Origin: Flavonifractor sp. An10
GTDB lineage: Bacteria; Bacillota; Clostridia; Oscillospirales; Oscillospiraceae
DNA length: 64,000 bases
Assembly (NCBI RefSeq): GCF_002161215.1
Contig: NZ_NFMB01000006.1
Span: 248,001-312,000 of the forward strand
Direction of reading: 5' to 3'
The first letter of the stretch is position 1. Every line of letters begins with the position of its first letter. The position numbers were made by a program, and so were the translations under genes. The notes under the pieces were generated by a model, which saw only the letters and a list, made by a program, of their open reading frames with translations, was not told where the DNA came from and did not search any database. Shown piece by piece: positions 1-64,000 of this stretch.

Positions 1-740
1 CCGCCCACACCGCCTTCCCGCCCAGCCCGCACTCCGTCTTTCTGGATCTCTCGGATCAGATGTCGGAGACCGCCGCCCACTGGGCGGAGCTGGGGGTGAC
101 CTTTGACGCCATCTACAGCGGCTTTCTGGGCTCGGCCGGCCAGATCGCCCAGATTGAGGCATTTTACCGGCAGTTCCGCCGGGCGGACACCCTGGTGCTG
201 GTGGATCCGGTGATGGGCGACCACGGGAAGCCCTACCGCACCTACACGCCGGAGCTGTGCCGCCGCATGGAGGAGCTGGCCGCCCAGGCCGACGTGATCA
301 CCCCCAATCTCACCGAGGCCTCCCTGCTGCTGGGGGAGGACTACACCTCCTGCCCCGGGGACGAGGCCGGCCTGCGGGCCTGGCTGGAGCGGCTGAGCCT
401 GGACGGGCAGCGCTCCGTGGTGCTCACGGGGGTGGGGCTGCACCCCGGCGTGACCGGCGCGGGCTGCTTCGACCGGGAGACCGGCCGGATCTCCTTCGCC
501 ATGGCCCGGCAGGAGCCCGCCCGCTTCTCCGGCACCGGGGATCTCTTCGCCAGCGTGCTGCTGGGCTCCCTGCTGCGGGGGGAGGGCCTGGCCGACGCCT
601 CCCAGCGGGCGGCGGATTTTGTCCAGCACTGTGTGGCCTATACCCTGGCCGTGGGCACTCCCCTGCCGGAGGGCGTCCAGTTTGAGCCCCTGCTGGGCGA
701 GCTGATGGGCCCCGCCCCCAGCCGTACAGATGTTCGTTGA
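1..740 (+). CDS. pdxK: pyridoxal/pyridoxamine kinase, 3' part (5' end outside window)
   Basis: PfkB/ribokinase-type kinase that would phosphorylate pyridoxal, pyridoxamine or pyridoxine with ATP in the B6 salvage pathway; cytoplasmic. The reading frame is open from base 3, so the N-terminus lies outside the window. Visible motifs are DPVMGDHGKPY (substrate/Mg region), ITPNLTEASLLLG and the C-terminal anion-hole motif FSGTGDLFAS, whose Asp is the catalytic base in this family. The ending at TGA 738-740 fits the family's length. A thiamin or hydroxymethylpyrimidine kinase is less likely because of the DAIYSGFLGS segment typical of pyridoxamine kinases. Confidence 0.85.
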   Translation, partial: AHTAFPPSPHSVFLDLSDQMSETAAHWAELGVTFDAIYSGFLGSAGQIAQIEAFYRQFRRADTLVLVDPVMGDHGKPYRTYTPELCRRMEELAAQADVITPNLTEASLLLGEDYTSCPGDEAGLRAWLERLSLDGQRSVVLTGVGLHPGVTGAGCFDRETGRISFAMARQEPARFSGTGDLFASVLLGSLLRGEGLADASQRAADFVQHCVAYTLAVGTPLPEGVQFEPLLGELMGPAPSRTDVR

Positions 741-812
741 CAGACAATATGCAATGATATATGCAGGGTAAAGTCCCGGTCAGGATCGGGTAAAACCCCG
801 GTATATAAGGCT

Positions 813-868
813 CTTTCCACATTGTCCACAGGGTTATCCACATCGCTTTTCCACCGCGTTTGTCCACA
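813..868 (+). promoter_or_regulatory. array of five DnaA-box-like 9-mers
   Basis: Five 9-mers resembling the DnaA box lie head to tail in one orientation: CTTTCCACA 813-821, TTGTCCACA 822-830, TTATCCACA 834-842 (perfect consensus), TTTTCCACC 847-855 and TTGTCCACA 860-868. Start-to-start spacing is 9, 12, 13 and 13 bp. The array fills the space between the kinase gene and mnmE. What it does is not shown: candidate roles are a DnaA-regulated promoter, a DnaA titration site, or an origin-related array. Confidence 0.55.
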
Positions 869-988
869 GATATGCAGATTCCGGTTGACATAAGCAAAGT
901 CAAGGGAAATTTGTCCGGCGGATTCGCCAATCTTTTTCCGCCGCCCGGCCTGCGCCGGGCGGCGGCCGTGTCTCGTTGAGGTGAGAAT

Positions 989-2359
989 ATGTCCCAAACC
1001 ATCGCTGCCATTGCCACGCCCCCCGCCCCCAGCGCCATCGGCATCCTGCGCCTGAGCGGAGACGGCGCCATCGAGGCCGCCGCCGCCGTGTTCCGCCCCA
1101 CCGGCGGAAAGTCCCTGGCGGAGTATGAGAGCCGCCGGCTGGTCTACGGCACCCTGCTGGGCCCCGACGGTGCCCCCATCGACCAGGCCCTGGCCACCAT
1201 CTCCCGGGCGCCCCGCAGCTATACCGGGGAGGACACGGCGGAGTTTCAGTGCCACGGCTCGCCGGCGGTGCTCCAGCTGGGGCTGGAGGCCCTGTTTGCC
1301 CAGGGGGTGCGGCAGGCCGGGCCGGGGGAGTTCACCCGGCGGGCCTTCCTCAACGGCAAGCTGGATCTGACCCAGGCGGAGGCGGTGGCGGATCTCATCG
1401 ACGCGGAGACCCCCGCCGCCGTGCGGCAGGCCGCCGGGCAGCTCTCCGGCGCCCTGGGCCGCCGGGTGGGGGCAATCTACGACGGCCTGGTGGATCTCAT
1501 GGCCCACTTCCACGCGGTGCTGGACTACCCCGACGAGGACATCGACCCCTTCCGGGCGGACACCATCCGGGCGGGGCTGGAGGAGGCCCGGGCGGGCCTG
1601 TCCGCCCTGCTGGCCACCTATGAGCGGGGGCGGTACATCGCCGGCGGGGTGCCCTGCGTGCTGGTGGGGCGGCCCAACGCGGGCAAGTCCTCCCTGCTCA
1701 ACGCCCTGGTGGGCTACGACCGGGCCATCGTCACCGACGTGCCCGGCACCACCCGGGACACGGTGGAGGCCCGGTGCAGACTGGGCGGGGTGGTGCTCAA
1801 GCTCATCGACACCGCCGGCCTGCGGGACACGGAGGATGCGGTGGAGCGCATCGGCGTGGCGCGCAGCAGGGCCGCCCTGGAGGAGGCCCGGCTGGCCCTG
1901 CTGGTGGTGGACGGGTCGGAGCCCCTGACGGCCGAGGACTTGGCCGCCATGGACGAGGCCGAAAAGGCCCCCCGGGTGCTCTGCCTGGTGAACAAGTCCG
2001 ACCGGCCCCCGGCGGCGGATGTGGAGGCGCTGCGCCGCCGCTTCCCCAACCTGCGGGTGGTGAGCGCCGCCACCGGCGCGGGCCTGGAGGAGCTGGAGGG
2101 GGACATCGCGTCCCTCTTCCCCACCGGCGGGGCGGAGGCGGCCGGGGAGCTGCTCACCAACGCCCGCCAGGCCGAGGCCGCCCGCCGGGCCCTGGCGGGG
2201 GTGGAGCGGGCCGGGGAGAGCCTGGCGGCGGGGATCACCCCCGACGCCCTGCTCACCGATGTGGAGGAGGCCCTGTCCGCCCTGGGAGAGCTCACCGGGG
2301 CCAGCGTGCGGGAGGATGTGACCGCCCGCATCTTCCAGCGGTTCTGCGTGGGCAAGTAG
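989..2359 (+). CDS. mnmE: tRNA uridine-5-carboxymethylaminomethyl(34) synthesis GTPase MnmE
   Basis: GTPase that, with MnmG, modifies U34 of tRNAs reading NNA/NNG codons. The 456-residue length is normal. The N-terminal formyl-THF-binding domain is followed by a helical domain interrupted by a G domain with GRPNAGKSS (P-loop), DVPGTTRD, DTAGL and NKSD. The protein ends in the diagnostic Cys-x-Gly-Lys tail (FCVGK). ATG at 989 has a GAGGTGAG ribosome-binding site just upstream. MnmG, often the next gene in Firmicutes, is not downstream; instead a terminator follows at once. Confidence 0.97.
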   Translation: MSQTIAAIATPPAPSAIGILRLSGDGAIEAAAAVFRPTGGKSLAEYESRRLVYGTLLGPDGAPIDQALATISRAPRSYTGEDTAEFQCHGSPAVLQLGLEALFAQGVRQAGPGEFTRRAFLNGKLDLTQAEAVADLIDAETPAAVRQAAGQLSGALGRRVGAIYDGLVDLMAHFHAVLDYPDEDIDPFRADTIRAGLEEARAGLSALLATYERGRYIAGGVPCVLVGRPNAGKSSLLNALVGYDRAIVTDVPGTTRDTVEARCRLGGVVLKLIDTAGLRDTEDAVERIGVARSRAALEEARLALLVVDGSEPLTAEDLAAMDEAEKAPRVLCLVNKSDRPPAADVEALRRRFPNLRVVSAATGAGLEELEGDIASLFPTGGAEAAGELLTNARQAEAARRALAGVERAGESLAAGITPDALLTDVEEALSALGELTGASVREDVTARIFQRFCVGK

Positions 2360-2382
2360 GCGCGAAGCAAACAGGCAGAGAA

Positions 2383-2418
2383 AAACGGCCCGGATTCCAA
2401 AGGGAATCCGGGCCGTTT
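2383..2418 (+). terminator. mnmE terminator hairpin
   Basis: Perfect 16-bp stem (arms 2383-2398 and 2403-2418, AAAG loop) ending in TTT. An almost identical hairpin at 2581-2616 flanks the other side of the repeat element, differing by one compensated T-A to C-G pair. Confidence 0.75.
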
Positions 2419-2451
2419 CAGCGTGTCGAAAAAGGCTTTTTCGACACGCTG
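2419..2451. repeat. 33-bp palindrome of repeat-element ends
   Basis: Perfect 16-bp inverted repeat (2419-2434 and 2436-2451) around one central base. Each arm reads CAGCGTGTCGAAAAAG, which is the left end of the element at 8163 and the inverted right end of the element at 57721. It looks like two element ends joined with nothing between them. Confidence 0.7.
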
Positions 2452-2576
2452 ACAAACTTTTTGAAACTTCAAAAAGTTTCAAAAAGTTGTTTGATCCGAC
2501 GCGAAAGGGAACCCTGACGGTTCCCTTTCACACTTTCCTTCCCTCCGAACCCTTCGGTTGGTGGGTTTATCGACAT
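2452..2576 (-). repeat. hairpin repeat, second family (copy G)
   Basis: About 125 bp without coding potential. It contains a perfect 11-bp stem (2503-2513 / 2519-2529) with loop CTGAC and a longer T/A-rich hairpin at about 2457-2495. The reverse complement matches 59390-59500 in order of blocks: TGTCGA end, GGGTTCGGAGGGAA, GTGTGAAAG stem, then a terminal hairpin. Confidence 0.6.
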
Positions 2577-2580
2577 CCGG

Positions 2581-2616
2581 AAACGGCCCGGACTCCCTTC
2601 GGAGTCCGGGCCGTTT
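2581..2616 (-). terminator. terminator hairpin of the SLH protein gene
   Basis: Perfect 16-bp stem (2581-2596 / 2601-2616) with loop CTTC, flanked by A and T runs, so it can act on either strand. It lies just past the stop codon of the minus-strand gene at 2635. Confidence 0.75.
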
Positions 2617-2634
2617 GGGCTTTGACCGCAATAT

Positions 2635-4950
2635 TTACAGCAGGATCACCAGGGTGGCCACGAAGCGGTTGCCGCTGTAGTCGCCGAAGAGCTGCACCCG
2701 GTCGTCCTTCGACAGGCGGCGCAGGCTGGTGGAGCCGCCGTCGGCGGTGAGAAAGCTGGCCCCCGACACGTCCACGGTGAGGGTGCCCCCGTCGGAGAGG
2801 CGGACGCGCAGGGTCTCGTCCCGGGTGTCGGTCTCCAGGACGGTGCCCTCCAGCCGGGTGTTCCGGCCGGCGTCCTCATAGGCGGTGATGGACTCCACCA
2901 CGCCGTTGTGAACCACCAGCTCCACCCAGTCGTCCGCATTCAGCTCCTCCGCGTCGATGGAGCGGCCGTCCCGGGTGGCGGGCGCGGCGCTGTCCACCTC
3001 GTAGGTGACGGCGGAGCCGTCGCTGAGGCGCACGTCCAGGGTGACCGTCCCGCCCCGCCGGGCAGTCCGGGTGACGGTGCCGGTGACGGTAATGCTCTGG
3101 GCCTGGGCCTCCACGGCGGTCACCCGCCCGCCCTGGAGTGTGAGCACCACCGTGTCGCCGGTGCGCAGGGACTCCAGGGAGCCGGCCTGGCCGTCCCGGG
3201 TCACGGTGGGGGGCGCGGCGGCGTCCGCCGTCACGGAGGCGGTCTCGCCGCCGTCGGTGCGCACCCGCAGGGTGATCACGTCCCCGTAGGAGATGGCGTC
3301 CAGGACGCCCTTGACCGTGTTGGCCGCGCCGGGATAGGCGTCCATCCAGGTGACATAGCCGTTGGAGAGGCGGAGGGTGGCGAAGGCGCCCGCCGGCACA
3401 TCCGACAGCCGTGCCGTCTTCCCGTTGTAGCGGACGGCGGCCTGGTCGGTGAGCAGGTAGGCCGTGTTGCGCCCGCTCACCATATCGGTCAGGGCCAGGC
3501 CGTTCTGGGGATTGGTAACCACGGTCTGAACCGTGCCCTGGAGATACTGGGTGCCGGTGTCCACCGACACGGCGGTGAGGCGTCCCTCGCTGTCGTTGGA
3601 CACCCGCAGATTGACATAACAGCCCTCGTACCGGTCGGACATGCTGCCGGCGACGCCGTCCACGGTGACCGCCGTGCCGGAGGGCAGGGTATACCGCGCC
3701 TCCCCGCCGTCAAAGGCGGTGACGGTGAGGGTCTGGCTGCCGGAGCGGCCGTCCACCGCCCGGAGGATGCCCTCCTCGGTGCGGCCGCCGCTGGAGAGCT
3801 GGAGGGCTGCCAGGTGGCCCATGGCGTCCACCTGGCAGGCGGCGGTGGTGTAGCCGCCCTGATTGCTGAGCACCTGGGCGGGAATGGAGACGCCGTCGGC
3901 CTGGATGGCGGTGAAGCGGTCGATCTCCAGCCGGCGGGACACGCCGTTCACGTCCAGGGTCACGCTCCCGGGCTCAATGTCGGTGACGGTGCCGGTGTAT
4001 GCAGTGACGGCGCCGCCCAGGCGCACCGACAGGACTGAGCCGTTCCCGTCCAGGTTCACCCGGGCATAGGTGCCCGTCTGGAGCAGGCTCAAAGGCTCGG
4101 CAGAGGCGCGCATGTTGTTCTCGTAGATGGTCACGCCGGCGGGGAGGGTGACGGTCTGGGTGCCGGTGATGGTGCTGGTCAGGGTGAGGGAGATGCCGCC
4201 GGCGCCGTCCTCCGCCGCCTGGGTGATGGTGCCCCCCACCCAGTCGTAGTCGGTGTAGGCGGGCAGCTCGGCATAGAGCCCCCGCTCCTCCATGAAGTCC
4301 ATGGCCCGGCGGAGCATGGTGGCCATCTCCGCCCGGGTCAGGGAGCTCTTGGGCAGGAAGCAGTTGGCCTCATTGCCCCGGACGATGCCGTATGTATCCA
4401 GCAGGTAGACATAGGGCTGCAGGGCGGCGGAGATGGAGCTGGTGTCCGCGAAGTCCATGGGGTAGGTGCTCAGGTTTTTCGCCATGGCGTCCAGCTGCAT
4501 GGCCCGCACCAGATACATGGCCAGGCTCTCCCGGCTGATGGTCTTGAGCAGGCCGTCGTCCGCGCTCAGGGCCCGCAGCTCGGTCACGGAGAGGATGCCG
4601 GTCTCCAGGCACACGGCCATCTCCTCCGCGGCCCAGGAGTAGAGGCTGTCCGGGAGGAGCTCCGCCAGCTCGTCCGCCCAGTCGGCGGCGATAGCGGCCT
4701 TGTCCTCCTCGCTGACGCCGGCGGCCCGGGAGCAGAACAGCAGGGCCTCGCAGGCGGTCATCTTCTGGTCGGGGGCAAAGGTGGTGGCGCTGGTGCCCTT
4801 GACCACTCCCTGGGCGGCCAGATACTCCACGTCGTCCCGGGCCCAGTGGCCCACCATGTCGGAAAATCCGGCCGCGGAGGCGGATACGGTCAGCAGGGAG
4901 ACCGCCGTCAGCACGGCCAGCGCCAGAGACAGGATTCTCCTTCCTTTCAT
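2635..4950 (-). CDS. SLH-domain surface protein with repeated beta modules
   Basis: A 771-residue secreted protein, probably held to the cell wall. A signal peptide covers about residues 1-26 (cut near SASA-AG). Three SLH-type segments follow: GFSDMVGHWARDDVEYL (about 28-75), a more divergent one (about 100-150), and DFADTSSISAALQPYVYLL with the TRAEMATMLRR end (about 165-220). The rest, about 540 residues, is a series of beta-rich units of roughly 60 residues with recurring G-T-V-x-x-I/V and S-V-T-L-D patterns, with no catalytic motif that I recognise. ATG at 4950 has GGGAGG upstream. Function beyond surface anchoring is unknown. Confidence 0.85.
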   Translation of the reverse strand: MKGRRILSLALAVLTAVSLLTVSASAAGFSDMVGHWARDDVEYLAAQGVVKGTSATTFAPDQKMTACEALLFCSRAAGVSEEDKAAIAADWADELAELLPDSLYSWAAEEMAVCLETGILSVTELRALSADDGLLKTISRESLAMYLVRAMQLDAMAKNLSTYPMDFADTSSISAALQPYVYLLDTYGIVRGNEANCFLPKSSLTRAEMATMLRRAMDFMEERGLYAELPAYTDYDWVGGTITQAAEDGAGGISLTLTSTITGTQTVTLPAGVTIYENNMRASAEPLSLLQTGTYARVNLDGNGSVLSVRLGGAVTAYTGTVTDIEPGSVTLDVNGVSRRLEIDRFTAIQADGVSIPAQVLSNQGGYTTAACQVDAMGHLAALQLSSGGRTEEGILRAVDGRSGSQTLTVTAFDGGEARYTLPSGTAVTVDGVAGSMSDRYEGCYVNLRVSNDSEGRLTAVSVDTGTQYLQGTVQTVVTNPQNGLALTDMVSGRNTAYLLTDQAAVRYNGKTARLSDVPAGAFATLRLSNGYVTWMDAYPGAANTVKGVLDAISYGDVITLRVRTDGGETASVTADAAAPPTVTRDGQAGSLESLRTGDTVVLTLQGGRVTAVEAQAQSITVTGTVTRTARRGGTVTLDVRLSDGSAVTYEVDSAAPATRDGRSIDAEELNADDWVELVVHNGVVESITAYEDAGRNTRLEGTVLETDTRDETLRVRLSDGGTLTVDVSGASFLTADGGSTSLRRLSKDDRVQLFGDYSGNRFVATLVILL

Positions 4951-5021
4951 TGTACGTACCTCCCTTTTGCAAGGTTTCCATAACTACAGTATAGCCGCTC
5001 CCCGGGAAAAAAGCAACCTGC

Positions 5022-5057
5022 AAAAAGCGCCCCGAAATCCCATGGATTCCGGGGCGC
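5022..5057 (-). terminator. terminator of the AI-2E-family gene
   Basis: 14-bp stem with one mismatch (5027-5040 / 5044-5057) followed on the minus strand by five T (complement of 5022-5026). Confidence 0.75.
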
Positions 5058-5104
5058 AGGTTGCCGTTCGCTGTCGCTGCCTGAGTGCCCGGCGGGGAGC
5101 GGGC

Positions 5105-6235
5105 TCACCCCTTCCGCTCCGGCCCGTCCAGGCGCTTGCGCACATTCCGGCGCAGCAGGGTGTAGAGGATGGAGGCGATGGGGACGCTGAGCAGCACGCC
5201 CAGCAGGCTGCCCACGCTGGCGCCCACGGTGACGGCGGCCAGCACCCACAGCCCGGGCAGGCCGATGGAGGTGCCCACCACCTTGGGGTAGATCACATTT
5301 CCCTCGAACTGCTGGAGGATGATGAGGAAGATCAGGAAGATCAGGGCCTTGACGGGGGAGACCACCAGCAGCAGCAGGGCGGAGACAATGGCGCCGATAT
5401 AGGCCCCCGCCACCGGGATGATGGCGGACGCGCCCACGATCACGCCGATGAGGGGGGCGTAATCCGCCTGGATGAAGAGCATCCCCACGGCGGTCAGGCC
5501 GCCGATGATGCAGGCCTCGGTGAGCTGTCCGGTGACAAAGCGGGTAAAGGTGTCCGCGGTGAGATGCACCACGTCTGAGACCGGGCCGGCGATCCTGGCG
5601 GGCACATAGGCCCGGAACACCCGGCGGCACTGGCGCAGCAGCTTCTCCTGGCCGGAGAGCATATAGATGGAGAACACGACGGCCAGCACCCCCGTCACCA
5701 CGGCGGACACCAGGCTGCTGGTGACAGAGGCCAGCAGTTGGGGCCCTGTGTCGGACAGGAAGGTGAGCACCTGGTCAAACAGCCCGCTGAGCTTCTCGTT
5801 CAGCCAGGAGAGATCCAGGGTCTCCGCGTCCAGATGCAGCTGATCAATGATCTGGTTGTAGCCGGACTGGAGGTTGGTCAGGTACCCGCTCAGATTGAGC
5901 ACAAAGGTCTGGATGCTCTCCGCGAATTTCGGCAGCACATAGGCAAAAATGGCGGTGATCACCGCGATGAGAGCCAGGTAGGAGGAGAGCACCGCCAGCG
6001 GGCGGGCGGCCTTCCTGGCCCGGGTGCTGCCCAGGCCCCGCAGATAGAGCCGGTGGAAGAAGCGGCAGGGCCGGTTGAGCACAAAGGCGATGGCAAAGCC
6101 GATGAGCAGCGGCTGGAGCACGCCCAGCACCCACATCACCGCCTGTCCGATCACATCCAGGCGGGCCAGCACCACCACCAGCACCACCGCGTAGGTGATG
6201 ATGAACAGGATACTTTTCAGCAGTTTTTTGTCCAT
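5105..6235 (-). CDS. AI-2E family (YtvI/PerM-type) membrane transporter
   Basis: A 376-residue polytopic membrane protein of the AI-2E/UPF0118 family. An N-terminal hydrophobic pair (LLKSILFIITYAVVLVVVL and the GVLQPLLIGFAIAFVLN segment) is followed by a long extracytoplasmic stretch rich in helices (about 100-170), then four to five more membrane segments with family motifs such as GASAIIPVAGAYIGAI and FEGNVIYPKVVG. Family members have been linked to autoinducer-2 export or Na+/H+ antiport, so the substrate cannot be told from sequence. It is a single gene with its own terminator, and ATG 6235 has GGAG upstream. Confidence 0.88.
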   Translation of the reverse strand: MDKKLLKSILFIITYAVVLVVVLARLDVIGQAVMWVLGVLQPLLIGFAIAFVLNRPCRFFHRLYLRGLGSTRARKAARPLAVLSSYLALIAVITAIFAYVLPKFAESIQTFVLNLSGYLTNLQSGYNQIIDQLHLDAETLDLSWLNEKLSGLFDQVLTFLSDTGPQLLASVTSSLVSAVVTGVLAVVFSIYMLSGQEKLLRQCRRVFRAYVPARIAGPVSDVVHLTADTFTRFVTGQLTEACIIGGLTAVGMLFIQADYAPLIGVIVGASAIIPVAGAYIGAIVSALLLLVVSPVKALIFLIFLIILQQFEGNVIYPKVVGTSIGLPGLWVLAAVTVGASVGSLLGVLLSVPIASILYTLLRRNVRKRLDGPERKG

Positions 6236-6376
6236 AGCAGCTCCTGGTTTCCATAAGATTCACAGGCGAAGGATTTCTTCCTCTCCACTATAGCACGGCC
6301 CGGATTCCACCGTCAACGGAAAACAGGCGTTTTAAGTAAAGTTTAATAAAACCTTCCGCAGGGCGAAAAATTTCCC

Positions 6377-6405
6377 TTGACAACCGGCGGCGCCGCCGCT
6401 ATAAT
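6377..6405 (+). promoter_or_regulatory. promoter of nifS-iscU
   Basis: Textbook housekeeping promoter: TTGACA (6377-6382), 17-bp spacer, TATAAT (6400-6405), 47 bases before the start codon. The downstream leader (6406-6440) is A/T-rich. Confidence 0.85.
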
Positions 6406-6452
6406 CATAGTAAACAGATATGAATTTAGTATTTTAGAAGGGAGCGACATCC

Positions 6453-7652
<1,200 letters not shown>

Positions 7653-7668
7653 GAAAGGAGTTTTCAAT

Positions 7669-8112
7669 ATGCTGTATTCTGATAAAGTGATGGATCATTT
7701 CGAGCACCCCCGCAACGTGGGCAGCCTCCCCGGTGCCAACGCCGTGGGCCAGGTGGGCAACCCCAAGTGCGGCGACATCATGAAGATGTACCTGAACATC
7801 GACGAGGACGGCGTGATCACCGACGTGAAGTTCCAGACCTTTGGCTGCGGCTCGGCCATCGCCACCTCCTCCATGGCCACCGAGATGATCAAGGGCAAGA
7901 CCATCCAGCAGGCCATGGAGCTGACCAACGCCGCCGTGGCGGAGGCCCTGGACGGCCTGCCCGCCTACAAAATGCACTGCTCCGTGCTGGCCGAGGAGGC
8001 CATCAAGGCCGCCCTGGCGGACTACTACCGCCGCCGGGGGGAGGCGGTGCCCGAGAACCTCCGCCTCCCCTGCGGCGGCGAGGAGCACGGCTGCTGCTCC
8101 TGCGGGGCCTGA
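7669..8112 (+). CDS. iscU: Fe-S cluster scaffold IscU/NifU-like protein
   Basis: Scaffold on which NifS-derived sulfur and iron are built into clusters before transfer to apoproteins. It has 147 residues with the three scaffold cysteines in GNPKCGD, TFGCGSA and MHCSVLAEEA. ATG 7669 is chosen because GAAAGGAG lies 8 bases upstream; an upstream in-frame start at 7642 would sit inside nifS. Unusually, the C-terminus carries a Cys-rich tail (CGGEEHGCCSCGA) with four cysteines beyond the usual IscU end. Confidence 0.95.
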   Translation: MLYSDKVMDHFEHPRNVGSLPGANAVGQVGNPKCGDIMKMYLNIDEDGVITDVKFQTFGCGSAIATSSMATEMIKGKTIQQAMELTNAAVAEALDGLPAYKMHCSVLAEEAIKAALADYYRRRGEAVPENLRLPCGGEEHGCCSCGA

Positions 8113-8134
8113 CGCCCCCGCTTTCCCCCTGAAA

Positions 8135-8162
8135 AGCCCCGGAACCATCCGGTTCCGGGGCT
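8135..8162 (+). repeat. 28-bp hairpin, first of two identical copies flanking element A
   Basis: Perfect 12-bp stem with ATCC loop just after iscU. The same 28 bases recur at 8378-8405. This copy has no T-run, because the repeat element follows immediately. Confidence 0.75.
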
Positions 8163-8377
8163 CAGCGTGTCGAAAAAGCGGCTTTGCCGCTTTTTCGAGA
8201 AAAGTTGCATGGCGGAAGGGGTTCGTTTTCTTGCGAAAAAGTCACCCCTTCCGCCATGAGAAGGGTCATTTCCGAGGCGCATGTCCCCGGAAATGACGGA
8301 TTTTCATTTGATTCCTGCGGCTACGGCCGCAGGAACTCTGCGAGGCTTTCCCTTACGGAAGGTTTTTCGACAGCCTC
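8163..8377 (+). repeat. structured dispersed element, copy A
   Basis: About 215 bp lying between iscU and its terminator. It has four hairpins in order. P1: 12-bp stem 8170-8181/8187-8198. P2: 12-bp stem 8210-8221/8245-8256 with an inner hairpin and TGAGAAG after it. P3: 10-bp stem 8265-8274/8288-8297, loop containing GCGCATGTC. P4: CCTGCGGC stem at about 8314-8333. The tail GAACTCTGCGAGGCTTT (8333-8349) and an inverted TTTTTCGACA end follow. Copies at 57721 (B), 54391 (C, inverted) and 26137 (D, partial) share the architecture with different but still paired stems. Confidence 0.75.
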
Positions 8378-8409
8378 AGCCCCGGAACCATCCGGTTCCG
8401 GGGCTTTTT
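8378..8409 (+). terminator. terminator of nifS-iscU (second copy of the 28-bp hairpin)
   Basis: The stem of 8135-8162 repeated exactly at 8378-8405, here followed by TTTTT. It probably ends transcription after the repeat element, so element A would form part of the iscU 3' untranslated region. Confidence 0.75.
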
Positions 8410-8411
8410 CC

Positions 8412-8440
8412 TTGACAGAGGCCGTCGGTTGGCATAAAAT
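8412..8440 (+). promoter_or_regulatory. promoter of metNI
   Basis: TTGACA (8412-8417), 17-bp spacer, TAAAAT (8435-8440), 36 bases before the GTG start of metN. No riboswitch fits in the short leader. Confidence 0.75.
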
Positions 8441-8476
8441 AACGGGGATATTTGAACGTTAGAGGAGTCGGGGTCT

Positions 8477-9508
8477 GTGATCGAGTTAAGACACATTTCC
8501 AAGATCTTCCCCACGGCCGACGGTGATTTTCAGGCGCTGTCGGACATCAGCCTGACCATTCAGGACGGGGATATCTTCGGCATCGTGGGCATGTCCGGCG
8601 CGGGCAAGTCCACCCTGGTGCGGTGCATCAACCTGCTGGAGCGGCCCACCGAGGGCCAGGTGCTCATGGACGGGATTCTGGAGACGGAGGACGGCGGCCC
8701 GGTGGATCTGTGCAGCCTGTCCCCCGCCCAGCTGCGGCAGGCCCGCCGGTCTATCAGCATGATCTTCCAGCAGTTCAACCTGCTCATGCAGCGCACCTGC
8801 CTGAACAACATCTGCTTCCCCATGGAGATCGCCGGGGTGCCCAGGGCGGAGGCCAAAAAGCGGGCCCTGGAGTACCTGGACATCGTGGGCCTGCCCGACA
8901 AGGCCAACGCCTACCCCGCCCAGCTGTCCGGCGGGCAGAAGCAGCGCATCGCCATCGCCCGGGCGCTGGCCTCCAACCCCAAGGTGCTGCTGTGCGACGA
9001 GGCCACCAGCGCCCTGGATCCCACCACCACCCGCAGCATTCTGAAGCTGATTCAGGACATCAACAGGCGCCTGGGCATCACCGCCATCATCATCACCCAC
9101 GAGATGGCGGTGGTGGAGTCCATCTGCACCCACGTGGCCATCCTGGAGAAGGGCCGCATGGTGGAGACCGGCACGGTGGAGGAGGTCTTCTCCAACCCCA
9201 AGACCGAGGCGGGCCGCCGCCTGGTGTTTCCCGAGGGGGCCAACATCGACAAGTTCCCCGTGGCCGGCGTGGTGCGGGTGGTGTTCAACGGCGGCTCCTC
9301 CTACGAGCCGCTCATCGCCTCCCTGGCCATCGACTGCGGTGTGAAGGTGAACATTCTGGGGGCCGACACCCGGAATGTGAACGGCAAGGCCTTCGGCTCC
9401 ATGCTGCTGGGCCTGCCGGAGGACAGGAACGAGGCCGCCAAGGCCATGAGCTACCTGCGCGCCCAGAAGGATGTCACTGTAGAGGAGGTGCCCGATTACC
9501 ATGCTTGA
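8477..9508 (+). CDS. metN: methionine ABC transporter ATP-binding protein MetN
   Basis: ATPase of the MetNIQ importer for methionine. The 343-residue protein has Walker A GMSGAGKST (about residue 38), Q-loop FQQFNLL, signature LSGGQKQR, Walker B LLCDEATSALD and the switch His in ITHEM. After about residue 255 comes a NIL-type ACT-like domain, the regulatory domain by which MetN family members sense cytoplasmic methionine. The start is GTG at 8477 with AGAGGAG upstream. Its 3' end overlaps metI by 8 bases, so the two are translationally coupled. Confidence 0.95.
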   Translation: MIELRHISKIFPTADGDFQALSDISLTIQDGDIFGIVGMSGAGKSTLVRCINLLERPTEGQVLMDGILETEDGGPVDLCSLSPAQLRQARRSISMIFQQFNLLMQRTCLNNICFPMEIAGVPRAEAKKRALEYLDIVGLPDKANAYPAQLSGGQKQRIAIARALASNPKVLLCDEATSALDPTTTRSILKLIQDINRRLGITAIIITHEMAVVESICTHVAILEKGRMVETGTVEEVFSNPKTEAGRRLVFPEGANIDKFPVAGVVRVVFNGGSSYEPLIASLAIDCGVKVNILGADTRNVNGKAFGSMLLGLPEDRNEAAKAMSYLRAQKDVTVEEVPDYHA

Positions 9509-10274
9509 CTTTTTCAACAGTCCGGAGGTGCAGGAGCAGTTCTCCCTCTTTCTGGAGCTTCTGCCCGGCGATGTGTGGGATACGGTGTACTCCACCGCCC
9601 TGGCCACCCTGTTCGCCTATGTGGTAGGCCTGCCCCTGGGTATCCTCCTGGTCACCGGGGAGGCCGGCGGTGTGAGGCCCCTGCCCCGGTGGTTCATGGC
9701 CGCCCTCAACTTTGTCATCAATATTCTGCGCTCCGTTCCCTTCCTGATTCTGATGATCCTGGCCATCCCCCTGTCCCGGCTGATCCTGGGCACCAGCGTG
9801 GGCACCGCCGCCATGATCCCCCCCCTGGTCATCGCCGCCTTCCCCTTCGTGGCCCGCATGGTGGAGTCCTCCCTGCGGGAGGTTGATCGCGGCGTGCTGG
9901 AGGCCGCCACCGCCATGGGGGCCTCCCCTCTCCAGATCGTGTGGAAGGTGCTGCTGCCCGAGGCCCGGCCCTCCCTGCTCACCGGCGCCACCACCGTCAC
10001 CATCACCATCCTGGGCTACGGCGCCATGGCGGGTTTCATCGGCGGTACCGGCCTGGGCGCCACCGCCATCAACTACGGCTACTACCGAACCCAGATCGTC
10101 CTGGAGTACTGCGCCGTGATTGCCCTGGTGATCCTGGTTCAAATTGTCCAGACCGCCGGCACCCGCACCGCCGTAGGCTCCGACAAGCGGCTCACCAAAA
10201 AGAGCCGCCGGAGGGGCCTGCGGGACGCCAACCGGCAGGTGAACCGGGACAGGCGCTCCCCCGGAGGCATGTAA
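9501..10274 (+). CDS. metI: methionine ABC transporter permease MetI
   Basis: Membrane permease pairing with MetN. It has 257 residues with about five membrane spans and the ABC EAA-type coupling motif around EAATAMGASPLQIVWKV. The core matches the roughly 220-residue MetI family (DVWDTVYSTALATLFAYVVGLPLG near the start). An extra basic C-terminal tail of about 40 residues (KKSRRRGLRD region) is unusual. Its ATG overlaps metN, and a strong terminator follows, so metQ is not on this transcript. Confidence 0.95.
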   Translation: MLDFFNSPEVQEQFSLFLELLPGDVWDTVYSTALATLFAYVVGLPLGILLVTGEAGGVRPLPRWFMAALNFVINILRSVPFLILMILAIPLSRLILGTSVGTAAMIPPLVIAAFPFVARMVESSLREVDRGVLEAATAMGASPLQIVWKVLLPEARPSLLTGATTVTITILGYGAMAGFIGGTGLGATAINYGYYRTQIVLEYCAVIALVILVQIVQTAGTRTAVGSDKRLTKKSRRRGLRDANRQVNRDRRSPGGM

Positions 10275-10283
10275 AAATCAGCA

Positions 10284-10322
10284 GGATGGGCAAACCGCTT
10301 GGTTTGCCCATCCACTCTTTTT
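10284..10322 (+). terminator. metI terminator
   Basis: Perfect 13-bp stem (10284-10296 / 10301-10313), GCTT loop, then ACTCTTTTT. It separates metNI from metQ. Confidence 0.85.
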
Positions 10323-10337
10323 GTGCAGGGTGCCCAG

Positions 10338-10367
10338 TTGACAGATGGGGCCATTCGGTTGTAAACT
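10338..10367 (+). promoter_or_regulatory. promoter of the metQ T-box transcript
   Basis: TTGACA (10338-10343) and TAAACT (10362-10367) with an 18-bp spacer, just upstream of the T-box leader. Confidence 0.6.
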
Positions 10368-10374
10368 AAGCACA

Positions 10375-10675
10375 ACCCAAGCGGAACTGAATACGCCCTA
10401 TAAACGCGAGGAAGAGAAGAGTAGGCTGGAAGATACGGCACAGAGAGCCCGGATTGGTGGAAACGGGTACGGAAGGTCTGGCTGAAGATGGTCTCGGAGC
10501 GGCGCGGCTGACTGCGGAAGGGATTCCGTACAGGCTGCGACGGGTGCGCCCGTCAGCGCGCAGGAGTATGATTGTACTCCATAAGGCCCCTGTCGTGAGG
10601 CGGGGGTGAAGCAAGGTGGTACCACGAAGCGGAAAGCTCTCGTCCTTGAAATTGGATTCAAGGGCGTTTTTTTGT
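10375..10675 (+). ncRNA. T-box leader, probably methionine-specific
   Basis: tRNA-sensing transcription attenuator for metQ. Stem I signatures are AGAGAAGAGTA (about 10413), AGAGAGCCCGGATTGGTGG (10442-10460) and a candidate specifier ATG at 10488-10490 after CTGAAG. The T-box bulge AAGGTGGTACCACG (10613-10626) has TGGT to pair with an ACCA acceptor end, which fits tRNA-Met. The terminator stem 10641-10650/10657-10666 is followed by seven T. The specifier assignment is inferred from position and from the downstream gene; the T-box class itself is clear. Confidence 0.92.
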
Positions 10676-10730
10676 GCTCTGATTTGGGAAAACCACCTCA
10701 CACGAGGAACATGAAAAGGAGAAATGCAAC

Positions 10731-11603
10731 ATGAAGAAGCTCGTCTCTCTGCTCCTGTCCGGCGTTCTGGCCGTGGGCCTGCTGGCCGGCTGCGGCGGCA
10801 ATACCGGCACCTCCCAGACCCCTGCCGGAAACTCCGAGAGCCCCGCCGCCTCCACCGAGACCGGCTCCCTGGAGGGCACCACCCTGAAGGTGGGCGCCAC
10901 CCCCGCCCCCCACGCCGAGATTCTGGAGGTGGTGAAGGACATCCTGGCCGAGCAGGGCATCACCCTGGATATTGTCCAGTACAACGACTACGTCCAGCCC
11001 AACAACGCCGTGGAGGACGGCTCCCTGGACGCCAACTACTTCCAGCACATCACCTACATGAACGATTTCAATGATCAGAACGGCACCCACCTGGTCAGCG
11101 CCGCCGAGGTTCACTACGAGCCCATGAGTCTGTATGCCGGCAAGGTGTCCAGCCTGGACGAGCTGGCCGACGGTGCCCTCATCGGCGTGCCCAACGACGC
11201 CACCAACGAGGCCCGGGCCCTGCTGGTGCTCCAGCAGGAGGGCCTGATCACCCTGCGGGACGGCGCCGGCATCACCGCCACCATCAACGACATCGTGGAC
11301 AACCCCAAGAACCTCCAGTTCTCTGAGATGGAGGCCGCCCAGCTGCCCCTCCGCCTGGCCGATCTGGACATGGCTGTGATCAACGGCAACTACGCCATTG
11401 ACGCCGGCCTGTCCATGGACGATGCCCTGGCCACCGAGTCCGCCGACGGCGAGGCCGCCCAGGCCTACGTCAACGTGCTGGCCGTCAAGGAGGGCCGGGA
11501 GGATGACCCCGCCATCCAGGCCCTGGCCGCCGCCCTGTGCAGCGACGAGGTCAAGACCTATATTGAGGAGAACTACAACGGCGCCGTGGTCGCCGTGTTC
11601 TAA
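10731..11603 (+). CDS. metQ: methionine-binding lipoprotein MetQ
   Basis: Substrate-binding lipoprotein of the methionine importer, anchored outside the membrane. It has 290 residues with a lipoprotein signal ending in LLAGC (lipidated Cys about residue 21), a Ser/Thr/Glu-rich linker, then the NlpA/MetQ fold with LKVGATPAPHAEILE, the DYVQPNNAVEDGSLDANYFQH region, and the NYAIDAGL segment. Its RBS AAAAGGAG precedes ATG 10731. It sits behind its own promoter and T-box, so uncharged tRNA (probably tRNA-Met) should raise its expression separately from metNI. Confidence 0.95.
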   Translation: MKKLVSLLLSGVLAVGLLAGCGGNTGTSQTPAGNSESPAASTETGSLEGTTLKVGATPAPHAEILEVVKDILAEQGITLDIVQYNDYVQPNNAVEDGSLDANYFQHITYMNDFNDQNGTHLVSAAEVHYEPMSLYAGKVSSLDELADGALIGVPNDATNEARALLVLQQEGLITLRDGAGITATINDIVDNPKNLQFSEMEAAQLPLRLADLDMAVINGNYAIDAGLSMDDALATESADGEAAQAYVNVLAVKEGREDDPAIQALAAALCSDEVKTYIEENYNGAVVAVF

Positions 11604-11619
11604 AAAGCATCCGGGAAAC

Positions 11620-11659
11620 AGACAGCGCCCGGCACACCGATGTGTGCCGGGCGCTGTCT
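11620..11659 (+). terminator. metQ terminator
   Basis: Perfect 17-bp stem (11620-11636 / 11643-11659) followed by TTGCC. Confidence 0.8.
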
Positions 11660-11689
11660 TGCCTCTGTTCGTGCCCGCGGCGCGCCTAG

Positions 11690-11865
11690 GGCTTGTTTGA
11701 AAATTGGCGATGTGTCCAGCGGCGAAGGATTTTGGGCCGCTGGCAAGCAATTTTTTCGCAGGAATCCTGACGGATTTCAAGGAAAAATTGCGCCGTCCAG
11801 GGGGCAAAAGGCCCGCCGATTGGGCATGTTGACATGTTTCAAACATGCCCGAGGCCCATAAAGCG
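11690..11865. repeat. structured non-coding intergenic segment
   Basis: No gene is seen between metQ and trmO, but three hairpins are: 8-bp stem 11716-11723/11736-11743; a long hairpin with arms 11747-11755/11783-11791 enclosing CCTGACGG at its apex; and a 9-bp stem 11822-11830/11842-11850. The CTGAC apex resembles the repeats at about 2.5 and 59.4 kb. Confidence 0.45.
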
Positions 11866-12555
11866 TTATGGCTGCGGCAGGGGCTCCACCGACCGGACGG
11901 TGAGGGTGTCCCCCTCCACGGTGAAGCGGACATTCACCCCGGCGAAGTCCAGGCCGTACACCCGCGCCGGATCGTGCTGGTAGGAGGGCCGGGGATCCCG
12001 GGCCAGCACCCCTGTGAGGGCCCCCCGCTTGTCCGCCGGCACCCGCTCCAGCAGCTCCGGCGGGAAGTCCACCGCCAGCGTCCTGCCGCCGGTGTTGCCG
12101 GTGAAGCCGCCGCTGGCCTCGGGGTGGCAGTCGGCGTAGGGCACATAGGGCTTGATGTCCAGGATGGGGGTGGAGTCCATGAGATCCGCCCCCGCCACCA
12201 CCAGCACGTGGCCCAGCTCCGGATCCCGCTCAATGCCCAGCAGGCGCACGCAGGACAGGCCGACGGGGTTGGGCCGGAAGGGGGAGCGGGTGGCGAACAC
12301 CCCCATGCGGGTGTTGCCCCCCAGCCGGGGGGGCCGGACGGTGGGAGACCAGCCCTCCCGCACCGCCTGGGAGAACTGCCAGATCAGCCAGATGTGGGAG
12401 AAGTCCTCCAGCCCCCGCAGGGCGTCGGGATTGCGGTACTCCGGCTCAAAGACCACCCGGGCCCGCAGCTCCTCCACCAGGCCGCTCTGCCGGGGTATGC
12501 CGAACTTGGTGGGGAAGTCGCTGCGGATGCGGGCGATGATTTCCATGGGGATCAT
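11866..12555 (-). CDS. trmO: tRNA (t6A37-N6)-methyltransferase TrmO
   Basis: SAM-dependent N6-methylation of t6A at position 37 of some tRNAs (TsaA/TrmO family). At 229 residues it is close to the family's size. Motifs seen: ARIRSDFPTKFGIPRQSG, DFSHIWLIWQFS, GVFATRSPFRPNPVGLS and LMDSTPILDIKPYVPYAD. Start ATG 12555 overlaps the stop of the upstream GTPase gene (ATGA), so translation is probably coupled; a second ATG three codons on is also possible. Pairing with a ribosome-acting GTPase/nuclease places both in translation quality or accuracy. Confidence 0.93.
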   Translation of the reverse strand: MIPMEIIARIRSDFPTKFGIPRQSGLVEELRARVVFEPEYRNPDALRGLEDFSHIWLIWQFSQAVREGWSPTVRPPRLGGNTRMGVFATRSPFRPNPVGLSCVRLLGIERDPELGHVLVVAGADLMDSTPILDIKPYVPYADCHPEASGGFTGNTGGRTLAVDFPPELLERVPADKRGALTGVLARDPRPSYQHDPARVYGLDFAGVNVRFTVEGDTLTVRSVEPLPQP

Positions 12556-15185
12556 GGCGTTCCCTCCTGCTTCCGCTTCGCCTTTTCCAGGGCGGCGGCC
12601 ACCGCCTTGGAGGGGGCGGCGCGGTTGTTGGCCTTGAGGATGGCGGCAATCTGGCCGGTGACCTGCTCCACCTCCGCCCTGAAGGTGGAGGCGGACAGGC
12701 GCAGGGCTCCGTGGCCCAGGATGATCAGCTGCTCCGCCCCGTCGGAGGTTGCCACCCGCACCCGGTGGTGCCTCCCGATCTCGTAGGTGGCCCGCTCGAT
12801 GTAGGCGTCCGCCGTCTCCGCCTCCTTGGTGTACACCACATAGATGTTGTGGTAGCGGGTGACGTCCTGGACGCTTCGGGGCACCTTGTAGGCGTCGAAC
12901 ACCAGGATCACCACGTTCTTTTTGAAGCCCTGGTAGTTGCTCAGAATGTCCATCAGCATCTGCCGGGCCGCGTCCAGGTTCTCCTTCGCCGCCGCCTTCA
13001 GCTCGTCCCAGGCAAAGACGATGTTGTACCCGTCCACCAGCAGGTACTCCGGCCCCCTGTCCTGGGCCCTGATGCTATACTTCTTGTCGTCCAGGCTGGT
13101 GCGGGCGGGCCTGGGCTGGGGGCGGAAGGCGCTGCGCTCCACTTTTCCGTAGGTGCGCTCAAAGATGGCCTGGAGCTCCTTGTCCTGCTCCAGCGACCCG
13201 GCGTAGGACGAAGTCCGGGGCCGGACGGGGGCGGATTCCTCCTCCGGGGGTTCCTCCCCCAGGCGCAGGCCGCTGTCCACGTGGGCGTGGGCCTTCACCT
13301 CGTCCCACTTCACGTTGTACCCCGCCCCGTGGGCGCAGAACACCGAGCCGGGCGGGTTCTCCACGTCCCGCTCCGGGTCGTAGCCCATGGCGGCCACCAC
13401 TTCCTCCTGGTTGTGGCAGGGGGCGTACCCCCCGCTGGTGCAGGACAGCCGCCCCCTGCCCCGGGTATAGGCGGCCACCTCCCGGCTGTAGTCCCGCAGC
13501 TGCTCCACCGGGGCGGAGCCGGTGAGGACGGCCATGTCCCCCGCCGTCTCCGGCGGCTCCACCCGGCCGTGCATCCGCTGCAGGTCGGACAGGGCCCGGC
13601 CCACCTGCTCGGCGGGCACCTCCAGCCGGAAATTGTACCAGGGCTCCAGCAGGATGCTCTCCGCCTCCATGAGGCCCTGGCGCACCGCCCGGTAGGTGGC
13701 CTGCCGGAAGTCGCCCCCCTCGGTGTGCTTCTGGTGGGCCCTCCCCGCCACCAGGGTGATCTTCATGTCCGTGATGGGCGAGCCGGTGAGCACCCCGGGG
13801 TGGGAGCGCTCTGCCAGGTGGGTGAGCACCAGCCGCTGCCAGTTGATGTCCAGCATGTCCTGGGGGCAGGCGGAGGTGAGCACCAGCCCGCTGCCCCGGG
13901 GCAGGGGCTCCATCAGCAGGTGCACCTCGGCGTAGTGGCGCAGGGGTTCGTAGTGGCCCACGCCCTCGACTGGGGCGGCGATGGTCTCCCGGTAGACGAT
14001 GCCCCCCTGGCCGAAGGACACCTCCATGCCGAACCGCTCGGCGATGAGGCGCTGGAGGATCTCCAGCTGCACCTCCCCCATGAGCTGCACGTGGAGCTCC
14101 CCCAGCCGCTCGTTCCACACCAGGTGGAGCTGGGGATCCTCCTCCTCCAGCTGCCGCAGCTTCTGGAGGGCGGTGTGGGGATCCTGCCCGGCGGGGAGCA
14201 CCACCTGATAGGTGAGCACCGGCTCCAGGGCGGGGGGCAGGGCCTCCGCCTCCGCCCCCAGGCCCTCCCCCGCCGCGGTGGCGCTCAGGCCGGTGACGGC
14301 GCACACCGTCCCCGCCGCCGCCTCGTCCACCGCCTGGAACTTGGCGCCGGAGTAGATGCGGAGCTGATCCGCCTTCTCCTCCCAGCCGGGGCCGGACAGC
14401 AGAGCCTTGACCTTCAAAGAGCCGCCGGTGATTTTCATCCAGGTGAGCCGCGCCCCCTGATTGTCCCGGGAGATCTTGAACACCCGGGCGGCGAAGTCGG
14501 GGCCGTATTGGGGCCGGGGGGCGTAGCGCTCCAGCCCCTGGAGAAACTCCGCCACCCCCTCCAGCTTCAAAGCCGAGCCGAACCAGCAGGGGAAGAGCTT
14601 CCGCTTGGCGATCAGGGCGGTAAGGGCGCCGTCGTCCAGGGCCCCGTCCTCCAGGTAGCGCTCCAGTGCGTCCTCGTCGCACACGGCGGCCTGCTCCCAC
14701 ACCTGCTCCGCCGGGGCGGCAAAGTCCACGCACCCCTCGTCCAGCCTGCTTTTCAGCTCAGTCAGCAGAGCGTCCCTGTCCGCCCCGGCCAGATCCATCT
14801 TGTTGATGAAGAGAAAGGTGGGCACCCCGTACCGCTCCAGCAGCTTCCACAGGGTGTGGGTGTGGCCCTGCACCCCGTCGGTGCCGCTGATCACCAGAAT
14901 GGCGCAGTCCAGCACCTGGAGGGTGCGCTCCATCTCGGCGGAGAAGTCGGCGTGGCCGGGGGTGTCCAGCAGGGTGAGCTCCGCCCCCTCCAGGGGGAGG
15001 ATGGCCTGCTTGGAGAAGATGGTGATCCCCCGCTCCCGCTCCATGGGGTCGGTGTCCAGAAAGGCGTCCTTGTGATCCACCCGCCCCAGCTTTTTCAGCC
15101 GCCCGCAGGTGTAGAGCAGCCCCTCGGACAGGGTGGTCTTGCCCGCGTCCACGTGGGCCAGGATGCCGATTACCAGTTTGTCCAT
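12552..15185 (-). CDS. Tet(M)-like translation GTPase fused to Rae1/YacP-like NYN nuclease domain
   Basis: An 877-residue fusion. Residues 1 to about 640 are a ribosomal-protection/EF-G-like GTPase: LAHVDAGKTT (P-loop, residue 8 on), switch I RGITIF, DTPGHADF, NKMD, then domains II-V with VYRETI and GSPITDMKITLVAGRAHQKH. Residues from about 725 are a NYN/PIN-like domain: YLLVDGYNIVFAWDEL, VILVFDAYKVPRS, KEAETADAYIE and VATSDGAEQL, which match the acidic motifs of Rae1 (YacP), the A-site mRNA endonuclease of Bacillus. Start ATG 15185 has AAAGGA 9 bases upstream; an upstream in-frame ATG at 15290 adds 35 residues without a good ribosome-binding site. A chromosomal, non-resistance role is more likely than tetracycline resistance; activity is inferred. 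Confidence 0.88.
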   Translation of the reverse strand: MDKLVIGILAHVDAGKTTLSEGLLYTCGRLKKLGRVDHKDAFLDTDPMERERGITIFSKQAILPLEGAELTLLDTPGHADFSAEMERTLQVLDCAILVISGTDGVQGHTHTLWKLLERYGVPTFLFINKMDLAGADRDALLTELKSRLDEGCVDFAAPAEQVWEQAAVCDEDALERYLEDGALDDGALTALIAKRKLFPCWFGSALKLEGVAEFLQGLERYAPRPQYGPDFAARVFKISRDNQGARLTWMKITGGSLKVKALLSGPGWEEKADQLRIYSGAKFQAVDEAAAGTVCAVTGLSATAAGEGLGAEAEALPPALEPVLTYQVVLPAGQDPHTALQKLRQLEEEDPQLHLVWNERLGELHVQLMGEVQLEILQRLIAERFGMEVSFGQGGIVYRETIAAPVEGVGHYEPLRHYAEVHLLMEPLPRGSGLVLTSACPQDMLDINWQRLVLTHLAERSHPGVLTGSPITDMKITLVAGRAHQKHTEGGDFRQATYRAVRQGLMEAESILLEPWYNFRLEVPAEQVGRALSDLQRMHGRVEPPETAGDMAVLTGSAPVEQLRDYSREVAAYTRGRGRLSCTSGGYAPCHNQEEVVAAMGYDPERDVENPPGSVFCAHGAGYNVKWDEVKAHAHVDSGLRLGEEPPEEESAPVRPRTSSYAGSLEQDKELQAIFERTYGKVERSAFRPQPRPARTSLDDKKYSIRAQDRGPEYLLVDGYNIVFAWDELKAAAKENLDAARQMLMDILSNYQGFKKNVVILVFDAYKVPRSVQDVTRYHNIYVVYTKEAETADAYIERATYEIGRHHRVRVATSDGAEQLIILGHGALRLSASTFRAEVEQVTGQIAAILKANNRAAPSKAVAAALEKAKRKQEGTP

Positions 15186-15299
15186 GTATCGCATTCCTTT
15201 GCGTTGGAGTGTACAATCAGATCTAGTATAGCATGTACCCTCTGTACGGGGCAAATAATTTCTGACCGGGTATTCCACGGGATGGGCCAATGCGGCAGG

Positions 15300-15520
15300 G
15301 TATGTGAACTGTCGGGCCCGCCGGGGCGGATATCATCCGCTCACAAGCCTTCCCCCCTGTGGGGGGAAGGTGGATGGCCGAAGGCCAGACGGATGAGGGG
15401 TTCCCGGATGTCTGCCCGGCCACCGCTGTCCGTGGGGCGCGCCGAGTCGTCGCGCCCCACAAAGGGGCCCTCGATGTCCGGCGGGCGACCACAGGTCGCC
15501 CCTACGGACAAGCGGTTGGG
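15300..15520. repeat. cluster of palindromic (REP-like) repeats
   Basis: Between the GTPase gene and the sigma gene lie several palindromes: a GCGGATATCATCCGC unit near 15327-15341, a CTTCCCCCC/GGGGGGAAG hairpin near 15350-15371, a perfect 10-bp inverted repeat 15432-15441/15451-15460 (GTGGGGCGCG arms), and GGGCGACC/GGTCGCCC 15483-15490/15494-15501. The last two units recur in inverted orientation at 40452-40505, and the last also at 26249-26268. No coding sequence is seen. Confidence 0.7.
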
Positions 15521-15599
15521 CAGATGTGCAAATAATTCCGCCATCCGTGCAACAAACCGGCCCGCTCAGGGGTGTTATGGGCAGAAAGGGGGAGAGGCC

Positions 15600-16070
15600 A
15601 TGGAACAAGAGGAGGCAAGAGCGGCGGTGGAGCGGTACGGCCCTATGGTGTACCGCCTGGCCCTGGCCCAGACCCACAGCGCCCACGACGCCGACGACGT
15701 GTTTCAGGAGGTGTTCCTCCGCTACGTGCGCAGGGCCCCCGATTTCACGGAGGAGGAGCACCGGAAGGCGTGGCTGCTGCGGGTGACGGCCAACTGCTGC
15801 AAGAAGCTGCACGGTTCCTTCTGGAACAGGCACACCGTGGCCCTGTCGGAGGCCATCCCGGCCCAAAATGAGGGGGAGGGGGAGCTGCTGGAGCTGCTGG
15901 ACGCCCTGCCGGAGAAGTACCGGTCGGTGCTCCACCTCTACTACTGCGAGGGGTATGCCACCGACGAGATCGCGGCCATTCTGGGCCGCAGGGCGGCGAC
16001 AGTCCGCAGCCAGCTCTCCCGGGGGCGGGCGCTACTGCGGGACGCGTGGAAAGGAGCGGAAGACGTATGA
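15600..16070 (+). CDS. ECF-type RNA polymerase sigma factor
   Basis: A 156-residue sigma-70 family factor of extracytoplasmic-function size. Region 2 is visible as YRLALAQTHSAHDADDVFQEVFLRYVRR (residues about 20-50) and region 4 as LPEKYRSVLHLYYCEGYATDEIAAILGRRAATVRSQLSRGRALLR (about 105-148). Start ATG 15600 follows AAAGGGGGAG. The stop overlaps the next gene's ATG (ATGA), coupling it to a membrane anti-sigma-like protein, which is the usual arrangement for a signal-released sigma factor. The signal is unknown. Confidence 0.9.
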   Translation: MEQEEARAAVERYGPMVYRLALAQTHSAHDADDVFQEVFLRYVRRAPDFTEEEHRKAWLLRVTANCCKKLHGSFWNRHTVALSEAIPAQNEGEGELLELLDALPEKYRSVLHLYYCEGYATDEIAAILGRRAATVRSQLSRGRALLRDAWKGAEDV

Positions 16071-17065
16071 CGGAACAGGACTATCGCAGGCTCTTTGACC
16101 GGGTGTCCCCCGGGCCGGAGCTGGTGGAGCGCACCATAAAAGCCGCCGAAGGCGGCGTGCGTCCCCGGCGAAAGCGGCATCTGGCCCGGCGGGTGGCGGT
16201 CATCGCGGCGGCCGCGGCCCTGCTGGGCGGCATGGCTACCTCCTTCGCGGCGGTGAAAACCGTGAGCCCCAACGCTGTGAAGCTGGAGGAGTGGACGACC
16301 GCCGGGCTGGGGACGCCCGTGGGGGTATCCGCCTCTGACCTGGGGTGGACGGTGACAGTGGACGGGGTTGCCAGTGACCGCTGGTATGCCTACATCCTGT
16401 GCACTCTCTCCCGGGACGACGGCCAGGCCATCACCCAGGGGAACTTCGGGTTTGGAACCTTTGACTTTGGCTTCCCGTACAGATTGAATTGGTCTGCGTC
16501 GATCCACTGGCTGGAGGACAGCGACCCCACCGACAACCAGGTGCCCTTCGCCCTCTACGTGAACAATGCGGATAGCTGGGATATGGCTGGGACGGCGGTC
16601 GACCTGACCTTGTGGGGGCTGTCCACCGCAGACCGGGCGGAGAGCTGGGCCCTTCTGCTCCAGGGCGGCGGGCGTTGGGAACTGACCTTCACCCTCCCAG
16701 CGGAGAGCAAGGTTCAGGACTTTACGGCGGGACTGGAGTTCCAGATCGAGGGCAAGCCCGCCATACTGGAGACAGTGAGCTGTACCCCGCTGGAGATGAT
16801 AGCCACCTTCACCAGCCCAGATGGGGCCTTTGCCCCCTTCAGCATCACCTCGGATGACTTTGATAGAACTTGGCGCGAGGAGAACTCCCCTGTTTTCGTC
16901 TTGGCTGACGGCACGGAATGGGCGCCGGACAGCACCGGCGGCGGCCTAAGTGACGGGAGCCTCTGGCACTACAGCTACCAGTGCGGAGACAAGGAGCCCC
17001 TGGATCCCGGTGACATCGTGGGCCTGCGCATCGGCGAGACGGTCTGCCCCCTGACCCTGGAATAG
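16067..17065 (+). CDS. membrane anti-sigma-type protein (DUF4179-like)
   Basis: A 332-residue protein with a short cytoplasmic N-terminal segment (MTEQDYRRLFDRVSPGPELVERTIKA, typical of anti-sigma regions that hold the partner sigma), one membrane span at about 36-58 (VAVIAAAAALLGGMATSFA), and a large extracellular beta-rich domain. It overlaps the sigma gene by 4 bases. By analogy it would keep the sigma factor inactive until an envelope signal is sensed; the DUF4179 assignment is by layout and general look, not a search. The AAAGGAG upstream supports ATG 16067 rather than an earlier in-frame ATG at 16046. Confidence 0.75.
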   Translation: MTEQDYRRLFDRVSPGPELVERTIKAAEGGVRPRRKRHLARRVAVIAAAAALLGGMATSFAAVKTVSPNAVKLEEWTTAGLGTPVGVSASDLGWTVTVDGVASDRWYAYILCTLSRDDGQAITQGNFGFGTFDFGFPYRLNWSASIHWLEDSDPTDNQVPFALYVNNADSWDMAGTAVDLTLWGLSTADRAESWALLLQGGGRWELTFTLPAESKVQDFTAGLEFQIEGKPAILETVSCTPLEMIATFTSPDGAFAPFSITSDDFDRTWREENSPVFVLADGTEWAPDSTGGGLSDGSLWHYSYQCGDKEPLDPGDIVGLRIGETVCPLTLE

Positions 17066-17077
17066 CGCCCAGACAGA

Positions 17078-17116
17078 CAGCAATCCCCCCTGCCGTCCCG
17101 GCAGGGGGGATTGCTG
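17078..17116. terminator. bidirectional terminator between convergent genes
   Basis: Perfect 18-bp stem (17078-17095 / 17099-17116) directly abutting the stop codon of the minus-strand fumarase beta gene. Confidence 0.75.
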
Positions 17117-17683
17117 CTACTTCTCCTGCTTCCGCCAGGCCAGATAGGCGGCCCGGCCGGTCTCGTAGAGGTTGTTGCCCTGGCTGTCGATGACCACGGT
17201 GAGGGGGAGGTTCTCCACCTCCAGCTCCCGGACGGCCTCGGCCCCCAGATCCTCGTAGCACACCAGCTTGGCCGACTTGACGCACCGGCTGAGGAGGGCC
17301 CCCGCCCCGCCGATGGCCCCGAAGTACACCGCGCCGGTCTCCTTCATGGCCTGGATGACCTCCGGCCCCCGCCTGCCCTTGCCGATCATGCCCAGCTGCC
17401 CCAGCCGCAGCAGGGTGGGGGAGTAGGCGTCCATACGGTAGCTGGTGGTGGGCCCGGCGGAGCCGATGGCCTGCCCCGGCCGGGCGGGTGTGGGCCCCAC
17501 GAAGTAGATCACGGCGCCCTGGATGGGGAAGGGCATGGGCTTCCCCTCCGCCGCCAGGGCGCACAGCCGCTTGTGGGCCGCGTCCCGGGCGGTGTAGACG
17601 GTTCCGGACAGCAGCACGCTCTCCCCCGCCCGCAGGGAGGCGGCGGCCTCTTTCGTCAGGGGGGCGGTGATTTGCCTTGCCAT
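17117..17683 (-). CDS. fumB: class I fumarate hydratase, beta (C-terminal) subunit
   Basis: Small subunit of the oxygen-sensitive [4Fe-4S] fumarase (or L-tartrate dehydratase-like enzyme) that interconverts fumarate and malate. It has 188 residues with family motifs GTVYTARDAAHKR, IYFVGPTPARPGQAIGSAGPTTSYRMD and MIGKGRRGPEVIQAM. ATG 17683 begins one base after the stop of the alpha gene, so the subunits are made together. Tartrate dehydratase cannot be excluded from sequence alone; the adjacent DcuS/DcuR-like pair favours fumarate/C4-dicarboxylate metabolism. Confidence 0.9.
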   Translation of the reverse strand: MARQITAPLTKEAAASLRAGESVLLSGTVYTARDAAHKRLCALAAEGKPMPFPIQGAVIYFVGPTPARPGQAIGSAGPTTSYRMDAYSPTLLRLGQLGMIGKGRRGPEVIQAMKETGAVYFGAIGGAGALLSRCVKSAKLVCYEDLGAEAVRELEVENLPLTVVIDSQGNNLYETGRAAYLAWRKQEK

Positions 17684-17684
17684 G

Positions 17685-18518
17685 CTACAACACCTCCGTC
17701 TGATGCCGGGCCACGTGGCAGTTGATGTTCACCGCGCAGGGCAGGCCGGCGATGTGGGTGGGCAGGGTCTCGATGTGCACCGCCAGGGCGGTGGTGCGGC
17801 CGCCGAAGCCCTGGGGCCCGATGCCCAGGGCGTTGATCTTCTCCAGCAGCTCGTCCTCCAGTTCCGCGTAGAAGGGCTTTTGGTGGTGGCTGCCCATGTC
17901 CCGCAGCAGGGCCTTCTTTGCCAGCAGGGCGCACTGGTCAAAGGTGCCGCCGATGCCCACCCCCACCACGATGGGGGGGCAGGGGTTGGGGCCGGCCTGC
18001 TCCACCGTGTCCACGACGAAGGCCTTGACCCCCTCCACACCGTCGGAGGGCTTGAGCATGGCGATGCGGCTCATGTTCTCGCTGCCGAAGCCCTTGGGGG
18101 CCACGGTGATTTTGATCCGGTCGCCGGGCACCAGCTCCACGTGGAGCATGGCGGGGGTGTTGTCCCCGGTGTTCACCCGATCCAGGGGGTCGGCCACCAC
18201 CGACTTGCGCAGGTACCCGTCGGCGTAGCCCCGGCGCACCCCCTCGTCCACTGCCGCCCGGAGATCCCCGGTGATGTGGACGTCCTGCCCCACCTCCAGG
18301 AACACGCAGGCCATGCCCGTGTCCTGGCAGATGGGGGTGCCGCCCCCGATGGCGTCGTTTTCCAGGATGCGGTCCAGGATCTCCCGGGCCGCCGGCCAGT
18401 CCTCCGCCTCCCGTGCGGCGGCGATGGCCTGCGTCACATCCTCCGTCAGATGGGTGTTGGCCCGGATGCACAGCCGGGCCACCGCCTCGGTGACGGCCCC
18501 GGCGCTCAGTTCACGCAT
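17685..18518 (-). CDS. fumA: class I fumarate hydratase, alpha (N-terminal) subunit
   Basis: Catalytic Fe-S subunit of the two-subunit fumarase. It has 277 residues with candidate cluster cysteines in TPICQDTGMACVF, AGPNPCPPIVVGVG and NINCHVARH, and the GDNTPAMLH and GFGSENMS motifs. ATG 18518 is chosen because AAGGGAG lies 8 bases upstream; the frame stays open much further upstream without any family similarity. A GC hairpin (about 18536-18560) lies between it and the response regulator gene, which may reduce readthrough. Confidence 0.92.
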   Translation of the reverse strand: MRELSAGAVTEAVARLCIRANTHLTEDVTQAIAAAREAEDWPAAREILDRILENDAIGGGTPICQDTGMACVFLEVGQDVHITGDLRAAVDEGVRRGYADGYLRKSVVADPLDRVNTGDNTPAMLHVELVPGDRIKITVAPKGFGSENMSRIAMLKPSDGVEGVKAFVVDTVEQAGPNPCPPIVVGVGIGGTFDQCALLAKKALLRDMGSHHQKPFYAELEDELLEKINALGIGPQGFGGRTTALAVHIETLPTHIAGLPCAVNINCHVARHQTEVL

Positions 18519-18583
18519 ATTCCATACTCCCTTCCCGCGCCCCGTGTGCCCCGGGGCGCGCTGTCCTGTCTGGCCGGTTGGGC

Positions 18584-19261
18584 TCACTCCGCCCCGCCGG
18601 CGGCGCGGTAGAGGCGGCAGGGCCGGCCGCCGGTGTCGTAGTTGACGGTGCTGACCGCCTCCCCCCGCTCCACCAGGTAGTTGACATACCGGCGGACGGT
18701 GACGGCGGACAGGCCGGTGGCCCGGGACAGGGCCTCGCTGGGCAGGCCCTGGGGCGGCGCCTGGCGCAGGCAGGCCCGCACCTTCTCCAGGGTGCTCTCC
18801 TGGAGGCCCTTGGGGATCTGCCGCTCCCCCGCCGGGGCGGAGGAGAAGAGCCTGTCCAGGGCGCTCTGCGCCACCGTCTCCCCCGCCACCGCCTCCCGGT
18901 GGCGGCAGAAGGTGTCCAGGGCCTGCTGGAACCGCTCCACGGTGAAGGGCTTGACCAGGTAGTCCACCACCCCCATTTTCAGCAGGGTGTCCACGGTGGC
19001 GCCGTCGTTGGCGGCGGTGACCATGACCGCGTCGATGCCGATGCCCCGCCTCCGCAGCTCCCGCAGCAGCTCCGCCCCGGTGAGCAGGGGCATGTATACG
19101 TCCAGCACCGCCAGCTCCGCCGGGTTCTGCTCCAGCCACTCCAGGGCGGCGCGGCCGTCCTGGAAGGTCTGAACCACCCGGAAGCGGGGATCCCGCTCCA
19201 CATAGGTGCGGTTCAGCAGGGCCACCATGGGGTCGTCCTCCACGATTACAACGCGGTACAT
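18584..19261 (-). CDS. DcuR/CitB-like response regulator
   Basis: A 225-residue two-component regulator. The receiver domain has the acidic pair VVIVEDD, phospho-acceptor Asp in LAVLDVYMPLLTG (about residue 54), VTAAND and the conserved Lys in YLVKPF. The output part carries a helix-turn-helix (LPSEALSRATGLSAVTVRRYVNYLVERG), as in CitB/DcuR/MalR regulators of C4-dicarboxylate and citrate metabolism. It starts 5 bases after the sensor kinase stop. The likely target is the adjacent fumAB; this is inferred from position. Confidence 0.9.
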   Translation of the reverse strand: MYRVVIVEDDPMVALLNRTYVERDPRFRVVQTFQDGRAALEWLEQNPAELAVLDVYMPLLTGAELLRELRRRGIGIDAVMVTAANDGATVDTLLKMGVVDYLVKPFTVERFQQALDTFCRHREAVAGETVAQSALDRLFSSAPAGERQIPKGLQESTLEKVRACLRQAPPQGLPSEALSRATGLSAVTVRRYVNYLVERGEAVSTVNYDTGGRPCRLYRAAGGAE

Positions 19262-19266
19262 GTCAC

Positions 19267-20880
19267 TCACTCCTTGGCCGCCGGGGGCTTCTCCCGGCGG
19301 AAGCTGACGAAAATGGAGGTGCCCACCCCCTGCTCCGACTCCACCCGGATCTGGCCCCGGTAGGCGTCCACCACCTCCCGCACCAGGGACAGGCCGGTGC
19401 CCCGGCCGGCCCCCTTGGTGGAGGTGCCCCGCTGGAAGAGCTTCCGCCGCATGCCGGCGGGGATGCCGGGGCCGGTGTCCTCCACGCACAGCAGCAGGCT
19501 GTCCGCCCCCTCCCGGATGCTGACGGAGATGGACTTGTCCACCCGCCGGGACTGGTTCAGGGCCTCAATGGCGTTCTCGATCAGGTTGCCCAGCACGGTG
19601 ACGTAGGCGTCGGGGGACAGCCAGGCGCTGTCGGCGGACAGGACGCTCTCCCGATCCAGGGTGAGGGAGATGCCCAGCTCGGCGGCCCGGCTGGTCTTGC
19701 CCACCAGCAGGGCGGCCACCGACGGCTCCCGGATCTGGTGCATGATGCGGCTCACCGCCTCCCGCTGGGTGCGGGTGGTATCCATGATGTAGGCCTGGGC
19801 CTTCTCCGGCTCCCCGATCTGGAGCAGGCCCAGGATCACGTGGAGCTTGTTCATGAACTCGTGGGTGTAGGCCCGCATGGCGTCCACCATGTGGCGCACG
19901 CCGGTGAGATCGTCGGCCAGGCGGGCCACCTCGGTGCGGTTGCGGAAGATCCCCACCGCCCCGGCCAGCTTCCCGTCCTCGTAGATGGGCACCCGGTCGG
20001 AGAGGATCTGCACCTCCCGCAGGGACTTCATGCTCACGTTGTACTCCGGCACCCCGGTGCGCAGGATCCGATCCAGGGTGGAGGCGGGGTAGACCGCGCG
20101 GAGGGGCCTGCCCACGGCGTCCGGCTCCAGGGAGAGCATCTGGGCGGCGGCGGCGTTGAAGAAGATCACCCGGGCCTCCTTGTCAATGGCCAGGATGCCC
20201 TCCTCCAGGGCCTCCAGGATGTCCTCCCGCTGGAGAAACCGGCGGGCGAAGGCGTCGGGCTCATAGCCCAGCAGGGCGGTCTTGATGCGGCGGGACAGCC
20301 GCTGGGCCAGCAGGGCGGCCACCACCGCCGCCAGCGCCCCCATGGCCAGCACCCGCAGCACGGTGGACAGGGTGACGCTGGCCAGGGAGCGCAGGTAGAG
20401 CCCCACCACCACGTAGCCGATGACCTGCCCCTCCCGGTTCCGGATGGGGGCGTAGGCCGAGTGCTCCGAGCCCAGGGGGCCGGTCTCGTTGGAGGTGTAG
20501 GGCCCCTCCCCCGCCAGGGCCCGGTACTGGGCGTCGCCGGGGTAGTTCCGCCCCACCATGGCGGAGTCGGGGGCATAGCGGAGGATGTTCTGCGTGTCCC
20601 CCACCAGGATCAGATCGATGTCGGAGGTGTTGGCCGTGGCCGCGTCCAGGAACTCCGCCAGCTCCGCCCGGGACGCCTCCCCCTCCAGGGCCTGGCGCAG
20701 CAGCGGGGACTGGGAGAGCACCGAGGCGGAGTTGACCAGGTTGTTGTCCAGGGCGGTCTGCTCCCCCTGCAGGGTGACAAAGAGGGTTCCCGCCAGGGTG
20801 ATGGCCACCGAAACGGCCACAATGGACAGGCTCAGCCGCAGGAGCTGGGCGCGGATAGAGCTGCGGGCCTGCTTGGACAT
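19267..20880 (-). CDS. DcuS/CitA-like sensor histidine kinase
   Basis: A 537-residue membrane sensor. TM1 is at about residues 13-37, followed by an extracytoplasmic PAS-like (PDC/sCache) domain containing LVGDTQNILRYAPDS and GPLGSEHSAYAPIRNREGQVIGYVVVGL, TM2 at about 180-205, a cytoplasmic PAS (ILAIDKEARVIFFNAAAAQ), the family-specific His box AYTHEFMNKLHVILGLLQIG and an HATPase domain with NLIENAIEAL and DTGPGIP. Start ATG 20880 has an AGGAGG site upstream; the in-frame ATG at 20946 does not. It probably senses a C4-dicarboxylate or citrate and signals to the regulator encoded downstream. Confidence 0.92.
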   Translation of the reverse strand: MSKQARSSIRAQLLRLSLSIVAVSVAITLAGTLFVTLQGEQTALDNNLVNSASVLSQSPLLRQALEGEASRAELAEFLDAATANTSDIDLILVGDTQNILRYAPDSAMVGRNYPGDAQYRALAGEGPYTSNETGPLGSEHSAYAPIRNREGQVIGYVVVGLYLRSLASVTLSTVLRVLAMGALAAVVAALLAQRLSRRIKTALLGYEPDAFARRFLQREDILEALEEGILAIDKEARVIFFNAAAAQMLSLEPDAVGRPLRAVYPASTLDRILRTGVPEYNVSMKSLREVQILSDRVPIYEDGKLAGAVGIFRNRTEVARLADDLTGVRHMVDAMRAYTHEFMNKLHVILGLLQIGEPEKAQAYIMDTTRTQREAVSRIMHQIREPSVAALLVGKTSRAAELGISLTLDRESVLSADSAWLSPDAYVTVLGNLIENAIEALNQSRRVDKSISVSIREGADSLLLCVEDTGPGIPAGMRRKLFQRGTSTKGAGRGTGLSLVREVVDAYRGQIRVESEQGVGTSIFVSFRREKPPAAKE

Positions 20881-21096
20881 GGGGGCGCCTCCTTCCTCCG
20901 GAATTCCGTGTGGGTCTAGTATACTCCACCGCCGGCCCCGCCGCAAGGGCGGGATCGCCCCCGTCGGCAGGGCTGCACAGTTATTTTCCAGAATTTAGGG
21001 TAACCTTTCGGCACATCTCACAATTACGAAGCCGACGCAGTGTGTGCTATGATCATCTCCGTTCGCCCCAGCGGCGGAGAGAAAGGAGAGTTTACC

Positions 21097-21579
21097 ATGC
21101 CCCAGAACAAACGAGAGAGTCTGATCTACACGGTGCTGATGTGCTTTGTCATGGTGCTGTGGATGAGCCTTTACAACGCGGCCCTCCGGCACGGCGGGCC
21201 GGGCCTGCCGGCACTCACCGCCGGGTGGCTGGGCTTCCCCTTCGCCTATGTGTTCGCCATGTGCTGCGACTGGTTCCTGGTGTCCCGGCTTGCCAAGGGC
21301 TTCGCCTTCCGCTTCCTGGTCAGGCCTTGGGACAGCGCGCTGAAAAAGGTGCTCTGCATCTCCTGCTGCATGGTGGTGCCCATGGTGCTGCTCATGAGCC
21401 TGTACGGCGCCTGCGAGGGGGCGGTGCACACCGGCGCCTGGGGCAGCGTGCCCCTGGCGTGGCTGGTCAACATCCCCCGCAATTTTATCATGGCCCTGCC
21501 CTTCCAGCTGCTCATCGCCGGCCCGCTGGTGCGGAAGGTGTTCCGTGCCGTCTTCCCCGAGGGCACGGTTGCGGCGTGA
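21097..21579 (+). CDS. DUF2798-like small membrane protein
   Basis: A 160-residue integral membrane protein with about four hydrophobic spans: ESLIYTVLMCFVMVLWMSLY, a second in the GWLGFPFAYVFAMCCDWFL region, a third with KVLCISCCMVVPMVLLMSLYG, and a fourth near FIMALPFQLLIAGPL. The internal duplication of the MCFVMV-M-LY pattern fits DUF2798. No function is known. ATG 21097 has GAAAGGAG upstream. It precedes the ATP synthase operon by about 90 bases, the place where atpI often lies, but it is not recognisably AtpI. Confidence 0.75.
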   Translation: MPQNKRESLIYTVLMCFVMVLWMSLYNAALRHGGPGLPALTAGWLGFPFAYVFAMCCDWFLVSRLAKGFAFRFLVRPWDSALKKVLCISCCMVVPMVLLMSLYGACEGAVHTGAWGSVPLAWLVNIPRNFIMALPFQLLIAGPLVRKVFRAVFPEGTVAA

Positions 21580-21670
21580 GTGTTTTCAAAAGTTTTTTTA
21601 CTTTCGAAAGGCTTCCCAAATCCGGCAAAGGGGCGTAGGATAGCCCACGCGAAATCGAGGTGATGTGTGT

Positions 21671-22369
21671 TTGCTGGAAGCATTCAAGGAATCTCTGGTC
21701 AGTGAGCTGGGCAACAAGACCGCCTTCACCATCCCGGTGCTGGGCGGCATCCCGGTGGCCGACTCGGTGGTGGTGTCGTGGATCATCATGGCGCTGCTGA
21801 CGGTGCTCTCCCTGGTGCTGACCCGGAAGCTGAGCGTGCGCAGCCCCGGCAGGGTGCAGGCCGCGCTGGAGTGGGCGGTGCAGTTCCTCAACGGCTTTGT
21901 CAAGACCAACATCGGCAGCCGCTGGCGGCCCTTCGCCCCCTGGCTGGGCACCGTGGCCCTGTACATCGGCCTGTCCAATCTCATCGGCATCTTCGGCCTG
22001 ACGCCCCCCACCAAGGACATCAGCGTCACCACCGCCCTGGCGGTGATGAGCATGCTGCTCATCTACGGGGCCCAGTTCCGGTACAACGGGCTGCTGGGCG
22101 GGCTGAAAAAGTTTGCCGAGCCCATGCCCCTGCTGCTGCCCATCAACCTGATGGAGGTGGTCATCCGGCCCCTGGCCCTGTGTATGCGTCTGTTCGGCAA
22201 CATCCTGGGCGCCTACATCATCATGGAGATGCTCAAGTTCGTGGCGCCGGCGGTGCTGCCCGCCGTGTTCAGCATCTACTTCGACCTGTTCGACGGCCTG
22301 ATCCAGACCGTGGTCTTTGTGTTCCTCACCACGCTCTTCACCGGCGAGGGCATCAAGGAAGAGGAGTAA
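21671..22369 (+). CDS. atpB: F1Fo ATP synthase subunit a
   Basis: Membrane subunit forming the ion half-channels next to the c-ring. It has 232 residues with several spans; the essential Arg is in [18 protein letters not shown]. The start is probably TTG at 21671, because GAGGTGA (21657-21663) lies 7 bases before it; a GTG at 21665 has almost no spacing and would add two residues. It is the first gene of atpBEFHAGDC. Confidence 0.93.
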
Positions 22370-22406
22370 ATCCCACCGAGCAAAGAAATCTGAGGAGGAA
22401 ATCACT

Positions 22407-22625
22407 ATGAACATCGCTATCATCGCTGCGGCTATCGCCGTCTTCACCGGCATCGGCGCCGGCATCGGCATCGGCTTCGCCACCGGCAAGGCCAGCGAGG
22501 CCATCGCCCGCCAGCCCGAGGCCTCCGGCAAGATCAACAGCGCCCTGCTGCTGGGCTGCGCCCTGGCCGAGGGCACCGCCATCTTCGGCTTCATCACCGC
22601 GCTGCTGATCATCTTCGTGGGTTAA
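22407..22625 (+). CDS. atpE: F1Fo ATP synthase subunit c
   Basis: A 72-residue hairpin proteolipid that forms the rotor ring. Two membrane helices flank the polar loop ARQPEA. The ion-binding carboxylate is Glu55 in ALAEGTAIF. Known Na+-type rings (for example Ilyobacter) have Gln in the first helix and Ser after the Glu; here these positions are Ile22 and Gly56, so proton coupling is predicted. TGAGGAGG precedes ATG 22407. Confidence 0.95.
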
Positions 22626-22639
22626 AGGGGGCGGCCCCA

Positions 22640-23131
22640 GTGCTGGAATTCAGCCCCTCCACCATTTTCTTTACCATACTCAACCTGCTGGTGCTCTACT
22701 TCATCCTGCGCAAGCTCCTCTTCGGCCGGATCAACGCCGTGCTGGAGCAGCGGGCCAAGCTGGTGCGGGAGGAGATCACCTCCGCCGAGGAGAAAAACCG
22801 GCAGGCCCAGGCCCTCCAGGCCGAGTATGAGGGCAGGCTCACCGACGCCCGGCAGGAGGCCGCCAAGATCGTGGCCGAGGCCCAGAACCGGGGGCAGCGG
22901 GCCTACGAGGCCAGGCTGGCCCAGGCCGAGGACGACGCCCGGCGGGTGCAGGCCGAGGCGGAAAGCCGGCTCGCCACCGAGCGGGAGAACATGCTCCGGG
23001 GCGCCCGGAACGAGGTGGCCTCCCTGGCCCTGCTGGCCGCCGCCAAGGCGGCCCAAACCGCCCTGAACGCGGACAGCGACCGGGCCCTGGTGGACGCCTT
23101 CCTGGCGGAAGTAGGTGAGCCCCATGAGTGA
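22640..23131 (+). CDS. atpF: F1Fo ATP synthase subunit b
   Basis: Peripheral stalk subunit of 163 residues. An N-terminal membrane helix (TIFFTILNLLVLYFIL) is followed by a long charged, Ala/Glu/Arg-rich coiled coil ending with LAEVGEPHE. The start is GTG 22640 with AAAGGGGG upstream. The 3' end overlaps atpH by 8 bases. Confidence 0.93.
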   Translation: MLEFSPSTIFFTILNLLVLYFILRKLLFGRINAVLEQRAKLVREEITSAEEKNRQAQALQAEYEGRLTDARQEAAKIVAEAQNRGQRAYEARLAQAEDDARRVQAEAESRLATERENMLRGARNEVASLALLAAAKAAQTALNADSDRALVDAFLAEVGEPHE

Positions 23132-23648
23132 GCTGACCCGCCGCTACGCCCAGGCCCTCTATCAGGTGTGCCCCGACGAGGACGGCCTGCGGGAGACCGC
23201 GGGGGCCCTGATGGGGGACGCCGCGCTGTGGGAGGCGCTGACCTCCCCGGCGGTGGAGCCGGAGGCGAAGGGCCGGGTGCTGGCCCGGCTGCCCGCCCTG
23301 GACGGCCACGGCCTGCTGCTGCGGTTCTACCGCCTGCTGGCCTCCAAGGGCCGCATGGCCCTGCTGCCCGCGATCCTGGAGGATTTCCACGGCGCGGCCC
23401 TGGCCGACCGGGGCTGCGCCCGGTGCGTGCTCACCTGCGCCCGGGCCCCCGGGGAGGAGGAGCTGAACAAGCTCCGCACCGCCCTGTGCCGGCTCCACCA
23501 CAAGAAGGACATCCAGTTCGACGTCCGGGTGGAGCCGGCGCTGCTGGGGGGCTTCACCCTGGACATCGAGGGCGTCACCTATGACAAGAGCGTCCGGGGG
23601 GCGCTGCGCCGCCTGGAACGGCAGCTGGAAGAGAGGCGAATGGCATGA
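23124..23648 (+). CDS. atpH: F1Fo ATP synthase subunit delta
   Basis: A 174-residue stalk subunit that ties F1 to subunit b. The N-terminal [10 protein letters not shown] and the C-terminal [36 protein letters not shown] blocks are typical of OSCP/delta. The middle is cysteine-richer than usual ([13 protein letters not shown]). ATG 23124 is preferred to a GTG at 23115 because of GTAGGTGAG spacing. The stop overlaps atpA's ATG (ATGA). Confidence 0.93.
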
Positions 23649-25168
23649 CAAAGACCAGACCGGAGGAGATTGTCTCCATCCTGCGGGAGGAGATCTCCGA
23701 TTACGATACCAAAGTCCGCCGGGACGAGACCGGCACCGTCCTGGAGGTGGGCGACGGCATCGCCACCGTCTACGGCCTGGACAAGGCGGTGTACGGCGAG
23801 CTGGTGGAGCTGGACACCGGCGTGACGGGCATGGTGATGAACCTGTCCCGGGACAGCGTGGGCGTGGTGCTTCTGGGCAGCGAGGCCGGCGTGAAGGAGG
23901 GCACCGTGGTGCGCCGCACCGGCCGGGCCGCCGACGTGCCCGTGGGCGACGCCCTGGTGGGCCGGGTGGTGGACGTGCTGGGCCGGCCCATCGACGGCCT
24001 GGGCCCCATCGAGACCACCGAGACACGCCCCATCGAGCACGAGGCCAGCGGCGTCCTCTCCCGGGAGCCGGTGACCGTCCCCCTCCAGACCGGCATCCTG
24101 GCCATCGACGCCATGGTGCCCATCGGCCGGGGCCAGCGGGAGCTGATCATCGGCGACCGCCAGACCGGCAAGACCGCCATCGCGGTGGACACCATTCTGA
24201 ACCAGAAGGGGCAGGACGTAATCTGCATCTACGTGGCCATCGGCCAGAAGGCCTCCACCGTGGCCCGCATCCAGGACACCCTGAAAAAGCACGGGGCCAT
24301 GGACTACTCCATCATCGTGTCCTCCACCGCCAGCGAGTCCGCCCCCATGCAGTACATCGCCCCCTACGCCGGCGCGGCCATGGGCGAGTACTTCATGGGC
24401 AGGGGGAAGGACGTGCTCATCGTCTACGACGATCTCAGCAAGCACGCGGTGGCCTACCGCACCCTGTCCCTGCTGCTCAAGCGCTCCCCCGGCCGGGAGG
24501 CCTACCCCGGCGACGTGTTCTACCTCCACTCCCGCCTGCTGGAGCGGGCCTGCCGCCTGACGAAGGAGTACGGCGGCGGCTCCATGACCGCCCTGCCCAT
24601 CATCGAGACCCAGGCCGGCGACGTGTCGGCCTATATCCCCACCAACGTCATCTCCATCACCGACGGCCAGATCTATCTGGAGACCGACCTGTTCTTCGCC
24701 GGCCAGCGGCCCGCCGTCAACGTGGGCCTGTCCGTGTCCCGTGTGGGCGGCGCGGCCCAGACCCGGGCCATCAAAAAGACCGCCGGCACCCTGCGCATCG
24801 ACCTGGCCCGGTTCCGGGAGCTGGAGGTGTTCACCCAGTTCGCCTCCGACCTGGATCCCGCCACCCAGCAGGCCCTGGATCACGGCCGCCGCCTGCTGGA
24901 GCTGCTCAAGCAGCCCCTGTACCACCCCATGCCGGTGAGCCGCCAGGCCATCATCCTCTATGTGGCCACCAGCGGCCTGGTGGACGACGTGCCCCTGGAC
25001 AGGGTGCGGCAGTTCGTGCTGGACTTCGCCGATGAGATGGAGGCGGAGCACGCCGACGTGGTGGAGGAGATCCAGTCCACCGGCAACCTGAGCGGCCCGG
25101 CGGTGGAGACCATCCGCGCCGCCCTGGACGACGCCAAGAAGCGGGGGAGCGCCACATGGCAAGCATAA
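23645..25168 (+). CDS. atpA: F1Fo ATP synthase subunit alpha
   Basis: Non-catalytic nucleotide-binding F1 subunit, 507 residues. Walker [10 protein letters not shown] (about residue 170), VASTVARI-like [12 protein letters not shown], and the signature [21 protein letters not shown]. Overlaps atpH at its start and atpG at its end (13 bases), so the F1 genes are tightly coupled up to atpG. Confidence 0.97.
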
Positions 25169-26037
25169 AGGAGATCCGCACCCACATCAGGAGCGTGGAG
25201 CAGACCCTGAAGATCACCAACGCCATGTACCTGATCTCCTCGGCCAACCTGCGCAAGGCCCGGGCACAGCTCAGCAATGTGGAGCCCTATTTCCGCAAGA
25301 TCGAGTCCACCATCTCCGACATCCTCCACCACTCCCCGGAGATTGTCCACCCCTTCTTCGACAAGCGGCCGGAGATCTCTCCGGAGAAGCGGAAGGTGGG
25401 CTACATCGTGGTCACCGGCGACAAGGGGCTGGCCGGGGCCTACAACCACAACATCCTCAAGCTGGCGGAGGGGAAGCTGGCCAGGCACCCCGGCGCCTCC
25501 CTTTTTGTGGTGGGGCAGGTGGGCCGCTCCTACTTTCAGGAGCACAGCATCCCCATCGACGTGGAGTTCCTCTACACCGCCCAGAACCCCACCGTGCCCC
25601 GGGCCCGGGACATCGCCGAGTCCATGATGGATCTGTTCCTGGCGCGGCAGCTGGACGACGTGTACGTGCTCTTCACCAGGCTGGTCACCTCCTTTGACAT
25701 GGAGCCCACCGTCCACAAGCTGCTCCCCCTGGATCCCGACGTGTTCCCGGAGTACGAGGCCAACCGGGACGCCTACAACCGGGACGTGACCTACGTGCCG
25801 TCGGTGAAGGCGGTCATGGATCGGCTGGTGCCCTCCTATGTGTCCGGCGATCTGTTCGGCGCGCTGGTGGAGTCCTACTGCTCCGAGCAGAACGCCCGCA
25901 TGACCGCCATGAAGTCCTCCAGCGACAACGCCAGGGCCATGCTTCAGACCCTGAACCTGTCCTTCAACCGGGCCCGCCAGGCGGCCATCACCCAGGAGAT
26001 CACGGAGGTGGTGGGCGGCGCCCAGGCGGCGCTATAA
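25156..26037 (+). CDS. atpG: F1Fo ATP synthase subunit gamma
   Basis: Central rotor shaft, 293 residues. Terminal coiled-coil segments: [21 protein letters not shown] at the start (family usually has RI-S) and [20 protein letters not shown] at the end, with [12 protein letters not shown] in the middle. Start lies inside atpA. Unlike every other junction in this operon, 279 bases of hairpins and repeats separate its stop from atpD. Confidence 0.95.
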
Positions 26038-26105
26038 TCTAGGGGGGAATACTTCCCCCCTAGATACAAAACCGCCGCGCCGCCTGTGGCGGCACAACGG
26101 TTTTG
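26038..26105 (+). promoter_or_regulatory. two strong hairpins after atpG
   Basis: Hairpin 1 begins directly after the atpG stop: perfect 12-bp stem 26038-26049/26053-26064. Hairpin 2 is two-tiered: 8-bp outer stem 26067-26074/26098-26105 and 6-bp inner stem 26079-26084/26088-26093. Neither has a T-run, so mRNA processing, partial termination or 3'-end protection are all possible. Confidence 0.65.
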
Positions 26106-26136
26106 ATACCCCCCCTCACCCGCGCCCGCGCGGGTG

Positions 26137-26250
26137 GTTGCCCGCCAGTGGCGGAGCAAGCATCGGTGTGCTGCGCAGGCGCATGTCCTGCTCCGCACAA
26201 ATTTCATTTGTTTTCACCCGCAAGCGGGCGAAACTCTGCGAGGCTGTAGG
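26137..26250 (+). repeat. structured dispersed element, copy D (partial), inside the atp operon
   Basis: Lacks P1. It shows a short P2 (CCGCC/GGCGG near 26142-26154), the linker AGCAAG, P3 with 9 of 11 pairs (26168-26178/26188-26198) and loop GCGCATGTC, AAATTTCATTTG, P4 (CCCGC/GCGGG 26217-26228) and the tail AAACTCTGCGAGGCT. The stems differ from copies A-C but pairing is mostly kept. Confidence 0.6.
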
Positions 26251-26268
26251 GGCGACCTGCGGTCGCCC
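26249..26268. repeat. REP-like palindrome GGGGCGACC/GGTCGCCC
   Basis: 8-bp inverted repeat with 3-base loop, the same unit as 15483-15501 and 40484-40502. Confidence 0.65.
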
Positions 26269-26292
26269 GTCCTGATCAAACGAACAGACTGA

Positions 26293-27717
<1,425 letters not shown>

Positions 27718-28125
27718 ATGGCGGATCAGGCCACCTTCTACCTGGAGATCATCACCCCCGAGCGGCAGTTCTACATCGGCCAGGCCGAGGCCCTGATCAT
27801 CCCCATCGTGGACGGGGAGATGGGCATCTACCCCGGCCATGAGCCGGTGGTCTCCGCCATCGAGCCCGGGGAGCTGCGCTTCAAGCACGACGGGGTGTGG
27901 ACTCCCGCCGCCGTGGGGGCGGGCTTCGTGGAGATCAAGCCCGACTATGTGATCCTCCTGGTGGGCTTTGCCGAGCACCCGGAGGAGATCGACCGCAAGC
28001 GGGCCGAGGCCGCCAAGCAGCGGGCGGAGGAGCGCCTGCGCCAGAAGCAGAGCATCCACGAGTACTACCACTCCAAGGCCGCCCTGGCCCGGGCCATGGC
28101 CCGGCTGAAAACCAAGCACGAGTGA
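27718..28125 (+). CDS. atpC: F1Fo ATP synthase subunit epsilon
   Basis: A 135-residue regulatory stalk subunit. N-terminal beta barrel (FYLEIITPERQFYIGQAEALIIPIVDGEMGIYPGHEP) and a two-helix C-terminal domain (AEAAKQRAEERLRQKQ). ATG immediately follows the atpD stop. Last gene of the operon. Confidence 0.95.
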   Translation: MADQATFYLEIITPERQFYIGQAEALIIPIVDGEMGIYPGHEPVVSAIEPGELRFKHDGVWTPAAVGAGFVEIKPDYVILLVGFAEHPEEIDRKRAEAAKQRAEERLRQKQSIHEYYHSKAALARAMARLKTKHE

Positions 28126-28127
28126 CG

Positions 28128-28163
28128 CAAGAGGCGCACCGCCGGCCGGCGGTGCGCCTCTTG
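28128..28163 (+). terminator. atp operon terminator
   Basis: Perfect 16-bp stem (28128-28143 / 28148-28163), loop GGCC, right after the atpC stop; T-poor tail (TTGCC). Confidence 0.75.
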
Positions 28164-28185
28164 TTGCCTATGTTATAGGGCCGGG

Positions 28186-29436
28186 CTACTCAAACACGGC
28201 CTGGGTGATGTCGATGGGCTGCCGGCACAGGTTGTCGATGTCCGTGCCGTTGCCGGAGAACAGACTGTCCTGGAAGTTCAGGGTCAAGTCGGTGGGCACC
28301 CGCTCCAGCAGCACGGCGGTGCCGTTGTCCACAAAGCGGTTGTCGTTGTACATGCTGTGGCTGGCCGCGCCCTCCTCGCTGTTGAAGTGGAAGCCGATCT
28401 CATTGTCCGCCAGGGTGCAGCCGATCACATTCACCCAGGCGTCGCCGTAGCCCAGCACGCCGGTTTTCCAGCCGGTGAAGGTACAGTCCTCCACCCACAG
28501 CCTGGCGGAGGCGGAGATCCCCACACCGCCGTCTCCCACAAAGTCGATGCCCTGGATATAGGTGATCCACGAGTCCCGGGAGGCCACCCGCAGGGTGCCG
28601 GTAAAGGTGGTGCGGCGGCCGTTTTCCTCGCTGCCGTAGAGATTGATGGGCCGCTCCTCCATCACCAGGCTCCCCTCGTAGGTCACCGGGGGCAGAAAGA
28701 GGTTGAGTTTGTCGTAGGGCTCCGCCGTCTCCGCCAGTTCATCCACCAGGGCCTGGAGGTCGGCCAGGGTCTCCATGGGCGCGTCCTCCGGATGGTAGTT
28801 GTAAGTGTGGATGAGGGCGACATGGAGCTCCTGCCGCAGGCGGATGGTGTCCCCGTTGGTCATGTGCAGCGTCCACACCATCTGGGCGGTATAGTCGTCC
28901 CGGGCGGTGAAGTCCACCAGGCTCACCAGGGCCGCATCGGGGGCGGCGCTGTGGGGGGCGGGCGCCGAGCAGGACACCGTGCCCAGCGATTCGTCCAGCG
29001 GCAGCAGCTCCGCGGTGGCCGAGTCCACCTTCTGAAGGAAGAGCTGGCCCGCGTCGGCCCCGCTGTCGGTGTGGTTGATATACAGGCGGGAGGGGACACG
29101 GTAGGGCTCCCCCTCCGCGGCGTGGAAGCTCTGCTCCGCCAGGGCCTCATAGCGGTTTTCCGGGAGGGCCAGCACCAGCTGATAGGTGCCGTCGGCGTCG
29201 GTGTACACCACCTCACCCACCCCGTCATAGACCCGGGGCCGGGTGAGCAGAAAGACGGCCAAAACGGCGGCGGCCAGCACCGCCGAAAAGAGGAGGGCGC
29301 GGAGCACGCGCCGCCCCCTCAGGCTGGGAGGCTCCACCGCGGTGCGCCGGTTGATGCTCCCGGCACAGAAGGGGCAGAAGGACGCCTCCTCCGGCAGGGC
29401 GGCCCCGCAGCGGGGACAGCGTTGATTCCGTTCCAT
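28186..29436 (-). CDS. zinc-ribbon, single-pass membrane protein with beta-helix repeats
   Basis: A 416-residue protein of unknown function. An N-terminal four-cysteine zinc ribbon (CPRCGAALPEEASFCPFC, residues 6-23) is followed by a membrane span at about 47-68 (ALLFSAVLAAAVLAVFLL) and an extracytoplasmic domain. From about residue 265 the pattern of short strands (TFTGTLRVASRDSWITYIQGIDF, VEDCTFTGWKTG, IGCTLADNEIGFHF, DNRFVDNG) is that of a right-handed parallel beta-helix. ATG 29436 has GGGGGAGGA upstream. It lies 11 bases after a Ser/Thr kinase gene on the same strand, so it may be a substrate or surface output of that kinase. Confidence 0.75.
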   Translation of the reverse strand: MERNQRCPRCGAALPEEASFCPFCAGSINRRTAVEPPSLRGRRVLRALLFSAVLAAAVLAVFLLTRPRVYDGVGEVVYTDADGTYQLVLALPENRYEALAEQSFHAAEGEPYRVPSRLYINHTDSGADAGQLFLQKVDSATAELLPLDESLGTVSCSAPAPHSAAPDAALVSLVDFTARDDYTAQMVWTLHMTNGDTIRLRQELHVALIHTYNYHPEDAPMETLADLQALVDELAETAEPYDKLNLFLPPVTYEGSLVMEERPINLYGSEENGRRTTFTGTLRVASRDSWITYIQGIDFVGDGGVGISASARLWVEDCTFTGWKTGVLGYGDAWVNVIGCTLADNEIGFHFNSEEGAASHSMYNDNRFVDNGTAVLLERVPTDLTLNFQDSLFSGNGTDIDNLCRQPIDITQAVFE

Positions 29437-29447
29437 GTCCTCCCCCC

Positions 29448-30185
29448 TCAAAGCGCCTCCATGAGACGCAGCACGTTGAGGTACCGCCGGGCGGGGTTGA
29501 CCCGGGTGCACCGCTCCACCACCCGGCCCAGCCGGCCCTCGGCCTGTCTCTGGGAGGGGTGCTGCCCGGTGAGCATCACGTTGATCAGGATGCCCAGGGC
29601 GTAGATGTCGGCCCGCCGGTCGGTCTGGGACAGGCCGTACTGTTCCGGCGCCGCGAAGCCGGCGGTGCCCAGAATCTGGGTGTTGCTCTCCAGCTCCGGC
29701 TTGTGGAGGCGGGCAGCGTCGAAGTCGATGAGCACCGCCTCATCCCCCCGGAGAATCACGTTTTCCGGCTTCACGTCCCGGTGGACGGCCCCCAGGGAGT
29801 GGAGCACCCACAGGGCCCGGCACAGCTGCCGGGCGGTCTTGCGCACCTCCTCCGGCGTGAACAGGGCCTCCCGCAGCAGGAAGTCCAGGGTGTCCCCCTG
29901 GACGTATTCCTCCAGCACCAGGCTCCTGACACCCTCCCCCGGGCGGGCGTCCACCGCCACCTCCAGCGTCTCGGGCAGGTTGGGGCAGCTGTAGTCCAGC
30001 AGCTTCCGGTACACCTCCGCCTCCCCGCTGTACCGCCGCAGGATGAACCGCCGCCCCGTGGCCCGGTGGCGGATGAGGCGCACGCTGCCCCGGCCGCTCT
30101 GCTTGAGCAGCCTGACCTCCTCATATTCCGTCCGCAGGACATTGTCCAGCCATTGGTAAATGCCGACCGCCCCCAAAAATTGCAA
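29448..30185 (-). CDS. small Ser/Thr protein kinase-like protein
   Basis: A compact, 245-residue Hanks-type kinase fold without a membrane anchor. Catalytic loop VHRDVKPENVIL, metal-binding DFDAAR (DFG with Gly changed to Ala), APEQYG in the activation segment and RADIYALGILI (Asp of subdomain IX). The usual strand-3 lysine is not obvious: the position reads FILRRYSGEAEVYRKL, with Arg. The nucleotide-binding loop is also poor in glycine (KQSGRGSVR). Start is uncertain: TTG at 30185 gives the listed length and lacks a strong ribosome-binding site. It forms a pair with the beta-helix protein gene and is divergent from an HTH gene. Confidence 0.75.
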   Translation of the reverse strand: MQFLGAVGIYQWLDNVLRTEYEEVRLLKQSGRGSVRLIRHRATGRRFILRRYSGEAEVYRKLLDYSCPNLPETLEVAVDARPGEGVRSLVLEEYVQGDTLDFLLREALFTPEEVRKTARQLCRALWVLHSLGAVHRDVKPENVILRGDEAVLIDFDAARLHKPELESNTQILGTAGFAAPEQYGLSQTDRRADIYALGILINVMLTGQHPSQRQAEGRLGRVVERCTRVNPARRYLNVLRLMEAL

Positions 30186-30276
30186 GCCCTATGCTGGGCG
30201 CATATTGTATCCGGCTTCTGAATGCTGTAAAGTTAGTATATACAATTCGCCAGTAAAAGTAAAGGGAGGAACGCAT

Positions 30277-30702
30277 GTGGAACGGAAATCCACCGGGCAG
30301 CTCAATCAGGAGCTGATGCAGGCGTCCAGCCTGGGGGAATATGTCAGTGAAAACCGGGATGCCTTTTCGGAGCAGGCCGTCTCCCAGCTGCTGTCAGAGC
30401 TCTACGAAAAAAAGTCCATCTCCAAGGCCGCCCTGGCCCGGCGGGCGGGCATGAGCGAGGTCTACCTCCACCAGGTGTTCTCCGGCCGGCGCAGCCCCTC
30501 CCGGGATCGGCTGCTCTGCCTGTGCCTGGGGCTGGAGGCCACCCTGGAGGAGACCCAGGAGCTGCTGCGGCAGGCCGGCTTCGCCCAGCTCTATCCCCGC
30601 CACAAGCGGGACGCCGTCATCAGCTACGGCCTGGTGCACGGCATCTCCCTGGGGGAGATCAACGACCGGCTGTTTGTGGAAAATGAAAAGACGCTCTTTT
30701 GA
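30277..30702 (+). CDS. XRE-family helix-turn-helix protein
   Basis: A 141-residue DNA-binding protein. The HTH lies at about residues 49-100 (KSISKAALARRAGMSEVYLHQVFSGRRSPSRDRLLCLCLGL), followed by a C-terminal helical part ending in YGLVHGISLGEINDRLF. The start is GTG 30277, 7-8 bases after GGGAGG; the overlapping ATG at 30275 is out of frame. It is divergent from the kinase gene, with the promoters in the 90-base AT-richer gap. A role in regulating the kinase/beta-helix pair is plausible but unproven. Confidence 0.8.
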   Translation: MERKSTGQLNQELMQASSLGEYVSENRDAFSEQAVSQLLSELYEKKSISKAALARRAGMSEVYLHQVFSGRRSPSRDRLLCLCLGLEATLEETQELLRQAGFAQLYPRHKRDAVISYGLVHGISLGEINDRLFVENEKTLF

Positions 30703-30711
30703 ACGCGTGCA

Positions 30712-30746
30712 GGGGCGGCCCGGCGGATTTTGCGCCGGGCCGCCCT
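30712..30746 (+). terminator. terminator of the HTH gene
   Basis: 13-bp GC stem (30713-30725 / 30733-30745) with loop GATTTTG followed by TTG. Confidence 0.65.
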
Positions 30747-30801
30747 TGTGCGGCGGGGGACGGCGTGCTATACTGGGGAAAAAGAAAAGGAGGCTCCGCC
30801 T

Positions 30802-31716
30802 ATGCGCATTGCCAACACCCTGCCCGAGCTGATCGGGCGCACCCCCCTGCTCCGGCTGGAGCGGTTCGCCCCCGGCGGCGGCTTGCTTGCCAAGCTGGAG
30901 AGCTTCAATCCCCTGTCCTCCGCCAAGGATCGGGCGGGGCTGTACATGATCCGCGACGCCGAGGAGCGGGGCATCCTGCGCCCCGGCGCGGTGATCGTGG
31001 AGCCCACCAGCGGCAACACCGGCGTGGCCCTGGCCTACATCGGGCGCCTGCGGGGCTACCGGGTGGTGCTCACCATGCCGGAGACCATGAGCGCCGAGCG
31101 CCGCGCCCTGCTCTCCGCCCTGGGGGCGGAGCTGGTGCTCACCGACGGGGCAAAGGGCATGGCCGGGGCCATCGACAAGGCCAATGAGCTGCTGGAGACC
31201 ACCCCCGGCGCCTGGATGCCCGACCAGTTCAACAACCCGGCCAACGCCCGGGCCCACTACGAGACCACCGGCCCCGAGCTGTGGGAGGACACCGAGGGGA
31301 ACGTGGACGTGCTGGTGGCCGCTGTGGGCTCCGGCGGCACCATCACCGGCACTGGCCGCTACCTCAAGGAGCAGAACCCGGCCGTCCGCGTGGTGGCGGT
31401 TGAGCCCGCCGAGTCCCCCGTCCTCTCCGGCGGCAGGCCGGGGCCCCACAAGATCCAGGGCATCGGTGCGGGCTTTGTCCCCGGCACCCTGGAGCTGTCC
31501 GTGGTGGACGAGATCATGACCGTCACCGGCGACGAGGCCTACGCCGCCGCCCGGGAACTGGCCCGCAGCGAGGGGGTGCTGGCCGGCGTGTCCTCCGGCG
31601 CGGCGGCCCACGCCGCCCGGGCCCTCTCCTGCCGGCCGGACATGGCGGGGAAGACCATCGCCGTGATCCTCCCCGACACCGGGGAGCGGTACCTCTCCGC
31701 CGGGCTGTTCGGCTGA
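30802..31716 (+). CDS. cysK: cysteine synthase A (O-acetylserine sulfhydrylase)
   Basis: PLP enzyme making cysteine from O-acetylserine and sulfide. 304 residues with PLP lysine in FNPLSSAKDRAG (SAKDR in place of the commoner SVKDR), PTSGNTGVALA, GSGGTITGTGRYLKE and VSSGAAAHAA. ATG 30802 has AAAAGGAGG upstream. It is convergent with the Rrf2-family regulator gene, sharing a terminator; regulators of this type (CymR, IscR) control cysteine and Fe-S metabolism. Confidence 0.93.
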   Translation: MRIANTLPELIGRTPLLRLERFAPGGGLLAKLESFNPLSSAKDRAGLYMIRDAEERGILRPGAVIVEPTSGNTGVALAYIGRLRGYRVVLTMPETMSAERRALLSALGAELVLTDGAKGMAGAIDKANELLETTPGAWMPDQFNNPANARAHYETTGPELWEDTEGNVDVLVAAVGSGGTITGTGRYLKEQNPAVRVVAVEPAESPVLSGGRPGPHKIQGIGAGFVPGTLELSVVDEIMTVTGDEAYAAARELARSEGVLAGVSSGAAAHAARALSCRPDMAGKTIAVILPDTGERYLSAGLFG

Positions 31717-31729
31717 CGGGCGCAGACAG

Positions 31730-31768
31730 CAAAATCCCCGCCACGGCTATGCCGTGGCGGGGATTTTG
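31730..31768. terminator. bidirectional terminator, cysK / Rrf2
   Basis: Perfect 18-bp stem (31730-31747 ... 31751-31768) flanked by A and T runs between convergent genes. Confidence 0.85.
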
Positions 31769-31775
31769 GACTGTT

Positions 31776-32213
31776 TTACGCGGTTTCGCCGCCGCATTTG
31801 TCGTGATACCGGTTTACCAGATCCGCCAGGGTCAGGTGATCCACCACACCGGAGACGGCGGCCTGGATCTGCTGCCACACCTCCATGGTGACGCACCGGT
31901 CGGCCCGGCCGCAGCGGCAGGTGTCGTCCTGATCCACACAGCTCACCGGGGCCAGGTTGCCCTCCAGCACCCGCAGGATCTCCCCCACGGTGTACTCCTC
32001 CGGCTCCCGGGTCAGCAGGTAGCCGCCGCCGGCCCCCCGCACCGAGCGCACCAGGCCCGCCCGGGAGAGCTGGGTCACGATCTGCTCCAGGTATTTATCC
32101 GAGATCTCCTGCCGCTGGGCCACGTCCCGCAGGGGCACCGCCGCGCCGTGGCTGTTCAGGGCGATGTCCAGCATCAGGCGCAGGGCGTAGCGGCCCTTCG
32201 TGGAAATTTTCAT
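31776..32213 (-). CDS. Rrf2-family regulator (IscR/CymR type)
   Basis: A 145-residue winged-helix regulator: MKISTKGRYALRLMLDIAL, DVAQRQEISDKYLEQIVTQLSRAGLVRSVRGAGGGYLL. Cysteines CVDQDDTCRCGRADRC (about 92-107) are spaced in a way that could bind an Fe-S cluster, which favours IscR-like sensing over CymR, which has no such set. ATG 32213 has AAAGGTGG upstream. Candidate targets are its own promoter, cysK (convergent neighbour) and nifS-iscU at 6.4 kb. Confidence 0.88.
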   Translation of the reverse strand: MKISTKGRYALRLMLDIALNSHGAAVPLRDVAQRQEISDKYLEQIVTQLSRAGLVRSVRGAGGGYLLTREPEEYTVGEILRVLEGNLAPVSCVDQDDTCRCGRADRCVTMEVWQQIQAAVSGVVDHLTLADLVNRYHDKCGGETA

Positions 32214-32237
32214 GCCTATCCCACCTTTTCTGACAAT

Positions 32238-32266
32238 ATAATACCATAATAGAGGTAGGAAATCAA
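32238..32266 (-). promoter_or_regulatory. Rrf2 gene promoter with internal inverted repeat
   Basis: Minus-strand TTGATT (complement of 32261-32266), 17-bp spacer, TATTAT (complement of 32238-32243). An inverted repeat TACC-N8-GGTA (32242-32257) overlaps the -10 and spacer, a good position for autorepression. Confidence 0.65.
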
Positions 32267-32279
32267 GGATAATTTCCTC

Positions 32280-32308
32280 TTGACTTTCACACCAAAACGT
32301 GCTAAAGT
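32280..32308 (+). promoter_or_regulatory. promoter of the aroF leader
   Basis: TTGACT (32280-32285), 17-bp spacer, TAAAGT (32303-32308), back to back with the Rrf2 promoter. Confidence 0.65.
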
Positions 32309-32336
32309 CTCTCACAAGAAGGAGTGTGACCCGTTC

Positions 32337-32408
32337 ATGCGCAAGGCCATCGGTTATGAGTACGGCTATTACCGCTATTACGATAGCGGTGCTTTTGCCT
32401 GCCCATAA
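32337..32408 (+). CDS. tyrosine-rich leader peptide (23 aa)
   Basis: Short ORF with AAGAAGGAG upstream. It encodes 23 residues of which six of the nine at positions 7-15 are Tyr (GYEYGYYRYY), with one Phe at position 20. Six clustered Tyr codons just before a hairpin/terminator and a DAHP synthase gene are the mark of a ribosome-mediated attenuation peptide sensing charged tRNA-Tyr. The peptide itself probably has no other job. The ORF is too short for default gene finding. Confidence 0.85.
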   Translation: MRKAIGYEYGYYRYYDSGAFACP

Positions 32409-32487
32409 CCGGCCAGCCAGGGAACCCGGGACACTCTGCACAGAGTTCATGGAACCCGCGGCCGCCTTTGGGCGGACGCGGGTTTTT
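32351..32487 (+). promoter_or_regulatory. tyrosine attenuator of aroF-tyrA
   Basis: Within the leader-peptide gene, an 8-bp hairpin (32371-32378/32383-32390) nests inside an 8-bp stem (32351-32358/32404-32411). A small hairpin CTCTG/CAGAG follows near 32434-32445. The terminator is a long GC stem, arms 32453-32466 and 32471-32484, then TTTTTT. AACCC at 32423-32427 repeats the 5' terminator arm and could compete for GGGTT at 32480-32484 (proposed, not resolved). A ribosome paused on the Tyr codons would disturb the upstream stems. Confidence 0.8.
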
Positions 32488-32519
32488 TGTTTTTGGAATT
32501 TGGAAAGGAGTTTTGGAAT

Positions 32520-33536
32520 ATGGTCGTCATTATGAAGCGGGAGTTCACCCCTGAGCAGCTGGAGGCCGCCATTCACACCATGGAGGAGGGCGGCGTCAAG
32601 GTCATGGTGTCCAAGGGGGCGGAGACCACCATCCTGGGCGCGGAGGGCAATGCCGAGCACATCGACCAGGAGAAGCTGTCCCTGCTGCCCGGCGTGGATC
32701 GGGTCATGCGGGTCACCGAGCCCTACAAGAAGTCCAACCGGAAGTACCACCCGGAGGACTCGGTGATCGACCTGGGCGGCGGCGCCGCCGTGGGCGGCAA
32801 AAAGCTGGCGGTGATCGCCGGGCCCTGCTCGGTGGAGAGCGAGGAGCAGATCGTGGCCGTGGCCAGGGCCGTGAAGGCCAGCGGTGCCGCCGCCCTGCGC
32901 GGAGGCGCCTTCAAGCCCCGCACCTCCCCCTACTCCTTCCAGGGCATGGGCAACGACGGCATCCGCCTGCTCCAGGAGGCCAAGGCGGCCACCGGCCTGC
33001 CCATTGTCACCGAGATCATGTCCACCGACAACGTGGAGATGTTCGAGATGTGCGTGGACGTGATCCAGGTGGGGGCGCGGAACATGCAGAACTTCGACCT
33101 TTTGAAGCAGCTGGGCAAGACCTCCAAACCCATCCTGCTCAAGCGGGGATTGTCCTCCACCATCGAGGAGTGGCTCATGAGCGCGGAGTACATCATGGCC
33201 GGCGGCAACAACAAGGTGATCCTCTGCGAGCGGGGCATCCGCACCTTTGAGACCTTCACCCGCAACACCCTGGATCTCTCCGCCGTGCTGGCGGTGAAGC
33301 AGCTGTCCCACCTGCCGGTGGTGGTGGATCCCTCCCACGCCTGCGGCAAGGCGTGGATGGTGGAGCGGATGAGCATGGCGGCCATCGCCGCCGGGGCCGA
33401 CGGCCTGCTCATCGAGGTGCACAACGACCCGCCCCACGCCCTGTGCGACGGGGCCCAGTCCATCACCCCGGAGCAGTTCGACGCCCTCATGGGCAGGCTG
33501 GCCCAGCTGGCCCCCTGCGCCGGCCGGGAGCTGTAA
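32520..33536 (+). CDS. aroF: 3-deoxy-7-phosphoheptulonate (DAHP) synthase, type I-beta
   Basis: First step of aromatic synthesis: PEP + erythrose-4-phosphate to DAHP. It has 338 residues, the same architecture as the Thermotoga-type enzyme. A ferredoxin/ACT-like N-terminal domain (about 1-75, KREFTPEQLEAAIHTMEEGG), which confers Tyr/Phe feedback in characterised members, precedes the barrel with GPCSVES, FKPRTSPYSFQGMG, LLKRGLSSTIEEWL and VVVDPSHACGKA. ATG 32520 has GGAAAGGAG upstream. Expression is governed by the Tyr leader, and tyrA lies downstream. Confidence 0.95.
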   Translation: MVVIMKREFTPEQLEAAIHTMEEGGVKVMVSKGAETTILGAEGNAEHIDQEKLSLLPGVDRVMRVTEPYKKSNRKYHPEDSVIDLGGGAAVGGKKLAVIAGPCSVESEEQIVAVARAVKASGAAALRGGAFKPRTSPYSFQGMGNDGIRLLQEAKAATGLPIVTEIMSTDNVEMFEMCVDVIQVGARNMQNFDLLKQLGKTSKPILLKRGLSSTIEEWLMSAEYIMAGGNNKVILCERGIRTFETFTRNTLDLSAVLAVKQLSHLPVVVDPSHACGKAWMVERMSMAAIAAGADGLLIEVHNDPPHALCDGAQSITPEQFDALMGRLAQLAPCAGREL

Positions 33537-33566
33537 CTGGGGACAGACCGCTCACGGCTCTGAATC

Positions 33567-33595
33567 GTAGGGCGGGGGCTCGCCCCCGCCGGTCA
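33567..33595. repeat. GC palindrome between aroF and tyrA
   Basis: GGCGGGGGctcGCCCCCGCC hairpin (about 33571-33590) of the REP-like type; no T-run, so probably not a terminator of the operon. Confidence 0.6.
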
Positions 33596-33608
33596 GGAGG
33601 AATGGTAT

Positions 33609-34469
33609 ATGAAACGCACCCTTGTCATTGTGGGCCTGGGCCTCATTGGCGGCTCGCTGGCCCTGGCCCTGAAGGGCTTTGAGGATTTTGAGATCGTGGG
33701 CGTGGACGTGTCCCAGCCCACGCTGCGCTATGCCGCCGAGCACGGGGTGGGCGACCGGGTCACGGAAAAGGCCGCCGACGTGGTGCCCAAGGCCGACGTG
33801 GTGGCCCTGGCCCTCCACCCCCAGGGAATCGTGGACTTCCTGGCCCAGTACAGGGAGCAGTTCAAGCCTGGGGCCCTAGTGTGGGACGTGTGCGGCATCA
33901 AGACCGCCATTCTGGAGGCGGCGGAGGTGCTGCCGGACACGGTGGACTTCATCGGCTGCCACCCCATGGCGGGCACCGAGTTCTCCGGTGTGGAGCACGC
34001 CTTTGCCGAGATGTTCCGGGGCTCCCACTTCCTGCTGGTGCCCCGGGAGCGCAGCAAACCGGAGCACATCGCCCTGCTGGAACGGCTGGCGGAGTACATC
34101 GGCTGCAAGGACGTGTGCCGCACCACGGCGGAGGCCCACGACGCCCTGATCGCCTACACCAGCCAGGTGATGCACATCATCGCCGTGGCGGTGTGCGACG
34201 ACCCGGAGCTGTTCGACTGCCGGGGCTTTGAGGGCTCCTCCTTCCGTGGCTGCACCCGGGTGGCCGCCCTGGATGTGGGGCTTTGGACTCAGCTGTTCTC
34301 CCTCAACCGGCCCGCCCTGCTCTCGGTGCTGGACCGGCTGCTGGGCAACCTCCAGGCCTACCGGGACACCCTGGCCTCCGGCGACCGGGATGCCCTGGCG
34401 GACAAGCTGGCCCACTCCGCCGCCCGCAAGCGGCAGATGGATCTGCCCGGCCCGGATTTATTGGAATAG
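33609..34469 (+). CDS. tyrA: prephenate dehydrogenase
   Basis: NAD(P)-dependent conversion of prephenate to 4-hydroxyphenylpyruvate, the tyrosine branch. It has 286 residues. Rossmann motif VGLGLIGGSLALALKG at the N-terminus, Asp at the end of strand 2 (VGVDVS), favouring NAD+, HPMAGTEFSG with the catalytic-region His, and a helical C-terminal half. No ACT domain, so feedback is left to aroF and the leader. ATG 33609 follows AGGAGGAAT. Confidence 0.93.
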   Translation: MKRTLVIVGLGLIGGSLALALKGFEDFEIVGVDVSQPTLRYAAEHGVGDRVTEKAADVVPKADVVALALHPQGIVDFLAQYREQFKPGALVWDVCGIKTAILEAAEVLPDTVDFIGCHPMAGTEFSGVEHAFAEMFRGSHFLLVPRERSKPEHIALLERLAEYIGCKDVCRTTAEAHDALIAYTSQVMHIIAVAVCDDPELFDCRGFEGSSFRGCTRVAALDVGLWTQLFSLNRPALLSVLDRLLGNLQAYRDTLASGDRDALADKLAHSAARKRQMDLPGPDLLE

Positions 34470-34480
34470 GGCGCAGGCAG

Positions 34481-34514
34481 CGGGGGCGGCCGCAGATGCG
34501 GCCGCCCCCGTTTT
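34481..34514 (+). terminator. aroF-tyrA terminator
   Basis: Perfect 13-bp GC stem (34481-34493 / 34498-34510), AGAT loop, then TTTT. Confidence 0.85.
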
Positions 34515-34524
34515 GATGTCCGCT

Positions 34525-34767
34525 CTATCGCAGCTCCCGGTAGAGGGCCGGGGCGTCTGCCTTGCCCACGTGCTCGGCCACGGAGAGCACCTCCACCTTC
34601 ACGGTGCGCTCCCCGAAGCGCAGCTCCAGCACGTCCCCCTCCTTCACGTCGTAGCTGGCCTTCACCGGCCTGCCGTTGGCGGTGACCCGCTGGTTGTCGC
34701 AGGCCTCGTTGGCCACGGTGCGCCTCTTGATCAGGCGGGAGACCTTCAGCCATTTGTCCAGTCGCAT
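34525..34767 (-). CDS. rqcP: S4-domain RNA-binding protein RqcP (YabO-like)
   Basis: An 80-residue S4 protein: MRLDKWLKVSRLIKRRTVANEAC followed by VTANGRPVKASYDVKEGDVLELRFG. It matches YabO/RqcP, which works with RqcH in alanine tailing of stalled nascent chains on 50S subunits. The start ATG 34767 has a poor ribosome-binding site (AAAGGA 10 bases off within AAAGGATTGTGGTTTT), whereas a duplicate of its first 17 codons at 34937-34987 has a good one. hup and mazG lie upstream on the same strand. Confidence 0.88.
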   Translation of the reverse strand: MRLDKWLKVSRLIKRRTVANEACDNQRVTANGRPVKASYDVKEGDVLELRFGERTVKVEVLSVAEHVGKADAPALYRELR

Positions 34768-34789
34768 AAAACCACAATCCTTTGGGAGT

Positions 34790-34936
34790 AAAATCGGCGC
34801 ACCGCGGCCTCCTTGGAAGGCCGCCGGCGGAAACCGCCGTGCAAGCGCGCCCGTCAGGGCGCCTTGCGGCCGCCGGAATTCACTTCCGGCGGCCCGGATG
34901 GAATCCGGGGCCCCCGCAAAATCAGGGATTTTGCGG
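34790..34936. repeat. GC-hairpin insert between rqcP and its duplicated 5' end
   Basis: Non-coding, almost all hairpins: GGCCGCCGG/CCGGCGG units, GCCGCCGGAA/TTCCGGCGGC (near 34870-34895), and GCAAAATC/GATTTTGC (34915-34935). Reads like an inserted repeat that split the rqcP leader. Confidence 0.5.
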
Positions 34937-34987
34937 GGTGCGCCTCTTGATCAGGCGGGAAACCTTCAGCCATTTGTCCAGCCGCAT
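34922..34987 (-). pseudogene. duplicated 5' fragment of rqcP
   Basis: Bases 34937-34987 repeat 34717-34767 with two differences in 51, both silent (Arg2 and Val9 third positions). The fragment encodes MRLDKWLKVSRLIKRRT then runs into non-homologous sequence and a stop (PQNP). It has GGAGGAATC before its ATG, better than that of the intact gene. Confidence 0.75.
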
Positions 34988-35004
34988 GATTCCTCCAAAA
35001 CCAC

Positions 35005-35032
35005 GGGGCCGCCGCGAACACGCGGCGGCCCC
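35005..35032 (-). terminator. hairpin after hup
   Basis: Perfect 12-bp GC stem (35005-35016/35021-35032). The minus strand continues GTGGTTTTGG, a weak T tract, so partial readthrough to rqcP is likely. Confidence 0.6.
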
Positions 35033-35052
35033 GGTATCATTACAAAACCTGC

Positions 35053-35328
35053 TTACTTGGCAACGATGTCCTTCAGCGCCTTGCCGGGCTTGAAGACGGG
35101 CACCTTGGAGGCGGGGATCTTGATGCTCTCCTTGGTCTTGGGGTTGCGGCCGATGCGCTCGGCGCGGCTCTTCACCTCGAAGGCGCCGAAGCCCACCAGC
35201 TGAACCTTGTCGCCCTCGGCCAGGCACTGGGAGATGACGTCGATGGCGGCGTTGACGGCGGCCTCGGTATCCTTCTTGGACAGGCCGGCCTTCTCGGCGG
35301 CGGCATTGATGAGTTCTGCTTTATTCAT
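35053..35328 (-). CDS. hup: HU-family nucleoid protein
   Basis: A 91-residue histone-like DNA-binding protein. [76 protein letters not shown] gives the complete HU/IHF fold with the DNA-intercalating arm (RNPKT). ATG 35328 has GGAGGAGCAAGTGAC upstream. It sits between mazG and rqcP, the usual Firmicutes order mazG-hup-rqcP. Confidence 0.96.
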
Positions 35329-35402
35329 GTCACTTGCTCCTCCTGTGTTTTCTGGGGGCTGCCCCCCGTTCTTGGTACTATTACTTAAGGCGGAAACCGC
35401 CC

Positions 35403-36191
35403 TTAAGTCTCCTTCGCGCGCTCCCACAGCGCGTCCAGCTCCTCCAGGCCCATGTCCTCCATGGCTTTCCCCTGGGCGGCGGCCTGGGCCTCCACCTTCC
35501 GGAAGCGGCCGATGAACTTGTCGGTGGCCCCGTTGAGGGCGTCCTCCGGATCCACCTTGAGGAAGCGGGCGGCGTTGACGGCGGAGAAGAGCAGGTCGCC
35601 CAGCTCCTCGGCCACGTTGGTGCCCTCGGCCGCGGCGGTCTTCAGCTCCTCCAGCTCCTCGGACAGCTTGTCCAGCGCACCGGACACGTCGGGCCAGTCG
35701 AAGCCGGCCTTCCGGGCCTTCTTCTGCACCTTCTCCGCCCGCCACAGGGCGGGCAGGGCGCGGGCCACGGCCTCCAGCGCGTCGGTGTTGGTGGCCTGTC
35801 CCTTTTCCTTGCGCTTGAGGGCCTCCCAGTTGGAGAGCACCTCCCCGGTGCCGGACACCGCCACGTCCCCGAACACGTGGGGGTGGCGGTAGATGAGCTT
35901 TTTGCAGATGCCGTCGGCCACGCCGTCCAGATCGAATCGGCCGGCCTCCTGCTCCATGCGGGCGTGCATCACCACCTGGAGCAGCACGTCCCCCAGCTCC
36001 TCCTCCAGGTGCTCGGGGCTGCCCTCGTCGATGGCCTCCACGGCCTCATAGGCCTCCTCCAGGAAATTCCGGCGGATGGACTGGTGGGTCTGCTCCGCAT
36101 CCCAGGGGCAGCCCCCGGGGGCGCGGAGTATGCGGACAATTTCCTCCAAGTCCTTGACGCCGTAGGAATCCTTATACTGAAAATCTACCAT
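35403..36191 (-). CDS. mazG: nucleoside triphosphate pyrophosphohydrolase MazG
   Basis: Hydrolyses (d)NTPs to monophosphates and pyrophosphate, cleaning nucleotide pools. 262 residues with two MazG repeats: first [30 protein letters not shown] with [14 protein letters not shown], second [36 protein letters not shown]. Encoded 37 bases downstream of the flippase gene. An imperfect inverted repeat at about 35386-35410 overlaps its stop and may end transcripts. Confidence 0.94.
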
Positions 36192-36228
36192 ATTTCATGG
36201 CCTCCTGCAACCTTTTTTTCCAAAAATC

Positions 36229-38019
36229 TCAGCGGATATGCAGAATCTTCGCCAACTTCTTGCCGCCGGGCATCATTTCCAGATCCTCATGGGTCAGCGT
36301 GCGCAGGGCCAGCACTAGGACGGCGTAGACCACCACGCCCACCAGGATGGCCCCGGCGGTGGCCAGCATATCCTTGCCCAGGCTGCCGTAGAGCACCCGG
36401 GAGAGCAGGCCGTGGCTGCCCCAGGCGGCGGCGGCCATGATCACCGAGGCCAGCAGGGGCTTGCCCAGGGCCACCAGATAGCGGGGCGGATGGGGCACCG
36501 CCCGCTTGATGATGAGCAGGTTGAGGGTGGAGATCACCGCGAAGCAGCACAGGGTGCCCACCGGAGCGCCGAAGATCATGATCTTGGGGTTGCCCACCAG
36601 GGTGTAGTTGACCACGATCTTGGTGACCCCGCCGATGATCACGGTGATGATGGGCAGGTTGACGATGCCGTTGGCCTGGAGGATGGCGGTGCCCACCAGC
36701 TGGAAGCACACGAAGATGGAGGCGATGCCCAGGATGGACAGGATGGGGCCGGCGATGCCGGTGTCCACGTTGCCCAGGGCGATGACCTCCATGATGGGGC
36801 CGCCCAGGGCCATGAGGCCGAAGCCGCAGGGCAGGGCGATGAGGGCCGCCATGCGCATGGCCGACTCGGTGATGCGCTGGGCCCCCAGGCCGTCCCGCCG
36901 GGCCAGGCAGGCGGAGATGCCGGGGACGATGCAGGCGGTCAGGGGGATCATCAGGTTAAAGGGCAGGTTGTAGACGCTCATGGTCTTGCTGTAGGTGCCG
37001 TACAGGCTGCGGGCCGAGTCCAGGATGGGATCCAGAGTGGTGCCGAAGTCGGCGGCCGCGGCTCCCTCCCGGAAGGCCGTCATCAGCTGGTTGAACAGAT
37101 CCGCCTGCTGGGCGGCCACGTTTTCCGCAAAGACCTGCACCGCCTTGGGAAAGATGTCCAGAAAGCTGTTCTCAATCCCGGCCAGGCCCCCCTGGATGGC
37201 GGTGAACACGCTCTGGAGCTGGTTGTTCACCAGGTTGGTGTCGATGATGGTCACCAGGGACATGGAGCAGGAGCTGAGGGTGATGGGGATGGCCAGCTTG
37301 AGCAGGCGCACCAGCACCGTGCGGCACCGGTCGGCCCGGTCGGTGGCGGGCGTGCTCTCCCGGCGGCGGGTGCGGACGTGGTTGAAGGCCAGGTAGAGCA
37401 CCGACAGGATGCTGCCGAAGGAGACGCCGATGAGGGCGCCGGAGGCGGCCAGCTGGTTGCGGATGTCGTCGGGCCAGATGGTCAGGCGCATGATGAGCAT
37501 GGCCAGGCCCAGGCCCAGCACCAGCTTGCACAGGGCCTCGATAATCTGGGAGATGGCGGTGGGCAGCATGTTCATGTGCCCCTGGGCGTAGCCACGGAAG
37601 GCGGAGCAGCAGCAGGTGCACAGCACCGCCGGGGCCAGGGCCCACACGCAGAACACGGCCTTCTCGTTGCCGATGACGTAGGTGGCCACGATCTGCCCGA
37701 ACAGGGACATGCAGATAAAGCTGAACAGGCCCATGAACAGGAAGGCCCCGAAGGCCATCCGGAACACCTGGCGCTTCTGGTTCTCCCGGCCCAGGGTGTG
37801 GCACTCCGACACCGTCTTGGACAGGGCCACGGGCAGGCCCGCCGTGGAGATGGTGAGGAAGAAGGAGTAGATGTTATAGGCCCCGTTGAAGTCGCCGTAG
37901 GCCTCCTCGGGGAGGATTGCAATCAGCGGGATTTTGAAGATGGCCCCGATGATCTTCACCAGGATGGTGCTCACCGTCAGGATGGCGGCGGCGCCGTAGA
38001 AGGTGTTGCGTTTGGACAA
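36229..38019 (-). CDS. SpoVB/MurJ-like polysaccharide flippase (MOP superfamily)
   Basis: A 596-residue polytopic membrane protein with about 14 spans, of the family that flips lipid-linked cell-wall or polysaccharide precursors. N-terminus FYGAAAILTVSTILVKIIGAIFKIPL and AYNIYSFFLTISTAGLPVALSKTVSE are typical of SpoVB/YtgP. It has an unusual soluble insertion of about 75 residues at about 265-340 (VFTAIQGGLAGIENSFLDIF to LYGTYSKTM). The start is TTG 38019, 9 bases after AAGGGGG; the frame is open far upstream but overlaps the deaminase gene. It lies 14 bases after that gene. Confidence 0.85.
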   Translation of the reverse strand: MSKRNTFYGAAAILTVSTILVKIIGAIFKIPLIAILPEEAYGDFNGAYNIYSFFLTISTAGLPVALSKTVSECHTLGRENQKRQVFRMAFGAFLFMGLFSFICMSLFGQIVATYVIGNEKAVFCVWALAPAVLCTCCCSAFRGYAQGHMNMLPTAISQIIEALCKLVLGLGLAMLIMRLTIWPDDIRNQLAASGALIGVSFGSILSVLYLAFNHVRTRRRESTPATDRADRCRTVLVRLLKLAIPITLSSCSMSLVTIIDTNLVNNQLQSVFTAIQGGLAGIENSFLDIFPKAVQVFAENVAAQQADLFNQLMTAFREGAAAADFGTTLDPILDSARSLYGTYSKTMSVYNLPFNLMIPLTACIVPGISACLARRDGLGAQRITESAMRMAALIALPCGFGLMALGGPIMEVIALGNVDTGIAGPILSILGIASIFVCFQLVGTAILQANGIVNLPIITVIIGGVTKIVVNYTLVGNPKIMIFGAPVGTLCCFAVISTLNLLIIKRAVPHPPRYLVALGKPLLASVIMAAAAWGSHGLLSRVLYGSLGKDMLATAGAILVGVVVYAVLVLALRTLTHEDLEMMPGGKKLAKILHIR

Positions 38020-38033
38020 CAGGATTGGCCCCC

Positions 38034-39335
38034 TTACTTGGTCTGGAAGAGCAGGGGGAGGGCGTAGTCCGCCACCTCCCGCTTCACCCGCTGGATGTCG
38101 ATGGTGAGGAAGTCCCCATCCTTGTATATGACCCTGCCCCGGGCCATATTCATGCGCACATCGCTGCCGTGGGCGGCGTAGGCCAGGTTGGACAGCACGC
38201 TGTGGCAGGGGGTCAGGTTCAGGTGGGAGAAGTCCACCAGGATCAGATCCGCCGTGTACCCCTCGGCGATCACGCCGGTCTTGCGGCCCAGGGCCCTGCC
38301 GCCGTTGGCGGTGGCCATGCGCAGGGCGTCGATGGGCAGCAGGGCCAGGGGGTCGCAGCCGGCCCCGTTGTGGAGGATGGCGGCGATCTTGAGATCGCCG
38401 AAGAAGTCGGTGCAGTTGTTGGAGGACACCCCGTCGGTGCCCAGGCACACGTTGACCCCCGCCTTCTTCATGGCGGGGACGGGGGCGATGCCGCTGCCCA
38501 GCTTCAGGTTGCTCATGGGGTTGTGGACGGCGGAGATCCCCTTTTCGGCCATGACGGCCCAGTCCTCGGGGGTAGTCCACACGCAGTGGGCCGCGATGGC
38601 CCGGCCGTCCCACACGCCGTAGTCGTTCAGAACCTGGATGGGGGTCTTGCCGTGGCGGGCCAGGCACTCCTCGTGCTCGCTGCGGGTCTCGGAGATGTGC
38701 ACGTGCATGCCCAGGCCGTGCTCCCGGGCGTAGCCGGCCATCCACCGCCACAGCTGCTGGTGGGAGGTGTACTCCCCGTGGACGGAGGCGTCCACCAGGA
38801 TCTGGCCGTCGTTATAGCCGTGCCACTGCTCGGTCAGCTCCCGCTGCACCCGGCAGTCGTTGTGGGTGTCGGGGTTGAAGTCGTCGGTGAACTGGACGCC
38901 GCCCACGGACAGGTTGGCGCTGATGCCGGCGGCGGCCACCTCCTGGGCGATGGCCGGGGAGTGGCCGTACATGTCGGCGATGCAGGTGACGCCGGAGGCG
39001 ATCATCTCCGCCAGGCCCAGGTCGGTGCAGCACCGGATGGCCCGGTCGTCCCACCGGGCCTCCACCGGGAAGATATAGTTGTGCAGCCAGTCCTGGAGGT
39101 TGTTGCCGTCGCCGTAGCCCCGCATGGCGGTCATGGGCACGTGGGTGTGGGCGTTGACAAAGCCGGGCATGAGCACGCCGCCCTCCCCGTCGATCTCCTC
39201 CTCAAAGCTGCCCTGGGGCCGCTGGGTGCCCACATAGGTGATCTGGGTGCCCTCCACCGCCACAAAGGCGCCCGGGAGCACGGTGCCCGCCTCGTCCATC
39301 AGGGCGGCGGTGCAGTTGTGAATCAGAATGGACAT
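38034..39335 (-). CDS. mtaD: 5'-methylthioadenosine / S-adenosylhomocysteine deaminase
   Basis: Zinc amidohydrolase that deaminates MTA and SAH to the inosine forms, 433 residues. Metal ligands: NAHTHVP (His pair), HVHISET, HCVW and GTDGVSSNN. It sits 13 bases downstream of purine nucleoside phosphorylase, suggesting a salvage route in which the deaminated nucleosides are then cleaved by the phosphorylase. Other amidohydrolases (cytosine or guanine deaminase) are less likely from the GYGDGNNLQDWL region typical of MtaD. Confidence 0.9.
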   Translation of the reverse strand: MSILIHNCTAALMDEAGTVLPGAFVAVEGTQITYVGTQRPQGSFEEEIDGEGGVLMPGFVNAHTHVPMTAMRGYGDGNNLQDWLHNYIFPVEARWDDRAIRCCTDLGLAEMIASGVTCIADMYGHSPAIAQEVAAAGISANLSVGGVQFTDDFNPDTHNDCRVQRELTEQWHGYNDGQILVDASVHGEYTSHQQLWRWMAGYAREHGLGMHVHISETRSEHEECLARHGKTPIQVLNDYGVWDGRAIAAHCVWTTPEDWAVMAEKGISAVHNPMSNLKLGSGIAPVPAMKKAGVNVCLGTDGVSSNNCTDFFGDLKIAAILHNGAGCDPLALLPIDALRMATANGGRALGRKTGVIAEGYTADLILVDFSHLNLTPCHSVLSNLAYAAHGSDVRMNMARGRVIYKDGDFLTIDIQRVKREVADYALPLLFQTK

Positions 39336-39348
39336 GACAATCTCCTTT

Positions 39349-40176
39349 TTAATCCAGCTTGTTCAGGCAGGCCAGCACCAGGCGGGAGAACTTGTCCCGG
39401 CAGGCCGCCGCCGCGTCCAGCACCTCCTGCTCGGACAGGGGCTGATCCAGGATCCCCGCGGCCATGTTGCTCAGCAGGGTGAAGCCCAGCACCTGCATGC
39501 CGCAGTGGCCGGCGGTGATCACCTCCGGCGCGGTGGACATGCCCGCCGCGTCGGCGCCCAGCACCCGGGCCGCCCGGATCTCCGCCGGGGTCTCATACTG
39601 GGGGCCGGGGAAGTACATGTACACGCCCTCCCGCAGGGGGATGTCCAGCTCTTTGGCGGTCTGGCGGGCCAGCTCCTGGAGCGCCGGGGTGTACAGGTGG
39701 GAGGCGTCGGGGAAGCGGACGCCGAACTCGGGGAGGTTCTCCCCCCGCAGGGGGGACTCCAGGAAGAACTTGATGTGGTCGGTGATGAGCATCAGCTCCC
39801 CGGCCTTCCACTCCAGGTTGATGCACCCGGCGGCGTTGGTGACAATCAGGGTGCCGCAGCCCAGCAGGCGCAGCACCCGCACCGCGTAGGATACCTCCTC
39901 ATAGGAGTAGCCCTCGTAGTGGTGCATCCGGCCCTGCATCACGGCCACGTTCTGGCCCTCCAGCGTGCCGAACACCAGCTGGCCCTTGTGGCCGGGGGCG
40001 GTGGACACCTTGAAGTGGGGGATGTCCTGGTAGGGCACCACGATGGGGTTCTCCACAATGTCGCCCATATAGCCCAGGCCGGAGCCCAGCACCATGGCCA
40101 CCTTGGGGGCAAAGCCGCCGATGCGGCTGCGGATGTAGTCTGCGCTCTCCTTGTACTGGGCAAACGTGTAGTTCAT
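39349..40176 (-). CDS. punA: purine-nucleoside phosphorylase (trimeric type)
   Basis: Phosphorolysis of inosine/guanosine to base and ribose-1-phosphate. 275 residues: MVLGSGLGYMGDIVE phosphate loop, GRMHHYEGYS, TNAAGCINLEW, FPGPQYETPAEIRAARVLGADAAGMSTAPEVITA and GFTLLSNMAAG. ATG 40176 has AGGAGG at good distance. First gene of an operon with mtaD, possibly reading on to the flippase and mazG-hup-rqcP. Some members of this group accept 5'-methylthioinosine, which would fit the neighbour. Confidence 0.94.
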   Translation of the reverse strand: MNYTFAQYKESADYIRSRIGGFAPKVAMVLGSGLGYMGDIVENPIVVPYQDIPHFKVSTAPGHKGQLVFGTLEGQNVAVMQGRMHHYEGYSYEEVSYAVRVLRLLGCGTLIVTNAAGCINLEWKAGELMLITDHIKFFLESPLRGENLPEFGVRFPDASHLYTPALQELARQTAKELDIPLREGVYMYFPGPQYETPAEIRAARVLGADAAGMSTAPEVITAGHCGMQVLGFTLLSNMAAGILDQPLSEQEVLDAAAACRDKFSRLVLACLNKLD

Positions 40177-40227
40177 AGAGTTTGTCCTCCTTCTGTATCG
40201 TCGGCGGCCTGCGGCGGACGCCGGGTC

Positions 40228-40272
40228 ATACCAAGTCCATGGTATTTTACACCTCCGCGCCCCAAAAAGCAA
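40228..40272 (-). promoter_or_regulatory. punA promoter and operator-like palindrome
   Basis: Minus strand TTGCTT (complement of 40267-40272), 17-bp spacer, TAAAAT (complement of 40244-40249). A perfect ATACCA-N6-TGGTAT palindrome (40228-40245) overlaps the -10 and transcription start, suggesting a repressor site. Confidence 0.65.
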
Positions 40273-40299
40273 TGAGAAAGGGCCGCTTCCCCGCCGGCG

Positions 40300-41050
40300 G
40301 CCCTTCACAATTTACAATTTGTTCGGATTTCCCCCGCCGGGAGGGCGCGGCATCCCGGCGGACTTTTTGACTAAGCGGATACTGTCCGCCTGTTTCGCCG
40401 TTCGCAGGGGCGGATATGATCCGCCCGTTCGCCTCTGCAACCGTCGGCTCCGTGGGGCGCGACGACTCGGCGCGCCGTCTGTAGGGGCGACCTGTGGCCG
40501 CCCGCTCATAGAGGATGCCCCCCCTCGCGGAGCGGGCCTGCCCGGCCGGGGCACCGCTTTCTTTCCCAAAGAAAGCGGTGGGAAAGAAAGGGCCGGGGGT
40601 GTGCCCCCGGCACCCCCCAAAAACGGGGGCTCATGGCGGCGGTGGGTTGTACGGGCAGGGCAAAGACCGGGCGTGCATTGCCGCCCGCTCTCTTGACGCT
40701 TCTGTATACAGGCGCTGCCGCGCCTCGGGCGGCACGCATCGGGATTACCCTGCAAGCCTTGGGAGTGGTTGCGCTGTACCCACTTGGCCCGCCGGGCCGC
40801 CGTCGGCGCCATGCCTCCGAAATACCGGGGCGGCTGCTGTGGCTGGGAAACGGCGCGTCAAGGATGCCGCGCCCTACATCGTCGGCCCAAGCTACGGATC
40901 GTTCGCTTCCGGGCAAGCCCGAAAGCTCATTCCCTCCGCTGGGCCTCCTCTCCCCACGGCGACCACTCCGTTGGGTCGCCGCGGGGGCCCCAATTTTTAC
41001 GCCCGTCCCGAGCCGAGGGGGCGTTACAGCGTAAGCCCCCCGGCCGGGCA
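40300..41050. repeat. 750-bp non-coding stretch built of repeats
   Basis: No convincing gene: overlapping frames are open only because the DNA is GC-rich. It holds GGGGCGGATATGATCCGCCC (about 40404-40423), GTGGGGCGCG...CGCGCC (40452-40476) and GGGGCGACC-TGT-GGCCGCCC (40484-40503), all shared with 15.3-15.5 kb. Further units are CTTTCTTTCCC/GGGAAAGAAAG (about 40558-40588) and GGGGGTGTGCCCCCGGCACCCCCC (about 40595-40620). The remainder (40650-41050) shows nothing recognisable. Confidence 0.6.
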
Positions 41051-41059
41051 GGCGCGTCC

Positions 41060-42454
41060 TTATTTCAGCCGGTTGAGGATCACCTGGGCCACCTTGACGC
41101 CGGAGGCGCCGGCCTGGGCCAGGCCCCGGGTGATGCCGGCGCCGTCGCCGGCGGCGAAGAAGCCGGGCAGGGCGGTCTCCAGCTCGCTGGACAGGGCCAG
41201 CCGGGCGGAGTAGAACTTGACCTCCGCGCCGTAGAGCAGGGTGTCATAGTTGGCGGTGCCGGGGGCCAGCTTGTCCAGCTGATAGATCATCTCGATGATG
41301 TCGTCCAGCTGCCGCTTGGGCAGGGCCAGGGACAGATCGCCGGGCACGGCGGCGGTGAGGGTGGGGCGGGTGAAGGACTTGCTCATGCGGTGCTCGTTGG
41401 TGCGCACGCCCTTCACCAGGTCGCCGAACCGCTGCACCAGCACGCCGCCGGCCAGCATGTTGGACAGGGAGGCGATGTGCTTGCCGTAGCGGTAGGGCTC
41501 GTTAAAGGGCTGGGTGAAGCGGTTGGACACCAGCAGGGCGAAGTTGGTGTTCTCGCTTCTCAGCTTGGGGTCGGAGTAGGAGTGGCCGTTGACGGTGTTG
41601 ATGCCCTCCACGTTCTCGGCCACCACGTGGCCGTAGGGGTTCATGCAGAAGGTGCGCACCTGGTCGCCGTACTGCTTGGTGCGGTAGACCAGCTTGGACT
41701 CGTACACCACGTCGGTGATGTGCTCAAACACCTTGGCGGGCAGCTCCACCCGCACGCCGATGTCCACCTGGTTGTTGAGCAGTTCCAGCCCCAGCTCCTT
41801 GCACTGGTTGGCAAACCACTCCGCGCCGGAGCGGCCGGGGGCGGCGATGAGCCAGGTGCAGTCCACCTCGTCCCCCTTGTCGGTGATGAGGCGGTAGCCC
41901 TCCTTCCCCAGGTTCTCGATCTTCACCACCTGGGTGCGGAAGCGGAACTCGATGCCCTGGCGCACCTCCTCATAGATGCTCTGGAGTATGCGCAGGTTGT
42001 TCTCGGTGCCCAGGTGCTTGCACCGGGCCTGGAGCAGGTGCAGGTCGTACTCCAGGGCCTTCTTCTCCAGGGCCCTGGCCTCCGGGGTCTCGGTGGAGTA
42101 GACCTGGTCGGTGGCCCCGTGCTTCATGTTGATGGAGTCCACGTAGTCGATGAGCTCCATGACCTCCTTCTTGGGCATGAAGTCGGTGAGCCAGCCGCCG
42201 AAGGCGGTGGTGAAGTTGTACTTGCCGTCGGAGAAGGCGCCGGCGCCGCCAAAGCCGCACATGGTGTCGCACACCTTGCAGTGGATGCACTCCTTCACCT
42301 TGCCGGCAACGATGGGGCAGCTGCGGGTGTAGATGTCGGCCCCCTGATCCAGGGTGACCACCTTGAGGCCGGGGCTGCGGTGCATGAGCTCGTAGCCGGC
42401 GAAGATGCCGGCCTCGCCGCAGCCCAGAATGGCCACGTCATAGCGGGTATTCAT
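41060..42454 (-). CDS. NAD(P)/FAD-dependent oxidoreductase with Cys motif (COG2509-like)
   Basis: A 464-residue flavoprotein. FAD-binding GCGEAGIFAGYEL at the N-terminus and FFAAGDGAGITRGLAQAGASGVKVAQVI at the C-terminus. Next to the FAD motif is a cysteine set SCPIVAGKVKECIHCKVCDTMCGFGG that could be redox-active or hold a cluster. It resembles the uncharacterised FAD-dependent dehydrogenases of anaerobic Firmicutes; substrate unknown. ATG 42454 agrees with the FAD motif position, and the longer in-frame start at 42544 would run into its promoter. Confidence 0.83.
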   Translation of the reverse strand: MNTRYDVAILGCGEAGIFAGYELMHRSPGLKVVTLDQGADIYTRSCPIVAGKVKECIHCKVCDTMCGFGGAGAFSDGKYNFTTAFGGWLTDFMPKKEVMELIDYVDSINMKHGATDQVYSTETPEARALEKKALEYDLHLLQARCKHLGTENNLRILQSIYEEVRQGIEFRFRTQVVKIENLGKEGYRLITDKGDEVDCTWLIAAPGRSGAEWFANQCKELGLELLNNQVDIGVRVELPAKVFEHITDVVYESKLVYRTKQYGDQVRTFCMNPYGHVVAENVEGINTVNGHSYSDPKLRSENTNFALLVSNRFTQPFNEPYRYGKHIASLSNMLAGGVLVQRFGDLVKGVRTNEHRMSKSFTRPTLTAAVPGDLSLALPKRQLDDIIEMIYQLDKLAPGTANYDTLLYGAEVKFYSARLALSSELETALPGFFAAGDGAGITRGLAQAGASGVKVAQVILNRLK

Positions 42455-42511
42455 GTGCGATCTCTCACTTTTCGTCGTATTTGGGACAGGGCTGGACACC
42501 CTCTCCCAGTA

Positions 42512-42544
42512 TGGTATTATACCAAATGGCCCCCGGATTGACAA
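42512..42544 (-). promoter_or_regulatory. promoter of the FAD oxidoreductase gene
   Basis: Minus strand TTGTCA (complement of 42539-42544), 17-bp spacer, perfect TATAAT (complement of 42516-42521), about 60 bases before the start. The -10 lies in a TGGTA-TTA-TACCA palindrome (42512-42524). Confidence 0.8.
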
Positions 42545-42640
42545 CGCGCTTTTTGGGAAAAAGCGGACTTTCTCCGTCAGATCCGCCCCCGCTGAACCGT
42601 CTGATCAGTGTGGCCACAAACGACGAAAGGAGGCGCCGGG

Positions 42641-43132
42641 ATGACCGAAGCGGAATTTCTCCCCCTGTTCGACCGATACCGCTCCATGGTGTACGGCCTG
42701 GCTCTCAGCTATACCCGCTCCCCCCAGGACGCGGAGGACATCTGCCAGGAGGTGTTCCTCACCCTGCTGGAAAAGCCCCCCGCCCCGGGGAAGGAGCGGC
42801 CCTGGCTGGCAAAGGTGACGGTAAACCGCTGCCGGGATCTGCTCGCCTCCCCCTGGAAAAAGCGGCGGGAGGAGGACGATACCGCCCTGGAGCGGCTCAG
42901 CTTCCAGGAGCCGGAGGAGGCCGGCCTCTTCGCCGCCCTGGGGGAGCTGGAGCCGGAATACCGGGCCCTGCTCCACCTGCGCTATTACGAGGGGTTCTCC
43001 GCGGCCGAGCTGGCGCGACAGTTCGGCACCACGGCCCCGGCCCTCTCCGCCCGGCTCTACCGGGCCAAACGACAACTGAGGAAGAAGCTGGAGGAACTCG
43101 GCTATGAAGAAGCTGTATCAAAAAACCTTTGA
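42641..43132 (+). CDS. ECF-type RNA polymerase sigma factor
   Basis: A 163-residue sigma factor: region 2 YRSMVYGLALSYTRSPQDAEDICQEVFLTLLEKP, region 4 LEPEYRALLHLRYYEGFSAAELARQFGTTAPALSARLYRAKRQLRKKL. ATG 42641 has GAAAGGAGG upstream. It overlaps the next gene by 29 bases, so sigma and anti-sigma are co-translated. It is a second, independent example of the sigma/membrane-protein pair at 15.6 kb; the two sigmas differ clearly in sequence. Confidence 0.92.
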   Translation: MTEAEFLPLFDRYRSMVYGLALSYTRSPQDAEDICQEVFLTLLEKPPAPGKERPWLAKVTVNRCRDLLASPWKKRREEDDTALERLSFQEPEEAGLFAALGELEPEYRALLHLRYYEGFSAAELARQFGTTAPALSARLYRAKRQLRKKLEELGYEEAVSKNL

Positions 43133-44051
43133 GCAGGCCCTGGCCCAGACCTATGCCCCCCCGGAGCAGGTGGAGGCCCAGCGCTCCGCTCTGGCCTCCC
43201 GCTGTTCCCAACCAAAATCGGAGGTAACTGCCATGACTGCCAAACCCAGACGCCCCATCCGCATCCTCATCACCGCCGCCGTTGTGGCCGCCGCCCTCAC
43301 CGCGGGGGCCCTGGCCGCCTCCGGCGTCCTCAGCCGCATCACTTTCCACACCGGCGCCACCATCGAGTACGGCGTCAACGAGGATGGCACCGAATACTCC
43401 ACCGTCTCTGGCACCAGTTTGGATGAGTCCTATCCTGTGGAGGTTCGGAACGACCGAGCATGGTTCACCACGGAGACCGGGGAGGAGCTGGACATCACCG
43501 GGCAATTTTCCGAGACCGAGCCCTATGTCTACTCCTATGTAGATGAGGGCGGCCTTACCCACGACATCGTGGTGGGCGGCACGCTGGAGAGCTTCGGGCT
43601 TTTCGAATATCTCTATGACGAGGGGGGCGGCTACACCGCCAGTACGGGCTATCTGCCCCCGGAGTCCCCGGCCTACCCCGCCTGGCGGGCCGCCTATGAG
43701 GCAGAGCACGGCATCCCCGCCCCCAGCGGCGGCGAGCCCGTGGAGCAGGATTCCAGCAGCGGCCTAATCTGGCTGGATCCCCAGCTCGCGGTGGAGGACG
43801 GTAAAGTCCTGCTGACGGTGGGCGGCGAAACGACGGACATCACCGGCCGGTTCAGCGAGAGTGAGGCCTATGTCCGTACCGACGAGGGTGTCGACGGGAG
43901 CACCCACGTGATTCTGGTGGGCGGCACGGCGACGGAGCCCCACACCGCGGAGTTTGTTGTGGAGGCGGACGGAACCTGGACTTGCTCCACCGACGCCCCG
44001 GAAGACAGCGCCTGGCTCACCAGCTATATCGAGGCCAATCTGTCCCGCTGA
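43104..44051 (+). CDS. membrane anti-sigma-type protein with duplicated extracellular module
   Basis: 315 residues. A cytoplasmic N-terminus (about 1-50), one membrane span (about 53-73, ILITAAVVAAALTAGALAASG) and an extracellular part with an internal repeat: AWFTTETGEELDITGQFSE with DIVVGG at about 113-155, and VLLTVGGETTDITGRFSE with VILVGG at about 232-275. By position it should restrain the sigma factor just upstream. What it senses is unknown. The start lies within the sigma gene behind GGAGG. Confidence 0.72.
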   Translation: MKKLYQKTFEQALAQTYAPPEQVEAQRSALASRCSQPKSEVTAMTAKPRRPIRILITAAVVAAALTAGALAASGVLSRITFHTGATIEYGVNEDGTEYSTVSGTSLDESYPVEVRNDRAWFTTETGEELDITGQFSETEPYVYSYVDEGGLTHDIVVGGTLESFGLFEYLYDEGGGYTASTGYLPPESPAYPAWRAAYEAEHGIPAPSGGEPVEQDSSSGLIWLDPQLAVEDGKVLLTVGGETTDITGRFSESEAYVRTDEGVDGSTHVILVGGTATEPHTAEFVVEADGTWTCSTDAPEDSAWLTSYIEANLSR

Positions 44052-44070
44052 CCGTGTTTTTATTCTCAAA

Positions 44071-44108
44071 ACAGAGCCCCCGGCGGTCTGATCCGCCGGG
44101 GGCTCTGT
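44071..44108 (+). terminator. terminator of the second sigma/anti-sigma pair
   Basis: Perfect 16-bp stem (44071-44086 / 44093-44108), six-base loop. Confidence 0.75.
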
Positions 44109-44119
44109 CCTGCCTTTCC

Positions 44120-44253
44120 CTGCTTTATACTAGCAGTATAAAAATTTAACATATAATTTCAATTTTTATATTGACTTTTCAGTTTAAGTATGATAGGTTA
44201 TGTGCACAACTGAACCAGACAGTTCAGAGATATAGAAAGGACGTGACGGAGCC
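44120..44253 (+). promoter_or_regulatory. AT-rich promoter/operator region of the alcohol dehydrogenase gene
   Basis: The stretch from 44125 to 44200 is strikingly A/T-rich for this genome. It holds a palindrome TATACT-AGC-AGTATA (44126-44140), a TTGACT (44171-44176) with a weak TAGGTT 17 bases on, and a CTGAA-N8-TTCAG inverted repeat (about 44211-44228). GAAAGGACG near 44235 is a plausible ribosome-binding site, 12 or more bases from ATG 44254. Confidence 0.5.
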
Positions 44254-45312
44254 ATGAAAGGATTTGCAATGCTCGGGATCGGAAAGACCGGCTGGATTGA
44301 GAAGGACGCACCCACCTGCGGCCCGCTGGACGCGCTGGTGAAGCCCCTGGCCGTGTCCCCCTGCACCTCGGACGTACACACGGTCTGGGAGGGCGCCATC
44401 GGCGACCGCCACGACATGATCCTCGGCCACGAGGCCGTGGGCGAGGTGGTGGAGGTGGGCGCGCTGGTGAAGGACTTCAAACCCGGCGACCGGGTCATCG
44501 TCCCCGCCATCACCCCCGACTGGGGCGCGCTGGAGTCCCAGGCCGGCTACTCCATGCACTCCGGCGGCATGCTGGCGGGGTGGAAGTTCTCCAACTTCAA
44601 GGACGGCGTGTTCGGCGAGCTGTTCCACGTCAACGAGGCCGACGCCAACCTGGCCCTGCTGCCCCCCGACATCGACATGGCCGCGGCGGTGATGCTCAGC
44701 GACATGGTGCCCACCGGCTTTCACGGCGTGGAGCTGGCCGACGTGCAGTTCGGCGACGACGTGTGCGTCATCGGCATCGGCCCGGTGGGCCTGATGGCGG
44801 TGGCGGGCGCGGCCCTGCGGGGCGCCGCCCACCTGTACGCCGTGGGCTCCCGCCCCGACTGCGCCGCCCTGGCCCGGGAGTACGGCGCCACCGACATCAT
44901 CAACTACAGAGAGGGCGACATTGTGGAGCAGATCATGGCCCTCACCCACGGCAAGGGCGTGGACAGGGTGGTGGTGGCCGGCGGCGACACGGAGAACACC
45001 TTCGTGCAGGCCATCACCATGCTCAAGCCCGGCGGGCGCATCGGCAACGTCAACTACCTGGGCTCCGGCGACTATGTGCGCATTCCCCGGGTGGAGTGGG
45101 GCTGCGGCATGGGCCACAAGGTCATCGCCGGCGGCCTGATGCCCGGCGGACGCCGCCGCATGGAGAAGCTGGCCGCCCTGCTGTCCACCAGGCGGCTGGA
45201 TCCCGGCAAGATGCTCACCCACCGCTTCAACGGCTTTGAGCACATGGAGGAGGCCCTCATGCTCATGAAGGACAAGCCCCGCGACCTGATCAAGCCCGTG
45301 GTCATTCTCTGA
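44254..45312 (+). CDS. adh: zinc-dependent NADP(H)-preferring secondary alcohol dehydrogenase (TbADH-like)
   Basis: Reversible oxidation of secondary alcohols (for example 2-propanol) to ketones. 352 residues, closely patterned on the Thermoanaerobacter brockii enzyme from MKGFAMLGIGK to DLIKPVVIL. Catalytic zinc ligands Cys37 and His59 are present (SPCTSD, GHEAVGEVVEVG). GIGPVGLMAVAGA is the Rossmann loop and AVGSRP carries the Ser-Arg pair that binds the 2'-phosphate of NADP(H). Single gene with its own AT-rich promoter and a terminator. Confident on family, inferred on substrate. Confidence 0.93.
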   Translation: MKGFAMLGIGKTGWIEKDAPTCGPLDALVKPLAVSPCTSDVHTVWEGAIGDRHDMILGHEAVGEVVEVGALVKDFKPGDRVIVPAITPDWGALESQAGYSMHSGGMLAGWKFSNFKDGVFGELFHVNEADANLALLPPDIDMAAAVMLSDMVPTGFHGVELADVQFGDDVCVIGIGPVGLMAVAGAALRGAAHLYAVGSRPDCAALAREYGATDIINYREGDIVEQIMALTHGKGVDRVVVAGGDTENTFVQAITMLKPGGRIGNVNYLGSGDYVRIPRVEWGCGMGHKVIAGGLMPGGRRRMEKLAALLSTRRLDPGKMLTHRFNGFEHMEEALMLMKDKPRDLIKPVVIL

Positions 45313-45328
45313 GCCCGCAGCGCGAAAC

Positions 45329-45360
45329 CGCCCCGCCCCGGAAAAATCCGGGGCGGGGCG
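45329..45360. terminator. terminator between convergent adh and LCP genes
   Basis: Perfect 14-bp GC stem (45329-45342 / 45347-45360), loop AAAA. Confidence 0.75.
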
Positions 45361-45374
45361 CTGATTGCTTCGCT

Positions 45375-46472
45375 TCACTTCTGGAAGATGTTCAGATCGT
45401 CGGCGGTCATGGGCTCGTCTAAGGGGTTGATGAGGCTGTTCACCGTCTCCAGGGCGGCCTCCGGATCCAGCTGGTAGCAGGAGCCCCAGCGGTAGCCGCT
45501 GCTGTCCACGTAGTACACGTTCTCCCCCTCCAGGGTGGCGCTGGAGAAGCCGGAGGAGAAGTCCAGGCCCAGGGCGGGCTGGGCGAACCACAGCACCTCG
45601 CCGAACTCCAGATCGGTGTCCACGTACTCCAGGAACAGCTCCACATAGGCGTTGAGCTTCTGGGGGTTGGACAGGGCCTTTTTCAGGATGGCGGAGATGA
45701 GCTGCTGCTGGGTGCGGGTGCGGCCGATGTCCCCGTCGGGATAGGCCAGGTAGACGTTGTCGGGGTAGGAGCCGGGGCCGTCGGAGTTGTTGCGGCACCG
45801 GGCCACCTTGAGCACATCCTCCCCGTCCAGGTGCTGCATCCCCGCCTCGTAGTGGATGTGGAGATCCTGGGTCGGGTCGTCGTAGGACATGCGCACCGGC
45901 ACGTCGAAGTCGATGCCCCCCAGCTCATCCACCAGGGCCACAAAGCCCTCCACATCCACGGTGATGTAGTAGTCGATGGGCACGCCCAGCAGGTCGGTGA
46001 CCGTCTCGGCCAGGGCCTCCGGCCCCTTGTGGTACACCGAGTTGATCTTCCCGCCCTCCAGCAGGGTGTCCCGGGGGACGGAGACGATGCCCACGGTCTG
46101 CGCCTCGGTGTCGTAGGCGGCCACCATGATGGTGTCGGCGTTGCCGCTGGACTGGTCGCTGGCCGCCAGCAGGAAGGTATAGGTACCCGGACGCCGCTGC
46201 CGCCCCGGGTCGGCGGACTGCTCGGGGGAGAGGCTGCCCGACGGGTTCTCCTGGGCGGGCGGCTCCGGCTCCCGGGCCTGCTCCGGCTTTTTGGCGGCCA
46301 GGCGGTAGGCGCAGAAGAGCACCACAATGACCGCGGACAGGGCCACCAGGATACGGTAAAAAATCTTCCACGCCCGGCGGGCGGGGGAGACGCGGGGTTT
46401 TTTCCGGAGCCGGCTGGGCGGCTCCCGGCGGGTGGGTTCTTGGCGGCTCGGAACACGGCGGCGTTGGGCCAC
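45375..46472 (-). CDS. LytR-CpsA-Psr (LCP) family cell-wall glycopolymer ligase
   Basis: Attaches anionic glycopolymers to peptidoglycan from lipid-linked precursors. 365 residues: basic cytoplasmic N-terminus, one membrane span (about 37-58), Pro-rich linker, LCP domain with the conserved Arg/Asp set in ASDQSSGNADTIMVAAYD, SVPRDTLLEGGKINSVYHKG, VDELGGIDFDVP, LDGEDVLKVARCRNN and DIGRTRTQQQLI. The start is GTG 46472, 9 bases after AGAAGGGGG. Confidence 0.92.
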   Translation of the reverse strand: MAQRRRVPSRQEPTRREPPSRLRKKPRVSPARRAWKIFYRILVALSAVIVVLFCAYRLAAKKPEQAREPEPPAQENPSGSLSPEQSADPGRQRRPGTYTFLLAASDQSSGNADTIMVAAYDTEAQTVGIVSVPRDTLLEGGKINSVYHKGPEALAETVTDLLGVPIDYYITVDVEGFVALVDELGGIDFDVPVRMSYDDPTQDLHIHYEAGMQHLDGEDVLKVARCRNNSDGPGSYPDNVYLAYPDGDIGRTRTQQQLISAILKKALSNPQKLNAYVELFLEYVDTDLEFGEVLWFAQPALGLDFSSGFSSATLEGENVYYVDSSGYRWGSCYQLDPEAALETVNSLINPLDEPMTADDLNIFQK

Positions 46473-46595
46473 GGGCGTGCGCCCCCTTCTCTCTTCGGTA
46501 AAATTATGTCAACAAGCACCCACTAGTATACAAAATCGGACGGCATCTGGCAAGGGGGAGTTTGCAACCTTCACATTTATGTAAGATCTCCCGGG

Positions 46596-46886
46596 CTACA
46601 GCCGGCTCTGGATGCTGAGCACCGCGGCGGTGAGGCCGTTCACCGCCGACAGCAGCTCCAGCAGCAGCTGGTTCTGACAGGCCAGCTCCTCCAGCACCCT
46701 GTCCAGCGCCTCCGCCCCCGGCGGGGACGGGCAGTCCGCCGGACAGGGGATGGGGTGGGGGTGGCGCTTCATGGGCTCCTCCTCCGGGGCGCGGGCGCCC
46801 CCCAGCCGCTCCAGGGCCAGCTGCCGCCCCTGGGCGAGAATGGCCTGGGCCGCCGCCTGGGCCCGCTGCTCTTGACACGCTGCCAT
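46596..46886 (-). CDS. small protein of unknown function
   Basis: 96 residues, not recognised. A good GGAGGGAT site precedes ATG 46886. The N-terminal half is Ala/Gln-rich and helical (ACQEQRAQAAAQAILAQGRQLALERLGG), the middle Pro-rich with His/Cys (KRHPHPIPCPADCPSPP), and the C-terminal third an amphipathic Leu-rich helix (LDRVLEELACQNQLLLELLSAVNGLTAAVLSIQ) suited to oligomerisation. The gene is divergent from the Crp/Fnr gene. Confidence 0.55.
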   Translation of the reverse strand: MAACQEQRAQAAAQAILAQGRQLALERLGGARAPEEEPMKRHPHPIPCPADCPSPPGAEALDRVLEELACQNQLLLELLSAVNGLTAAVLSIQSRL

Positions 46887-46974
46887 GGCGTATCCCTCCT
46901 TCCGTTTTGCCCCATCCTATGCCCCGGGCGCCCCGTCTGCGCCCCGCCGGGGCGGAATTGGGGCAAACCGGCCC

Positions 46975-47012
46975 TTGACATTTTACCAGAACGTGGTACA
47001 CTAACTGTACCA
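46975..47012 (+). promoter_or_regulatory. Crp/Fnr gene promoter with tandem TACCA/TGGTA half-sites
   Basis: TTGACA (46975-46980), 16-bp spacer, TACACT (46997-47002). Across it lie TACCA (46984-46988), TGGTACA (46994-47000) and TGTACCA (47006-47012). These form two overlapping palindromes: TACCA-N5-TGGTA and the perfect 7-bp TGGTACA-N5-TGTACCA over the -10. Autoregulation by the encoded Crp/Fnr protein is likely. Confidence 0.75.
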
Positions 47013-47043
47013 TTTGAGACAAAAATCGGAGGTGACAGCGGCC

Positions 47044-47703
47044 ATGGACAGCCGGGAGAGCACGGAGCGCACCCTGCTGGCGGGCACCTTCCTGTTCCGG
47101 GGCGCCCCCCGGGAGGCGGTGGAGCTGGCCCGCACCGACCCCCGCGCCCTCCGGCGGCGGGCGGCCCGGGGGGAGGTGCTCTACGACCCCCGCCACTTCC
47201 AGCGCAGCCTGGGGGTGGTGCTGGAGGGGCGCATTCAGGTGAACAAGGGCCCCCTGATCATGAACGTGCTGGGGCCGGGGGAACTGTTCGGCGCCGCCGC
47301 CCTGTTCAACGACCGGCCGGACTACGCCACCACCCTCACCGCCCGCACCCCCTGCCGGGTGCTCCTGCTGCCCCAGGCGCTGGTGGAGGAGCTGATGGGC
47401 CGCTTCCCGGAGGTGTGCCGCAGCTATGTGGCCTACCTGTCCGAGCGCATCCGGTTTCTCAGTGGCAAGATCGACGCCCTCACCGCCGGCAGCGCCGAGC
47501 GGAAGGTGGCCCAGTACCTGCTCTCCCGCCTGGACGGGGAGTGGGCGGAGCTGGACTGCTCCGCCACCGGCCTGGCCCAGCGGCTGGGGGTGAGCCGGGC
47601 CTCCCTCTACCGGGCGCTGGACGCCCTGGAGGCGCGGGGCGCGGTGCGCCGGGCGGGGAAGCGGTTCCGCATACCGGATCCCGCCGCCCTGGAATCCTGT
47701 TAG
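47044..47703 (+). CDS. Crp/Fnr-family transcriptional regulator
   Basis: 219 residues. N-terminal cyclic-nucleotide-type beta barrel (VVLEGRIQVNKGPLIMNVLGPGELFGAAALFND) lacks the N-terminal Cys set of Fnr, so it is not an obvious Fe-S oxygen sensor; the cAMP-binding Arg-Ser pair is also not seen. C-terminal winged helix: LDCSATGLAQRLGVSRASLYRALDALEARGAVRR. ATG 47044 follows GGAGGTG. Leads an apparent operon with an ABC transporter (21 bases to the next gene), so the ligand may be the transported compound. Confidence 0.88.
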   Translation: MDSRESTERTLLAGTFLFRGAPREAVELARTDPRALRRRAARGEVLYDPRHFQRSLGVVLEGRIQVNKGPLIMNVLGPGELFGAAALFNDRPDYATTLTARTPCRVLLLPQALVEELMGRFPEVCRSYVAYLSERIRFLSGKIDALTAGSAERKVAQYLLSRLDGEWAELDCSATGLAQRLGVSRASLYRALDALEARGAVRRAGKRFRIPDPAALESC

Positions 47704-47724
47704 AACAGAAAGGAAGAGGAAACT

Positions 47725-48810
47725 ATGACACGCAAGCTGCTTGCACTGACCCTGAGCCTGGCCCTGGCGCTGGGCCTGGCCGCCTGCTCCACCCAGGCCC
47801 CGGCGGAGGACACCGCCCCGCCGGAGAGCACCGCGCCTGCTGCGGAGACCCAGACCCCGCCCGCTGAGACCGCCGTCCCCTATCAGACCATTCGCCTGGG
47901 CCTGCTCAGCGGCCCCACCGGCATGGGGGCCGCCAAGATGCTCTCCGACAGCGACGCGGCCTACGCCCAGATCGAGGACGGCACCTACGACCCGTCCAAC
48001 GGCACCCTGCTGCGCTATGAGGTGACCCTGGGCTCCGACCCCGCCAACGACATCATGCCCAGGCTGACCAACGGGGAACTGGACATCGCCGCCATCCCCA
48101 CCAACCTGGCCGCCACCCTCTACAACCGCACCGACGGCGGCATAAAGCTGCTGGCCCTCAACACCCTGGGGGTGCTCCACATCCTGGAGAACGGCGACAC
48201 GGTGAACAGCCTGGCGGATCTGGAGGGCCGCACCCTCTACGCCACCGGCCAGGGCTCCAACCCCGAGTACGTCCTCAACTACCTGCTGGAGGCAAACGGC
48301 CTGGATCCCGCCGCCGATGTGGACATCCAGTGGCTGGCCAGTGAGGAGCTCACCGCCCGCATGGCCTCCGGCGACATCGACCTGTGCATGCTCCCCGTGC
48401 CCGCCGCCACCACCGTCATGATGCAGAACAGCGACGTGCGGGACGCCATCGACCTCAACGACGCCTGGACGGAATCCGGCGCCCAGGGCACCTTTACCAT
48501 GGGCTGCCTGGTGGCCCGCACCGAGTGGCTGGAGGACAACAGCGAGCTGGTGCCCGGGATCCTGGCCGAGTACGCCGCCTCCATCGACTACGCCAACAGC
48601 AATCCGGAGGATGCCGCCGCCCTCATCGAGCAGTACGGCATCGTCCCCAAGGCCGCGGTGGCCCAGGCCGCCATCCCCCAGGCCAACATGGTGTGCGTCA
48701 CCGGCGAGGACATGAAGGGCATCGCCGACTACTACCAGGTGCTCTTTGACGCCGACCCCACTTCGATCGGAGGAGCGATCCCCGGTGAGGACTTCTACTA
48801 CATCCCGTAA
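47725..48810 (+). CDS. ABC transporter substrate-binding lipoprotein (NMT1/SsuA-like)
   Basis: 361 residues with lipobox LAAC (Cys about 21) and an acidic/Thr linker. The body has the NMT1/THI5-like pattern IRLGLLSGPTGMGAAKMLSDSDA, NDIMPRLTNGELDIAAIPTNLAATLYNRT, LADLEGRTLYATGQGSNPEYVLNYLL. This family binds sulfonates, nitrate-like anions, thiamine precursors or aromatic acids; substrate undecided. AGGAAGAGGA precedes ATG 47725. The 3' end overlaps the permease gene by 26 bases. Confidence 0.87.
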   Translation: MTRKLLALTLSLALALGLAACSTQAPAEDTAPPESTAPAAETQTPPAETAVPYQTIRLGLLSGPTGMGAAKMLSDSDAAYAQIEDGTYDPSNGTLLRYEVTLGSDPANDIMPRLTNGELDIAAIPTNLAATLYNRTDGGIKLLALNTLGVLHILENGDTVNSLADLEGRTLYATGQGSNPEYVLNYLLEANGLDPAADVDIQWLASEELTARMASGDIDLCMLPVPAATTVMMQNSDVRDAIDLNDAWTESGAQGTFTMGCLVARTEWLEDNSELVPGILAEYAASIDYANSNPEDAAALIEQYGIVPKAAVAQAAIPQANMVCVTGEDMKGIADYYQVLFDADPTSIGGAIPGEDFYYIP

Positions 48811-49585
48811 TCTAACAGCGAGGAAAATCCTCCGCGTTGTCATACCCCTGGCCTTCTGGCTGGGGGTATGGCAGCTTGCGGCCGTCTGGGTGGACACGGT
48901 GTACCAGCCCGGGCGGGGCTACCTGCTGCTGCCCGCCCCCACGCTGGTGGCGGGGCGGCTGGCCGCCCTCATGGGTGAGCCCGCCTTCTGGCAGGCCGCC
49001 GCCGTCAGCCTGGGCCGCATCTTCGGCGGCTTTGCCCTGGGGGCCGCTGCCGGGACGGCAATCGCGGTGCTCACCGCCGCCCTCCCCTGGGCGGACTGGC
49101 TGCTGGGCCCGGCGGTGAAGGTGATCCGGGCCATCCCCGTGGCCTCCTTCATTGTGCTGGTGCTGCTGTGGGCCCCCACCACCAGCTCCGTGCCCGCCAT
49201 CGTCTCCGCCCTCATGGTGCTGCCGGTGGTGTGGGGCAATGTGGGCCGCGGCATCGGGGAGACCGACCCCCTGCTGCTGGAGGCTGCCCGGGCCTACCGC
49301 TTCGGCCGGGGAAAGACCCTCCGGCTGGTGTATGTGCCGTCGGTGCTGCCCTACTTCGCCAGCGGCTGTGCCACCGCCCTGGGCCTGGCCTGGAAGGCCG
49401 GGGTGGCCGCCGAGGTGCTGTGCCAGCCCCGGCTGGCCATCGGTACCCGGCTCTACCGGGCCAAGATCACCCTGGAGACCCCCGACGTGTTCGCCTGGAC
49501 GGTGGTGGTTATCGCCCTGAGCTTCCTGCTGGAGGTGGCCCTGGGGGCCGCCCTCCGGCGGCTGGGAAGGGGGCGGAAGGCGTGA
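48785..49585 (+). CDS. ABC transporter permease (SsuC/TauC type)
   Basis: 266 residues, about six membrane spans, with the coupling segment [43 protein letters not shown]. The start is GTG 48785, 9 bases after GGAGGAG (48769-48775); no ATG is suitably placed. It overlaps the binding-protein gene, and its stop overlaps the ATPase start (GTGA). Confidence 0.88.
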
Positions 49586-50163
49586 TATCCGTCCGGAATA
49601 TTACCGTCTGTTTTGGGGAGAAGGCGGTGCTGAACCGCTTCTCCCTGGAGCTGCCGGCGGAGGGGATCACCGCCCTGTCCGGCCCCTCCGGCTGCGGCAA
49701 GACCACCCTGCTGCGGGTGCTGGCGGGCCTCCAGCCTGTGGAGGGCGGCACGGTGTCCGTGCCGGAGCGGCCCACGCTCCTGTTCCAGGAGAACCGCCTG
49801 CTGCCCTGGCGCACGGTGGAGCAGCACATCACCGACGTGCTCCCCCGCGCCCGCCGGGGGGAGGCCCCCCGCTGGCTGGAGCTGGCGGAGCTGGAGGGGG
49901 AGGAGAAGTCCTGCCCCGGGCAGCTCTCCGGCGGCATGGGCCGGCGGCTGGCCCTGGCCCGGGCCCTGGCCTGCGGCGGGGGGCTCTACCTGCTGGACGA
50001 GCCCTTCACCGGCGTGGACGCCGGGCGGGCCGCCCGGATGCTGGCCCGGGTGCGGGCGCTGGGGGTGCCGGTGGTGCTCTCCAGCCACGAGGCGGAGATC
50101 CTGGCCCTGTGCGACCGGGTGATCCCCCTGGACGGCCCGCCCCTGCGGGTGACAGGCCCCTGA
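49582..50163 (+). CDS. ABC transporter ATP-binding protein (short)
   Basis: Only 193 residues, shorter than the usual 240-260 for SsuB/TauB, yet all motifs are present: Walker [10 protein letters not shown] (about residue 36), Q-loop FQENRLLPW, signature [15 protein letters not shown], Walker [13 protein letters not shown] and His in SSHEAE. The C-terminal region after the H-loop is trimmed. GTG 49582 overlaps the permease stop. Confidence 0.88.
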
Positions 50164-50254
50164 CAAAAACAGGGATTTCCCTTTTCTCCCTTTTGTGCTA
50201 TCATAAAGGAAAATCCCGGCGGCCATTCCGCCGCAGCGAAAGGAAGGGCACAGC

Positions 50255-50782
50255 ATGAACACGGAAGCACTCAAGCTATTGAAGGAGCGGCGCAGCTGCC
50301 GCAGCTACAAGCCGGAGCAGATCACCGACGCCGAGCTGGACGCGGTGCTGGAGGCGGGCACCTACGCCCCCACCGCCAACGGCAGGCAGTCCCCCATCAT
50401 CGTGGCGGTACAAAATCCGGAGGCCATCGCGCAGCTCCGGAGGATGAACGCCGGCATCATGGGCAATCCGGAGGCCGACCCCTTCTACGGGGCCCCCACG
50501 GTGCTGGTCGTCCTGGCCGGGCTGGACAACCCCAACCGGGTGTATGACGGCAGCTGCGTCATGGACAACCTGCTCAACGCCGCCGAGGCGGTGGGCCTGG
50601 GCTCCTGCTGGATCCACCGGGCCCGGGAGGAGTTTGAGAGCGACGAGGGCAGGGCCCTGCTGAAGCAGTGGGGCATCGAGGGCGCCTACGAGGGCATCGG
50701 CCACTGCATCCTGGGCTACCGGGCCGACGCCAGGCCGGAGCCCGCCCCCCGCAAGGCCGATTATATCTACCGCGTCCGGTAA
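50255..50782 (+). CDS. nitroreductase-family flavoprotein
   Basis: 175 residues. FMN-binding ERRSCRSYKPEQITDAELDAVLEAGTYAPTANGRQ at the N-terminus, VYDGSCVMDNLLNAAEAVGLGSCWIHRAREEF in the middle and GHCILGYRAD at the end. NAD(P)H-dependent reduction of nitro or quinone compounds is the family activity; physiological substrate unknown. Upstream (50166-50215) an imperfect inverted repeat GGGATTTCC / GGAAAATCCC flanks the likely promoter. AAAGGAAGG precedes ATG 50255. Confidence 0.9.
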   Translation: MNTEALKLLKERRSCRSYKPEQITDAELDAVLEAGTYAPTANGRQSPIIVAVQNPEAIAQLRRMNAGIMGNPEADPFYGAPTVLVVLAGLDNPNRVYDGSCVMDNLLNAAEAVGLGSCWIHRAREEFESDEGRALLKQWGIEGAYEGIGHCILGYRADARPEPAPRKADYIYRVR

Positions 50783-50794
50783 GGCCACAGAGGC

Positions 50795-50829
50795 AGGCGC
50801 GCCGCGAAGAACCGCGGCGCGCCTTTTTT
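50795..50829 (+). terminator. nitroreductase terminator
   Basis: 12-bp GC stem (50795-50806 / 50813-50824) followed by TTTTTT. Confidence 0.88.
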
Positions 50830-50849
50830 GTAAAGTTCTACAAAATTGA

Positions 50850-50878
50850 TTGCAACAGGACGGCCAAAGTGCTACACT
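50850..50878 (+). promoter_or_regulatory. promoter of the SLH gene cluster
   Basis: TTGCAA (50850-50855), 17-bp spacer, TACACT (50873-50878), about 75 bases before ATG 50954. Confidence 0.65.
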
Positions 50879-50953
50879 TTAGGGGAGATTCCTTCGCTTC
50901 CGGAAGAAATCCGGCCCCGGGGGCGGAGGGCATGCAAAAAGGAGGAATTCCGT

Positions 50954-52264
50954 ATGCGCAGCACACCCCGATGGCGGCGTCTGGGCGCCTTGGCCTGCGC
51001 GGCGGCGCTGGTGCTGTCCCTGGTGCCGGGGACGGCGGCGGCGGCCGGGCCGGCCCAAAGCCGCAACATCCACAAGAACGACTACACCACCTGGAGCAGG
51101 CCGGTGACCTCGTACCTGTACGAACACAACGGCGGCCTGACCCGGGTGGAGTACACCGGCGGGCAGATCGTGGTGGAGGACTATGACAGCTCCTTCGCCC
51201 TCCAGTCCAGCCGCACGGTGCCCATGGAGCTGTCCATCTGGGGCGGCTTTTTCGCCGGGGAGGACTACAACTTCCTGATCTTCGGCCAGTCCAACCCCTC
51301 CGAGAGCGACAGCGCCGAGGTCATCCGGGTGGTCAAGTACGACAAGGACTGGAACCGCCTGGGGCAGGCCAGCCTGCGGGGGGCCAACACCACCGTGCCC
51401 TTCGACGCTGGCAGCCTGCGGTGCGACGAGTACGGCGGCTACCTCTACCTCCGCACCAGCCATGAGATGTACACCAGCGACGACGGCCTCAACCACCAGT
51501 CCAACCTGACCATGGCGGTGCGGCAGAGCGACATGTCCATCACCGACTCCTATTACGACGTGATGAACATCTCCTACGGCTATGTGAGCCACTCCTTCAA
51601 CCAGTTCGTCCTCGTGGATGAGGACGGCCGCCTGGTGGCCCTGGATCACGGCGACGCCTACCCCCGGAGCGTGGTGTTCACCAAGTACTACGCCGACGCG
51701 GGCACGGGCAGGTTCACCGGCTCCCGCTACGGCCAGTGGTGCAGCTACGGCGACATGCTGGAGTTCGCCGGGGCCACAGGGGCCAACGCCACCGGCGGCT
51801 CGGTGGGCGGCCTGGCGGAGACCCGTGACTGCTACATCATGGCCTACAGCTACAACGGCACGGGCCAGGGCAGCGGCGACCGGTATCCCTACTACCACTA
51901 TATGGACAAGGCCAGCGGCCGGAGCTGGCAGGTGCAGATCAACCTGCCCGGCTGCACCACCCCCGTGCTGGCCCCCACCGGCCTGGACGGCGGCTACATG
52001 CTGTGGAACGGCAAGAGCGGCTCCACCGTCAGCGACACCCTCTACTACCTGGCCTACTCCGCCGACGGGCAGCCCGGCCAGTACCAGACCGCACAGGCCC
52101 CCCTGTCTGACTGCCAGCCCATCCCCTGGGGGGACGGCGTGGTGTGGTACGTCACCGACGGCGGCGCCCCACCTTCTACACCCTGGACGGCAGCGGCGTC
52201 ACCGCCCATCCCGCCGGCGCGTCGGCTCGGAGCCCACCCCGACCCCGAGCCTGACCCCAGCTAG
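50954..52264 (+). CDS. secreted SLH-anchored protein, N-terminal part (frame disrupted near 3' end)
   Basis: 436 residues to the first stop. Signal peptide (about 1-31, ending TAAAAG), then a domain rich in Tyr, Asp and Gly with blade-like repeats (SSFALQSSRTVPMELSIWGG, VKYDKDWNRLGQASLRG, YYLAYSADGQPGQ) that suggests a beta-propeller. From about 52165 the sequence in this frame stops making sense (PSTPWTAAASPPIPPARR). Neighbouring frames read PTFYTLDGSGVTAHPAGAS and then SEPTPTPSLTPA, a normal Pro-Thr linker, before the original frame resumes with SLH domains after TAG 52262-52264. So one gene appears broken by about three single-base shifts. AAAAAGGAGG precedes ATG 50954. Confidence 0.7.
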   Translation: MRSTPRWRRLGALACAAALVLSLVPGTAAAAGPAQSRNIHKNDYTTWSRPVTSYLYEHNGGLTRVEYTGGQIVVEDYDSSFALQSSRTVPMELSIWGGFFAGEDYNFLIFGQSNPSESDSAEVIRVVKYDKDWNRLGQASLRGANTTVPFDAGSLRCDEYGGYLYLRTSHEMYTSDDGLNHQSNLTMAVRQSDMSITDSYYDVMNISYGYVSHSFNQFVLVDEDGRLVALDHGDAYPRSVVFTKYYADAGTGRFTGSRYGQWCSYGDMLEFAGATGANATGGSVGGLAETRDCYIMAYSYNGTGQGSGDRYPYYHYMDKASGRSWQVQINLPGCTTPVLAPTGLDGGYMLWNGKSGSTVSDTLYYLAYSADGQPGQYQTAQAPLSDCQPIPWGDGVVWYVTDGGAPPSTPWTAAASPPIPPARRLGAHPDPEPDPS

Positions 52265-52807
52265 GCCGCCTCCTTCACCGACGTGCCCGCCTCCGCGTGG
52301 TACGCCGAGTACGCCGGTACGGCGGCCTCCGCCGGGCTGATGAACGGCACCGGCTCCAACCGGTTCAGCCCCAGCCAGACCCTGAGCGTGGCCGAGGTGG
52401 TCACCCTGGCCGCCCGGCTCTGTGCCGGGGGGGCGGGGGAGACCGTTCCCGCCTTCGGTTCCGGCCAGCCCTGGTACCGGGGGGCCTACGACTACTGTGT
52501 GGACAGCGGCCTGTTCACCGCGGCCGAGGTGCCCCTCTCCGCCATGAACAGCCCGGCCACCCGCTTCCAGATGGTGGACATCCTGGATCGGGCGGTGCCC
52601 GACAGCGAGAAGGCCGCCATCCACAGCGATGTCACCGTGCCCGACCTGGCCCAGTCCGCCCCCTACGGCGGCGTGGTGTACCGGTGGTACCGGGCTGGCA
52701 TCACCCAGGGCGACCAGAACGGCAATTTCAACGGCAGCTCCCACATCACCCGGGCCGAGACGGCGGCCATCCTGTGCCGCCTGGCCGGCCTGGCGGAGCG
52801 GGTGTAA
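52265..52807 (+). pseudogene. C-terminal SLH part of the disrupted gene
   Basis: In the same frame as the upstream gene after its TAG. Three SLH domains: FTDVPASAWYAEYAGTAASAGLMNG with NRFSPSQTLSVAEVVTLAARL; WYRGAYDYCVDSGLFT with ATRFQMVDILDRA; YRWYRAGITQGDQNGNF with HITRAETAAILCRLAGL. There is no ribosome-binding site for a separate start (the first in-frame GTG is 52283), so it is not likely to be made alone. It would hold the propeller-like domain to the cell wall if the frame were restored. Confidence 0.7.
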
Positions 52808-52849
52808 AAAAGCGCAAACGCAGAGACGGAACTAGAGACAGGGAGATGG

Positions 52850-54337
52850 ATGGACATGCACATGAAACAGAGAATCGGCGCACTGCTGACGGCGGGCCTG
52901 GTGGCCCTGCCCCTGGCCGTGCCCGCCCGGGCGGCGGCGTACACCGACCTGCCCGAGAGCCACTGGGCCTATGAGACCATGAGCCGGGCCGCCGGCCTGG
53001 GGATCCTCCAGGGCACCGGCGGCGGGGCCATGAACCCCTCCGGCGCCCTGAGCTGGGGGCAGTTCCTGGCCATGACGGCCCGCACCTTCGCCCCCGGCGC
53101 CTACGACGCCGCTGTGGCGGACGGGGAGGCCTGGGATCAGGCGGGCTACACCGCCGCGGTGGAGGCCCGCCTGCTGCGGGAGCGGGACGGCCTGCCCGTG
53201 TCCTACGACAGCCTGGGGCAGCCGGTGACCCGGCAGGACGCCGCCGTGGTGCTGGCCCGGGCCCTGCCGGAAGCGGACAGCTACTACGACTGGAGCTGGG
53301 AGGAGCCGGTGGATCCCGCCGCCCTCACCGACTGGGGGCAGATGGATGAGCTGCACCAGGAGGCGGTGGCCGCCCTGGCGGAGCAGCACATCATCACCGG
53401 CAAGGCCGACGGCTCCTTCGGCTGTGCCGATACCCTCCAGCGGGCCGACGGAGCCACCCTGATCGTCCGGGCGCTGGAAAAGGTGGACGCCAGCCGCAGC
53501 GGGGAGGAGAAGACCGTCACCATCCGCGCGGTGGACAGCACCACCGGCCAGGCCATCCTGCCCGACCAGACCATGGAGCTGACGGTGAACGCCGCCCTGT
53601 CCGTGGTGGCCAACGAGCTGGATGTGGGCTACTACAGCTACGACTATACCGGCCAGAGCGTGGACGCGGTGAGCACCGCCTGCGACACCTACACCCTCGC
53701 CTTCACCCCCATGACGGACAGCGAGATCCAGGAGGCGCAGTTCTGGGAGCAGGTGGAGCAGGGCACCGCCACCTGGGACGACTACTATCTCCAGGACTTC
53801 TGGCTCACATACCAGGGAGAGAACCCCCGCAAGTGCCTGCTCCTCTTCGGCGACCAGAACAAGCGGCGCTTTGCCAACGAGGCGGAGGCCCAGGCGGCCA
53901 TGACCACGGTGATCATCCCGGTGTGGAAGCTGGTGAACGGCCAGAAGGCGGCCTCCACCATGAGCCTCTCCGTCCACAGCGCCATCGCCCAGGACGTGGT
54001 GGAGATCTTCACCGAGATCTACAACGACCCGGAGCAGTTCCCCATCCACGACGTGGGCGGCTACTCCTGGCGGGGGGACACCGCCACCGGCGAGCACAAC
54101 TGCGGCACCGCCATCGACATCAACGCCAACGAGAACTACCAAATCCGCGACGGCCAGATTGAGGCCGGCAGCTGCTGGGAGCCGGGCACCAACCCCTATT
54201 CCATCGCCCCCGGCTCCTCCGTGGTGCGCATCTTCGCCGAGCACGGCTGGAGCTGGGGCGGAGACGCCTGGGCCTACAGCAGCGACGACTCCGAGGGCTA
54301 CCACGACTATATGCACTTCTCCTATCTGGGCGAGTAA
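52850..54337 (+). CDS. SLH-domain protein with C-terminal M15-type peptidase domain
   Basis: 495 residues, secreted (signal about 1-29). SLH-like segments at about 30-80 (YTDLPESHWAYETMSRAAGLGILQG) and 150-205 (EAVAALAEQHIITGKADGSFG). A beta linker (about 210-275) precedes a C-terminal metallopeptidase of the M15 (VanY/LD-carboxypeptidase) kind, with ligands in GEHNCGTAIDINAN and YHDYMHFSY and acidic SSDDSEG between. Probable peptidoglycan stem-peptide hydrolase at the surface. Three ATG codons (52850, 52856, 52862) are possible; 52856 has the best spacing to GGGAG. It lies 42 bases after the SLH fragment. Confidence 0.82.
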   Translation: MDMHMKQRIGALLTAGLVALPLAVPARAAAYTDLPESHWAYETMSRAAGLGILQGTGGGAMNPSGALSWGQFLAMTARTFAPGAYDAAVADGEAWDQAGYTAAVEARLLRERDGLPVSYDSLGQPVTRQDAAVVLARALPEADSYYDWSWEEPVDPAALTDWGQMDELHQEAVAALAEQHIITGKADGSFGCADTLQRADGATLIVRALEKVDASRSGEEKTVTIRAVDSTTGQAILPDQTMELTVNAALSVVANELDVGYYSYDYTGQSVDAVSTACDTYTLAFTPMTDSEIQEAQFWEQVEQGTATWDDYYLQDFWLTYQGENPRKCLLLFGDQNKRRFANEAEAQAAMTTVIIPVWKLVNGQKAASTMSLSVHSAIAQDVVEIFTEIYNDPEQFPIHDVGGYSWRGDTATGEHNCGTAIDINANENYQIRDGQIEAGSCWEPGTNPYSIAPGSSVVRIFAEHGWSWGGDAWAYSSDDSEGYHDYMHFSYLGE

Positions 54338-54359
54338 CGCCGCCCCGGCGGACAAAAAA

Positions 54360-54389
54360 GGGGGCTGATTCCATCTGGAATCAGCCCCC
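54360..54389. terminator. hairpin between M15 gene and GNAT gene
   Basis: Perfect 13-bp stem (54360-54372 / 54377-54389), ATCT loop. On the minus strand it is followed by TTTTTTG, so it serves the GNAT transcript best. Confidence 0.8.
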
Positions 54390-54390
54390 A

Positions 54391-54604
54391 CAGCCTGTCG
54401 AAAAACCCTCCCCGAAGGAAAGCCTCGCAGAGTTCGCGCCCGCAGGCGCGAATGAAGTCAAATCCGTTTTCAGCCGCGACATGTGCGCGGCTGAAAACAC
54501 TTCTCGGCCCACAAGTGTGAGGCTTGGCCACTTATAGGGGGCAAACCTTGCGCGCAGTGGGCCGCAGTCTTTTCAAAAAAGCGGCCTGGCCGCTTTTTTG
54601 ACAG
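54391..54604 (-). repeat. structured dispersed element, copy C
   Basis: Reads on the minus strand directly after the GNAT stop codon. P1: 13-bp stem 54573-54585/54589-54601. P2: CGGCCCAC/GTGGGCCG. GAGAAG linker. P3: perfect 13-bp stem 54466-54478/54486-54498 with a CACATGT loop. P4: CGCGC/GCGCG. Tail identical over 17 bases to copies A and B (54419-54435), then a TTTTTCGACAGGCTG end. P2 and P3 stem sequences are unrelated to A and B, yet fully paired. Confidence 0.75.
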
Positions 54605-55072
54605 TCACAGGGGATAGCGGTAGATCTTCTCCGTGTGGCCATGGCCCACCGGGGCGTCTCCCACAAACTCCCAGCCGGTCTTTTCGTAGTAGTCCTCCAG
54701 CTCGGTGATCAGGTAGAGCCAGTCATAGCGGCCCAGCGCCCGGGCCGCCTCGATGCTGGCGCGCTGAAGCGCCTGCCCGATGTGCCGGTTGCGGAACGCG
54801 GGATCCACGTACAGCACCGCCATCCAGGGGGAGAGATCCTGCCGGGTCTTGCAGTCGTTGCGCCACAGGGCCACCGTCCCCGCCGCCTGCCCGTTCCAGA
54901 GGGCCACCAGCTGCTGGGGCACCGTGTCCCGCAGCATGGAGTGGCGGGTGCGGAAGATGATCTCCTCCAGGGTGTAGCCGTCGGCCCTGGCCCACTCCTC
55001 CCACAGCCAGCGGGAGACCTGTTCGGTGTGCTCCGGCGCGTCCGCCAGATTGAGAATTTGCAGCTCGTCCAT
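54605..55072 (-). CDS. GNAT-family N-acetyltransferase
   Basis: 155 residues. Acetyl-CoA fold with WMAVLYVDPAFRNRHIGQALQRASIEAARAL (the R/Q-x-x-G-x-A loop reads RNRHIGQAL) and YLITELEDYYEKTGWEFVGD. Substrate unknown. ATG 55072 has GGAGG 8 bases upstream. Last gene of a minus-strand run with TIGR04076, TIGR03915 and radical SAM genes; a 68-base gap separates it from them. Confidence 0.85.
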   Translation of the reverse strand: MDELQILNLADAPEHTEQVSRWLWEEWARADGYTLEEIIFRTRHSMLRDTVPQQLVALWNGQAAGTVALWRNDCKTRQDLSPWMAVLYVDPAFRNRHIGQALQRASIEAARALGRYDWLYLITELEDYYEKTGWEFVGDAPVGHGHTEKIYRYPL

Positions 55073-55140
55073 GTTGAAAACCTCCAGCCTGTATTTGCCT
55101 TTGGGATCACCCTGATTATAAGCCCGTCCCCGCGCCCCCG

Positions 55141-55467
55141 TCAAGGCGCCGACGCAGACTGCTCTTCGGCCTCCAGCAGGAAGGTGACAGGCCGCAGGCC
55201 GTCGGTACAGCATACCACACTGGCGCCGTCCTGCTTTTGCCAGGGTGTGTAGGTGGCGCCGCAGGAGAGGGCGGACACAGAGCGGTAGATGTCGATCCAG
55301 GCCCAGGGGCAGAAGCCCGCCGGCATCTCCGCCCCGCCGGTATAGAAAAATGTATCCCCCTCCTGAAAGAAATCACAGACGCACTCCTCCGGCGGCTCGG
55401 ACAGATGCGCCCGGATCAGATCGGGGTAGAACCCCTTGCGCAGCACGGTAATCCTGACCTTTTTCAT
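55141..55467 (-). CDS. TIGR04076-like small protein
   Basis: 108 residues beginning MKKVRITVLRKGFYPDLIRAHL, with CVCDFFQEGDTFFYTGGAEMPAGFCPWAWIDIYRSVSALSCGA and VVCCTDGLRPVTFLLE. The cysteine set (six or more in about 75 residues) recalls the uncharacterised TIGR04076 family. ATG 55467 overlaps the stop of the upstream gene (ATGA), so it is coupled to the DNA-repair-type protein. Function unknown; assignment is by recognition of the sequence pattern. Confidence 0.75.
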   Translation of the reverse strand: MKKVRITVLRKGFYPDLIRAHLSEPPEECVCDFFQEGDTFFYTGGAEMPAGFCPWAWIDIYRSVSALSCGATYTPWQKQDGASVVCCTDGLRPVTFLLEAEEQSASAP

Positions 55468-56240
55468 GGCGTGAGCTCCTTTCTCTCCGCTTCTTCTCTC
55501 TGAAATTCCGTCATGGTGCCCCAGTACCGCTTGGGCATCTGGGTCATGCGGCACCTGGGGTTGTACCGGCCCTCGATGGCGATGGTGTCGTAGAACCGCC
55601 GCCACAGCCGGCGGTACTGCCGCTCCGCCTCCCCCGGCGCGCCGGGGCGGAAGTCCTCCGCCGGCACGATGGCCCAGTTTCCCGGCCGGTGGAGCAGAAC
55701 CTCCTGGTGGGTGCGGTCGTGGAGGACGAAGTTCTCGCCGGGGTAGCGGGCGCAGAAGTGGGGCCGCAGCAGGGGGAGCACCCGGTTCTTGGGTTCAATC
55801 TCCCCCACCAGCACCCCGTCAAGCTCGGAGAAGCGGGTGAAGCCCTTCAGCAGGTGGGCCTCCCCGGTCAGGTGCTGTACCGCCTTCCACACTGCGGCCA
55901 CCCGCTCGTCTGCCAGGCCCCGGGTGAACCCGGGCCCCAGCTGGTAGCCCAGCCGCAGGAAGCGCCACAGGTGGAGCTCCTTCTCCTCCAGGCAGGTGAG
56001 AAAGCCCTGCACCACCAGCCGCTTCCCCTCCGCCCCCAGCTTTTTGTCCAGGGACTGGTATACCCGCCGGGCCCTGGCCTGGTCTGTCCCGATGTGCCGC
56101 TCCGGCCACAGGGTGAGCCGCCCGTCCTCCGGGGTGGAGAAGCTCATGGGCTCCTCCCGGCTGGCGTAGCTGTCAAACACGCAGGTGAGAAATCCGGCGA
56201 AGCTGCCGTCGTACACATAGGAGACCTGTGTCCAGCTCAC
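55464..56240 (-). CDS. TIGR03915-like putative DNA repair/metabolism protein
   Basis: 258 residues beginning VSYVYDGSFAGFLTCVFDSY, with ARRVYQSLDKKLG, LHLWRFLRLGYQLGPG, FLVG-like LDGVLVGEIEPKNRVLPLLRPHFCARYPGENFVLHDRTH and the C-terminal RCRMTQMPKRYWGTMTEFQ. Family members occur beside the radical SAM TIGR03916 protein, sometimes linked to a uracil-DNA glycosylase; no glycosylase domain is seen here. The start is GTG 56240 with GGAGGTG upstream. Encoded just downstream of its radical SAM partner. Confidence 0.8.
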   Translation of the reverse strand: MSWTQVSYVYDGSFAGFLTCVFDSYASREEPMSFSTPEDGRLTLWPERHIGTDQARARRVYQSLDKKLGAEGKRLVVQGFLTCLEEKELHLWRFLRLGYQLGPGFTRGLADERVAAVWKAVQHLTGEAHLLKGFTRFSELDGVLVGEIEPKNRVLPLLRPHFCARYPGENFVLHDRTHQEVLLHRPGNWAIVPAEDFRPGAPGEAERQYRRLWRRFYDTIAIEGRYNPRCRMTQMPKRYWGTMTEFQREEAERKELTP

Positions 56241-56264
56241 CTCTAAACACCTCCGGTAATTGAC

Positions 56265-56373
56265 AATTGATAATTGAGAATGGGGGAGCGTGTCGACGCC
56301 CTGCGCGGATCATCTGAACCTACCGGGGCCTCGTCCCCGGAAATTATCAATTATCCATTCTCAATTATCAATT
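56265..56373. repeat. AT-rich inverted repeat spanning the radical SAM gene end
   Basis: Perfect 19-bp inverted repeat (56265-56283 / 56355-56373) around a 71-base GC-rich interior with a CCGGGG/CCCCGG hairpin. The right arm contains the stop codon of the radical SAM gene, so the repeat formed its last codons. Extra copies of AATTATCAATTA lie beside the right arm. Confidence 0.75.
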
Positions 56374-57624
56374 AAACAGGGACAGCTGCTCCGGCTCATG
56401 GCCCGCCAGGGCGGGCCTCTCCAGGGCCACCAGGTGGCGGAGCACCCCATCCGGGTTCACCCGCAGGCCCTCCAGCATCCGTCCGGAGCAGGTGAGGAAG
56501 TACTGGGCCCGCTTGAGCACCACCCCCAGGGTTTTGAGGCCCGAGAAGGTGAGGGGCCCCACCCGCCGGGCGGTGAGGATGCGCCGGGCGGAGCGCACCC
56601 CGATGCCGGGCACCCGCAGCAGGGTCTCGTAATCGGCCCGGTTGACCTCCACCGGGAAAAACTCCAGGTGGCGCAGGGCCCAGGAGCACTTGGGATCCAC
56701 CCGGGGGTCGAAGTTGGGGGCCGTGTCGTCCAGCAGCTCCTCCGCCCGGAAGTGGTAGAACCGCAGCAGCCAGTCCGCCTGGTACAGCCGGTGCTCCCGC
56801 AGCAGGGGCGGCTTGAAATCCGCCCGGGCGGGGAGGAGGGCGCTGTCCGACACCGGCATATAGGCGGAGTAGAACACCCGCTTGAGCTTGTACTTGTCGT
56901 AGAGGGCCTGGGTCAGCGTCAGGATGTGCCTGTCGCTCTCCGGCGTGGCGCCGATGATCATCTGGGTGGACTGGCCCGCCGGGGCAAACCGGGGGGCGTG
57001 GCGGTATTTGGCCAGCTCGCCGCGGCTCTCCCGGATGCCGTCCCGGATCTGGGCCATGGGGGCCAGGATGGCCCCCTTTTCCTTGTCGGGACACAGGCGG
57101 CTGAGGCTGGCCTCGCTGGGCAGCTCGATGTTGACGCTCAGCCGGTCGGCCAGCAGCCCCAGCCGCCGGGTGAGGAGGGGATCGGCCCCGGGGATGGCCT
57201 TGGCGTGGATGTAGCCATAGAAGCCGTACTCCTCCCGCAGGAGCCGGAGGGTCTCGATCATGGCCTCGGTGGTGCGGTCGGGGCCGCCCCACACGGCGGA
57301 GGAGAGGAACAGCCCCTCGATGTAGTTGCGCCGGTAGAAGGCGATGGTGAGCTCCGCCAGCTCCCGGGGGGTGAAGGCCGCCCTCGGCAGGTCGTTGGAG
57401 CGGCGGTTGACGCAGTAGGCGCAGTCGTAGGCGCAGCGGTTGGTCAGCAGCACCTTCAGCAGGGTGACGCACCGGCCGTCGGCGGAGAAGGTGTGGCAGC
57501 AGCCGGCGGCCATGGTGCTGCCCACCCCGCCGGGCCGGGCGGAGCGATCCAGCCCGCTGGAGGTGCAGGCCGCGTCGTACTTGGCCGCGTCGGCCAGGAT
57601 GGTCAGCTTGTCCAGCAGCTCCAC
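56368..57624 (-). CDS. putative DNA modification/repair radical SAM protein (TIGR03916-like)
   Basis: 418 residues. The radical SAM cluster motif is CAYDCAYC in LLTNRCAYDCAYCVNRRSND (about residue 58). It is preceded by the unusual GGVGSTMAAGCCHTF. C-terminal helix-hairpin-helix motifs (NRADYETLLRVPGIGVRSARRILTARR) suggest DNA binding. The start is GTG 57624, 8 bases after a GGGAGGGGGG run, giving family length; an upstream ATG (57654) is less well placed. Works with the TIGR03915 protein encoded next; the reaction is unknown. Confidence 0.85.
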   Translation of the reverse strand: MELLDKLTILADAAKYDAACTSSGLDRSARPGGVGSTMAAGCCHTFSADGRCVTLLKVLLTNRCAYDCAYCVNRRSNDLPRAAFTPRELAELTIAFYRRNYIEGLFLSSAVWGGPDRTTEAMIETLRLLREEYGFYGYIHAKAIPGADPLLTRRLGLLADRLSVNIELPSEASLSRLCPDKEKGAILAPMAQIRDGIRESRGELAKYRHAPRFAPAGQSTQMIIGATPESDRHILTLTQALYDKYKLKRVFYSAYMPVSDSALLPARADFKPPLLREHRLYQADWLLRFYHFRAEELLDDTAPNFDPRVDPKCSWALRHLEFFPVEVNRADYETLLRVPGIGVRSARRILTARRVGPLTFSGLKTLGVVLKRAQYFLTCSGRMLEGLRVNPDGVLRHLVALERPALAGHEPEQLSLFN

Positions 57625-57692
57625 GCCGCTTTCCCCCCTCCCGTTTTTCTCCATTATAACTCGAACATACGTTCTGGTCAAGGGCAAAAAAC

Positions 57693-57720
57693 GCGCCCGA
57701 TCCCTCCGGGGATCGGGCGC
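57693..57720 (-). terminator. terminator of the DUF4358 gene
   Basis: Perfect 12-bp stem (57693-57704 / 57709-57720), then GTTTTTTG on the minus strand. Element B lies between the gene's stop and this hairpin. Confidence 0.8.
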
Positions 57721-57922
57721 TCAGGCTGTCGAAAAAGTGGCGAAGCCACTTTTTCGAGAAAGATTGCATGGCGGAAGGGCCTCGATTTCTTGCGAAATTG
57801 TCGCCCCTTCCACCATGAGAAGTGTCATTTCCGACGCACATGTCGCCGGAAATGACGGATTTTCATTTGATTCCTGCGGCTGCGGCCGCAGGAACTCTGC
57901 GAGGCTTTTTCGACACGCTGCG
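57721..57922 (+). repeat. structured dispersed element, copy B
   Basis: P1: 12-bp stem 57729-57740/57746-57757, one pair changed C-G to T-A relative to copy A. P2 stem near 57768-57815, one mismatch, with inner hairpin ATTTC/GAAAT replacing TTTTC/GAAAA. P3: 57824-57833/57847-57856, loop with CACATGTC. P4: CCTGCGGC/GCCGCAGG. Tail 57892-57908, end CTTTTTCGACACGCTG. It is antisense to the neighbouring DUF4358 transcript. Confidence 0.8.
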
Positions 57923-57932
57923 TGGTCTGGGC

Positions 57933-58790
57933 TCAGGCCTGGGTCTGGGCCTCCACATAGGCGTGGAAGGCCGCCTCGCCGGCGTCGGCGTCCTCGGCGA
58001 TCAGGTAGAAGGCGTAGCCGTTCTCCACCAGGATCCGGGCGTCCTCCACCTTGGGCAGGTTCTGGGACAGATACCAGGAGAAGGTGTCGTGCTGGGCCTG
58101 GCGGTGGGCATCCAGGGCGGCCTTCACGGCCTCCTCGTCGGCGCCCTCGGCCAGCTTGCCGAGCACCAGGGTGTCGGGGGTGGTGTTCATGGAGGTGAAG
58201 GCGATGACCTGCTCAAAGGAGCCCTCGGGCAGCTGGAAGGCCTGCTCGGCCTCGCTGCCCTCGGTGCGCATGGCGTAGGCCATGCCGCTGTCCTCCATGA
58301 TCTGGTAGGCGGCCTTCACCATGGGGTCGTTGTTGGGGGTGGTGATGTCGATGTGGTTCACGTCCAGCTCGGGGTTCAGGTTCACCGTGTAGCCCTCCCA
58401 GCCGTCAAACACGTCGGCGGAGACAAAGGTGACGCCGCCCACCACGGCCACGCCGTCCACCTCCACGGGGGCGTCGTTGACGGTGACGCTGTTGTCGGTG
58501 AAGGACACGGTGATCCGGTTGTCGCCGAAGTAGAACCAGCTCTCGTTGTTCTCCTCGTCCCAGTAGGCGGAGCCGTGGTCGGCCTCGGCCAGCAGGCGCA
58601 GGGGGAGCAGGGTGCCGCCCTCCACGCCGGGGATGCCGGTGAGATCCAGGGTCTCGCCGTTGAGCACCAGGGCGGTGCCGTAGCCGGTGTCGGCGGAGAT
58701 GGGCACGGCGGTCTCCTCCGCCGCCAGGGCGGGGACGGTCATGGAGCCGGCCAGGGCAAGCGTCAGGGCAAGGGTACCGATTTTCTTCAT
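57933..58790 (-). CDS. secreted protein with copper-amine-oxidase-like N-domain and DUF4358
   Basis: 285 residues. Signal peptide about 1-24 (ALAAEE). Residues about 40-145 resemble the small copper amine oxidase N-terminal (stalk) domain used by clostridial surface proteins (LPLRLLAEADHGSAYWDEENNESWFYFGDNRITV, VTFVSADVF). The C-terminal part matches DUF4358: KAAYQIMEDSGMAYAM, VLGKLAEGADEEAVKAALDAHRQAQHDTFSWYL, NGYAFYLIAEDADAGEAAF. ATG 58790 (MKKIG) is preferred because GAAGGAG is 7 bases upstream; ATG 58796 has almost no spacing. Function unknown. Confidence 0.78.
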   Translation of the reverse strand: MKKIGTLALTLALAGSMTVPALAAEETAVPISADTGYGTALVLNGETLDLTGIPGVEGGTLLPLRLLAEADHGSAYWDEENNESWFYFGDNRITVSFTDNSVTVNDAPVEVDGVAVVGGVTFVSADVFDGWEGYTVNLNPELDVNHIDITTPNNDPMVKAAYQIMEDSGMAYAMRTEGSEAEQAFQLPEGSFEQVIAFTSMNTTPDTLVLGKLAEGADEEAVKAALDAHRQAQHDTFSWYLSQNLPKVEDARILVENGYAFYLIAEDADAGEAAFHAYVEAQTQA

Positions 58791-58865
58791 TTCCATTCTC
58801 CTTCTGTGTTGGGGTAAGCAGTCTCTTAGACGGCGCGGCCCGGAAAAAGTTCCCGCTTTTTTTGA

Positions 58866-59342
58866 TTATTTTGCCACCGGGGCGAATTTCCCCCGGATCA
58901 GGCCGCACAGGGCCGCCGGGGCGAGCTCCACCTGGGCGCCGATCTTTCCGGCGCTGACCACGATGGTGTCCAGGCCCTCCACGCTCTCGTCCAGCACGGT
59001 GGGAAACTGCTTCTTCATCCCCACCGGGGAGCAGCCCCCGTGGACGTAGCCGGTGAGGGGGAGCAGCTGGGCCTGTTTGAGCATCTCGATGGACTTCTCC
59101 CCCGCCGCCCGGGCCGCCGCCTTGAGATCCAGCTCCCTTCCCACGGGGATGACGAACACGTGGTATTTTTTGCTGGCCCCCTGGGTCACCAGGGTCTTGC
59201 ACACGCAGGAGGGATCCCGGTCAATGAGGGCGGCCACGCTCACCCCGTCCACCGCCCCGTCGGGGTGGGCGTAGTGGTGGGGGGTGTAGGCCACCTTTTT
59301 CTGGTCTAAAATCCGCATTACGTTGGTTTTTTCCTCCGCCAT
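58866..59342 (-). CDS. ybaK: Cys-tRNA(Pro)/Cys-tRNA(Cys) deacylase YbaK/EbsC
   Basis: 158 residues. Trans-editing enzyme that hydrolyses Cys-tRNA(Pro). Motifs: TNVMRILDQKKVAYTPHHY, DPSCVCKTLVTQG with the catalytic-region Lys, KYHVFVIPVGRELDLKAAARAAG, and GYVHGGCSPVGMKKQFPTVLDES. ATG 59342 follows GGGAGCG; the in-frame start at 59408 would overlap the divergent promoter. Confidence 0.92.
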   Translation of the reverse strand: MAEEKTNVMRILDQKKVAYTPHHYAHPDGAVDGVSVAALIDRDPSCVCKTLVTQGASKKYHVFVIPVGRELDLKAAARAAGEKSIEMLKQAQLLPLTGYVHGGCSPVGMKKQFPTVLDESVEGLDTIVVSAGKIGAQVELAPAALCGLIRGKFAPVAK

Positions 59343-59344
59343 GG

Positions 59345-59372
59345 TTGCATCGCTCCCGTGATCTGGTATAAG
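59345..59372 (+). promoter_or_regulatory. possible promoter of the M42 peptidase gene
   Basis: TTGCAT (59345-59350), 16-bp spacer, TATAAG (59367-59372). It would give a transcript whose 210-base leader contains the repeat below. Confidence 0.45.
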
Positions 59373-59387
59373 ATATATCGTAGGCTG

Positions 59388-59560
59388 GTTTGTCGAAACC
59401 CCCTCCAAGCCGCAGGGTTCGGAGGGAAAGATCGTGTGAAAGAAAACCGTCAGGGTTTTCTTTCGCGTGCAATCAAACGACTTTCTGAACCCGCAGAAAA
59501 GGGTTCAGAAAGTCCGGCAGCTTGTCCCAAAGGGCTTTGGCCCTCTGGGCAAGCTGATCA
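59388..59560 (+). repeat. hairpin repeat, second family (copy H), in the M42 gene leader
   Basis: Matches 2452-2576 in inverted orientation. Perfect 11-bp stem 59438-59448/59454-59464 with GTCAG loop; two base pairs differ from the 2503-2529 stem and both are compensated. A hairpin CTTTCTGAACCC/GGGTTCAGAAAG (about 59481-59512) follows, then a hairpin with arms 59518-59524/59550-59556. The segment has no gene. Confidence 0.65.
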
Positions 59561-59585
59561 TACTACAAAAGAGGAGCGGATGCAA

Positions 59586-60632
59586 ATGCTGAATCTGAAT
59601 ATCGACGAGGGGCGGGGGCAGCTCTTTAACATTGCCCAGCGGCTGCTGGCCATCGACAGCCCCAGCGGCTACACCGAACAGGCGGCCCGGGAGGTGGAGC
59701 AGATCGCCCGGGATCACAGCTACCCCACCCGCCGCACCAACAAGGGCAGCGTGATCGTGTCGGTGCCCGGCCGGGAGAAGGGGAAGAAGCTCGGCCTGTG
59801 CGCCCACATCGACACCCTGGGGCTGATGGTGCGCTCCATCACCGCCGACGGCATGCTGATGACCACCAGAATCGGCGGGCCCATCCTGCCCACCCTGGAT
59901 GGGGAGTACTGCCGCATCCGCACCCGGGAGGGGAAGGTGTACACCGGCACCATCCTGTCTCTATCCCCGGCGGCCCACGTGTTTGACGACGTGCTCACCC
60001 GCCCCCGGGACGAGAAGAACCTGGCGGTGCGCATCGACGAGAAGGTGCGCACCCGGGAGGATGTGGAGGCCCTGGGCATCTGCGCCGGCGACTTCGTGTG
60101 CATCGACCCCAAGACGGAGGTGACGGAGAGCGGCTTCCTCAAGTCCCGCTTCATCGACGACAAGGGCAACGCCGCCTGCCTGCTGACCCTGCTGCGGCTG
60201 ATGCACTTCAACGGCCTGCGCCCCCGGTACGACACGGAGGTGTGCTTCACCGTCCACGAGGAGGTGGGCCACGGCGGCGCCACCCTGCCGGCGGTGGACG
60301 AGCTGCTGGCGGTGGACATGGGCTGCGTGGGGGACGATCTGAGCTGCACCGAGTACCAGGTGTCCATCTGCGCCAAGGACAACAACGGCCCCTATGACTA
60401 CGGCATGGTGACCCGGCTGGTGGAGCTGGCAAAGGCCAACGGGGTGGACTACGCCGTGGACATCTACCCCCACTACGGCTCCGACGTGGCGGCGGCCTGG
60501 CACGCCGGGATGGACGCCCGGGGCGCCCTGATCGGCCCCGGCGTCCACGCCTCCCACGGCATGGAGCGCACCCACTACGACGGGCTGAAGGCCGCCATGG
60601 AGCTGACGGCCCTCTATCTGGAGCTGGCGTAG
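59586..60632 (+). CDS. M42-family metallopeptidase (glutamyl aminopeptidase-like)
   Basis: 348 residues. Dinuclear-zinc aminopeptidase fold: metal ligands in CAHIDTLGLMV, SRFIDDKGNAACLL, CFTVHEEVGHGGA (catalytic Glu-Glu pair), AVDMG and the C-terminal HASHGMERTHYDGL. ATG 59586 (MLNLN) is 9 bases after AGGAG; ATG 59580 is only 3 bases away. Intracellular peptide trimming is the family role; substrate preference unknown. Confidence 0.92.
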   Translation: MLNLNIDEGRGQLFNIAQRLLAIDSPSGYTEQAAREVEQIARDHSYPTRRTNKGSVIVSVPGREKGKKLGLCAHIDTLGLMVRSITADGMLMTTRIGGPILPTLDGEYCRIRTREGKVYTGTILSLSPAAHVFDDVLTRPRDEKNLAVRIDEKVRTREDVEALGICAGDFVCIDPKTEVTESGFLKSRFIDDKGNAACLLTLLRLMHFNGLRPRYDTEVCFTVHEEVGHGGATLPAVDELLAVDMGCVGDDLSCTEYQVSICAKDNNGPYDYGMVTRLVELAKANGVDYAVDIYPHYGSDVAAAWHAGMDARGALIGPGVHASHGMERTHYDGLKAAMELTALYLELA

Positions 60633-60655
60633 GGGAGCGCACCGCGCCCCGCCTC

Positions 60656-60684
60656 TTGTCACAGGAGCAAAGTTTTGATATAAT
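60656..60684 (+). promoter_or_regulatory. promoter of recJ-relA
   Basis: TTGTCA (60656-60661), 17-bp spacer, perfect TATAAT (60679-60684), 42 bases before ATG 60727. Confidence 0.85.
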
Positions 60685-60726
60685 TAAGGGTAATTTTGAG
60701 ATATCCGAAAGGGGGCGGGCGGAGCG

Positions 60727-62802
60727 ATGAAATATCAGGAGTGGCGCACGGCCGCCTGCGCCCCCGCCGCCCGGCGCTCCATGGAGCGGGCGGGGGTGCC
60801 GCCCCTGGCGGCCCTGACCCTGTGCGCCCGGGGGCTGGACACGGTGGAGAAGGCCCGCTCCTTCCTGGACGCCGGCCGGGGCCAGCTGCTGGAGCCCCGT
60901 CTGATGAAGGACATGGACGCGGCGGCGGCCCGGGTGCGGAGGGCCCTGGAGCAGGGGGAGCAGATCGCGGTCTACGGCGACTACGACGTGGACGGCATCA
61001 CCGCCACCTGCCTGCTCACCGACTTCCTCCGCTCGGAGGGGGGCGAGGTGGTGCCCTACATCCCCGACCGGATGGAGGAGGGCTACGGCCTCAACCGGGA
61101 GGCGGTGGCCGCCCTCCACGCCCAGGGGGTGGGGCTGATCATCACGGTGGACTGCGGCATCACCGCCGTGGAGGAGGCCGCCTATGCCGCCGCCCTGGGG
61201 GTAGACGTGGTGATCACCGACCACCACGAGTGCAAGGAGGCCCTGCCCGCCGCCCTGGCGGTGGTGGATCCCCGGCGGCCCGACTGCCCCTACCCCTTCA
61301 AGTGCCTGGCCGGGGTGGGGGTTGCCCTCAAGCTGGTGCTGGCCCTGGGCGGGCCGGAGCGGCGGGAGGAGCTGCTGCGGAAATACGCCGATCTGGCGGC
61401 CATCGGCACGGTGGCCGACGTGATGAGCCTGACGGGGGAGAACCGCACCATCGTGCGCCTGGGGCTGGCGGAGCTGCGCCGCACCCGGCGGCCCGGCCTG
61501 AAGGCCCTGCTCCGCGAGGCGGGGCTGGAGGAGAAGCCCCTGACCTCCACGTCGGTGGGGTACACCCTGGCCCCCCGCATCAACGCCTCCGGCCGGATGG
61601 GCTGCGCCGCCCTGGCCGGCGAGCTGCTCCTCACGGGGGATCCCGTCCGGGGGGAGGAGCTGGCCCGCCAGCTGTGCACCCTCAACCGGGAGCGGCAGGC
61701 CATTGAGGCCGGGATCTACGCCCAGTGTCTGGAGCGTGCGGACGCCCTGCCGCGGTCGCGGCGGCACGCCCTGGTGCTCGCCGGCGAGCACTGGCACCAG
61801 GGGGTGGTGGGCATCGTGGCCTCCCGCCTGGCGGAGAAGTACGCCTGTCCCGCCTTCATGATCTGCCTGCAGGACGGGAAGGGGAAGGGCTCCTGCCGCT
61901 CCTTCGCCGGGTTCAACCTGTTCGCCGCGCTGGAGCACTGCGCCCCCCTGCTGGAGGGCTTCGGCGGCCACGCCCTGGCGGCGGGCTTCACCATCAAAGA
62001 GGAGAATATCCCCGCCTTTGCCGCCGCCATGAACGACTATGTCAGCGCCGCCACCGGCGGGCGGGAGATGGTCTCGGTGCTGGACGTGGACGGGGAGCTG
62101 GACGACCCCGGCCTGCTCACCCTGGAGGGGGTGGAGGGGCTGGATCTCCTGGAGCCCTACGGCGCCGGCAACCCCAAGCCGGTGTTCTCCCTGTCGGGCT
62201 GCCTCATCTCCGCCATGAGCGGGGTGGGGGGCGGCCGGCACCTGAAGCTGAAGCTGTCCGCCGGGGGCCGCTCCCTGGATGCCATCTTCTTCTCCGCCAC
62301 CGCGGCGGAGGCGGGCGTGGAGGTGGGCGACCGGGTGGACGTGGCCTTCACCCCCCAGATTAACGAGTACCGGGGGTGGCGGAGCGTGCAGCTCCAGCTG
62401 TGCGATCTCCGCCCCGCCCTCACCCGGGCCCAGGCCGAGCGGGCCCTGTATGAGAAGTTCCGCCGGGGGGAGGCCCTCACCCGGCAGGAGGCGGAGTCCC
62501 TGCTGCCCACCCGGGAGGAGTTCGTGGTGCTGTGGCGCTACCTGAAGGGCCACGCGAACCAGGCCCCCCTGGACGCCACCGCCCCCCGCCTGGCCCGCAG
62601 CATCGCCCGCTCCGCCGGCCGGCGGGAGACCGTCATGCGCACCCTGGTGTGCCTGGAGGTCTTCGACGAGCGGGGGCTCATCCGCATGGAGCGCACCACC
62701 GACCACCTGCACATCGCCCTGCGGCCGGTGGAGGGGAAGGTGGATCTGGACGACTCGTCCATCCTGCGCGCCCTGCGGCGCATCATCCATTCCAACGAGT
62801 AG
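60727..62802 (+). CDS. recJ: single-stranded-DNA-specific 5'-3' exonuclease RecJ
   Basis: 691 residues. DHH phosphoesterase motifs VYGDYDVDGITA (about 81), IITVDCGITAVEE, ITDHHECKE (DHH) and IGTVADVMSL, then DHHA1 region with GGHALAAGFTI and an OB-like domain, plus the C-terminal extension typical of Firmicutes RecJ. Acts in recombination repair and mismatch repair. GGGGGCGGGCGGAGCG precedes ATG 60727. relA follows 51 bases later, a common Firmicutes order (recJ-relA), although apt is missing between them. Confidence 0.96.
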   Translation: MKYQEWRTAACAPAARRSMERAGVPPLAALTLCARGLDTVEKARSFLDAGRGQLLEPRLMKDMDAAAARVRRALEQGEQIAVYGDYDVDGITATCLLTDFLRSEGGEVVPYIPDRMEEGYGLNREAVAALHAQGVGLIITVDCGITAVEEAAYAAALGVDVVITDHHECKEALPAALAVVDPRRPDCPYPFKCLAGVGVALKLVLALGGPERREELLRKYADLAAIGTVADVMSLTGENRTIVRLGLAELRRTRRPGLKALLREAGLEEKPLTSTSVGYTLAPRINASGRMGCAALAGELLLTGDPVRGEELARQLCTLNRERQAIEAGIYAQCLERADALPRSRRHALVLAGEHWHQGVVGIVASRLAEKYACPAFMICLQDGKGKGSCRSFAGFNLFAALEHCAPLLEGFGGHALAAGFTIKEENIPAFAAAMNDYVSAATGGREMVSVLDVDGELDDPGLLTLEGVEGLDLLEPYGAGNPKPVFSLSGCLISAMSGVGGGRHLKLKLSAGGRSLDAIFFSATAAEAGVEVGDRVDVAFTPQINEYRGWRSVQLQLCDLRPALTRAQAERALYEKFRRGEALTRQEAESLLPTREEFVVLWRYLKGHANQAPLDATAPRLARSIARSAGRRETVMRTLVCLEVFDERGLIRMERTTDHLHIALRPVEGKVDLDDSSILRALRRIIHSNE

Positions 62803-62853
62803 GCCGTGCCGGCCCGCCCGTTGGCACGCTTGTAACAACGGGAGGTCTCCGGT

Positions 62854-64000
62854 ATGGATCCCATTTTGGAGCGCTATCAGGCGCTGGAGGAAAAAATCAA
62901 GGAATACAACCCGGCGCTGGACACACAGCGCCTGTTCAGCGCGTTTACTTACGCGGACAACGCCCACGCCGGGCAGCTGCGCAAGGACGGCTCCCCCTAC
63001 ATCACCCACCCCCTGGCGGTGGCGGAGATCGTGGCGGAGCTGGAGCTGGACACCGACTCCATCATCGCGGCCCTGCTCCACGACTGCATCGAGGACACCG
63101 GCGCCACCCACGAGGAGATCGCCAAGCTCTTCGGCAATACGGTGGCCGACCTGGTGGAGGGGGTCACCAAGCTGACCCGGGTGCAGTACACCTCCAAGGA
63201 AGAGGAGCAGATGGAGAACCTGCGCAAGATGCTCATGGCCATGGCCAAGGACATCCGGGTGATCCTCATCAAGATCTGCGACCGGCTGCACAACATGCGC
63301 ACCATGGAGTACCAGTCCCCCCGCAAGCAGAAGGAAAAGGCCCTGGAGACCATGGAGATCTACGCGCCCATCGCCCACCGCCTGGGCATGCAGCGCATCA
63401 AGTGGGAGCTGGAGGACACCTCCCTGCGCTACCTGGATCCCGTGGGCTACAAGGAGATCGCCGACGAGCTGGCCGCCCGCTCCTCCGCCCATGAGGAGTT
63501 CCTGGCCTCCGTCCAGAAGCGCATCACCGACCGCCTGGCCCAGGAGGGGGTCAAGTGCACCGTCTACGGCCGGGTGAAGCACATCTACTCCATCTACCGC
63601 AAGATGTACACCCAGAACAAGACCATGGACGAGATCTTCGATCTCTACGCCTTCCGGGTGATTGTGGACGACGTGCCCGAGTGCTACAACGTGCTGGGCG
63701 TGATCCACGACCTCTTCAACCCGGTGCTGGGCCGGTTCAAGGACTATATCTCCACCCCCAAGCCCAACGGGTATCAGTCCCTCCACACCACGGTGATCGG
63801 CCGGGAGGGCATCCCCTTCGAGGTGCAGATCCGCACCCGGGAGATGCACCACACCGCTGAGTACGGCATCGCCGCCCACTGGAAGTACAAGCAGGGCATG
63901 GCCAACGCCAAGCTGGGCACCGAGGAGGCCTTCGAGTGGGTGCGCAAGCTGCTGGAGAGCCAGCAGGACGTGGACGCGGAGGAGTTCGTCCGCACCATGC
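62854..64000 (+). CDS. relA: bifunctional (p)ppGpp synthetase/hydrolase RelA/SpoT, 5' part
   Basis: 382 residues are visible; the 3' end lies beyond the window. HD hydrolase domain with AHAGQLRKDGSPYITHPLAVAEI and ALLHDCIEDTGAT (intact HD pair, so hydrolysis is likely), KICDRLHNMRTMEY, then the synthetase domain VYGRVKHIYSIYRKM, FDLYAFRVIVDDVPECYNVLG, DYISTPKPNGYQSLHTTVIG and FEVQIRTREMHHTAEYGIAAHWKYK. ATG 62854 follows GGGAGGTCTCC. The TGS and ACT domains would follow downstream. Confidence 0.96.
   Translation, partial: MDPILERYQALEEKIKEYNPALDTQRLFSAFTYADNAHAGQLRKDGSPYITHPLAVAEIVAELELDTDSIIAALLHDCIEDTGATHEEIAKLFGNTVADLVEGVTKLTRVQYTSKEEEQMENLRKMLMAMAKDIRVILIKICDRLHNMRTMEYQSPRKQKEKALETMEIYAPIAHRLGMQRIKWELEDTSLRYLDPVGYKEIADELAARSSAHEEFLASVQKRITDRLAQEGVKCTVYGRVKHIYSIYRKMYTQNKTMDEIFDLYAFRVIVDDVPECYNVLGVIHDLFNPVLGRFKDYISTPKPNGYQSLHTTVIGREGIPFEVQIRTREMHHTAEYGIAAHWKYKQGMANAKLGTEEAFEWVRKLLESQQDVDAEEFVRTM

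What the first reader, a model, noticed from the sequence alone, without database searches (positions are those of the whole stretch)
8163..8377. Dispersed structured element with covarying stems: candidate new RNA or hairpin-transposed family
Copies A (8163-8377), B (57721-57922), C (54391-54604, minus) and D (26137-26250) share one order of parts: P1, P2, a GAGAAG-like linker, P3 with a conserved CATGT-containing loop, a TTCATTTG-like linker, P4 and the tail ACTCTGCGAGGCT. Stem sequences change while pairing stays. P3 is GTCATTTCCG-paired in A and B, a different 13-bp perfect stem in C, and a third, 9-of-11-paired one in D. P1 differs between A and B by a compensated C-G to T-A pair. Selection on structure is the simplest reading. 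Three of four copies lie sense in a transcript (iscU 3' UTR, GNAT 3' UTR, atp operon). Ends resemble terminal inverted repeats (GTCGAAAAAG / CTTTTTCGAC), so a MITE-like mobile origin is also open.
Basis: seen in the sequence. Interest (0 to 1): 0.82.

Follow-up and report, generated by a model that had tools for sequence, protein, structure and literature searches.

The report
Terminator-hopping mini-transposon with structured cargo
Many of these repeated folded sequences are small, gene-free transposons that jump into the hairpins ending other genes and leave a copy of the whole hairpin on both sides, apparently moved by an IS1182-family transposase, while a second set sits between neighbouring genes and how it got there is unknown.

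Summary
No Rfam match. Pairing covaries massively, but G·U pairs are no commoner than A·C mismatches (22 vs 33), unlike tRNA stems (12 vs 0), so RNA-only selection is not the simplest reading.

Copies with both terminal repeats are MITEs: 23 of 39 carry the same hairpin on both sides, with no tandem orientation bias (9:7). The host has an IS1182-family IS with the same ends, also between two copies of one hairpin. A same-genus genome has one terminator and no element at copy A's site. IS1272 of the same family deletes its target hairpin; whole-hairpin duplication is a hypothetical pathway in that paper (PMC5678879).

Copies without the right repeat (copy D) lie sense between co-directional genes (29:4). 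Over genomes, element presence tracks neither IS1182 nor Y1 transposases. How this class moves is unexplained and is the most novel part.

The parts
8135..8162 (+). left copy of the duplicated terminator hairpin flanking copy A (28 bp)
   Evidence: exact 28-bp match to 8378-8405; a same-genus orthologous site has one terminator
8163..8377 (+). copy A, mini-transposon (MITE), CAGCGTGTCG to CGACAGCCTC
   Evidence: BLAST and covariance-model hits genome-wide; terminal repeats shared with an IS1182-family IS
8170..8198 (+). P1 hairpin, overlaps the left terminal repeat; by eye also like an A-tract/T-tract intrinsic terminator
8208..8258 (+). P2 hairpin
8265..8297 (+). P3 hairpin with a CGCATGT loop
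   Evidence: 12 of 12 modelled pairs have changes on both sides across copies
8312..8335 (+). P4 hairpin
8335..8347 (+). conserved tail ACTCTGCGAGGCT
8378..8405 (+). right copy of the duplicated terminator hairpin, followed by the T run
57693..57720 (+). hairpin left of copy B; no matching second copy in the right flank
57721..57922 (+). copy B, antisense to both neighbouring genes, shorter than A at the right end
54391..54604 (-). copy C, directly behind the stop codon of the upstream gene; right repeat present; a terminator-like hairpin beyond it; no hairpin duplication
26038..26245 (+). copy D, between atpG and atpD, no right repeat, another 5' domain (CTAGGGGGG.. hairpins)
   Evidence: tail absent in all 9 readable relatives, one of which has a related piece without P4 and tail

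Best explanation
The copies with both ends are non-autonomous transposons (MITEs) with terminal repeats CAGSSTGTCGAAAAA. An IS1182-family transposase, present in the same genome inside an IS with the same ends, joins them to a hairpin-forming target, usually a terminator-like hairpin. Joining at the two 5' feet of the (cruciform) hairpin leaves the whole hairpin duplicated on both sides, so the duplication length follows the hairpin. The element carries hairpins P1-P4 and a fixed tail; the gene upstream keeps a hairpin and P1 itself resembles a terminator, so insertion probably costs little. Shown: shared ends, hairpin duplication, an empty site, an IS clade with the same ends. Inferred: that this transposase does the moving, the cruciform intermediate, and that pairing in the cargo is kept or renewed at the DNA level. 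Not explained: how copies without a right repeat reached gaps between genes in sense orientation.
For: Same hairpin on both sides in 23 of 39 end-bounded copies, above the 99% level of 2,000 mismatched flank pairs; 21 of them exceed every control. The duplicated stretch ends within 2 bases of both feet of the hairpin in 30 of 44 duplicated rows, and its length follows hairpin span (Spearman 0.72 over the 39 of these 44 rows with a clear stem; 65 rows of two element families examined, three loci counted twice). The own-genome IS1182 IS in L314 has the same ends and a near-identical hairpin on both sides. Of 30 IS1182 loci looked at, five (L308, L309, L311, L312, L314) have CAGNCTGTC-type ends and duplicated hairpins; all five lie, with L310 and L313, in one 100/100 clade of seven among 17 proteins in the tree. 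Empty site: in G014 the iscU orthologue is followed by one terminator and the same ABC-type gene. A second MITE family with the same ends shows the same duplication (18 of 23 loci after removing three counted twice). In other genomes 34 of 103 copies exceed the 99% flank control. Right-repeat copies have no tandem orientation bias, 9:7. Hairpin targeting by an IS1182-family IS is published.
Against: Element presence does not correlate with IS1182 presence over 149 genomes (both 24, element only 37, IS only 26, neither 62; p=0.22); some high-copy genomes (G008, G013) show no IS1182 match, in assemblies 79-85% complete. 16 of 39 end-bounded copies show no hairpin duplication. 7 of 23 duplicated pairs match better inverted than direct, which simple fill-in does not give. 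The core P3-P4-tail is not part of the IS or of the second MITE family as read, so it is not needed for this transposition and its conservation is unexplained. In the IS clade L310 and L313 show no duplicated hairpin, and L321, with similar ends (GCAGACTGTCCGAAAAC), falls outside it on a long branch. Two more own-genome IS1182 genes over the cut-off were not examined for ends. The G-U test has few events; against a loose terminator control (153 G-U to 105 A-C) it is p=0.011 pooled but 0.076 and 0.28 in subsets.
Confidence: 0.82

Rival explanations
1. A new structured RNA family: a cis-acting element of 3' UTRs and intercistronic regions (attenuator, processing or stability element) kept by selection on RNA folding; mobility is secondary.
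For: Strong covariation within the genome and between genera; by eye fixed unpaired linkers (GAGAAG, CACACTTG, CATGTC loop, tail); copies without a right repeat sense 29:4 between co-directional genes, with no consistent GC-skew sign.
Against: G-U 22 vs A-C 33 over three alignments, T-G and C-A nearly equal, against 12:0 in stems of 10 tRNAs; no Rfam match; right-repeat copies have no orientation bias; scattered presence at the three orthologous sites looked at.
Confidence: 0.15
2. Copies without a right repeat are IS1182 insertions in the stem-loop-replacing mode known for IS1272 (the hairpin behind the stop codon is deleted), followed by decay of the right end.
For: IS1272 removes the target hairpin and leaves no duplication; many P1 hairpins of these copies still resemble the left end; at least three members of this class are right-repeat copies with mutated ends (L006, L011, L024).
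Against: In the copies printed the right repeat is as a rule absent rather than recognisably decayed; orientation is 29:4 whereas right-repeat copies are 9:7 (the two classes differ at p=0.025); the empty sites in relatives are short gaps, most without a hairpin by eye, though some have one.
Confidence: 0.25
3. A REP/REPIN-like family moved by a Y1 (TnpA-REP/RAYT) transposase.
For: Dispersed extragenic hairpins; Y1 genes exist in the host genome, 12 matches.
Against: No association of element and Y1 presence over 149 genomes (both 25, element only 36, Y1 only 36, neither 52; p=1.0); hairpin duplications and terminal repeats are not expected of Y1 elements (recalled). Loci around the Y1 genes were not inspected.
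Confidence: 0.03

Closest known systems
IS1272 / TnSha1 (IS1182 family, staphylococci)
   Same: Targets hairpins, often terminators, without sequence preference (PMC5678879: abstract and outline, sections 22, 24, 29 part 1 and passages; PMC4923244: passages)
   Different: IS1272 deletes the target hairpin and leaves no duplication; here the whole hairpin is duplicated and non-autonomous passengers dominate
Other IS1182-family elements
   Same: A 2025 paper says members transpose with or without target duplication and can recognise a sequence or a structure (PMC12056078, passages); ISPse1 is listed with a value of 4 in what I take as the duplication column (PMC3281130, passages)
   Different: In those passages no hairpin-sized duplication is described
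Prokaryotic MITEs (Correia/nemis, RUP, BOX, MITEAba12)
   Same: Short, gene-free, terminal repeats, intergenic (PMC10969869, passages; MITEAba12 seen in a search listing only)
   Different: Partner is IS1182-type; duplications are hairpin-sized; internal stems covary over a taxonomic family
REP/REPIN elements
   Same: Dispersed extragenic palindromes (REPIN paper seen in a search listing only)
   Different: No association with Y1 transposases here
Integron attC sites (recalled)
   Same: Stem sequence free, pairing and a few unpaired bases kept, structure recognised as DNA
   Different: Analogy only; no integrase link was tested

Membership tests
IS1182-mobilised MITE (right-repeat copies) | terminal repeats shared with an autonomous IS in the same genome | tested here: met
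   L314 ends CAGGCTGTCGAAAAAG / CAGCCTGTCGAGAAAG
IS1182-mobilised MITE (right-repeat copies) | target duplication at insertion | tested here: met
   23 of 39, hairpin-sized; 16 of 39 without
IS1182-mobilised MITE (right-repeat copies) | empty orthologous site | tested here: met
   single terminator in G014; no tail within 420 nt after iscU in 18 relatives with readable sequence, one of them readable for only about 120 nt; a 19th is cut off. One site tested.
IS1182-mobilised MITE (right-repeat copies) | element moved by that transposase | not testable with these tools
   needs a transposition assay
IS1182-mobilised MITE (right-repeat copies) | co-occurrence with IS1182 across genomes (expected, not strictly defining) | tested here: not met
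   Fisher p=0.22 over 149 genomes
IS1272-type stem-loop replacement | target is a hairpin | tested here: met
   39 of 44 duplicated flank rows have a stem score of 8 or more
IS1272-type stem-loop replacement | target hairpin deleted, no duplication | tested here: not met
   hairpin duplicated in 23 of 39
Structured RNA family | covarying helices | tested here: met
   covariation score 0.591 vs 0.163 shuffled, slid controls at most 0.149
Structured RNA family | G-U tolerated over A-C | tested here: not met
   22 vs 33 pooled; few events
Structured RNA family | match to a described Rfam family | tested here: not met
Structured RNA family | transcribed and functional as RNA | not testable with these tools
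   no RNA-seq available
REP/REPIN | associated Y1 transposase | tested here: not met
   presence over 149 genomes, p=1.0

The most novel reading that the evidence does not exclude
The core P1-P2-P3-P4-tail is an independent mobile element that enters gaps between co-transcribed genes in the sense direction, directly behind stop codons, without target duplication, by a transcription-linked or RNA-mediated route distinct from IS1182 and Y1 transposition; its stems turn over freely while pairing and a few unpaired linkers are kept. Some copies were captured between IS1182 ends and became terminator-hopping MITEs.
Probability: 0.25. Interest if true: 0.85.

Novelty: new variant of a known kind. 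Interest (0 to 1): 0.62.

Why it matters
Transposition that duplicates a whole hairpin was drawn as a possible pathway for cruciform targets (pathway b in PMC5678879), while the studied IS1182-family member, IS1272, deletes the hairpin. Here are dozens of natural examples (23 copies of one family and 18 loci of another), one empty site and an IS with the same ends, so the outcome can be tested. It also suggests that strong stem covariation in a dispersed element can arise at the DNA level, a caution for covariation-based RNA discovery, with a simple check (G-U against A-C). The family is common: at least 20 hits in 23 of 149 genomes, where at most 29 per genome were scored. Copies sit at gene ends and in gaps between genes that look, by eye, like atpG-atpD, argR-recN, fabH-fabK and pstB-phoU.

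Tried and rejected
Known RNA: no Rfam match at gathering thresholds for the window; with relaxed thresholds on six loci and the D region, only T-boxes at two loci (one over its gathering score) and a chance miRNA hit. Plasmids: no match in 72,556 records (records very near the host may be left out). Y1/RAYT partner: no association. IS1182 presence as predictor of element presence: not significant. IS481-like IS in L155 as partner: its ends (TGTAGG..TTGGACA) differ and it sits inside a repeat of the second MITE family. Pairs of terminal repeats 0.5-5 kb apart in the 275 loci held then: only L155; the IS1182 IS came from the family search. Replication-strand insertion as cause of the sense bias: GC skew relative to the element has mixed sign; 23 tandem copies without right repeat were covered, 5 lie against their region's majority strand, 3 of these follow their own neighbours and 2 oppose both. 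Two gene-calling attempts put genes on the wrong strand (atp region) and were replaced by a model seeded with atp genes.

Literature: ten searches showed no description of this family, of IS1182-moved MITEs, or of natural whole-hairpin duplications in what I saw of them; most subscription papers are not held. One IS review, looked up by an id I recalled, is not held.

Rows dropped: three tail matches (L080, L081, L088), judged chance matches in coding sequence, were removed before the context count (84 to 81). 12 of 81 copies had no recognisable P3 loop near the tail and were left out of stem lists. The P3 count kept only copies with at least 8 of 12 Watson-Crick cells. Alignment A1 holds 34 chosen, diverse copies; A2 and A3 were fitted to the model. 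The class without right repeat (43) contains at least three right-repeat copies with mutated ends. MITE2 counts include three loci counted twice, and such repeats also entered the flank control (its maximum is 70; threshold 11). The control may include a copy paired with itself. The tRNA control is 10 tRNAs.

Full report
What was checked. A search of the host genome (3.88 Mb, 15 contigs) with copy A gives about 40 full or long partial copies among 79 matches. The tail pattern with at most one mismatch occurs 83 times against 3 for the reversed control. A covariance model of the core (P3, linker, P4, tail) built from 34 copies gives 89 hits at E<=0.001. No Rfam family matches.

Distribution. 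The model hits 61 of 149 genomes (own included): mostly the own genus and family, and in the rest of the order three genomes of one genus with at least 29 hits each (G096, G119, G137) and two with few, weak hits (G131, G140). Of 398 genomes drawn over the phylum 3 are hit: the own genome, one of the same family and a weak one. That the host is Oscillospiraceae-like is an inference. No plasmid record matches.

Structure. On 34 own-genome copies 93.7% of pair cells are standard pairs and the covariation score is 0.602 (shuffled 0.169; slid versions at most 0.161). On 91 distinct rows from the named genomes it is 96.9% and 0.591 (shuffled 0.163; slid at most 0.149). Alignments A2 and A3 were fitted to the model, which favours the structure. 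The host genome holds 16 different 5' arms of P3. Deviations from Watson-Crick are symmetric between strands: in A3 T-G 15 and G-T 1 against C-A 16 and A-C 5; over A1, A2 and A3 G-U 22 and A-C 33. In P3 of 151 copies it is 11 and 13; in acceptor and T stems of 10 tRNAs from the same loci 12 and 0 (p=0.002). Terminator-like hairpins, found without preference for G-U, give 153 and 105 (p=0.003 for an excess of G-U). The pooled element counts differ from tRNA (p=1.5e-4) and from terminators (p=0.011), but A3 alone and P3 alone differ from terminators only at p=0.076 and 0.28. I read this as pairing kept or renewed in DNA rather than by selection on an RNA alone; it is suggestive, not decisive.

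Two classes. With gene calls seeded from seven atp genes, none of 81 copies lies inside a called gene and the upstream gene is sense in 68. Copies with a recognisable right repeat (38) are 9 sense to 7 antisense between co-directional genes; copies without it (43) are 29 to 4 (p=1.1e-5; the classes differ at p=0.025). In the sense copies of the second class printed the element starts within about 0-10 bases of the stop codon, and the tail often lies close before the next gene. Orientation follows the adjacent genes in 3 of the 5 places where the region's majority strand runs against the element, and GC skew has no consistent sign (23 tandem copies covered).

Right-repeat class: terminator-hopping MITE. 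In 23 of 39 end-bounded copies the two flanks carry the same hairpin, beyond the 99% level of mismatched flank pairs; 21 exceed all 2,000 controls. The duplicated stretch is 15-40 bp in this family and 20-36 bp in the second one; it ends within 2 bases of both hairpin feet in 30 of 44 rows, and its length follows hairpin span (Spearman 0.72, 39 rows). The second MITE family, with the same ends but another interior, behaves alike (21 of 26 rows, 18 of 23 loci). In other genomes 34 of 103 copies pass the 99% flank control, among them copies of Sporobacter termitidis. For copy A, the orthologous place in genome G014 has the iscU orthologue, one terminator and the same downstream ABC-type gene; no tail follows iscU within 420 nt in any of 18 relatives with readable sequence, one of them readable for only about 120 nt.

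Partner. The host genome holds an IS1182-family transposase gene (370 bits, over the curated cut-off) in an IS of about 1.57 kb with ends CAGGCTGTCGAAAAAG and CAGCCTGTCGAGAAAG, flanked by two near-identical copies of a 36-bp hairpin. Two further own-genome matches of this family over the cut-off were not examined for ends. Of 17 IS1182-family proteins in a tree, the six whose ISs have CAGNCTGTC-type ends plus L310 form one clade with 100/100 support; L310 carries at least one such end. Five of these seven ISs have duplicated hairpins outside their ends (L308, L309, L311, L312, L314); L310 and L313 do not. L321, with similar ends, falls outside the clade on a long branch.

Mechanism. Wan et al. 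2017 (PMC5678879; abstract and outline, sections 22 and 24, section 29 part 1 and passages seen) showed that IS1272, of the IS1182 family, lands in hairpins and replaces them. They drew two further outcomes for a cruciform target; in pathway b joining at the two 5' feet duplicates the whole stem-loop. Furi et al. 2016 (PMC4923244; passages) report terminator hairpins as targets, blunt deletion and no duplication. A 2025 paper (PMC12056078; passages) notes that IS1182-related transposases can act with or without target duplication, so duplication as such is not new for the family; I saw no hairpin-sized one described. The present elements show the pathway-b outcome many times over. That a cruciform is the intermediate is inferred. 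Seven of 23 duplicated pairs fit better inverted than direct, which simple fill-in does not give; I have no tested explanation.

Copies without right repeat. Between atpG and atpD the tail of copy D is absent from all 9 relatives read; 8 have short gaps and one (G002) has a related piece without P4 and tail (10 of the 16 genomes with a match were read, those with a close AtpD). Between argR and recN (names by eye) 4 of 19 genomes have a tail-bearing element, all sense and right behind the argR stop, but with wholly different stems even in the sister with 96% ArgR identity and nearly the same 3' junction; the other 15 have no tail within 300 nt. In the first flank scan copies of this class had matches of background length, and over genomes element presence tracks neither IS1182 nor Y1 transposases. 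Either they are recurrent insertions by an unknown, orientation-biased route, or conversion among copies replaces the stems. This is open and is the reason for the novel reading.

Verdict. Novelty: a new variant of a known kind (IS1182-type hairpin targeting, and MITEs), with whole-hairpin duplication as a natural outcome. Ten literature searches showed no prior description (listed in Tried and rejected), in a library that lacks most subscription papers.

Noticed in passing
L156, L157, L158, L162 and others (own genome): Second MITE family, about 160 bp, same ends, inner GGGAACC hairpin, also between duplicated terminator hairpins.
   Followed up: partly
L024, L027, L028, L063, L084; also L160: A hairpin element (GCGTTTCGAGGCCAACCGCCGC..) inserted into P4 loops and, in L160, into the GGGAACC hairpin of the second MITE family; 5 of 84 tail sites.
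   Followed up: partly
L049, L060, L073, L074; reversed in L078: Another hairpin element (CCCCCCAGGGGGCCCTCTCTTGCCCC..) inserted in the P3 loop; 8 of 84 tail sites by a one-orientation pattern.
   Followed up: partly
L155:1610-2680: IS481-like IS (308 aa; below NCBI's cut-off) with an apparent duplication of about 25 bp, inserted in a hairpin end of the second MITE family.
   Followed up: partly
L193:4811-5035: Tandem triplication of the P3-P4-tail unit.
   Followed up: no
L007, L009, L060, L156, L312: Flanking hairpin copies that match better in inverted than in direct orientation (L312 by eye).
   Followed up: partly
L066 around 1580-1825 minus, and the tail just downstream of it: T-box leader whose terminator is followed by a P4-tail remnant just before the downstream gene.
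   Followed up: no
window 26246-26269, 15482-15505, 40477-40505: Another dispersed hairpin (GTAGGGGCGACCTGCGGTCGCCCG), which follows the tail of several copies of the D type.
   Followed up: no
L159:732-774: Solitary 43-bp P1 palindrome with both end sequences and no cargo.
   Followed up: no
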